Shown here: positions 1-32,798 of the stretch, piece by piece
Position numbering within the stretch: the stretch's first letter is position 1
Layout of the letters: each line of letters opens with the position of its first letter
Source of the DNA: Bacteroidales bacterium
GTDB taxonomy: Bacteria; Bacteroidota; Bacteroidia; Bacteroidales; WCHB1-69
Assembly (NCBI GenBank): GCA_012522535.1
Contig: JAAYKF010000093.1
Location: 1 to 32,798 of the forward strand
Length of the DNA: 32,798 nt
Reading direction: 5' to 3'
Program-made: the position numbers and the translations under genes
Notes under the pieces: model-generated
What the model was told of the DNA's origin: nothing
Databases searched by the model: none
What the model saw: the letters and a program-made list of their open reading frames with translations, nothing else

Positions 1-33
1 ACTTCCAATAAGCCTTTTCGTCATTTTCTGAAA

Positions 34-1794
34 ATGCTAAATTATGGCGATAAGCATATAGAAAACAATGTTTTAATGTTTGATTATATTAGTGATTTTC
101 AAAAAGCATACAAAAATAATAATTGTGATGAAGCGATAAATTATGCCCTAAAGGCTCACAAAGCAGGAAAGTTATGGCTTGGAGTTGATGAAGGTGAAAA
201 TGAGGTTTTAGATGATACTGAGGCACATAAAATCGGCATTACATATTTAAACTTATATAAAGCATATAGGTGTAAAGCAGATGTAGAATTTGACAATAAA
301 AAATTTGACAATGCGCTTCAAAATTATCAAATAGCACATAATTATTTGCTTGCCAGTCAAAGCTCTTCGGCTTATTGGAAAGAGGAGGAGATTTGGTCGT
401 TAAATAATATTGCAATGACACACAGAAACTTAAATCAACTTTCTATGGCTGATTCGCTTCACGTAGAGGCAATTGAAATGTATGATAGCATAGTGGGCAA
501 AAAGAATCGAGACTATGCGTTGCTATTGCAAAATCTTGGAATTTCGCAGATGTCAGGTGCTAATTATCAAAATTCTGAAAATATGTTTCTTGGAGCAATT
601 TCAATCTTAGAAAAAGATAGTAAAAACGAGAAAAGTAGAGAAGATTTAGCAAAAAACTATATTCTTTTAGGATACAACTTTGCTTGGCAAGGAAAATTTA
701 AAGAGGCATTAACGTACGCTGATAAAGCATATCAGTATGCGATGGATAAAAGTATAGAGCTTTGCCAAATAAAGCAGCTTCAGGGGCATTGTTTGTTAGC
801 TTTAAATGATTTCCCAAAATCGGAGCTTAAGCTAAAAGAGTCATTAAGTTGCTTTGAAAACAATTCAAAAAATGATAGTTATGGCATTGTAGAATGCAAT
901 TTTTTATTGAGCAAAATAAAATTGATGCAAGCCCAATATGATGAAGCAGAATCATATATTAGTGCGGGAATGAAGATTTTAGAAAACTTGCATGATACGC
1001 AGAGACAAAATTATGTTAAGTTTTTAGATATTTTAGCTGATTTAAAACACACAACAGGAGATTATAAAGAAGCTGAAAGTCTCTGCCAACAGGCAATAGG
1101 GATTTATGAACACTCTTTAAATAGCGAAATTTTCAATCTTTCAGTTTTAAAGATAAAATTATCTTCGCTTAAAATCAAACTCTCAAAATTCGATGAAGCA
1201 AAGCAATTATATGATGAAACTATCCCTTTTATATTGGGTAGTTTGGAGTCGAAAAATTATCAAATAATAGGTCTGCAAAATAGTTTGGCAAACGTAAACT
1301 ATGGTTTAGGAAATATAAATACCGCCGATTCACTTTTTAAAAATGAGATTAATTTAAACAAGCAATTTGGTTTTGAAAACAGCTTGGAAACGGCCGTTGC
1401 TTTGGGCGGGTTGGCTAATATTGAGGGTGGTAGAGGAAGTTATAAAACAGCCGATTCACTGTTTCGGAAGTCGTTGAACATGTGTGAGCAAATTTTTAAC
1501 GGCAACTCACCCATTATAGCCTCCGTATATTTGAATTACGGCATTATGCAAGCAAAAGAGAACAAACTTGAAGAAGCAGAAAATAATATAAATATTGCAA
1601 TGTCAATGTACAAAGACATCTTTAAGGAAAATCATGATGTTTTTGCAGATATTTATGTTGCAAAGGGTGATATTTATGAAAAAAGAGCTAATGCCAAATT
1701 GGCTAAGGAGAACTATATCAGAGCATTAGAAATATATAGAGCCAAGTTTGATGAAGACCATTGGAAAATTATAATAACAAAAAGAAAACTGTAG
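34..1794 (+). CDS. TPR-repeat protein, possibly 5'-truncated by the window
   Basis: A 586-residue protein built almost entirely of helical tetratricopeptide-like repeats, so its role is probably protein-protein scaffolding. Repeat signatures recur about every 40 residues: paired helices with A-x-S/D-L-F/C-type ends such as NTADSLF, KTADSLF, EAESLCQQA and the last one ALEIYRAKF (about residue 565). This resembles the kinesin-light-chain type of TPR common in Bacteroidota. No signal peptide is visible from the chosen start. The frame is open to base 1, so the true start may lie outside the window; an alternative ATG is at 76. In Bacteroidota such arrays often precede a CHAT protease domain. None is present here: the protein stops right after the last repeat, 23 bp before the convergent fucosidase gene. 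I cannot name a specific partner or pathway. Confidence 0.8.
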   Translation: MLNYGDKHIENNVLMFDYISDFQKAYKNNNCDEAINYALKAHKAGKLWLGVDEGENEVLDDTEAHKIGITYLNLYKAYRCKADVEFDNKKFDNALQNYQIAHNYLLASQSSSAYWKEEEIWSLNNIAMTHRNLNQLSMADSLHVEAIEMYDSIVGKKNRDYALLLQNLGISQMSGANYQNSENMFLGAISILEKDSKNEKSREDLAKNYILLGYNFAWQGKFKEALTYADKAYQYAMDKSIELCQIKQLQGHCLLALNDFPKSELKLKESLSCFENNSKNDSYGIVECNFLLSKIKLMQAQYDEAESYISAGMKILENLHDTQRQNYVKFLDILADLKHTTGDYKEAESLCQQAIGIYEHSLNSEIFNLSVLKIKLSSLKIKLSKFDEAKQLYDETIPFILGSLESKNYQIIGLQNSLANVNYGLGNINTADSLFKNEINLNKQFGFENSLETAVALGGLANIEGGRGSYKTADSLFRKSLNMCEQIFNGNSPIIASVYLNYGIMQAKENKLEEAENNINIAMSMYKDIFKENHDVFADIYVAKGDIYEKRANAKLAKENYIRALEIYRAKFDEDHWKIIITKRKL

Positions 1795-1817
1795 GAAATT
1801 TTTCACAAAGCTATGTC

Positions 1818-3197
1818 TTAGTCCATATCAAATTTCAAAACTAATGGCTCTTGTTTCAGTATTTTTGGTAGAATAACAGTCGTTTTACCATTTTTTGTAC
1901 TCCATTTCATCCTTTTGTTATTTTGCAAAAGTGTCATTTTTGTGCCTTTTTTAGGTGGGTTTCCTTCCCAATGGATATTTTCTGGCAGTGTTTCTCCTTC
2001 GGGGAGTGCATAGATGGCATAAATGGTTTTATTATTTTTATTGGCAGTAAACCAAATATTGCCACTATTGTAGTTTTTTGTGATACGAGTATTGTAAATT
2101 CCTTCTCCGTTAACTTTGAGCCATTCTCCAACTTTTTCAAGACGTTCAACGGCAGGAGTCTCAATAATGCCTTGGGCTGTGGGTCCAACTCCCAAAAGCA
2201 AACATCCGCCTTTTGCGGTAATTTCTGCAAGCATATTTATTACTTGTTGTGCCGATTTGTATGGGGCATTGGGCACCCAACCCCAGTCGTTGCTCAATGT
2301 AATGCAGCTTTCCCAAGGATATGGCAATTGAGTTTCGGGAATTGAACGCTCTGGAGTTTGATAGTTTTCATATTTCCCTTGAATAGTTCTGTCCACAATC
2401 AGTATTCCCGGCTGATTTTTTCTAACCATCTTTGCAATATTATCCATATCAATATCTTGACTAGGTGCCGAAACCCATCCGCCATCCAACCAAAGTATAT
2501 CAATATCTCCATATTGGGAGGTGATTTCATTTAATTGATTATATGTAAATTCTTTGAATTTTTCCCAACGTTGGGGGTGTCGTTCAATTTTGTAATTTAC
2601 ACTTCGGTTTGGACTTGCAAAGCGGTCCCACCAATAGTATTGCGAGTGCCAGTCTGGTTTAGAAAAATAGGCACCAATCATAAAGTCTTTTTTTCGAAAT
2701 GCCTCAAAAACATATTTGGCTACATCTGCTTTAGGGTTGTTTTTGAATGGTCCGTTTGCAATGGAAAAATCTGTCTGTTTTGTGTCAAACATATTGAAGC
2801 CATCGTGATGTTTTGTGGTGAAAATTACGTATTTCATACCTGCTTTTTCCATCACCGATGCCCATTGGTCTGGATTAAAATCTGTTGGATTAAATTCATC
2901 TTTCAGACCCCAATACCATTTTTTGTACTCTTCGTAGGTCATTGTCGTGTCTCGCGAAATCCATTCCACATCTTCAGAACAGATTGACCAAGATTCTACA
3001 ATTCCAGGAACGGAATATAATCCCCAGTGAAAAAGAACACCAAATTTTAGGTCTTGCCATGTGTCCAGTTTCTGCTGAACTTCGGGTTCTTGTGGAGGTA
3101 TGTATCCGTCTGATTTATCGTGGACAAAAGCTTGCTGGGCAAAAATATTTGAGTTTACTATAAATACAATAAGTAGTAATATAAATCCCTTTTTCAT
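1818..3197 (-). CDS. GH29 alpha-L-fucosidase, exported
   Basis: A 459-residue glycoside hydrolase expected to release terminal alpha-L-fucose from glycans in the periplasm or at the cell surface. A signal peptide covers residues 1-20 (hydrophobic core FILLLIVFIV, cleavage near FAQ). The catalytic barrel starts with the family hallmark KFGVLFHWGLYS (51-62), followed by TTKHHDGF (127-134). The nucleophile is most likely Asp238 in WLDGGW. The acid/base is less certain: Glu296 in PYPWES fits the roughly 58-residue spacing seen in GH29 enzymes, with Glu283 and Glu288 as alternatives. Residues about 370-459 look like the C-terminal beta-sandwich. There is no T9SS sorting domain, so it is probably periplasmic. 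It is last in a - strand run, 22 bp after the serine hydrolase gene. Family assignment is firm; substrate linkage is not readable. Confidence 0.93.
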   Translation of the reverse strand: MKKGFILLLIVFIVNSNIFAQQAFVHDKSDGYIPPQEPEVQQKLDTWQDLKFGVLFHWGLYSVPGIVESWSICSEDVEWISRDTTMTYEEYKKWYWGLKDEFNPTDFNPDQWASVMEKAGMKYVIFTTKHHDGFNMFDTKQTDFSIANGPFKNNPKADVAKYVFEAFRKKDFMIGAYFSKPDWHSQYYWWDRFASPNRSVNYKIERHPQRWEKFKEFTYNQLNEITSQYGDIDILWLDGGWVSAPSQDIDMDNIAKMVRKNQPGILIVDRTIQGKYENYQTPERSIPETQLPYPWESCITLSNDWGWVPNAPYKSAQQVINMLAEITAKGGCLLLGVGPTAQGIIETPAVERLEKVGEWLKVNGEGIYNTRITKNYNSGNIWFTANKNNKTIYAIYALPEGETLPENIHWEGNPPKKGTKMTLLQNNKRMKWSTKNGKTTVILPKILKQEPLVLKFDMD

Positions 3198-3219
3198 CTA
3201 AGTAAATTTTAAAAACATT

Positions 3220-4359
3220 CTACAATTGCTCAATTATTTCAATCCATTTTCCGCTCTGTTGCCTAAAGCTTTTGTTATCTAAGTTGCTCAGAACTATTAT
3301 GTTGATTTTGTCTTGTAGTCGTCTGATAAACAGAGTGTTAAATCCTCCCCAAAGTCCACCGTGAAATACTAAATTTTGATTGTCATAAATTTTACCCAAT
3401 CTATACCCATAACCATAATTATATTCTGCTATCATATCTGGGTTTTTGGGTGTGGTGGCAAGATGCAGTAGTGAGTCGCTGATAATTTGTCCACTAAAAA
3501 CGGCATTACTCCAGATGTTTAAATCGTGGGTTGTGGACCAAACACCTTTGTCGCCCAAACAGCCGTCCATAAAACTTTTTTCACGAAGTCCATACCATTT
3601 GGCATGTCCGTTGGTAAGTCTTTTTTTGAGATTTTCAGGAGCTTCGCCAGCAAAAGTGCTGTTCATTTTCAGGGGTTTAAAAAAGTTTTCGTCCAAATAT
3701 TCATTAAATTTCTGACCGCTAACAGCTTCCACAATGGAGGCTAAAACCACATATCCAGTATTGGAATATTTGTGCTTAGTGTTGACCCAAAACTGTGCTC
3801 TATATTTCTTTTTGCAAAGTATGTCTATCAAATCGTCGTTTCGCATCAGCGAATCTTTATTGGGCCAAACGCCATGTGAAAATTTAAAATAATCGGGTAA
3901 GCCAGTCCTATGGCACAAAAGATGATGTACTGTCCTTTTTTTATATGGAAAACAAGGTATAAATTTTTGAACACTATCTTTCAAATCTAATTTTCCTTCT
4001 TCATAAAGTTTCAGAATTGCAATGGCAGTAAACTGCTTAGATACGGAGGCAAGTTCAAAAATTGAGTTTGTATCTAACTTTTGCTTTGTTTTATAATTGG
4101 CAAATCCGTGTGCATCGTGATAAAAAACATGGTTGTTGCGAGCAACAAAAACAACTCCATTAAATTTATTCTGCTTTTGAATTCGCTTAATCTCTTTTTC
4201 AATATAGCTTGCTTTGTATTTTAAATTCAAGCTGTCGAAAAAGTGATTTATTTTCTCAATCTTCTCAATATCGAAGTTTCCTTTTTCGGTGGTTTCACTT
4301 TGAGGAAATAAAAATATTGGTAGTGAAAGTAAGATGCTTAGTATCAGTCTGTTAGTCAT
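3220..4359 (-). CDS. Serine hydrolase, beta-lactamase class C / PBP4* fold
   Basis: A 379-residue exported protein with all three motifs of the serine beta-lactamase/DD-peptidase fold: SVSK (Ser105 nucleophile, Lys108), YSN (Tyr198-Asn200) and HGG (333-335, in place of the KTG box). HxG at the third motif is typical of the broad PF00144 group (esterases, D-amino peptidases, EstB/PBP4*-like proteins) rather than of resistance enzymes, so a call of antibiotic resistance is not supported. A signal peptide covers about residues 1-20 (LILSILLSLPIFLF). Residues 25-65 form a charged helical linker before the catalytic domain. The gene lies 5 bp after the DUF5686 gene and 22 bp before the fucosidase, so the three are probably co-transcribed. 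The natural substrate is unknown. Confidence 0.9.
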   Translation of the reverse strand: MTNRLILSILLSLPIFLFPQSETTEKGNFDIEKIEKINHFFDSLNLKYKASYIEKEIKRIQKQNKFNGVVFVARNNHVFYHDAHGFANYKTKQKLDTNSIFELASVSKQFTAIAILKLYEEGKLDLKDSVQKFIPCFPYKKRTVHHLLCHRTGLPDYFKFSHGVWPNKDSLMRNDDLIDILCKKKYRAQFWVNTKHKYSNTGYVVLASIVEAVSGQKFNEYLDENFFKPLKMNSTFAGEAPENLKKRLTNGHAKWYGLREKSFMDGCLGDKGVWSTTHDLNIWSNAVFSGQIISDSLLHLATTPKNPDMIAEYNYGYGYRLGKIYDNQNLVFHGGLWGGFNTLFIRRLQDKINIIVLSNLDNKSFRQQSGKWIEIIEQL

Positions 4360-4364
4360 TGTTT

Positions 4365-6839
4365 TTAATTAATTGGAAAAGAAATGCCCCATTTGAAGGC
4401 AAAATTACTCAATATTTCCGAAGAGGCGTAGTCGCCATAGCAATAAAATGCACCTGCACCGATGGAATACATTCCCAAATCTATAATATTATTTATCATT
4501 ATCCCCGTTTCAAAATAGCCCTTTTCGGGTGCTGTAGTGGAAATATTTGAAGAGAAATTAGCTTTATGATTCCAGCCAAATCCGATGTTTTGGTGTATGC
4601 TGGGCTCGGGTTTGAAATACTTTTTACGAATTAAACTTTTGCCGAAGTTGTGAGTGAAAAACAGATTTACGTGCTGGGAAGCATAATATTTGTTGAATGG
4701 CATTGTGGAAAAAGATTGCGAGGCAAAAATATATTCTTTGTTCAAATTTGAGGCAAAGGCGTAGGTTCCCCATTGTGGCAAAGCCCTGTCGATATATCCA
4801 GCTTTGAGAAATAGAGAAGTTTTGCCAACATATTTCCAACGGTAGGCATATGAGAATGTTGCATCAATTTTGTTGAACTCGTAGTCGCTACCCAAAATGT
4901 TTGGAAAAGCGTGGGTAATTTGCAAAGTAAAAACTGGATAATCAGAATTTGTAACAAACATAAATCCATCGTTGGCAAAAATTTGTTCGTTGTATGCATA
5001 TCGCACTCCAATAGTAGCTTCTGCCAGTGTTGCAATGTGGTTTTTGCTGAAAATTTGATTGTTTTCTAAGTTGGTATAATTGTAGTCGTAACCGGGAAAT
5101 ATTTCCTGATGCGAAATTGAGCCCAATAGCGTAAGTCGCTTGTTTGGCTTACCCGAAACAGTGTATGAAATTTGTCTGTGATGATTAAATCGATTTATAT
5201 ATAAATGTCGATATAGGCTGAAATCCAATAACGAACTATTGTCGAAATGTAGTGGTAAATTTCCATCTTCCAATACATCAAATTTGTAAATTAATTCGCC
5301 TTTGAAAGACTTTTTTCTATTGAAATATGTCTCCAAAGTTCCTCCATAATTTAGATATTTATTCCCAAATGAGTAGGCAATATATCCACCAAAGGAGATG
5401 TTTTTCAGTAGTTTACGATTGGTCATAAATCCAATGCCCAAGCGTGATTGCTCGTAGTGGTTGTACCTGTAGAACTTATCCAACTGCAAGTTGAAAATAG
5501 AGATGGGAATAAACCCAGTCATAAGGGTTTTGGCGGTGCCCATATGTTTTTCTAAGTTTGCTTCTTTACTCAAACTGTCAATTAAAACATAGGTCTCTTC
5601 TTCCTGTTTTGTTAGTGGTTGCACCCTGTATTTCTCTAAAATCTTGCCACTTTCTCTCTCCGAAACCACATCTAAATCTAATTCTGCATTGCCAAAATCT
5701 CGTCGTTTTAGTTCCGGATCTATCTCTATATCAGTGATATAGCTCCAGCCTTTGGCTACAATTTGCCCAACATTGTTAAGGCTTACATTACTAAAATAGA
5801 GTTCGGTGTTGAGTTGAACCGGAAACCATTTTTTATTATCAATAAGTTCATATTGATGTTGTATATTAACAGAAATTCCCTTTTCATCTCTGTGTGGTTT
5901 TGCCGTAACATTTTGCAAAGCATAGCCATTTGTATTGATGTATAATAGACCCTCCAAACCATCAAAGTTGGTGTTTATTCGAGGTCTGAAAGATATTACA
6001 AAAACTGTGTCAAGATTCTGATATAGAGTGTCTTGCATCAAGAAAAAGTATTTAGACGTGCTTCCTCTACTAATGGGATTTACATACTTTTTATCCAAAA
6101 TTACAAATAGCTCATTATAAAATGAAATGCCTTGAATTTGTGTATTTATAATGGTGAAAAATGGGTCTTTAAAGCCAGAGACTTTTGAGGCTATTACCTT
6201 TTCATAGTTATTTGAGGGAGCTTTAAATATTCTCTGATTTACATTTTCCATCATAAATAGATGTTTCTCGTTGAGAAATTCGTACAATTGCTGTTTCGGT
6301 GTTTTTAGCGAATCGGGTAAATCTTTTGGCACAGCCAAAGTCGTATCGCCAACAATATCCGAAGTAAAAATCATTTTATTGTATGAAGTGTAGCTAAAAG
6401 AGCTGTTTTTTAGTGGATTATTTATATTTCTGTTATCGATGGTTTTTTGAATTATTCTATGGGCTGGATTTTCTCCGGGAAGTATAACAACTTCTTGCAA
6501 TTCTAAACTTTGTTTTTGCAGGGCTACCTCAATTTTTCCCGATTTTAAATCATCTTTATAGATAGTTTTAGGAAAATAGCCCACGTAGCTAAATCTTATA
6601 GAATCGATGGGTACATTGGAATTTAGCTTAAAATATCCCTCAATTGAGCTTGTAACACCCTGCTTGCCGTCGTTGGCTGCAATATTGACAAATGCCAAAG
6701 GCTCTTTGCTGTTGGAGTCGAAGATTTTTCCAGAAATAGAATAGTCTTGACCAAAGCAAACAAGATTAGTTAAAATCAAAAATGAGAAAATTAGTGTGCT
6801 TTTTTTAGTTCTTATTAATAATTTTAGGATTTTACCCAT
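4365..6839 (-). CDS. DUF5686 outer-membrane protein with carboxypeptidase-regulatory-like N-terminus
   Basis: An 824-residue outer-membrane protein typical of Bacteroidota. Residues 1-31 are a signal peptide ending VCFGQ. Residues about 32-112 form a carboxypeptidase-D regulatory-like beta-sandwich (ISGKIFDSNSKEPLAFVNI, then EGYF and IRFSYVGY), the same module that precedes many SusC/TonB receptors. The rest (about 120-824) matches the DUF5686 layout: a region with LQEVVILPGENPAHRII near residue 95-115, then long alternating beta-strands ending in an aromatic-rich segment (FAFKWGISFPIN), as expected for an outer-membrane barrel. There is no TonB-dependent receptor plug domain, so it should not be called a TonB receptor. 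Function is unknown. It heads the run leading into the serine hydrolase (5-bp gap) and diverges from the pyrophosphatase gene, with a promoter-like TATATTTG 34 nt upstream of its start. Confidence 0.85.
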   Translation of the reverse strand: MGKILKLLIRTKKSTLIFSFLILTNLVCFGQDYSISGKIFDSNSKEPLAFVNIAANDGKQGVTSSIEGYFKLNSNVPIDSIRFSYVGYFPKTIYKDDLKSGKIEVALQKQSLELQEVVILPGENPAHRIIQKTIDNRNINNPLKNSSFSYTSYNKMIFTSDIVGDTTLAVPKDLPDSLKTPKQQLYEFLNEKHLFMMENVNQRIFKAPSNNYEKVIASKVSGFKDPFFTIINTQIQGISFYNELFVILDKKYVNPISRGSTSKYFFLMQDTLYQNLDTVFVISFRPRINTNFDGLEGLLYINTNGYALQNVTAKPHRDEKGISVNIQHQYELIDNKKWFPVQLNTELYFSNVSLNNVGQIVAKGWSYITDIEIDPELKRRDFGNAELDLDVVSERESGKILEKYRVQPLTKQEEETYVLIDSLSKEANLEKHMGTAKTLMTGFIPISIFNLQLDKFYRYNHYEQSRLGIGFMTNRKLLKNISFGGYIAYSFGNKYLNYGGTLETYFNRKKSFKGELIYKFDVLEDGNLPLHFDNSSLLDFSLYRHLYINRFNHHRQISYTVSGKPNKRLTLLGSISHQEIFPGYDYNYTNLENNQIFSKNHIATLAEATIGVRYAYNEQIFANDGFMFVTNSDYPVFTLQITHAFPNILGSDYEFNKIDATFSYAYRWKYVGKTSLFLKAGYIDRALPQWGTYAFASNLNKEYIFASQSFSTMPFNKYYASQHVNLFFTHNFGKSLIRKKYFKPEPSIHQNIGFGWNHKANFSSNISTTAPEKGYFETGIMINNIIDLGMYSIGAGAFYCYGDYASSEILSNFAFKWGISFPIN

Positions 6840-6861
6840 GCTTTGTTTTGTGTGAAATGCT

Positions 6862-6869
6862 TAATTTTG
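6862..6869 (+). promoter_or_regulatory. Putative Bacteroidota -7 element for the pyrophosphatase gene
   Basis: TAATTTTG fits TAnnTTTG and is followed by C, as the consensus prefers. A TTTG at 6842-6845 lies 16 nt upstream, slightly short for a -33 element. The element is 50 nt before the preferred start codon at 6920. If real, it lies inside the longer reading frame that begins at 6848 and so argues against that upstream start. Confidence 0.4.
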
Positions 6870-6873
6870 CAAA

Positions 6874-6881
6874 CAAATATA
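6874..6881 (-). promoter_or_regulatory. Putative Bacteroidota -7 element for the DUF5686 gene
   Basis: Read on the - strand, TATATTTG matches the TAnnTTTG -7 consensus of Bacteroidota sigma-70-type promoters and is followed by T. It ends 34 nt before the start codon at 6839. No clear TTTG -33 element is present at 19-21 nt spacing, so support rests on the -7 box and its position only. Confidence 0.4.
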
Positions 6882-6919
6882 TAAAAATTACGTTTATAAA
6901 GAATAAATATTATAGTATT

Positions 6920-7579
6920 ATGGCAAAAAGTTTAGACCCAATTGGGAAATTATTAGGACTAAGACACAAGGCACACCCTTGGCATGGAATTGATATTGGT
7001 AATGAGGCTCCCGAAGAAATTGTCTGCTTTATTGAGATGGTTTCCACCGATACAGTTAAGTATGAAATTGATAAGGCAACAGGATATTTAACCATTGACA
7101 GGCCACATAAATTTTCTAGCATTTTGCCAGCTCTATATGGTTTTATTCCACAAACATATTGTGGTAAAAGAGTGGGGAAAGTGAGTGCCAAAACCTACGG
7201 AAGAGTGGATATTATTGGCGACGGCGACCCTCTTGATATTTGTGTTTTAACGGAGAAAGATGTTGCCCACGGCGACGTTATAGCCCGCGTTATTCCCATT
7301 GGCGGATTTAATATGGTAGATGGTAATCAGGCTGATGATAAAATTATTGCTGTGCTGAAGGATGATGCAGTTTATTCGCACTACAAAGATGTATCCGAAT
7401 TGCCCGAAACGGTTATAAATAGACTAAAACACTATTTTTTAACCTATAAAGGTATGCCTGGCGAAGTGGTGAAAAAATGCGAAATTAGTAAGGTTTATAG
7501 TAGGGAAGAAGCTCAGGTAATTATAAATCTTGCCATTAATGATTATAAGGATTACATAGAGAGAATAATGTTTGAATAG
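6920..7579 (+). CDS. ppa: Inorganic pyrophosphatase, family I
   Basis: Cytoplasmic hydrolysis of pyrophosphate to two phosphates, pulling biosynthetic reactions forward. The family I signature is DGDPLDI at residues 101-107, with metal-binding Asp101, Asp103 and Asp106. Further active-site landmarks are YGFIPQTY (73-80) and the acidic pair Asp139-Asp140 before Lys141. The protein is 219 residues, somewhat longer than the roughly 175-residue E. coli enzyme, with an N-terminal extension beginning MAKSLDPIGKLLGLRH. I chose ATG at 6920. The frame stays open to an ATG at 6848, but those 24 codons (rich in Asn, Lys, Ile, Tyr) look like leader sequence and contain a promoter-like box. The gene stands alone, divergent from the DUF5686 gene and convergent with the small barrel gene at 7608. 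Confidence 0.93.
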   Translation: MAKSLDPIGKLLGLRHKAHPWHGIDIGNEAPEEIVCFIEMVSTDTVKYEIDKATGYLTIDRPHKFSSILPALYGFIPQTYCGKRVGKVSAKTYGRVDIIGDGDPLDICVLTEKDVAHGDVIARVIPIGGFNMVDGNQADDKIIAVLKDDAVYSHYKDVSELPETVINRLKHYFLTYKGMPGEVVKKCEISKVYSREEAQVIINLAINDYKDYIERIMFE

Positions 7580-7607
7580 CTTGCTACTCTATCTTTATTC
7601 TTGAAAA

Positions 7608-8336
7608 TTAAAATTCTAATGGAATATCTATTTCAATCCCAATTACCAATGGAGTGGGTTCGAAGTTATATTTTGAATTTAATAAATCAGACATTCTGTA
7701 ATTGGCAAAAATTACAAAACTATTTATTCCCAAACGTGCATTAACACCCCAATGGAAGTCGGTTAGATAGTTTAGCTCGCTTAATTGGGTTCTAGATTTA
7801 TAGGCTCCATGTTGTGGGGTTTCAAAGTTGTCAACAAAAGTATGCTGTGCACTGAATCGCCAATTTCCCCAAATGCCAATATCTAAATATTTGCCAATTA
7901 TATTACCTCTTTTTACATCAAAATTGAAGCGATTATAATATCCTAAACCAATATTATGAAAGTTGAAATTTTCTTTATGATGCGTTAGTGTGTCGGGAAA
8001 TATATTGTTTGAATTTTGCTTTATACTATAATTTGAAGTGTTCCAATTTAGGTCTAATCCCCAAGCATAAAAGTTGCAAAAACGCAGTTTATAGCGAAGA
8101 CCAACATGAGAAGAATTGGACCTAACAGGATACACTTTTAGCTCCTCAGCTTCGTTAATATTGATATAGCTACCAAATCCAATATTTACAGATAGGTTGT
8201 GCAAACGATTTTTTCCCCATATATTTTTCACGTACAAATCTTCAGGATATTCGCTTAATATTGGTTTTTGGGCATAAACCGTAAAATAAGAAAATAAAAA
8301 TACTACTAAAACTGTAGAAAATAATCTCTTTTTCAT
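7608..8336 (-). CDS. Small outer-membrane beta-barrel-like protein, function unknown
   Basis: A 242-residue protein with a clear signal peptide (MKKRLFSTVLVVFLFSYFTVYAQ). The mature part is a series of short amphipathic strands with alternating aromatic residues (for example LSVNIGFGSYI, HVGLRYKLRF, FHNIGLGYYNRF, WGVNARLGI, FVIFANYRM). It ends on a strand finishing in Phe (VIGIEIDIPLEF), the usual end of an outer-membrane barrel. About 8-10 strands seem likely. I recognise no named family or catalytic motif. The gene begins 3 bp after the stop of the subtilisin-family peptidase gene, and the two are almost certainly co-transcribed, so a role linked to that peptidase is possible but unproven. 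Confidence 0.72.
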   Translation of the reverse strand: MKKRLFSTVLVVFLFSYFTVYAQKPILSEYPEDLYVKNIWGKNRLHNLSVNIGFGSYININEAEELKVYPVRSNSSHVGLRYKLRFCNFYAWGLDLNWNTSNYSIKQNSNNIFPDTLTHHKENFNFHNIGLGYYNRFNFDVKRGNIIGKYLDIGIWGNWRFSAQHTFVDNFETPQHGAYKSRTQLSELNYLTDFHWGVNARLGINSFVIFANYRMSDLLNSKYNFEPTPLVIGIEIDIPLEF

Positions 8337-8339
8337 ACT

Positions 8340-9938
8340 CTATTGTTTTACATTATATTCATAAATATAGCCTTTGTATAGCACCCTAATGGTGGATTTG
8401 TTTTTGGCATCTTTAAAATCTATTTCAAAGGAATCATTGCGAGTAACGTCTATTAGCTCATACTTTGAAAGTTTCCCATCTTCATTTTCAATGTGGTAGT
8501 ATAAATAATATTCAGTTTTTTTATTTACAAAAGACTCATCAATATTGGAGTAAGTTTTAGATAGTTGTACATTTAAGACTTTATTATTTTCATCAATCTT
8601 TATTTCGAAGCTGGGTTCCCTGTTTTTTTGAACATTTGACTCAGTGAAATATGATGCTTGTGGCACTCCAAAGCCGTGTGCATAATCGTAATATGGATAT
8701 AAACTTCCTGATTTTTCAATCATCTCGAAGATTTCCATATTAGTTTTTTCTGGAAACATTTGCCATACGCAGGCTACAAATCCAGTTGTGAGCGGTGTAG
8801 CAAAAGATGTGCCAGAAGCTGTTGTAATGCCATTTTTAGAAGCGACCTTAGCTGTACCACTATTTATCACATTGGGTTTTCTTCGTCCATCAGCTGTGGG
8901 ACCAAAGGAGCTAAAATTAATTTTATGAAAATTTTCGGGGCTTATGCCACCAACAGAAAGTACGCTATCGGCATCGGCGGGCGTTCCTATGGCTTTCCAC
9001 GAATTAGTGCCATCGTTGCCCATGGCGTTTACAACCAGCATTCCCTTTTTTGCAGCCATAGTAGCGGCACGGGCTACCAAGCTTGTTTGTCCGTCCATTT
9101 GTTCTGGAAAATATCTGTGATAGGTATAGCCCAAGGAGCTGTTTATTATATGTGCACCATTTTTGTCGGCCCATTCTGCGGCTGCAAGCCACCACTCTTC
9201 TTCAGCAAAAGGTTCGCTGTTGACTTCTGTCCTTGCCAACAGAAATTCGCTTTCGGTGGCGAGGCCTATAGTTTTGTTGTTGTATATTCCACAAATATTA
9301 GACATAACCATCAAACCATGTGAATGATTGCTATATACATTCTCTCTCTTTTTGGGAAAGTCCCAAGTTTTGATAATCCTATTGTTTTCTCTAACATGTT
9401 CAAATGCTTTGTGAGTGTCTACTTTGGGAAAACCTCCATCGAATATGGCTATTCTAATGCTCTTGCCTGTAATATCGTTTTTTTGAAAAAGTTCTCCTTG
9501 CATCATTGCAATCTGAGCTTCGGCAAGCCAGTCATCGGAGGTGTTGCTATGATCTTCTTCAAAGTTGCACAAATGAAAACTTATGTTTTGCATCTGAATA
9601 TCTGTAACAAAATCAAGCTTTGAAACTTCTAAAATTTGCTGTTCAGTAGCATCAACCGAAATTGCGTTAAACCATCTGCTTCCATATCCCGATTTTTCCA
9701 CCAATTGGTCAATTTTTTGAGTATAATCCTCCCTAAGGGGATAATCAGAAATGTGGTCAATGGGGATGTTTGCCAATATTCTTCTTTCAATTGCTTTGGC
9801 ATCAAAATATTCCAAAGGATTGAAAACAGTTCCATTTTTATCACTCAAAAACACCCAATATTTGTTTGTGTTTTGGGAAAAGCTGTTAAAACTAATTGCT
9901 AATAATAACAGTATGAAAATAGGCGTTTTGATTTTCAT
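8340..9938 (-). CDS. Subtilisin-family (S8) serine peptidase, exported
   Basis: A 532-residue secreted subtilase. Starting at the ATG at 9938 gives a proper signal peptide (IFILLLLAISFNSFSQ). The frame is open 60 codons further upstream into the preceding gene, but that extension is hydrophilic, Pro/Thr-rich and overlaps another CDS. Residues about 25-125 form the propeptide-like region common in Bacteroidota subtilases (YWVFLSDKNG, then AKAIERR and RWFNAISVDATEQQI). The catalytic triad is Asp167 (IAIFDGG), His207 (NHSHGLMV) and Ser378 (GTSFATPLT), with the oxyanion Asn308 in AMGNDG. A beta-rich C-terminal segment follows (about 445-532). It lacks the PNP...G-x-Y motif of a T9SS sorting domain, so the enzyme is probably periplasmic or membrane-associated. 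It lies 10 bp after the GATase1-like gene and 3 bp before the barrel gene. Confidence 0.92.
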   Translation of the reverse strand: MKIKTPIFILLLLAISFNSFSQNTNKYWVFLSDKNGTVFNPLEYFDAKAIERRILANIPIDHISDYPLREDYTQKIDQLVEKSGYGSRWFNAISVDATEQQILEVSKLDFVTDIQMQNISFHLCNFEEDHSNTSDDWLAEAQIAMMQGELFQKNDITGKSIRIAIFDGGFPKVDTHKAFEHVRENNRIIKTWDFPKKRENVYSNHSHGLMVMSNICGIYNNKTIGLATESEFLLARTEVNSEPFAEEEWWLAAAEWADKNGAHIINSSLGYTYHRYFPEQMDGQTSLVARAATMAAKKGMLVVNAMGNDGTNSWKAIGTPADADSVLSVGGISPENFHKINFSSFGPTADGRRKPNVINSGTAKVASKNGITTASGTSFATPLTTGFVACVWQMFPEKTNMEIFEMIEKSGSLYPYYDYAHGFGVPQASYFTESNVQKNREPSFEIKIDENNKVLNVQLSKTYSNIDESFVNKKTEYYLYYHIENEDGKLSKYELIDVTRNDSFEIDFKDAKNKSTIRVLYKGYIYEYNVKQ

Positions 9939-9948
9939 AGCCTTGTTT

Positions 9949-11220
9949 TTATGTTTTTTGTTTCTCTTTTTTCGCAGCAGGGAAAAGTACATTATTGAGA
10001 ATAAGTCTATATCCGGCGGAGTTTGTGTGTAGCTCAAGTTCGGTGGGAGGGTCGCCCACAAAGTGCTGATAGTCTTCGGGGTCGTGTCCGGAGTAGAAAG
10101 AGAATGTGCCTTTTCCATATTCGCCGTGCAAATATCTAACTGTATTGAATTGTGGACTTTCGCCCAAAATAATCACATTTGATTTTATTTTATCTTTTCT
10201 GAATGCTGTGGTTTGACCCATAAACCCACGTATTACTCTTTCGTGTGATTGGGTTAACATTGTGGGCACTGGATCCCATTTTGCTGAAAATTCAAAAAGT
10301 GTAAAGTAGTCGTTGTTTTTGTTGCTGAGGTGTTTTCGGGGGTCGGTGTCGATGTCGGAAATGGCGTACTCATACTTATTGGTAACTATGTTGAAGTTTG
10401 TGAAAGCAAATGTTTTGCTAAAGTCCAATTTTTGTTGTGCCTGTGGATCCATGGGGTCCCCATCGAATTCGGTATCACAAATATCCACACCTTCGGCTGC
10501 AAGGGCAACGTCAAAGCTGTCGGGAGCCGAGCACATGGCAAACATATATCCGCCTCCAGCCACAAAATCACGAATTTTCAATGCTACTGCCAATTTCAGT
10601 TGCGATACCTTCGAAAATCCCATTTTTCGGGCTGTGGCTTCATTTTCGGCAACATCATCTTTGTACCATTGCGTATTGCGATAGCTTGCCCAGAATTTAC
10701 CATATTGCCCTGTAAAGTCTTCGTGATGGAGATGTAGCCAGTCGTAGGTTGGCAAAACCCCGCTAAGAACCTCTTCGTCATAAATTACATCGTAGGGAAT
10801 TTCGGCATAGGTAAGGGCTAAGGTAACGGCATCGTCCCACGGAAGTTTGCTTTTGGGTGAATAGACGGCTATTTTGGGTGCTTTTACCAGTTTTATGGCG
10901 GTGGTGTTTGACTCTAAGGATTCTATTTCAGCTAAGATAGACTGAGCCTGAACGTCGGCAATAATTTGGTAAGAAACATCTCGGATTTTACATTCATTTT
11001 CTATTTCTGTGTATTGCGGAATTAAAAAACTACCACCTTTATAATTCAGCAACCACTTGATTTCAACGTCTCTTTGTAGTGTCCAATAGGCAATCCCGTA
11101 CGATTTTAAGTGATTTTTTTGGGTGTTATCCATGGGGATAAAAATAAAAGCAGCCTGCACATTTTGTATAAAAAATAAAATAATTGCAGTGGTTAGAATG
11201 ATTTTATATTTTGCTTTCAT
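9949..11220 (-). CDS. Exported GATase1-like protein (homologues often labelled asparagine synthetase B)
   Basis: A 423-residue protein with an N-terminal signal sequence (IILTTAIILFFIQNVQA), so it acts outside the cytoplasm. It has neither the N-terminal-Cys glutaminase nor the ATP-pyrophosphatase domain of a real asparagine synthetase. What I see instead suggests a class I glutamine-amidotransferase-like flavodoxin-type fold. There is a first strand KIAVYSP (116-122), IPYDVIYDEEVL (141-152), YDWLHLHHEDF (159-169), a strand-turn with Cys230 in GYMFAMCSAP resembling a nucleophile elbow, and a late GKGTFSFYSGHDPEDYQH (370-387) with His379-Asp380, as in ThuA-like and other GATase1-like proteins. 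The N-terminal LLNYKGGSFL motif (57-66) is typical of this Bacteroidota family. Neighbours are dnaB (14 bp upstream) and the subtilase (10 bp downstream). The fold is an inference from motifs; function is unknown. Confidence 0.75.
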   Translation of the reverse strand: MKAKYKIILTTAIILFFIQNVQAAFIFIPMDNTQKNHLKSYGIAYWTLQRDVEIKWLLNYKGGSFLIPQYTEIENECKIRDVSYQIIADVQAQSILAEIESLESNTTAIKLVKAPKIAVYSPKSKLPWDDAVTLALTYAEIPYDVIYDEEVLSGVLPTYDWLHLHHEDFTGQYGKFWASYRNTQWYKDDVAENEATARKMGFSKVSQLKLAVALKIRDFVAGGGYMFAMCSAPDSFDVALAAEGVDICDTEFDGDPMDPQAQQKLDFSKTFAFTNFNIVTNKYEYAISDIDTDPRKHLSNKNNDYFTLFEFSAKWDPVPTMLTQSHERVIRGFMGQTTAFRKDKIKSNVIILGESPQFNTVRYLHGEYGKGTFSFYSGHDPEDYQHFVGDPPTELELHTNSAGYRLILNNVLFPAAKKEKQKT

Positions 11221-11234
11221 TTTTATTTTAGGAT

Positions 11235-12761
11235 TTAAAATTCAGTAACTTCAGTATCACTTTCAGTATTCATACTAGATGGAATTATAAATGAGTTTGA
11301 CGACTCGTCAAAGCTATGATTTGGTCCCAACATATCGTCAAAATCTAGAGATGATACATTTTCAAATTTTGCCAAATGGGGTATAAATCTCAATTTAACA
11401 TCGTCTAATGCACCATTTCTGTGCTTTGCAATGATAATTTCAGCCATATTTTGTGAGGGCGTTCCGTCGGCAAAAGTATCAATTTTGTAATATTCTGGAC
11501 GATAGATAAACAGCACCATATCAGCATCTTGCTCAATGGCACCCGACTCACGTAAGTCGGCAAGAACGGGTTTTTTACTACCAGTTCGGGTTTCAACACC
11601 ACGATTCAGTTGCGATAGTGCAATGATGGGAATATCTAACTCTTTAGCCAAAGTTTTCAGTGAGCGAGAAATAACACTAATCTCTTGTTCGCGATTTCCT
11701 CTGCCTTTGTCTTTGTCGTCAATTTGTCCGGACATAAGTTGGAGATAGTCTATGATAACACATTGAATATCATATTGTTGCTTAAATCTTCTGCACTTTG
11801 CCCTTAGGTCGAAAACGGGCAGTGCAGGGGTGTCATCTATTAGTATTGTAGAGTCGTTTAGGGGTTCTATTCTTTGGCTCAACATTGCCCACTCTTGTTC
11901 GCTCAATTTGCCTGATTTTAGCTTTTCGTTGCTAATTTGACTTTCGGCAGAAATCAAACGTGTAACCAATTGCAGCGATGACATTTCTAGAGAGAATATT
12001 GCTATGGGTCTATCAAATTGGATTGCCATATTTCGTGCCATTGAAAGCACAAAGGCAGTTTTTCCCATCCCGGGTCGGGCGGCAATAATTATTAGGTCGG
12101 ATTTTTGCCAGCCAGAAGTAATTCTGTCTAAGTCGGTAAAACCAGAAGGTACTCCTCTGAGAGAGTCCTCATGTTGGCGAGCAGCATCAATATTTTTTAA
12201 AGCTGAGTGAATTAGCGATTTCATATCGCTATGGCTTTTGCGGAAGTTGTGTTCGGCAATATTAAAAAGCTCCTGTCCAGCTCTATCTAAAAGTTGTAGT
12301 GCATCGGTAGTGTCTTGATATGCTTGTGAAATCACATCGTTTGAAACACGAATAAGTTCGCGTTGAATGTGCTTTTCAATAATAATTCTAACATGAAATT
12401 CGATGTTAGCCGATGAGCTAACGCGGTTTGTAAGAGACGCAATATAATATGGTCCACCCACAATGTCAAGTTCGCCTTGTTTTTTTAGTTGGTTGGTAAC
12501 TGTCAGAATGTCAATGGGTTGCGAGTCGGCAAAAAGTGCATGTATGGCAGAGAATATTTTTCGGTGTGCCTCTTTGTAAAACATATCCTCTTTAACAAGG
12601 TCTATCACATTTGTTACAGCATCTTGGTCAAGCATAAGTGCCCCCAAAATTGCCTCTTCCAAGTCAAGTGCCTGTGGCGGTATTTTGCCGTATGCACTTA
12701 AATCAAGTTGAGCTTCTGCTAATTTATTCCTCTTTTTTTTCTCAGTATTGCCTTCCATCAC
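11235..12761 (-). CDS. dnaB: Replicative DNA helicase DnaB
   Basis: The hexameric helicase that unwinds DNA ahead of the replisome and recruits primase. The protein has 508 residues. The N-terminal domain (about 25-130) begins PPQALDLEEAILGALMLD, followed by a linker helix and the RecA-like ATPase. Walker A is RPGMGKTA (229-236, Lys234-Thr235), Walker B is IIDYLQLM (Asp338), and a conserved RPEYY near residue 421 supplies the arginine-finger region. The SGAIEQDADMVLFIYR block is characteristic. There is no intein. ATG codons at 12761 and 12758 are both possible. Residues about 475-508 are a Ser/Asp-rich variable tail. It lies in the middle of a - strand run: 14 bp after a T9SS cargo gene and 14 bp before the GATase1-like gene. 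I found no separate promoter box in the upstream gap. Confidence 0.97.
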   Translation of the reverse strand: MMEGNTEKKKRNKLAEAQLDLSAYGKIPPQALDLEEAILGALMLDQDAVTNVIDLVKEDMFYKEAHRKIFSAIHALFADSQPIDILTVTNQLKKQGELDIVGGPYYIASLTNRVSSSANIEFHVRIIIEKHIQRELIRVSNDVISQAYQDTTDALQLLDRAGQELFNIAEHNFRKSHSDMKSLIHSALKNIDAARQHEDSLRGVPSGFTDLDRITSGWQKSDLIIIAARPGMGKTAFVLSMARNMAIQFDRPIAIFSLEMSSLQLVTRLISAESQISNEKLKSGKLSEQEWAMLSQRIEPLNDSTILIDDTPALPVFDLRAKCRRFKQQYDIQCVIIDYLQLMSGQIDDKDKGRGNREQEISVISRSLKTLAKELDIPIIALSQLNRGVETRTGSKKPVLADLRESGAIEQDADMVLFIYRPEYYKIDTFADGTPSQNMAEIIIAKHRNGALDDVKLRFIPHLAKFENVSSLDFDDMLGPNHSFDESSNSFIIPSSMNTESDTEVTEF

Positions 12762-12775
12762 TTAGCTTAATATTT

Positions 12776-15337
12776 TTATTGTTTTATAATTTTATGTATT
12801 GCTGTCCCAGAACTGTTAGTAATTCTTAGTAGATAAATTCCATTATTGAAATTGCTAATATCAATTTTCAAAGAAGCTTTATTTGCATCTACACTTTCAA
12901 GTTTTTGTCCTTTTATATCAAATATTTCTATGGTGCTAATTTCGCTAATATTGTCAATATATATAAAGTTGTTAGTGGGATTGGGATATACATTGTATTT
13001 ATTATTTTGATTTTCGTCAATTCCCACACCCCAGCAGGCAGTGTTTGAGGCTATCCATTGAGGTCCATTTTTCAGATTTGCAACAAAGGCGTTTGCTGTG
13101 GCATCAATTGCTGTGGTACCTTCGCCTTCGTTTAGAGGCCAATAGGCTGAAAGATTTTGTTCGTTACCAACTAATTTGGCATCATAGGTTGATGCAATTT
13201 GCTGTTCAGTTCTCACTGTTCTCCAAATTCTAACATCATCAACTGCACCCTTAAAATATGCTGCATCTGCGGGTGTTGTGGCCATATATCTACCCAAGTA
13301 TAGCCCCGTAGGAAGAGAGTTCCACAAAATACCCTGAACCATATTGGATGTTGTTTTTGACTCCACTAATTGACCGTTTAGGTAGAATTTTATCTCTTTC
13401 CCGTCGTAGGTTCCTGCCACGTGGCTCCATGTGTCTAAAGGAATATTTGCCCCAGGTAAATCTTCCCATTCTGCTACATCCATCGACAGTGGGTGAACCA
13501 AGAATCTTAATTTGCCATTGACATAACCAAAACCATATCCATTTTTATAATCATCGGTTAGGTTCATAAATGCAAGGGGGAAGCCCTGTTCTGCCTCTGG
13601 ATTTATCCATGCTTCGATGGTGAAGTTGGATTGTAATCTAAGGGTAGATCTATTTCCACAATCTACGTAATCGTCAATTCCATCAAATTTTATGGCATTG
13701 CAAGGACTAACGTATGGGGTTACATTAATATATGCAGTTTTGCTTAAAGTGCTGGTTTCGCCGTATAGGTTGCTAACCTCCAATTTTACGTCATATGTTC
13801 CAACGGTGCTGTATGTAACACTGGGGTTTTGAGAATCGTAAACAGAGGGTGTAACGCCCTCAATTGTCCATGTCCATGTGCTTGGCGAGCCAGTAGATTG
13901 GTCTGTAAACTGCACTGTGCTACCTTGAGGAACATCAGTTTGGCTGGCTGTGAAAAGTGCTTTTAGTGGTGGTGTGAATGTTATTTCCGATTTTGCAACA
14001 AAGATGTCATAGCCTCCCTGGCTACTAATTTCTGTTCCGTGGAAGTTGGCACTATTGCTAAATCTTCCGCAAACCAAGGCGGAGCCATCCGAAACAACGT
14101 GTATCCCCAATGCTGCATCTGAGCCTGTGCTATTGGCTGGTTTTGCCCATTGAAATTCACCATTGTTATTAAATTTAGCCACAAAAGCCCCCATAGTTCC
14201 TGGGTTGGCAAGCAAAATATTTCCTATGCTTAGGGTGTCGGAATAGAAGCCCGAAATATAAACATTTCCACTTCCGTCCAAACCAATACCAGTGGCACCG
14301 TCGGCCTTAGTTGTGGCTATGGTGCTTACCCAGTGGGCAGTTTCGCCATCTGACGAAAGTTTTGCCACAAAGGCATCGCTACTTCCTTTGCTTGTAATTA
14401 AATGTGACCCAATATTCAGGGTGTTGGAAAAAGTCCCTGTAAAATAAATATTTCCACCATTATCGCAAATAAGTGTGTTGCTGGTGCTTTCGGTGGAAGT
14501 TGTACTTGTGAATTGTTTTACCCACCCAAAGTTTCCATTACTATTATATTTTACCAAAAACATATCTTGCTGATTTTGACCACCAGAGTTTGCTATGGAT
14601 GAGCTGACACCTTCAAAGGAGCATGCACCGCTAATTCTGCCCAATAGCAAAGGGTGTCCATCGTGAGAAATTGTCAAAGAAATTGGAGTTTCATATCCAT
14701 TGGAGCCATACATCCTTTTTATCCACTGTAAGCTGCCCGAAGAGTTGAATTTGCCCAACCATGCATCGTCGTAGCCATTGGCTGTTATCTGTGTGTCATC
14801 AACTTTTATTGTTCCGCCAAAAGAGGCTGCAATATAAATATTTCCATCGCTGTCAATGTCGAAAGTGCGTGCATAGCCACCAAGTTTCTTCACCCAAATA
14901 ACTTGTCCAGTATTGTCATATTTCGCCAAAAAAGATTTAGCCCCATCGGCATTATTAATTTGTTCAGTTCCAAAAAAGGCTGTGCCACCATGCCATCCCA
15001 AAACGAAGATATTTCCTTCGTCATCAACTTTAATATCCAAACCTTTGTCGTCGGCGTTGCTACCCGCTTTTTTAGCCCACATAAAACCGCCATTGCTGTT
15101 GTAGCGTGCAATGAACATATCGCTGCCACCAGAAGAAATTAAACTATTACCCGAGCCAAAAGAAACCGTTCCGTTGAAATGACCCGTTACAAAGGCATTG
15201 CCCTGCGAATCGCGACTTATGGAAACAGCTTGGTCGTCGCCAGAAGCTCCAGCACTCTTCACCCATGACCAGTTGGGTTGAGAAATTGCAAAAAATGAGA
15301 TTGATAAAATGCTAAACAATAAAAATGTTTTTTTCAT
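12776..15337 (-). CDS. T9SS cargo protein: SBBP seven-repeat propeller, PKD, LamG-like, sorting domain
   Basis: An 853-residue secreted surface protein. I start it at the ATG at 15337, which directly opens a signal peptide (MKKTFLLFSILSISFFAISQ); an in-frame ATG 12 codons earlier adds only charged residues. Residues about 22-450 hold seven repeats of roughly 62 residues of the SBBP (beta-propeller) type, with recurring G-x-x-x-DD, D-x-x-GN-x-Y and F-x-AK-Y-N-S-N-G elements. Residues 458-540 are a PKD domain (VQFTDQSTGSPSTWTW, then YDVKLEVSN). Residues 546-770 are a concanavalin/LamG-type jelly roll (IKFDGIDDYVDCGN, FTIEAWINP). Residues 782-853 are a type A T9SS sorting domain (VYPNPTNNFIYI, then NNGIYLLRI). 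Likely roles are adhesion or glycan binding at the cell surface. No catalytic residues are recognisable. It is first in its run, with a -7 box 33 nt upstream. Confidence 0.9.
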   Translation of the reverse strand: MKKTFLLFSILSISFFAISQPNWSWVKSAGASGDDQAVSISRDSQGNAFVTGHFNGTVSFGSGNSLISSGGSDMFIARYNSNGGFMWAKKAGSNADDKGLDIKVDDEGNIFVLGWHGGTAFFGTEQINNADGAKSFLAKYDNTGQVIWVKKLGGYARTFDIDSDGNIYIAASFGGTIKVDDTQITANGYDDAWLGKFNSSGSLQWIKRMYGSNGYETPISLTISHDGHPLLLGRISGACSFEGVSSSIANSGGQNQQDMFLVKYNSNGNFGWVKQFTSTTSTESTSNTLICDNGGNIYFTGTFSNTLNIGSHLITSKGSSDAFVAKLSSDGETAHWVSTIATTKADGATGIGLDGSGNVYISGFYSDTLSIGNILLANPGTMGAFVAKFNNNGEFQWAKPANSTGSDAALGIHVVSDGSALVCGRFSNSANFHGTEISSQGGYDIFVAKSEITFTPPLKALFTASQTDVPQGSTVQFTDQSTGSPSTWTWTIEGVTPSVYDSQNPSVTYSTVGTYDVKLEVSNLYGETSTLSKTAYINVTPYVSPCNAIKFDGIDDYVDCGNRSTLRLQSNFTIEAWINPEAEQGFPLAFMNLTDDYKNGYGFGYVNGKLRFLVHPLSMDVAEWEDLPGANIPLDTWSHVAGTYDGKEIKFYLNGQLVESKTTSNMVQGILWNSLPTGLYLGRYMATTPADAAYFKGAVDDVRIWRTVRTEQQIASTYDAKLVGNEQNLSAYWPLNEGEGTTAIDATANAFVANLKNGPQWIASNTACWGVGIDENQNNKYNVYPNPTNNFIYIDNISEISTIEIFDIKGQKLESVDANKASLKIDISNFNNGIYLLRITNSSGTAIHKIIKQ
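13988..15274 (-). repeat. Seven protein-coding SBBP repeats, about 62 codons each
   Basis: This stretch encodes residues 22-450 of the T9SS cargo protein. Repeat boundaries recur near residues 22, 85, 146, 204, 271, 334 and 397, each beginning with a W-x-K/S-type strand (for example WSWVKSAG, MWAKKAGS, IWVKKLGG, QWAKPANS). Seven copies suggest one closed seven-bladed propeller. The repeats are diverged at DNA level. Confidence 0.75.
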
Positions 15338-15370
15338 GACAATATAAATTTGTTTTTTATTTTCAGTCTC

Positions 15371-15378
15371 CAAAGTTA
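15371..15378 (-). promoter_or_regulatory. Putative Bacteroidota -7 element for the SBBP cargo gene
   Basis: Read on the - strand, TAACTTTG matches TAnnTTTG. It ends 33 nt before the start codon at 15337. Upstream TTTG tetramers lie at 16 and 23 nt spacing, on either side of the usual 19-21. It shares the intergenic region with the opposite-strand promoter at 15517-15547. Confidence 0.5.
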
Positions 15379-15516
15379 ATGCTTTTTACCAAAACAAAGA
15401 ACAAAGTTTATTTATTTTAGATAAGCTTTGTGGAAATTAGAATGTAATTCTTGCCAAATGAATAGGTTAAATACAAATGTGTGGTTTTTGAATATAAAAA
15501 AAATGACATAAAAGAC

Positions 15517-15547
15517 TTGAGTTATTTATTAAAACTTTTTATATTTG
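15517..15547 (+). promoter_or_regulatory. Bacteroidota-type promoter of the T9SS cargo/PorV/PorU-like run
   Basis: The best promoter match in the window: TTG at 15517-15519, a 20-nt spacer, then TATATTTG at 15540-15547 followed by T. It fits the TTTG (-33), TAnnTTTG (-7) pattern of Bacteroidota housekeeping promoters. The -7 box ends 36 nt before the ATG at 15584, leaving a short AT-rich leader without a Shine-Dalgarno sequence, normal for this phylum. Confidence 0.6.
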
Positions 15548-15583
15548 TGCAAGTATTATTGTTTTATCTAAAATATCAACATT

Positions 15584-18500
15584 ATGAAAAAGTTTTATCC
15601 ATTTTTATTTCTGTTATTATTTCCTTTTGCCACTCTTTTTTCTCAGCAAATCCTTGTTTCGGCTTGGTCGTTTGATGAGTTATTGGAGGCTGACGAAACG
15701 GCAAATGTTATAAATGCCGATATCGGAAATACCAGTTCAGTAATCTATCTTGATGGAACCAATGGTTCGGATGAGTTTTTGTCCACGGCTACAAGTCCGG
15801 AGTTGACTGTTTTTGCTGGCTCTGTTTTAAACGACCCCAGAGAAACACCCGCTGCTGGTAAAGCCCTTACCATTGCCAATAACAGTGCCAACGGCAAATC
15901 TCTAATCATCAAATTCTCGATGACAGATTTGAAGAATGCCGAAATTAGCTTCGCCACAAGAGGTACAAGCACAGGTTTTAGCTCCCATAATTGGGCTTGG
16001 AGTACCGACGGAACAAACTTTACCGATTTTGGAGAAAACAGCGCTGTGGTAACAACAAGCTTTGTGGTGAAAACTCTCCCTCTGGGCAATCTTGTTGATA
16101 ATGAGGATGTTGTCTTTTTAAAGCTCACTTTTGATGGTGCAACCACCGCCAGCGGAAATAATAGAATTGACAATTTGGTCATAAAAGCTGAAGAGGATGT
16201 AACCGAATTTATTGATGTGGAGATGGTTTATGGAGTACTACCGCCAAGCTCTGTTTGCGGACAAGAAAATGTACATTTTGTGGTATTAGCAAAAAATAAT
16301 AGTAATATAAACTTGAGTGATGTTCCCTTTTATGCAAAAATAAATACGCCTTCTGGCGATGAAATTAACCTATCGCAAACCCTTGCAAATTTTGTTGCTG
16401 GAACGCAGATGAATATAACCTTCACACCAAGTTTTAATGCCATTGAAAGTGGGGTCTATAGCGTGATAGCCTATTCGGCATTGGAAAATGATGAGCTGAA
16501 AACTAATGATACAATAACATATTCTTTTGAGGTGGCAGAAATTCTTGAAGTGCCATTTATAGCAGATTTTAATGATGCAGAAAATGATGGTTTTGTACTA
16601 CTTGAAGGTTTTACTTTTGTAGGCTCTGGCGAGGATAGAATGCTACAAAGTGATTTTACATCTCAAAATGAGAGTATATTAGAAACCCAAAAAAGGGTAG
16701 GACCTTTAAGTTTTCACAATCATTTGGTTTTTGATTTTAGAATAATAAACAGTGAGCAAAATGGATATGAACTCACCCAAGATGATGTGATAAAAGTTTA
16801 TATAAATAATGATTGTGGTGATTATACAATTCTGGCAGAAATAAATTCTGATAATCATGAAGCAATAGCCGATTTCAGAAGAAAAGCTATCCCATTAAAT
16901 GCTTTCGAAAATGCCAATGTTCAGGTGAAAATTGTTGCAGAAAAGTCTGATGAAACAAACTATACTATTCAAATTGATAATTTAGAAATACGCGATGGCG
17001 ACCTTTGGGATTTTGGTGTAGTGGAGAAAATTTTACCCATAAACACACCTTGTGGATTGGAAAATGATACCCTTAGAGCTATTTTCAAAAACTTTGGAGA
17101 TGGGTATGTTAAAGATATTCCAGTAGCTGTGCAGGTTGCACGACCATATTTTCCGCCAATTGTTACCATTGAAGACACCATCAGAACAGTTTTAGCACCC
17201 AACGAAGAGATTATTTTTACCTTTTCAGAAACAATTAATACAGCTACACCCGGAAAATATACCTTAATGTACAGAACTGTACATCCTTTCGACACCGTTG
17301 CAAGCTTAGGACATAATATAAATAATAATCTTATTGATAGTATCAGAATTGAGAATGCCCTGCCATTGCCATATTTTCAAAATTTTGAAAACGAAGATTA
17401 TGCACTGCAATGGAACACAGATATGATATTCGATAGTGCAAATGAGTACTTAACCAAAACTTTTGTAGCAACCGATAATAACGGATACCTAAATTCTGCA
17501 AAAAGATTTGGACCTATAACAGCAAACCATAATCTGTTTTTTGATTATACTTTTGTAAATTCTGCTGGAAATGCTCTAACAATGTCGGCGAATGATGTTG
17601 TTTTGGTGAAAATTTCTGATGATTGCGGCATAACAACTACAACTGCTTATACAATTAACTCATCTAATCATACACAATCGGCTGATTTTCAGAATATTCA
17701 AATACCGCTAACAGCATTTGCAGGAGAGCTAATTACCATCGATTTTGAGATGAATATAGAGACAGAAAATGCTGTTTTAAAAATTGATAATATTATAATC
17801 GATGGAGCTCCAACCATTAGCATTGATGGTCCAGAAAATGTAAATTTATGCCAAAACGACACCTATACAGCCCATGTAAGTGGCTCAAGTTCATATGAGT
17901 ATAATTGGTATTTGAATGATATATTAAGTGATGACATATCCACATCTCAAGATTTGATCATAACTGAAGAGGGTACCTATATTGTGGAAGCAACCAATGC
18001 ATCTGGAATGTCTTCCTACGATACTCTTATTGTAAATATTGTGCCACTGCCAGATGTCCAATTTGACCTGCCCCAAGAGCATAGCTCTGTATGTCCCAAC
18101 GCGGATTTTATATTATTGACAGGTAATACCCCAGCAGGTGGAACTTTTTCTGGCGATGGTGTTTCTGTAAATCGTTTCTACCCAGCTACTGCCGGAAGTG
18201 GAACACACACCATAACCTACACAGCCACTGTTGATGGCTGTTCGGCATCGGCAACGGCTACAATCACAGTCCACCAGGTGGTAGATGTGCAGCTGTCCGA
18301 TTTACCTGAACTATGCTTTAATGATGAAGCTATTACACTAAATCAGGGAGTACCCACAGGAGGCATCTATTCAGGGATAGGGGTGGAAAACAATATTTTT
18401 GACCCCCAAATAGCAGGTGTCAATACCCATCTGATAACATACTCATTCACCGATGAAAATGCCTGCGTTTACACTGCCCAAAATTCAATTTTGGTGAAAC

Positions 18501-19225
18501 CACTGCCCAACGCTTTTGCAGGAAATGACACCCAAGTTTGTGAAGGCAAACAGACCACCCTTGTGGCTTCGGGAGGTACTTCATACCTATGGAGCACAGG
18601 CGAAACAAACAATGCCATTGTGGTTAGCCCAGAGGAGACTACAACATATTTTGTAACCGTTACAGGTGTCAATGGCTGTACAAGCAGTGATGATGTAAAA
18701 GTTGTGGTAAATCCGTACCCCGTGGCTACTCTAAGCCTACCCTTCGATACAGTTTGTATGCAAACAACAGCCTTTGAACTTTCGGGTGGCGAAGGTACTC
18801 CTGCCGGAGGAATTGGAACATATTCTGGACCGGGAGTTAGCGGAAATTGGTTCAATCCAGCCATCGGAATGGGAACTTATCCCATCAAATATACATACTC
18901 ACTTTCGGGTTGCGACTCTTCTGCTACACAAGAAATTACAGTGATAAATTGTGTGGGAATTGATGAATTTGAACTTGAAAATTTCATAACTGTTCAGCCA
19001 AACCCAGTGGAAGATATGCTGTTTGTGAAAATTCAAAACACAAACGGACTCTACGAAATAGCCCTAACAGATGTGCTGGGCAAGGTGCTTTACACTCACC
19101 AAATTAATGAGAATAGCCCAGAAGCATCTATAAACATACCATTGGAAAATCTGCAAAAAGGACTATATTTGATTCATATTTCGCACAATGAGCAAAAACT
19201 TATTAAGAAAATTATGAAGTTGTAA
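15584..19225 (+). CDS. Giant T9SS cargo protein with duplicated CARDB-like/anchor-J-like modules and Ig-like repeats
   Basis: A 1213-residue surface or secreted protein. The signal peptide is residues 1-20 (FLFLLLFPFATLFS). Residues 23-205 form a jelly-roll-like domain (WSFDELL, then the end RIDNLVIKA). Next comes an internal duplication: a CARDB-like domain (about 208-320, then 475-590, each opening with a V/L-P...CG pattern) alternating with a choice-of-anchor-J-like domain (322-470, then 595-740, each opening PF..DFN/PYFQNFE, with RVGPLS or RFGPIT, and closing on an IDN-x-x-I strand). Residues about 743-1125 hold Ig/PKD-like domains, including three copies of a P-x-GG-x-(x)-Y/F-SG-x-GV element (near 850, 924 and 1073) and one GNDTQVCEG unit. 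Residues 1134-1213 are a type A T9SS sorting domain (VQPNPVEDMLFVKI, QKGLYLIHI). No catalytic residues are seen; an adhesin-like role is most likely. The next cargo gene starts 2 bp after its stop. Confidence 0.88.
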   Translation: MKKFYPFLFLLLFPFATLFSQQILVSAWSFDELLEADETANVINADIGNTSSVIYLDGTNGSDEFLSTATSPELTVFAGSVLNDPRETPAAGKALTIANNSANGKSLIIKFSMTDLKNAEISFATRGTSTGFSSHNWAWSTDGTNFTDFGENSAVVTTSFVVKTLPLGNLVDNEDVVFLKLTFDGATTASGNNRIDNLVIKAEEDVTEFIDVEMVYGVLPPSSVCGQENVHFVVLAKNNSNINLSDVPFYAKINTPSGDEINLSQTLANFVAGTQMNITFTPSFNAIESGVYSVIAYSALENDELKTNDTITYSFEVAEILEVPFIADFNDAENDGFVLLEGFTFVGSGEDRMLQSDFTSQNESILETQKRVGPLSFHNHLVFDFRIINSEQNGYELTQDDVIKVYINNDCGDYTILAEINSDNHEAIADFRRKAIPLNAFENANVQVKIVAEKSDETNYTIQIDNLEIRDGDLWDFGVVEKILPINTPCGLENDTLRAIFKNFGDGYVKDIPVAVQVARPYFPPIVTIEDTIRTVLAPNEEIIFTFSETINTATPGKYTLMYRTVHPFDTVASLGHNINNNLIDSIRIENALPLPYFQNFENEDYALQWNTDMIFDSANEYLTKTFVATDNNGYLNSAKRFGPITANHNLFFDYTFVNSAGNALTMSANDVVLVKISDDCGITTTTAYTINSSNHTQSADFQNIQIPLTAFAGELITIDFEMNIETENAVLKIDNIIIDGAPTISIDGPENVNLCQNDTYTAHVSGSSSYEYNWYLNDILSDDISTSQDLIITEEGTYIVEATNASGMSSYDTLIVNIVPLPDVQFDLPQEHSSVCPNADFILLTGNTPAGGTFSGDGVSVNRFYPATAGSGTHTITYTATVDGCSASATATITVHQVVDVQLSDLPELCFNDEAITLNQGVPTGGIYSGIGVENNIFDPQIAGVNTHLITYSFTDENACVYTAQNSILVKPLPNAFAGNDTQVCEGKQTTLVASGGTSYLWSTGETNNAIVVSPEETTTYFVTVTGVNGCTSSDDVKVVVNPYPVATLSLPFDTVCMQTTAFELSGGEGTPAGGIGTYSGPGVSGNWFNPAIGMGTYPIKYTYSLSGCDSSATQEITVINCVGIDEFELENFITVQPNPVEDMLFVKIQNTNGLYEIALTDVLGKVLYTHQINENSPEASINIPLENLQKGLYLIHISHNEQKLIKKIMKL

Positions 19226-19227
19226 AT

Positions 19228-22200
19228 ATGAAAAACATCCAAAAATTTACGCTACTCCTAATTCTGAGCCTGATTTCTGGAAATCTTTTTTCGCAATCTT
19301 GTCCAGAATTATGGGTAGATTTGGGAAGCCAAAAACATATTGTCTGTGGCGATAGCGTGAAGCTTTTTGCCAAAACCAATTTCCAGCACGCAGATTCTAT
19401 CTCTTGGCAATGGACAGATAATGATTTTCAAACAACAACAATTTCTCAATCAACAATAGTTTTTCCGCCCATTTCTAAAATATATAAAGTGCAAGCCACA
19501 ACGCCCTCGGGTTGCGTAATGACAGATTCTGTCTTGGTAAATGTGCACGGAGCACAAGTCAATGTGGAAGAGCAAAAAACTATTGCCTGCGGAATGCAAG
19601 TTTATGTTTTTGCCAATGTAAAATGGCAAAATGTTTTTTCGCCTACAGCCGAAAAAATATCTGGCGTAGCCATGCCCAGCAGTGATACAGTATTTGTTTG
19701 TGGCGATAATGGCAAAGTTTTCAAATCAACCGACCAAGGAGCATCATGGACTGATGTCTCGCTTAGCGTAAATTTCGACCTAAAATCATGCCATTTTTTC
19801 TCCTCAAATATTGGTTTGGTTTGTGGCGATAATGGAGTTATTTATCGCACCACCGATGGCGGAAATACTTGGCAAAATGCCCCAACAGGAAATGCACAAG
19901 CCATAAATTCAATGTTTTTTCTCAACAACCAAACTGGCTTTGCAGCTGGCGGAACTGGGTCAACAAACACATATTTGTACAAAACTGGAAATGGTGGTGC
20001 CAACTGGAGTACCATCGGATTACCCAATAATTATGTCATAAATTCACTCTTTTTTCATAACGCAAATCAAGGTTTTGCCGCTTGCAAAAATGGGATAATC
20101 ATGAAATCTACAAATGGTGGTTTGCAGTGGACAACTTCCAGTATGACAATGCAAAACGACCTGAATAGCATCCTTTTCGTAGATGAAAATATAGGCTTTG
20201 TTTGCGGTAATAATGGCTTGATTTTAAAGACAGATAATCAAGGTGAAACTTGGACAAAACTTAATTCCAACACGCATAACAATCTCAGAAAAATTGAGCT
20301 AACCGACAATAATGACTTAATAATTGTGGGTGATAATGGCACAATTCTGTTTTCTCCAAACTATGGAGATGATTGGCATAAAATCCCCATTGGTAGTGAA
20401 GGTAATGTATTGAATATCAAGATGATAAACCATGAGTTGGGTTTCTTGGTAGGGGAGAATGGAAAAATAATGAAGCATAAAAATGTTTTCAACACTTTTC
20501 AGTGGTTACCCACAGACAATTTAACTGATGTGGAATATTATAATACAATAATAAACACCTCACAATCAGCAATCTATGAGTTTTTTGCTCAAACAGCTCA
20601 CTATTGTGTTGCATCTGATACGATTTTTATAGAGGCGCTACCCTCTGAGGTTTATGCCAATATTGATAAAGAATCGGTCTGCGGCGATGAAGTAGTCCTC
20701 TACGGCGATTTCCAGTGGAAAATTGTCGAAAATGATATTGGATTATTAATCGAAGATGCCATAGTGGAGGGCAATTTGGTTAAAGCTGTTTATGGCGATA
20801 CATTGCTGATTATTTCGGAAAATGGCTCTATTCTAAAAAAAGTGAAAATTGGTACTGGCGGAGGTAGCTCCTTCAAAACCATTGCCACCAATAATAAAGG
20901 AAGTATTTTAGCGGCAGGCTATACTGGGGTGATGGCTCAAAGCAAAGATTTTGGCTTCAACTGGTCATATGTGATAACGGGTAATACTCACACCATCAAC
21001 AAGATAGCCTTTAGGGATGATGGTTTTGCCCTCGCCGTTGGCGATAATGGACATATTCTGAAATCTACTGATGGAGGAACAAGTTGGATAATAATTAACA
21101 CTGGCTATAATTCTGATTTACAGAGTGTTGTGTTTTTAAATAATGATGATATTTTAGTTGTGGGAAGTGGTGGAACTGTACTGCGTTCAACTAATAATGG
21201 CAGTAGTTTTGGCTCTATGGGAAACATAACTTCAAGTAATTTATTTGATGTTGCAGTTTTGCCCGATGCCACAATTTTTGCCTGCGGCGATAATGGAACT
21301 ATCCTAAAGTCAACCAATTCAGGTCTATCGTGGACAAGTGAGACCATAGATGTATCTCAAAACTATAAATCTATTTTTGCCCTCACATCAGAAATTATAT
21401 ACCTAAGTGGCGATAATGGCGTAATCCAAAAATCCATAGATGGAGGTGAAAATTGGTACATAATGAAGTCCAACTCCACAAAAAATCTAAAGAATATAAG
21501 CTTCACAAATCAGTCTGCTGGCATTGCCCTCGGCTCCAATGGCGAAATTCTTCGCTACGATTATCCCAATTCCAATAATAGATGGATTGATGTAAATACA
21601 TTTCAAGTTTATAATCAAGATGTGATTTCGGTTTTTCCCAACGAAACTTCCAATTATATTTTTCAAATGGAGACAAGTTCTGGATGTTTTAGCTCCGATA
21701 CAACAACAGTAATTGTCAACCCACTAATTGTTTATGCAGGAGGCGATGTGGTTCAAACTTGTGGACTACCTTTCGAAATTCAAACTCAAACCAATCTCAT
21801 TGACGACCAGCACATAACCTATCAGTGGACACCCTCAACTTATCTTTCCAACGACACAATTCCCAATCCTATTTGCACCCCACTAAGCAATGTGCAATAT
21901 GTACTACATGCTTGGCACCCAGATGGTTGTGAAGCATATGATACCATAAATGTCTTTGTTGGGTCAACCTCCGTAACAGCTTATCAAGATACCACAATAT
22001 ATTGTGGTGAAATGGCCAATTTAAGCGTTGAGCTTGAAAATCCAATTTCGGGAACTACCTACTCTTGGACACCCTCCGAAAGTTTAAACAACTCCCATAT
22101 TGCCAACCCAATAGCAACGCCCTCGCAAACTACCTCATATGTGGTTGTTGCCACCGACCCCAATGGCTGCACTGGTACTGACTCGGTGCTGGTGAAAGTA

Positions 22201-23256
22201 ACAGCTTTGGAGGTCTCCATTAATACCCAAGAGATTTTAAGTTGTGGCGAAAAAATACAACTTTTCCCGCAAGTCAACAATCCCAATCCCGGTCTCTTAA
22301 ACTGGCAGTGGACACCCGAAGTAGGATTAAATATTTCCACAATTCAAAACCCTTTTGTTAGCTATGGCGGAGATATTTCATACACAGTAACAGCCTCAAA
22401 CAGCAGTGGCGAATGCACGGCAAGTGCGAGCATAGATATCATTTCTGCCCCTGCACTTTTCAACCCCGAAATATGCCTTGCATCATATGATATCGATCGA
22501 GATAGAAATCTTGTGCAGTGGATAGTGCCACACACAAATGTTTTGGATTCAGTGAAAATTTTTCGAAAAAACGACTACAATCAGTGGGTATTGCAAAGCA
22601 ATAGAAATCACCATGCTGGAAATTTCTGGTTCGATCCAACGGCAATACCCCATAAAGGAGCTTCTGAATATGTAATTTCATTTGTGGATAGTTGCGGCTT
22701 CGAAAGCTCCCAAAGTGATGAACACAAAACTATTTTTGCAAGTATGGATATAAGTGAAAATGGTTTATGGAATATAAACTGGACTCATTATCAGGGTTTT
22801 ATGTCCCTTTGGTATGATGTTTATAGAGCCTATGGAAACCTAAGTTTTGAACATATTGCACGTGTGTCAAATACAGCTACAAGCTTTGTTGATACCACCC
22901 AAAGAGAGGGTCTTAGAAAATATTTCATAGCTGCCGAAAATCCCGACTCTTGCTTCACAAATGTTAACACCCATAGAAAATTTTCATTCTCAAATATTGT
23001 ATCCAACACCCCGCAAACCCTTGTAAGCGACATTAAAGTTTTCCCCAATCCAGCAGTGGATAGGCTTGTTGTTTCAGGTGCATTGTTGGTGGGTTCAGAT
23101 ATTGAAATTTTCGACTCAAAAGGAGATAAAGTTATGGAGCTAACAACCATGGAACCCCTAATTGTTATCCCACTTAGCAAACTCCGAAAGGGAGTTTATC
23201 ACCTTAGAATTGAAACAAGCGTGAACGTTATTTACGATAAATTTGTCAAATTATGA
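19228..23256 (+). CDS. Giant T9SS cargo protein with two seven-bladed YCF48/BNR-type propellers nested in Ig-like domains
   Basis: A 1342-residue secreted protein with a signal peptide (MKNIQKFTLLLILSLISGNLFSQ). Residues 26-108 are a complete Ig-like domain. Two blocks of seven YCF48/BNR-type repeats follow (137-424 and 500-784), about 41 residues each, with the recurring core CGDNG-x-I/V-x-K-S-T-D-x-G-x-x-W. Each block seems to interrupt an Ig-like domain: the first strands (CGMQVYVFANVKW at 121-133; CGDEVVLYGDFQW at 485-497) precede the propeller and the remaining strands (425-471; 785-832) follow it. Three intact Ig-like domains (834-1073, each with CG and W-x-P/T landmarks), a fibronectin-like region (about 1080-1260) and a T9SS sorting domain (1268-1342: VFPNPAVDRLVV, RKGVYHLRI) complete it. 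No hydrolase residues are evident; BNR-type Asp boxes alone do not make it a sialidase. The start is 2 bp after the previous stop; the end overlaps tadA by 4 bp. Confidence 0.88.
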   Translation: MKNIQKFTLLLILSLISGNLFSQSCPELWVDLGSQKHIVCGDSVKLFAKTNFQHADSISWQWTDNDFQTTTISQSTIVFPPISKIYKVQATTPSGCVMTDSVLVNVHGAQVNVEEQKTIACGMQVYVFANVKWQNVFSPTAEKISGVAMPSSDTVFVCGDNGKVFKSTDQGASWTDVSLSVNFDLKSCHFFSSNIGLVCGDNGVIYRTTDGGNTWQNAPTGNAQAINSMFFLNNQTGFAAGGTGSTNTYLYKTGNGGANWSTIGLPNNYVINSLFFHNANQGFAACKNGIIMKSTNGGLQWTTSSMTMQNDLNSILFVDENIGFVCGNNGLILKTDNQGETWTKLNSNTHNNLRKIELTDNNDLIIVGDNGTILFSPNYGDDWHKIPIGSEGNVLNIKMINHELGFLVGENGKIMKHKNVFNTFQWLPTDNLTDVEYYNTIINTSQSAIYEFFAQTAHYCVASDTIFIEALPSEVYANIDKESVCGDEVVLYGDFQWKIVENDIGLLIEDAIVEGNLVKAVYGDTLLIISENGSILKKVKIGTGGGSSFKTIATNNKGSILAAGYTGVMAQSKDFGFNWSYVITGNTHTINKIAFRDDGFALAVGDNGHILKSTDGGTSWIIINTGYNSDLQSVVFLNNDDILVVGSGGTVLRSTNNGSSFGSMGNITSSNLFDVAVLPDATIFACGDNGTILKSTNSGLSWTSETIDVSQNYKSIFALTSEIIYLSGDNGVIQKSIDGGENWYIMKSNSTKNLKNISFTNQSAGIALGSNGEILRYDYPNSNNRWIDVNTFQVYNQDVISVFPNETSNYIFQMETSSGCFSSDTTTVIVNPLIVYAGGDVVQTCGLPFEIQTQTNLIDDQHITYQWTPSTYLSNDTIPNPICTPLSNVQYVLHAWHPDGCEAYDTINVFVGSTSVTAYQDTTIYCGEMANLSVELENPISGTTYSWTPSESLNNSHIANPIATPSQTTSYVVVATDPNGCTGTDSVLVKVTALEVSINTQEILSCGEKIQLFPQVNNPNPGLLNWQWTPEVGLNISTIQNPFVSYGGDISYTVTASNSSGECTASASIDIISAPALFNPEICLASYDIDRDRNLVQWIVPHTNVLDSVKIFRKNDYNQWVLQSNRNHHAGNFWFDPTAIPHKGASEYVISFVDSCGFESSQSDEHKTIFASMDISENGLWNINWTHYQGFMSLWYDVYRAYGNLSFEHIARVSNTATSFVDTTQREGLRKYFIAAENPDSCFTNVNTHRKFSFSNIVSNTPQTLVSDIKVFPNPAVDRLVVSGALLVGSDIEIFDSKGDKVMELTTMEPLIVIPLSKLRKGVYHLRIETSVNVIYDKFVKL
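19636..20499 (+). repeat. Coding repeat block 1: seven YCF48/BNR-type repeats
   Basis: This block encodes residues 137-424. Repeat cores lie near residues 158, 199, 240, 286, 326, 367 and 408, a period of about 41-42 residues, with the best copies reading CGDNGKVFKSTDQGASW and CGDNGVIYRTTDGGNTW. Seven copies fit one closed propeller. The DNA copies are diverged, so this is an old duplication. Confidence 0.8.
20725..21579 (+). repeat. Coding repeat block 2: seven YCF48/BNR-type repeats
   Basis: This block encodes residues 500-784. Cores lie near residues 521, 563, 605, 646, 687, 728 and 769, again with a period of about 41. The strongest are VGDNGHILKSTDGGTSW and CGDNGTILKSTNSGLSW; the first two copies are degenerate. 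The block is separated from block 1 by the second part of one Ig-like domain and the first part of the next. Confidence 0.8.
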
Positions 23257-23714
23257 TGACCATATATTCCGACGAACATTTTATGAAAGAGGCACTAAAA
23301 GAGGCTCACAAAGCTCTTGAAAAAGATGAGGTGCCAATAGGCTGCGTTATACTTAGTCAAAATAGAATTATTTCGCGAGGACACAATCTTACCCAGCAGT
23401 TGAAAGATGTTACAGCCCATGCCGAAATGCAAGCCATCACGGCGGCAGCCAATACTCTGGGAGGGAAATATCTGAAAGATTGCAAGATTTTTGTAACTAT
23501 AGAACCTTGCCCAATGTGTGCAGCAGCATTAGCTTGGAGTCAAATTTCGGAAGTGGTTTTTGGTGCAAAAGATGAGAAAAAAGGTTATTCCACAATATCG
23601 CAAAATTTACTTCATCCCAAAACAATTGTCAAGTCTGGAGTGTTAGAAAAAGAGTGTAGCCAATTGGTAAGCGAGTTTTTTAAAAATAAAAGAGCAAGTA
23701 AAAATCATAAATAA
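23253..23714 (+). CDS. tadA: TadA-type tRNA adenosine deaminase / nucleoside deaminase
   Basis: A 153-residue zinc-dependent deaminase of the cytidine-deaminase fold. Its expected role is converting A34 to inosine in tRNA-Arg(ACG), in the cytoplasm. The zinc site is His56 with catalytic Glu58 in TAHAEMQAI, plus Cys86 and Cys89 in EPCPMCAAAL. The preceding GHNLTQQLKDV matches the TadA substrate loop better than guanine or cytosine deaminases. Length is normal for TadA. Three Met codons could start it (23253, 23256, 23283). I use the first, which overlaps the cargo gene stop in an ATGA arrangement and suggests translational coupling. No signal peptide is present, so its cytoplasmic role contrasts with its secreted neighbours. 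Confidence 0.9.
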   Translation: MMTIYSDEHFMKEALKEAHKALEKDEVPIGCVILSQNRIISRGHNLTQQLKDVTAHAEMQAITAAANTLGGKYLKDCKIFVTIEPCPMCAAALAWSQISEVVFGAKDEKKGYSTISQNLLHPKTIVKSGVLEKECSQLVSEFFKNKRASKNHK

Positions 23715-23738
23715 ATGGCACTATTGGTAACATTGCAA

Positions 23739-23746
23739 TATATTTG
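23739..23746 (+). promoter_or_regulatory. Putative Bacteroidota -7 element for the PorV-like gene
   Basis: TATATTTG followed by C, in the 79-bp gap between tadA and the PorV-like gene. It ends 47 nt before the ATG at 23794. The nearest upstream TTG (23724-23726) is only 12 nt away and too close for a -33 element. If real, the PorV-like, PorU-like and deoC genes could be transcribed independently of the cargo genes. Confidence 0.4.
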
Positions 23747-23793
23747 CACAAAATTCGTTTCAATTAGAGCCTTATAAATAACTAATGTATAGA

Positions 23794-24894
23794 ATGAAAA
23801 AATTCTTTTCCATAATCAGCTTTTTACTTTTGCAGTTTTGTGGCTTTTCGCAAGCAACAAAATATAGCAACGAGTTTATGAATCTTGGTGTCGGTGCCAG
23901 GGCTTTGGGTATGTCCAATACGCAAGTGTCGCTCACCAACGACGGTACAGCAGGATATTGGAACCCTGCTGGACTACTAAATATGAGCCGCGACAGAGAA
24001 CTAAATCTGATGCATGCCGAATATTTTGCTGGGATTGCAAAATACGATTATGGCTCCTTTGCCATTAAAATTGACGAAAATTCAGCAGCAGCACTTTCGG
24101 TTATTCGTTTTGGAGTTGATGATATTCCCAATACAACAGAATTAATTGATAATCAGGGAAATATAGATTATAATAGAATCACAAGCTTTTCAGCTGCCGA
24201 CTATGGAATACTATTTTCATATGCTCGTAAACTGCCGTCAATAGAGGGTTTAAGACTTGGTGCCAATGTGAAAGTGATTCGTAGAGTTATTGGTGATTTT
24301 GCTGGTGCTTGGGGCTTCGGAATAGATGCTGGTGCGCAATATTCATACAAAAATTGGAATTTTGGAATTATGGGAAGAGATATAACTTCAACATTCAATG
24401 CGTGGAGCTACGATTTATCTGATAGAATGATTGAAGTTTTTCAACAAACTGGAAACGATATCCCAACAAATTCATTGGAAATTACACTTCCAAAATTTAT
24501 TGTAGGTGCAAGCCATAAATTCAATTTGCCAAAAGATTTATCGGCAACAGTGGCACTCGATTTAGATATCACCACCGACAGAAAAAGGAATGTGTTAATT
24601 AGCGGAAATCCTTTTAGCATAGACCCACATTTTGGAGTGGAATTGGGATATAACAATTTGATATTTGTTAGAGGTGGATTTGGAAATCTTCAGCAAGAAA
24701 GCGATTTTTTGAGAGATAATTTCTGGTCGTATCAGTTTAATGTTGGTGTGGGTGTAATAATTAAAAAAATATTGGCAATTGATTATGCACTAAGCGATAT
24801 AGGCGATAAATCCATTGCTGTTTATTCAAATATATTTTCATTAAAACTGTTTTTAAATAGAAGTGAAAGCAAAAAAGAAGCAAGCTCATTTTGA
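23794..24894 (+). CDS. PorV/PorQ-like outer-membrane barrel protein
   Basis: A 366-residue protein related to the PorV/PorQ group, FadL-like barrels that act in the T9SS attachment step. In that system PorV carries cargo to the sortase PorU, and PorQ works with PorZ. The start at 23794 gives a signal peptide (MKKFFSIISFLLLQFCGFSQ); an upstream in-frame ATG at 23785 adds only three residues. The family signature follows directly: NLGVGARALGMSNT, then SLTNDGTAGYWNPAGL (about residues 30-60). The remainder is beta-rich with FadL-like strands and ends in a short charged tail. It lies 9 bp before a C25 PorU-like gene, the same kind of pairing as porV with porU, so a PorV-type role is favoured over PorQ. 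Which paralogue it represents cannot be decided from one window. Confidence 0.85.
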   Translation: MKKFFSIISFLLLQFCGFSQATKYSNEFMNLGVGARALGMSNTQVSLTNDGTAGYWNPAGLLNMSRDRELNLMHAEYFAGIAKYDYGSFAIKIDENSAAALSVIRFGVDDIPNTTELIDNQGNIDYNRITSFSAADYGILFSYARKLPSIEGLRLGANVKVIRRVIGDFAGAWGFGIDAGAQYSYKNWNFGIMGRDITSTFNAWSYDLSDRMIEVFQQTGNDIPTNSLEITLPKFIVGASHKFNLPKDLSATVALDLDITTDRKRNVLISGNPFSIDPHFGVELGYNNLIFVRGGFGNLQQESDFLRDNFWSYQFNVGVGVIIKKILAIDYALSDIGDKSIAVYSNIFSLKLFLNRSESKKEASSF

Positions 24895-24903
24895 TTGTAA
24901 TTT

Positions 24904-27900
24904 ATGAATAAAATTAGAATATTTTTCCTTGTAATATTTGTCTCAGTTTTTACCAATATTTTTTCGCAACAAATTGGTAATGAATGGGTCTCTTATAATC
25001 AAAAATATCTCAGATTTCATGTTACAGAAGATGGGGTTTACAAAATTCCTTATGATGTTTTAAAATCAGCTTTTAACAATATTAACATAGATATTCAAAA
25101 TCTTAATCCAGCTGGATTTCAAGTTTTTGGTAGAGGGAAAGAGATTCCTATTTATATAAAAACTCAAAACAATTCCTTTTTGGAAAGTGGAGATCATATT
25201 GAAGTTTATTGCCAAAGAAATGATGGCTGGTACGATGAACAGCTTTACCCAAATCCCCACGACCACACCAACCCATATTATAGTCTCTTCAACGATACAG
25301 CCTCCTATTATATCACTTGGAACCCCTTGCTAAATGGGCAAAGAATGACAGTGGAAGAGGGCGAAAATTTTGATAGCTATAATCAAATTCCATATTTTTA
25401 TTTTGAAAATATACACTATCTTTATTCCAACTATACCCTTGGCGAACTATCCAACGACCTGCTTCCCAAAATTGAGTATGTAAATGGCGAAGGCTGGATT
25501 GGACCTGCATACACCAACGGACAAACCAGAACTTACAACCTCGCCACAACAAATGCATATAGCTCAGGAACTTTTGCTGAAGTGGAAATAGGGGTGGGCT
25601 CGACTTCAAACCCTGCACACCATATGAAAATTCAGTTTGCAGGCGAAACAATCGATACTGTTTTTTTTGGACAAAAATATTTCAGATTTCAAAGACAAGT
25701 ACCAGCTTCAGCCTTGGGAGCTACAAATACCAGTTTTGTATTTTCTTCAGTTGATGACATGCAAAGCCCATCAGACCGACAGGCAGTGGCGTTCATAAAA
25801 TTGAAATATCCGCATAATCTGCAATTGGAAAATACGGAGACTTATAAACTGTTTTTGCCCAATTTTGGTTCTTTACCCAAATCTGTTCTGAAATTTACTT
25901 CTAATTCCATAGCCACTAATTCTGGCGATGTAGCCATAGTTTACGACATCACCAATGGCATTAGAGTTAAACCTCAAAAAAGTGGAAATCAGTTTTCAGC
26001 ATTAATGAGAAATTATGGTGAAGAAAAAGAGATTTTTATCACCTCTGAACAGAAAATAAAAAATGTAAATGCACTATTTCCAGTTAACGAAACGGGGCAA
26101 TTTGTTGATTATACAAGCAGTGAATACAAAGCTTCAAATTATATAATAGTCTCACACCCATTGCTTTGGGACGAAGCTTTGCAATATAAAGAGTATAGAA
26201 AAAATTCGGGTTACCCCAATTTATACAATCCAATTTTGGTAAATATCGAAGAGTTGTACGATCAATTCTCATATGGAATTAGGAAAAATCCCATGGCTAT
26301 CAGAAACTTTATGAAGTTTGCCATCACCTTTTTCGACCAAGTTCCAGAGCATCTTTTTATCATCGGAAAATCATACCGCTCTGCCGAAAATTCCACCTCT
26401 TTGCCCATGTATAGAAAAAATGCTACGCACTATCAAAATACTTTGGTTCCAACCATATGCGTGCCACCCTCCGATATGGCTTTCACCTCCGGATTAATCG
26501 ACCCAAATACCTATCATCCGGCTGTGCCAACAGGCCGACTGAGTGCCAAAACGCCCAATCATGTTTCACTCTACCTCAATAAAGTACAGCAACACGAAGA
26601 TGCCCTTAGAACACCCAAACCATGGATGAAAAATGTTTTGCACTTTGCAGGTGGAACGGGAAATCTGCACAACTCAATTGTAAGTCATTTAAGTCAATTT
26701 GAGAATATTATCGAAGCTCCCTCCTTTGGTGCCCATGTGCAAACATTCAAAAAATCCACCACCGAACCCATACAAATTAATCAATCTGATTCTCTTAAAA
26801 ATCTGATTAACAATGGAGTAAGCCTGATGACATTTTTCGGACACGCATCTGGAATTGGATATGATATTAGCATTGATAATCCTGAAGAGTATAACAATTA
26901 TGGAAAATATCCTTTGATTTTTGGTTTGAGCTGTTTTGCTGGCGACCTCTTCACCACCGGACTTCACTATGACAGAGGCAGCAGTAGCGAAGAATTTGTT
27001 TTAATCGACAACAAAGGAACTATTGCCTATTTAGCAAATGTGGGCAGTGCCATAGATATCTACCTTGCACATTTTGCAGAAAGTTTCTACAAGAATTTTG
27101 GGAATAATTATTACAATAAACCCTTGGGAAAAATTATTCAGCAAACCATAAAAGATAATGAGGTAAAACCTTGGATGAAAGAGACCAATTTGGATATGAC
27201 CTATCACGGCGACCCTGCAATTATCATTAACTCATTCGAGAAGCCCGATTATGTTATTACAGCCAATGACATAAAATTTGAACCACAAAATATAAGCACC
27301 GAAATTGAAAATTTCGAGGTGAAAATAGCCCTGAATAACCAAGCAAAGGCAGTTGAAGACTCTATGATTGTGAAAATCAGCAGAACATATCCCAATGCCG
27401 AAGTGTTCGACACACTAATTAGAGTAAAAGCCCCATACTTTTCTGATACCCTGAAGCTTAGCCTGCCTGTTGATAGGATTTTAGGACTGGGAAATAATAG
27501 CTTGAAAGTCTCCGTGGACGACTTCAATGAAATTGATGAAATTAATGAGGATAATAATGTTGTAAGTGTAAATTTCCTAATTTCATCATCGGATATTATA
27601 CCAGTTTTTCCTTATAAATATGCCATTGTACCCCAATCTCAAATTTCTTTGATGGCATATTCTGGACCCTTTTTCGAAACTTCCCAATCTTATGTTTTTG
27701 AAATTGATACCACCGATTCTTTCGATAGTCCATTTAAAACTTCTGAAATAAAAAGCTCCCTCGGCGGAATTGTCTCTTGGGATTTACCCTTCCATTTCAC
27801 AGATTCAACGGTCTATTTTTGGCGTGTAGCCAAGGAGTCCAGCCATAACTGGCGAGAGAGTTCTTTCCAGTATATCCCAGATAAAAGAGGTTGCGAACAG

Positions 27901-29907
27901 GCACATTTTTATCAATATAAAGACAATAGTTTTAGATACTTAAACTATAATAAACCACAAAGAATTTTCGAATTTACCCAAGACATAAAATCGCTTTCGG
28001 CGCAAACGGGCTACTTCGGATATGGTATGCCGTGGACAGAAATTTGGCTCAAAGTAAATGGCTCTGTTTTGGACATTTGGTCGTGCCTGAGCAATGGCGG
28101 AAATGGAATGAAAATAGCTGTAATAAATCCTATCTCTGGCGATTTTTGGCTAAATCCAGACTCCATTGGAAATGTGGGGCAAGCCATTTGTAAAGACTAT
28201 ACCACCTACGTAGCCGACTTTTTTACACATACCGAGGCACACAGAGAGAATTTAACCAACTACCTAAATTCCATTCCCAACGATTATTATATTTTGGCAA
28301 TGAGCCACCGAAATCACTTTGCCACTGAATACTCAGAAGAGCTGTATCAAGCCTTTGAGTCCTTCGGAAGCACAAAAATTAGAACATTGCAATCTACAAA
28401 TCCATATATAATTTTTGGGCAAAAAGGAGTAGCCATGGGCGACCCTGTCATAAAAGAAGTAGTAGCTGCCAATGCATCGCAAATCATAGGCTTAGACACC
28501 GAATATGCCACCACCTGGGATGAAGGTGATATGACCTCCGAAACTTTTGGTCCGGCACTAAAATGGGGTAGTCTGCATTGGAGATATAAAAGTATGGAAG
28601 AGCCAAGCACCGATGAGGTCTTTGTGCGCCTTGTAGCCGTCGATACCAACGGCGTAGAGCATACAATCATAAATAGATTAGACACTGATTCATTGGATGT
28701 TTATGACCTAAATGAGAGAGTTCCTGCTGAAGTTTTTCCGTACATCAAACTGAAATTTCACTCATCTGACATAGTCAATAATACACCATCGCAGCTTGAG
28801 CGTTGGCACTTGGTTTATGACCCTGCACCCGAAACAGCCATAGACCCAAGTGTGAATTTTAGCTTCTCCAAACCATCTCTAAATCAGGGAGATACCCTGC
28901 GATTATCAATTTCTACCCGAAATATCGGAGGTGTGGATATGGATAGCCTTTTGGTGGTTTATAGAATTATAAAAGATAATATACCTGTAAAAACAATTTA
29001 TAAGCGACTAAGAAATCATCCTGCTGACGATGTTCTGACCGACACCGTTGAGTTTTCTACCATGAACCTATCGGGAGCAAATATTTTGCAAGTGGAATTT
29101 AACCCAGATAACGACCAAGTGGAGATGTACCATTTTAACAATATTGCTGAGTTTTATTTCAATGTAAATATAGATCAGATAAACCCCATAATGGATGTAA
29201 CATTCGATGGGCAGCACATTATGAACGGAGATATAGTTTCGGCAAAACCGCAAATACAGGTTACATTAAAAGATGAAAATCCATATTTATTACTCAACGA
29301 GGAGAGCGATACTGCCAATTTTAGAATACAAATAAAACACCCCAATAATTTTGAATATGTAAGGATTCCTTTCCACGATGGTGCTAAAGAAATTATGAAA
29401 TTTATACCTGCAACATCAGCCAATAAATCTCATATAATTTATGATGCCGATTTTGCAGAAGATGGGATTTATTCAATGATGGTTGAAGGAATGGATAAAT
29501 CGGGAAATATTTCGGGAAATAAAAAATATGAAATAAAATTTGAGGTCATAAATAAATCAACAATCACTCAGGTGATGAATTGGCCCAATCCTTTTTCCAC
29601 TTCCACTCGATTTGTATTTACGCTCACAGGCTCGCAAATTCCCACATATTTCAAAATTCAAATAATGACAATTTCTGGAAAATTGGTAAGAGAGATTGAT
29701 TTAACAGAACTTGGAAATATAAAAATAGGTAGAAATATAACTGAATATGCCTGGGATGGTCGCGACCAATTTGGTGATTTATTGGCAAACGGTGTATATT
29801 TGTACAGAATTGTAACAAATATTGGTGGCGAAGATATTGAAAAGCGACATACTTCGGCATCTAAATATTTCACTAAAGAGTTTGGAAAAATGGTTTTAAT
29901 TAGATAA
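24904..29907 (+). CDS. C25 (gingipain-family) cysteine peptidase, PorU-like, with ILEI-like and FlgD-Ig-like domains
   Basis: A 1667-residue exported protein, much longer than classical PorU sortases (about 1100-1200 residues). The signal peptide is residues 1-21. Residues about 25-400 are a beta-rich N-terminal region starting WVSYNQKYLRFHVTEDGVYK, a common opening of C25 proteins. The C25 domain spans about 412-780, with catalytic His647 (FFGHASG) and Cys677 (GLSCFAGD), the SSSEEFVL/KGTIAYLANVG block (693-714) and a YHGDPAI end (768-773). Then come a CARDB-like domain (785-893), a fibronectin-like domain (900-990), an ILEI/FAM3-like domain (about 1040-1180), another CARDB-like stretch (1316-1420) and a FlgD-Ig-like C-terminus (1555-1640: WPNPF, then AWDGRDQFGD and NGVYLYRI). 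I recall homologues labelled putative sortase PorU2. Its position 9 bp after a PorV-like gene supports a role in T9SS cargo processing or anchoring. Confidence 0.87.
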   Translation: MNKIRIFFLVIFVSVFTNIFSQQIGNEWVSYNQKYLRFHVTEDGVYKIPYDVLKSAFNNINIDIQNLNPAGFQVFGRGKEIPIYIKTQNNSFLESGDHIEVYCQRNDGWYDEQLYPNPHDHTNPYYSLFNDTASYYITWNPLLNGQRMTVEEGENFDSYNQIPYFYFENIHYLYSNYTLGELSNDLLPKIEYVNGEGWIGPAYTNGQTRTYNLATTNAYSSGTFAEVEIGVGSTSNPAHHMKIQFAGETIDTVFFGQKYFRFQRQVPASALGATNTSFVFSSVDDMQSPSDRQAVAFIKLKYPHNLQLENTETYKLFLPNFGSLPKSVLKFTSNSIATNSGDVAIVYDITNGIRVKPQKSGNQFSALMRNYGEEKEIFITSEQKIKNVNALFPVNETGQFVDYTSSEYKASNYIIVSHPLLWDEALQYKEYRKNSGYPNLYNPILVNIEELYDQFSYGIRKNPMAIRNFMKFAITFFDQVPEHLFIIGKSYRSAENSTSLPMYRKNATHYQNTLVPTICVPPSDMAFTSGLIDPNTYHPAVPTGRLSAKTPNHVSLYLNKVQQHEDALRTPKPWMKNVLHFAGGTGNLHNSIVSHLSQFENIIEAPSFGAHVQTFKKSTTEPIQINQSDSLKNLINNGVSLMTFFGHASGIGYDISIDNPEEYNNYGKYPLIFGLSCFAGDLFTTGLHYDRGSSSEEFVLIDNKGTIAYLANVGSAIDIYLAHFAESFYKNFGNNYYNKPLGKIIQQTIKDNEVKPWMKETNLDMTYHGDPAIIINSFEKPDYVITANDIKFEPQNISTEIENFEVKIALNNQAKAVEDSMIVKISRTYPNAEVFDTLIRVKAPYFSDTLKLSLPVDRILGLGNNSLKVSVDDFNEIDEINEDNNVVSVNFLISSSDIIPVFPYKYAIVPQSQISLMAYSGPFFETSQSYVFEIDTTDSFDSPFKTSEIKSSLGGIVSWDLPFHFTDSTVYFWRVAKESSHNWRESSFQYIPDKRGCEQAHFYQYKDNSFRYLNYNKPQRIFEFTQDIKSLSAQTGYFGYGMPWTEIWLKVNGSVLDIWSCLSNGGNGMKIAVINPISGDFWLNPDSIGNVGQAICKDYTTYVADFFTHTEAHRENLTNYLNSIPNDYYILAMSHRNHFATEYSEELYQAFESFGSTKIRTLQSTNPYIIFGQKGVAMGDPVIKEVVAANASQIIGLDTEYATTWDEGDMTSETFGPALKWGSLHWRYKSMEEPSTDEVFVRLVAVDTNGVEHTIINRLDTDSLDVYDLNERVPAEVFPYIKLKFHSSDIVNNTPSQLERWHLVYDPAPETAIDPSVNFSFSKPSLNQGDTLRLSISTRNIGGVDMDSLLVVYRIIKDNIPVKTIYKRLRNHPADDVLTDTVEFSTMNLSGANILQVEFNPDNDQVEMYHFNNIAEFYFNVNIDQINPIMDVTFDGQHIMNGDIVSAKPQIQVTLKDENPYLLLNEESDTANFRIQIKHPNNFEYVRIPFHDGAKEIMKFIPATSANKSHIIYDADFAEDGIYSMMVEGMDKSGNISGNKKYEIKFEVINKSTITQVMNWPNPFSTSTRFVFTLTGSQIPTYFKIQIMTISGKLVREIDLTELGNIKIGRNITEYAWDGRDQFGDLLANGVYLYRIVTNIGGEDIEKRHTSASKYFTKEFGKMVLIR

Positions 29908-29911
29908 TATT

Positions 29912-30730
29912 ATGACACAAGACTTTGTAAATCAGCAAATTAAAAAGATAAATTCTAAGGAATTGCCCTTTTCGGAAAAAGAGGCTTATAAATTGGTTTT
30001 AAACTGCATCGACCTTACCACCTTAGAAGGTTCCGATACACATCAGCGTGTGCGTGAACTTTGCCATAAAACTAAAAATTACCCCCTTGATAATGCAAGT
30101 TTGCCCTCCACAGCAGCGGTTTGCGTATATCCTGTTTTTATCAAAACCGCCCTTGAAGAACTCCAAAATACCGATATAAAAGTTGCCTGTGTGGCAGGTG
30201 CTTTCCCGGCCGGACAGTCGCCCATAGAGGTTAAATTGGCTGAGGTGAAATATGCAGTAGAACAGGGTGCTCACGAGGTGGATATGGTAATTTCAAGAGG
30301 CTCATTTTTAGAGGGCGATTTTGAAAAAGTATCTAATGAAATTAAGGCAATAAAAGAGGCATGCGGTGAAGCAAAATTGAAGGTGATTTTAGAAACTGGC
30401 GAACTGGAAACAGTAGAAAATATTTACCAAGCATCTAAAATAGCCATAGATTCGGGTGCCGATTTTATAAAAACATCAACTGGAAAAGTTGCTGTTAATG
30501 CCACCCCAGAAGCCATGTTTGTGATGCTTACTGCCATAAAAGAACATTACGACAAAACTGGTAAAATGGTAGGGATTAAACCAGCAGGTGGTATTGCTGA
30601 GCCCAAAGATAGCTTGTTATACATTAAATTGGTATATTATATTTTGGGCGAAAAATGGATGAACAACACAATGCTTAGATTTGGAGCCAGCCGATTGGCA
30701 GATAAAGTAGCAAAGGCTATAATCGGCTAA
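29912..30730 (+). CDS. deoC: Deoxyribose-phosphate aldolase
   Basis: The class I aldolase that splits 2-deoxyribose-5-phosphate into acetaldehyde and glyceraldehyde-3-phosphate in deoxynucleoside catabolism, in the cytoplasm. Schiff-base Lys187 is in FIKTSTGK, proton-relay Asp124 in HEVDMVIS, and second active-site Lys223 in GIKPAGGI. AVCVYP (69-74) is the usual strand near the N-terminus. At 272 residues it is close to the 259-residue E. coli enzyme, with a slightly longer N-terminus. It starts 4 bp after the C25 gene, so it is probably on the same transcript although functionally unrelated. Its stop lies one base from the stop of the convergent thioredoxin gene. Confidence 0.95.
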   Translation: MTQDFVNQQIKKINSKELPFSEKEAYKLVLNCIDLTTLEGSDTHQRVRELCHKTKNYPLDNASLPSTAAVCVYPVFIKTALEELQNTDIKVACVAGAFPAGQSPIEVKLAEVKYAVEQGAHEVDMVISRGSFLEGDFEKVSNEIKAIKEACGEAKLKVILETGELETVENIYQASKIAIDSGADFIKTSTGKVAVNATPEAMFVMLTAIKEHYDKTGKMVGIKPAGGIAEPKDSLLYIKLVYYILGEKWMNNTMLRFGASRLADKVAKAIIG

Positions 30731-30731
30731 G

Positions 30732-31832
30732 CTACTTTAAGACCGATTCTAAAATTAAATCCAGTTCTTGCGAGCGGATACCCTTATTCATAATCTTGCC
30801 CTCAGGGTCTAATAACACTGTGAAAGGTATGCCCTTAACGCCGTAAAGAGCGGCAGCCTCCGATTCCCAATATTTCAAATCGCTAACATGAAACCAAGTC
30901 AAATTGTCTTTGTGAATGGCATTTATCCAGCCATCTCTAGATCTGTCTAACGAAACAGCATAAATTTCAAAACCCTTATCTTTGTACTTGTTATAAACAT
31001 TTACAAGATTTGGATTTTCGCGTCTGCAAGGGCCACACCACGATGCCCAAAAGTCTATCAAAACATATTTGCCGCGTAATGACGAAAGTTTGATAATATT
31101 TCCATTTGTATCCGCAAGAGCAATATCTGGTGCCACTTGACCAATATTTATATGTTTTTCGGGAATTATCTTTTTTTGAAGCTCCTTGAAAAATATATTG
31201 TCAGAAAAATTATCTTTCAATGATGTGCAAACGGTGTCGTATGCCCAAAAATAGTTGGCAAAGGGGAGATGTTCAACAAAAATTAAATTTGATAATAAAT
31301 TTGGTTTCAATTTTATAATTTCAGCAAAAGCATCAAATTTATCTTTTTCAGTTTTAGCAAAATCCTCTTGAAGTGAAAGGTTATGCTCTGTAATCCCTTG
31401 ATTATTATACGATTGAAACAAGTTGTATATGCTGTCTAAAATAGCTTTATAGTCATCTTCCGTCTTTTTAAACTCAATCATTTGCGAAATTTCATCAGAA
31501 CCCTTGCTCTTCAGTAAACCAAATGCTTCATTAAAATCTACATCAATTTTTATATCTTCACCCGGTTTCAGAACTAACAAAATCTTGCTGTCGCCAGATA
31601 ATAATCTATAAAATCCATAAGTATTTATGTTAGATACAATTTTAAAATTTCCACTTTTATCAATATCAACTGAGTCAATTTTTGGATTGTTGTGAAAATC
31701 AAAATATTCAAGGACTATTTTAGCCCCTTTATTATTCTTAGCACTTCCACTAATTTTTATTTTTTCAGATTTTTGTGCTGTAACAACTATGCCACAACAC
31801 AATATCAATATTGATAATAGATATTTCCTCAT
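30732..31832 (-). CDS. Exported TlpA-like thioredoxin-fold protein with DUF4369-type N-terminus
   Basis: A 366-residue periplasmic thiol-disulfide protein. A signal peptide covers residues 1-20 (LLSILILCCGIVVTAQ). The two cysteines in it do not form a good lipobox, so an anchored lipoprotein is possible but not favoured. Residues about 22-100 are a DUF4369-like beta-sandwich (IKISGSAKNNKGAKIVLEYF), and 110-225 are helical. Residues 229-366 are an AhpC/TlpA-type thioredoxin domain with redox motif CGPC (266-269) in FWASWCGPCR and the cis-proline Pro336 in KGIPFTVLLD. It probably reduces or isomerises disulfides in exported proteins. It follows prs by 17 bp but may have its own promoter within the prs 3' end. 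Confidence 0.9.
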   Translation of the reverse strand: MRKYLLSILILCCGIVVTAQKSEKIKISGSAKNNKGAKIVLEYFDFHNNPKIDSVDIDKSGNFKIVSNINTYGFYRLLSGDSKILLVLKPGEDIKIDVDFNEAFGLLKSKGSDEISQMIEFKKTEDDYKAILDSIYNLFQSYNNQGITEHNLSLQEDFAKTEKDKFDAFAEIIKLKPNLLSNLIFVEHLPFANYFWAYDTVCTSLKDNFSDNIFFKELQKKIIPEKHINIGQVAPDIALADTNGNIIKLSSLRGKYVLIDFWASWCGPCRRENPNLVNVYNKYKDKGFEIYAVSLDRSRDGWINAIHKDNLTWFHVSDLKYWESEAAALYGVKGIPFTVLLDPEGKIMNKGIRSQELDLILESVLK

Positions 31833-31849
31833 TATAATATTATATGCAT

Positions 31850-32794
31850 TTACTGTATGGTTGCAAATTTAAAATGACTACTGATTGAAACACCAGTTAT
31901 AACGCTGGTTATTACGTCAGAAAATACACTTGCAACTGAAACTTGAGTGATTTTTTCGCAAGGAGTTCTAAGTGGAATTGTGTCTGTAATAATCACTTCG
32001 CAAAGCGACGATTGTTCAATTCTTTCTATGGCATTCCCCGATAGAAGACCGTGAGTACAAACGGCTCTAACGCTCTTTGCACCATTTTCCATTATCAGGT
32101 CGGCAGCTTTTGTTATTGTTCCAGCTGTGTCTATAATGTCGTCCACTATAACAACGTTTTTATCTTTCACATCACCAATAATTTGGAGTTGCGAAACTAC
32201 ATTGGCTTTAGCTCTCTGTTTGTAGCCAATTGCTAAATCGGCGTTTAAGAATTTTGCATATGCAGCAGCTCTTCGTGTTCCGCCAGTGTCGGGCGATGCC
32301 ATTACTAAGTCTGATAGGTTTAGATTGTTTATATATGGTACAAAAACTGTTGATGCATATAGGTGATCCACTGGAACATCAAAAAATCCCTGAATTTGGT
32401 CGGCATGCAAATCCATTGTAATAACTCTATTAACGCCAGATGCTGTTAATAAATTTGCCATTAATTTCGACCCAATTGAAACTCTTGGTTTGTCTTTTCT
32501 GTCTTGACGTGCATATCCAAAATATGGAATAACAGCCACTATACTTCTGGCAGAAGCTCTTTTTGCAGCGTCAATTAGCATTAATAATTCAATTATATTA
32601 TCCGATGGTGCAAATGTTGATTGAATAATAAAAACATCTTTACCCCTAAGAGTCTCTTCGTACGAAGGTTGAAATTCACCATCACTAAAAGTTGAAATTA
32701 TAACTTCACTAAGTTTTTTTCCAAATGATTCTGCAATTTTTTCAGACAATTGTCTTGTTGCTCTTCCTGATGCTAATGTTACTATTGATGACAT
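31850..32794 (-). CDS. prs: Ribose-phosphate pyrophosphokinase (PRPP synthetase)
   Basis: Makes 5-phosphoribosyl-1-pyrophosphate from ribose-5-phosphate and ATP, for nucleotide, histidine and tryptophan synthesis, in the cytoplasm. The 314-residue length is normal for class I enzymes. Landmarks are SDGEF (37-41), the ATP-loop region YARQDRKDKPR (94-104), the Prs signature DLHADQIQGFF (128-138) and the PRPP-binding loop VIVDDIIDTAGT (215-226, Asp218-Asp219). The start codon lies 4 bases from the right edge, so promoter and leader are outside the window. Products of prs and deoC both touch ribose-phosphate metabolism, but the two genes are in opposite transcription units. Confidence 0.96.
   Translation of the reverse strand: MSSIVTLASGRATRQLSEKIAESFGKKLSEVIISTFSDGEFQPSYEETLRGKDVFIIQSTFAPSDNIIELLMLIDAAKRASARSIVAVIPYFGYARQDRKDKPRVSIGSKLMANLLTASGVNRVITMDLHADQIQGFFDVPVDHLYASTVFVPYINNLNLSDLVMASPDTGGTRRAAAYAKFLNADLAIGYKQRAKANVVSQLQIIGDVKDKNVVIVDDIIDTAGTITKAADLIMENGAKSVRAVCTHGLLSGNAIERIEQSSLCEVIITDTIPLRTPCEKITQVSVASVFSDVITSVITGVSISSHFKFATIQ
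31864..31871 (-). promoter_or_regulatory. Putative -7 element for the TlpA-like gene, inside the prs 3' end
   Basis: Read on the - strand, TAAATTTG followed by C matches TAnnTTTG. It ends 31 nt before the start codon at 31832, close to the 33-36 nt seen at three other genes in this window. No TTTG lies at the right distance upstream, and the box also falls within coding sequence, so support is moderate. Confidence 0.35.
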
Positions 32795-32798
32795 AATG

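Follow-up and report, generated by a model that had tools for sequence, protein, structure and literature searches.

An ILEI/FAM3-type domain inside PorU2, a PorU-like C25 protein of Bacteroidota

Why does a long C25-family protein of a Bacteroidales bacterium carry, in its middle, a domain known from animal FAM3 cytokines, and what might that domain do there? The question is raised by a stretch of 32,798 nucleotides (GCA_012522535.1, contig JAAYKF010000093.1; hereafter, the window). A sequence-only reading of the window had placed an ILEI/FAM3-like domain at 28021-28443, within a bacterial C25 sortase-like protein, and had speculated that it binds a glycan or lipid anchor. The motifs quoted in support of that claim are all present in the +1 frame of the open reading frame at 24904-29907. 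The PorU2 and ILEI families are both named in public databases; in the open-access literature, we found no paper that joins them, none that names PorU2 or ties ILEI to the type IX system (T9SS), and no description of PorU2 activity.

The 1,667-residue product of this frame matches the NCBIfam model for PorU2 (NF052324) over residues 7-885, with 718 bits against a cut-off of 450, and its Peptidase_C25 match covers residues 413-773 (E = 1.2e-50), which places the domain inside a C25 sortase-like protein as had been proposed. Against the PorU model NF033707, it scores 196 bits, below the equivalog cut-off of 420. On these family matches, the host of the ILEI domain is PorU2 rather than canonical PorU. 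The alignment columns of His647 and Cys677 (Table 1) are invariant across 33 C25 sequences, canonical PorU among them, and by this alignment the catalytic residues of PorU2 are intact. Residues 1414-1638 align with the end of the PorU model. Given the retained His and Cys and this C-terminal match, PorU2 follows the layout of PorU, with ILEI carried in an additional central segment. Canonical PorU has the N-terminal region, the C25 domain with its His and Cys and the C-terminal stalk in common with PorU2 but is shorter (1,277 compared with 1,667 residues) and lacks ILEI, as does the canonical PorU of the same genome. The type A C-terminal domain (CTD) model TIGR04183 gives 18.3 bits on PorU2 (cut-off of 23), and the PorU2 frame of one relative (G126) exceeds the PF18962 cut-off.

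Directly upstream lies the gene for PorV2, a member of the PorV/PorQ family of outer-membrane proteins (508 bits against a cut-off of 325), an arrangement that 55 of 80 related loci share, truncated loci included. Just upstream of this pair, three genes (12776-15373 on the minus strand; 15584-19225 and 19228-23256 on the plus strand) encode large proteins that bear T9SS sorting domains of type A. The genome of the window also encodes canonical PorU, located elsewhere (NF033707, 1,296 bits), PorZ, SprA and 79 Por_Secre_tail matches. In one family (f7), many genomes have a strong PorV2 and no PorU2 above the cut-off, and PorV2 must therefore pair with another partner there. PorU2 itself is thought to be a sortase that fastens secreted proteins to the Bacteroidota surface. 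It could instead be a free surface protease, in which ILEI would aid substrate finding. The sub-threshold PorU score would suit such an enzyme, as would a single-contig genome (G269, locus L074) in which PorU2, PorV2 and GldM are present and SprA, PorU, PorZ and type A CTD cargo are undetectable. However, the N-terminal region, C25 domain and C-terminal stalk follow the order of PorU, and a PorV-family gene usually precedes PorU2, which makes a free protease improbable.

Several lines of evidence converge on the identity of the central domain. Pfam ILEI (PF15711) matches PorU2 with 43.7 bits (gathering cut-off of 27; E = 3.9e-11), and the excised domain alone gives E = 8e-13. This is the single ILEI match in the whole genome, and searches of 14 control genomes with the same model returned no match. 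Because a single-sequence phmmer search of the PDB was non-significant (best E = 0.23, to FAM3A) and too weak alone, the identification was settled by a profile built from 46 homologous regions. This profile retrieved FAM3B (5.9e-18), the POMGnT1 stem (6e-18), FAM3C (1e-17), FAM3A (8e-17) and TMEM2 (5e-11) from the PDB, with no match below 0.4 beyond these. Similarly, an AlphaFold2 model of residues 985-1295 (pLDDT 86, pTM 0.81) gave 21 PDB matches at E ≤ 1e-3 in Foldseek, all to the POMGnT1 stem, FAM3A/B/C or TMEM2, with target-normalised TM scores of up to 0.82. A profile search and a structural comparison with FAM3B and FAM3C had been suggested as checks of the ILEI assignment, and both bear it out. 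The POMGnT1 stem (5ggj) and FAM3A/B/C (7ecq, 2yop, 5lc2) have the fold (target TM 0.68-0.82; profile E of 6e-18 to 8e-17) and the G-S-x-x-I and G-x-K-G landmarks in common with the PorU2 domain, which, unlike them, sits in a bacterial C25 protein and carries a class-specific pair of cysteines. On profile and predicted structure together, it is essentially certain that PorU2 contains a real ILEI/FAM3 domain.

The structural domain is larger than the extent first given for it, at about 27979-28521. A natural deletion helps to define it: one relative (L072) is without exactly the segment found at residues 1124-1302 of its sister L075, and the flanks of the deletion align at 49 and 55% identity. 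Because L072 is missing just that segment and both flanks can be aligned, ILEI is, on sequence comparison, a discrete module of roughly 180 residues, which matches the FAM3 fold in size. In the AlphaFold2 and Foldseek analyses, the module interrupts a beta-rich segment of the host between two of its strands. Within PorU2, it is inserted after the catalytic half and before the C-terminal stalk common to PorU. The top Foldseek match of the segment that follows is the CARDB structure 3idu (E = 7e-7). As the module is cleanly lost in L072 and absent from the short forms of PorU2, the core reaction of PorU2 does not require it.

Table 1. Features of the PorV2-PorU2 locus in the window, with examples of second ILEI domains in related loci.
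Feature	Position	Strand	Basis
PorV2 (PorV/PorQ-family outer-membrane protein), directly upstream of PorU2	23785..24894	+	NCBIfam NF052325
PorU2, C25-family sortase-like protein, 1,667 aa	24904..29907	+	NF052324 and Pfam Peptidase_C25
Catalytic His647 (FFGHASG)	26842..26844	+	Invariant alignment column
Catalytic Cys677 (GLSCFAG)	26932..26934	+	Invariant alignment column
ILEI/FAM3 module, about residues 1026-1206	27979..28521	+	AlphaFold2, Foldseek coverage, natural deletion in L072
Cys1061, partner of Cys1096	28084..28086	+	Co-variation
Pfam ILEI match, residues 1068-1175	28105..28428	+	PF15711
Cys1096	28189..28191	+	Co-variation
Asn1137, at the position of POMGnT1 Asp179, which binds sugar	28312..28314	+	Profile alignment
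Thr1165, at the position of POMGnT1 Arg207, which binds sugar	28396..28398	+	Profile alignment
Beta-rich segment after ILEI, including CARDB-like Ig domain	28471..29178	+	AlphaFold2, pLDDT 92
C-terminal region similar to the end of the PorU model	29143..29817	+	NF033707 positions 866-1077, 70.5 bits
Second ILEI domains in related loci	L113 residues 393-477; L114 residues 612-695; L103 residues 1220-1333 and 1846-1957		Iterated profile

To assess how regularly PorU2 carries the module, we examined 80 genomes that had been gathered through C25 sequence alone, regardless of ILEI. All 65 complete PorU2 proteins with a length of 1,500 residues or more had the domain, at about residues 1020-1240. 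The expectation that all long PorU-like proteins carry ILEI thus holds for these PorU2 proteins, but not for canonical PorU. In a sample of 395 genomes from across the phylum, nearly all Pfam ILEI matches among those listed fall inside long C25 frames, and nearly all long PorU2 have the domain. Some long PorU2 were Pfam-negative, but the notion that these lack ILEI was rejected, as an iterated profile detects it in them. The same profile found no domain in the shorter forms L072, L115, L116 and L117, in a canonical PorU (L124) or in L109. The scan of the collection used a class-level C25 alignment, the phylum-wide one being too divergent. ILEI-bearing proteins lie on either side of the midpoint of the C25 tree, the root of which serves for drawing only, suggesting that ILEI was probably ancestral to long PorU2 and was later lost in families f12 and f13. 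Some PorU2-like proteins have a second ILEI, either before the C25 domain or repeated after the first one (Table 1). In one locus (L213, genome G115), in-frame stops break the PorU2 gene, leaving ILEI and C25 in separate open frames.

What such a module might do is suggested by the better-studied PorU. In Porphyromonas gingivalis, A-LPS is bound by PorZ, which passes it on to PorU; PorZ is a protein in its own right, built from two beta-propellers and a CTD (PMC8545088). As a domain of sugar-binding type lies inside a PorU relative, we suggest that ILEI may do in cis for PorU2 what PorZ does for PorU. PorZ would then be its analogue as a carbohydrate-binding part that serves a sortase, although one that differs in fold and is a separate protein. 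On this interpretation, which we favour while rating it slightly below an even chance, PorU2 would be a second T9SS sortase and ILEI a domain that presents a ligand to it in cis. ILEI would keep a surface glycan or another anchor acceptor, or else the glycosylated cargo, close to the active site of the C25 domain; PorU2 would attach the cargo and ILEI would bind the anchor. The homology and fold, the fixed position in PorU2, the intact catalytic His and Cys and the sugar-binding triad found in other classes argue for ligand presentation, whereas the presence of PorU and PorZ besides PorU2 in the window's genome, the clean loss of the module in L072 and the missing sugar residues in the window's class count against it.

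The residues of the domain allow a closer look. POMGnT1 binds sugar through Arg129, Asp179 and Arg207 (PMC9802357), which by the profile alignment correspond to R43, D93 and R121 of chain 5ggj, the numbering being inferred from a uniform shift of 86. GlcNAc is bound by human and worm ILEI domains that have this Arg-Asp-Arg triad (PMC9802357). The window's domain has Asn in place of Asp179 and Thr in place of Arg207, and the alignment at the Arg129 position is unreliable within its class, the Bacteroidia. Equivalents of Asp179 and Arg207 occur together in 0 of 22 ILEI domains of this class and in 29 of 52 from other classes of the phylum, the latter sample including loci picked as best Pfam hits, which biases 29 of 52 upward and leaves the class zero unaffected. 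The full triad is present in 13 of the other-class domains. The known POMGnT1-type sugar site is shown by alignment not to be conserved in the class, its sugar residues being absent, and the earlier proposal of glycan binding by this ILEI finds no support in them. Because the site is not conserved, any ligand of an ILEI of this class would have to be bound differently and may be a new one. If the window's domain binds a glycan or lipid, it would not do so through the known sugar residues. A further protein, encoded at L110:2994-4751 (585 aa), has an N-terminal ILEI with both triad Arg residues, and the region after it looks by eye like a phosphatidylserine decarboxylase.

The class has, in addition, a feature of its own. 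Of 94 of its domains, 68 have equivalents of both Cys1061 and Cys1096, 22 have neither and 4 have only one, and this co-variation suggests a probable class-specific disulfide. Because the class is without the sugar residues, a docking role is almost as likely as ligand presentation. ILEI would then serve for docking to another protein or as a spacer and would bind no small ligand; it would position PorU2 relative to the translocon, the outer membrane or a partner of the PorV type, while an unused sugar site decayed. Such a role, plausible if still doubtful, would account for the lack of the triad from the entire class sample, for the cysteine pair, which may stiffen the fold instead, and for the tolerated clean loss in L072. 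It sits less well with the triad Asp and Arg retained in many distant relatives and with the behaviour of PorV2, which ILEI does not track: the domain is kept in PorV2-less genomes (G049 and G146) and lost in G387 despite PorV2 next door. Docking onto PorV2 specifically is disfavoured, as the two losses are not coupled.

The fold also occurs in viruses. Matches in BFVD place it in phage gp35-type hinge connectors, in tail and receptor-binding proteins and in giant viruses. A phage carbohydrate-binding module (CBM) with an ILEI-type fold has been described, and the CBM_1 of phage Tal retains Arg and Asp (PMC9437275). These GG/ILEI proteins (the T4-type gp35 hinge connector and CBM_1 of streptococcal phage Tal) are folded as the PorU2 domain is but, unlike it, occur in a phage tail context and without a protease. 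Their occurrence in tail fibre and receptor-binding proteins, together with the CBM, would fit an outward-facing lectin for environmental or host glycans that takes no part in cargo attachment. Such a lectin would, however, be expected to move more freely between proteins, whereas across the phylum ILEI stays at one place within a sortase-like protein, and we consider this explanation unlikely.

Genomes without PorU and PorZ bear on ligand presentation as well. Among 41 genomes examined, canonical PorU was missing in four (G007, G091, G126 and G269), and PorZ was missing in all four; the chance of this joint absence is 0.003, a naive estimate given that the four belong to one family and are non-independent. 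Three of them (G007, G091 and G126; loci L083, L079, L211 and L212), each estimated to be 100% complete, retain SprA and have 10, 48 and 90 matches to type A CTDs; they also encode one or two PorU2 proteins that carry ILEI, and no other PorU-type enzyme was found in them. These genomes are compatible with a role of ILEI in anchor attachment. The broader idea that ILEI replaces PorZ everywhere was rejected, as PorZ is present in the window's genome and in most genomes with PorU2. It is conceivable, although we think it rather unlikely, that PorU2 is a second T9SS sortase, independent of PorU and PorZ, with its own cis-acting anchor-glycan domain of the FAM3/POMGnT1-stem type and a different anchor sugar in Bacteroidia than in other classes.

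Most of what is known about the anchoring of type IX cargo comes from oral pathogens that have PorU and PorZ. Our results reveal the fold of the animal FAM3 'cytokines' as a standard bacterial surface module, and the retention of PorU2 where PorU and PorZ are absent, with up to 90 CTD hits, raises the question of what anchors cargo there. A second sortase that is conserved and has, as an integral part, a domain whose fold binds sugars in other proteins would open cargo anchoring in the remainder of the phylum to direct tests.
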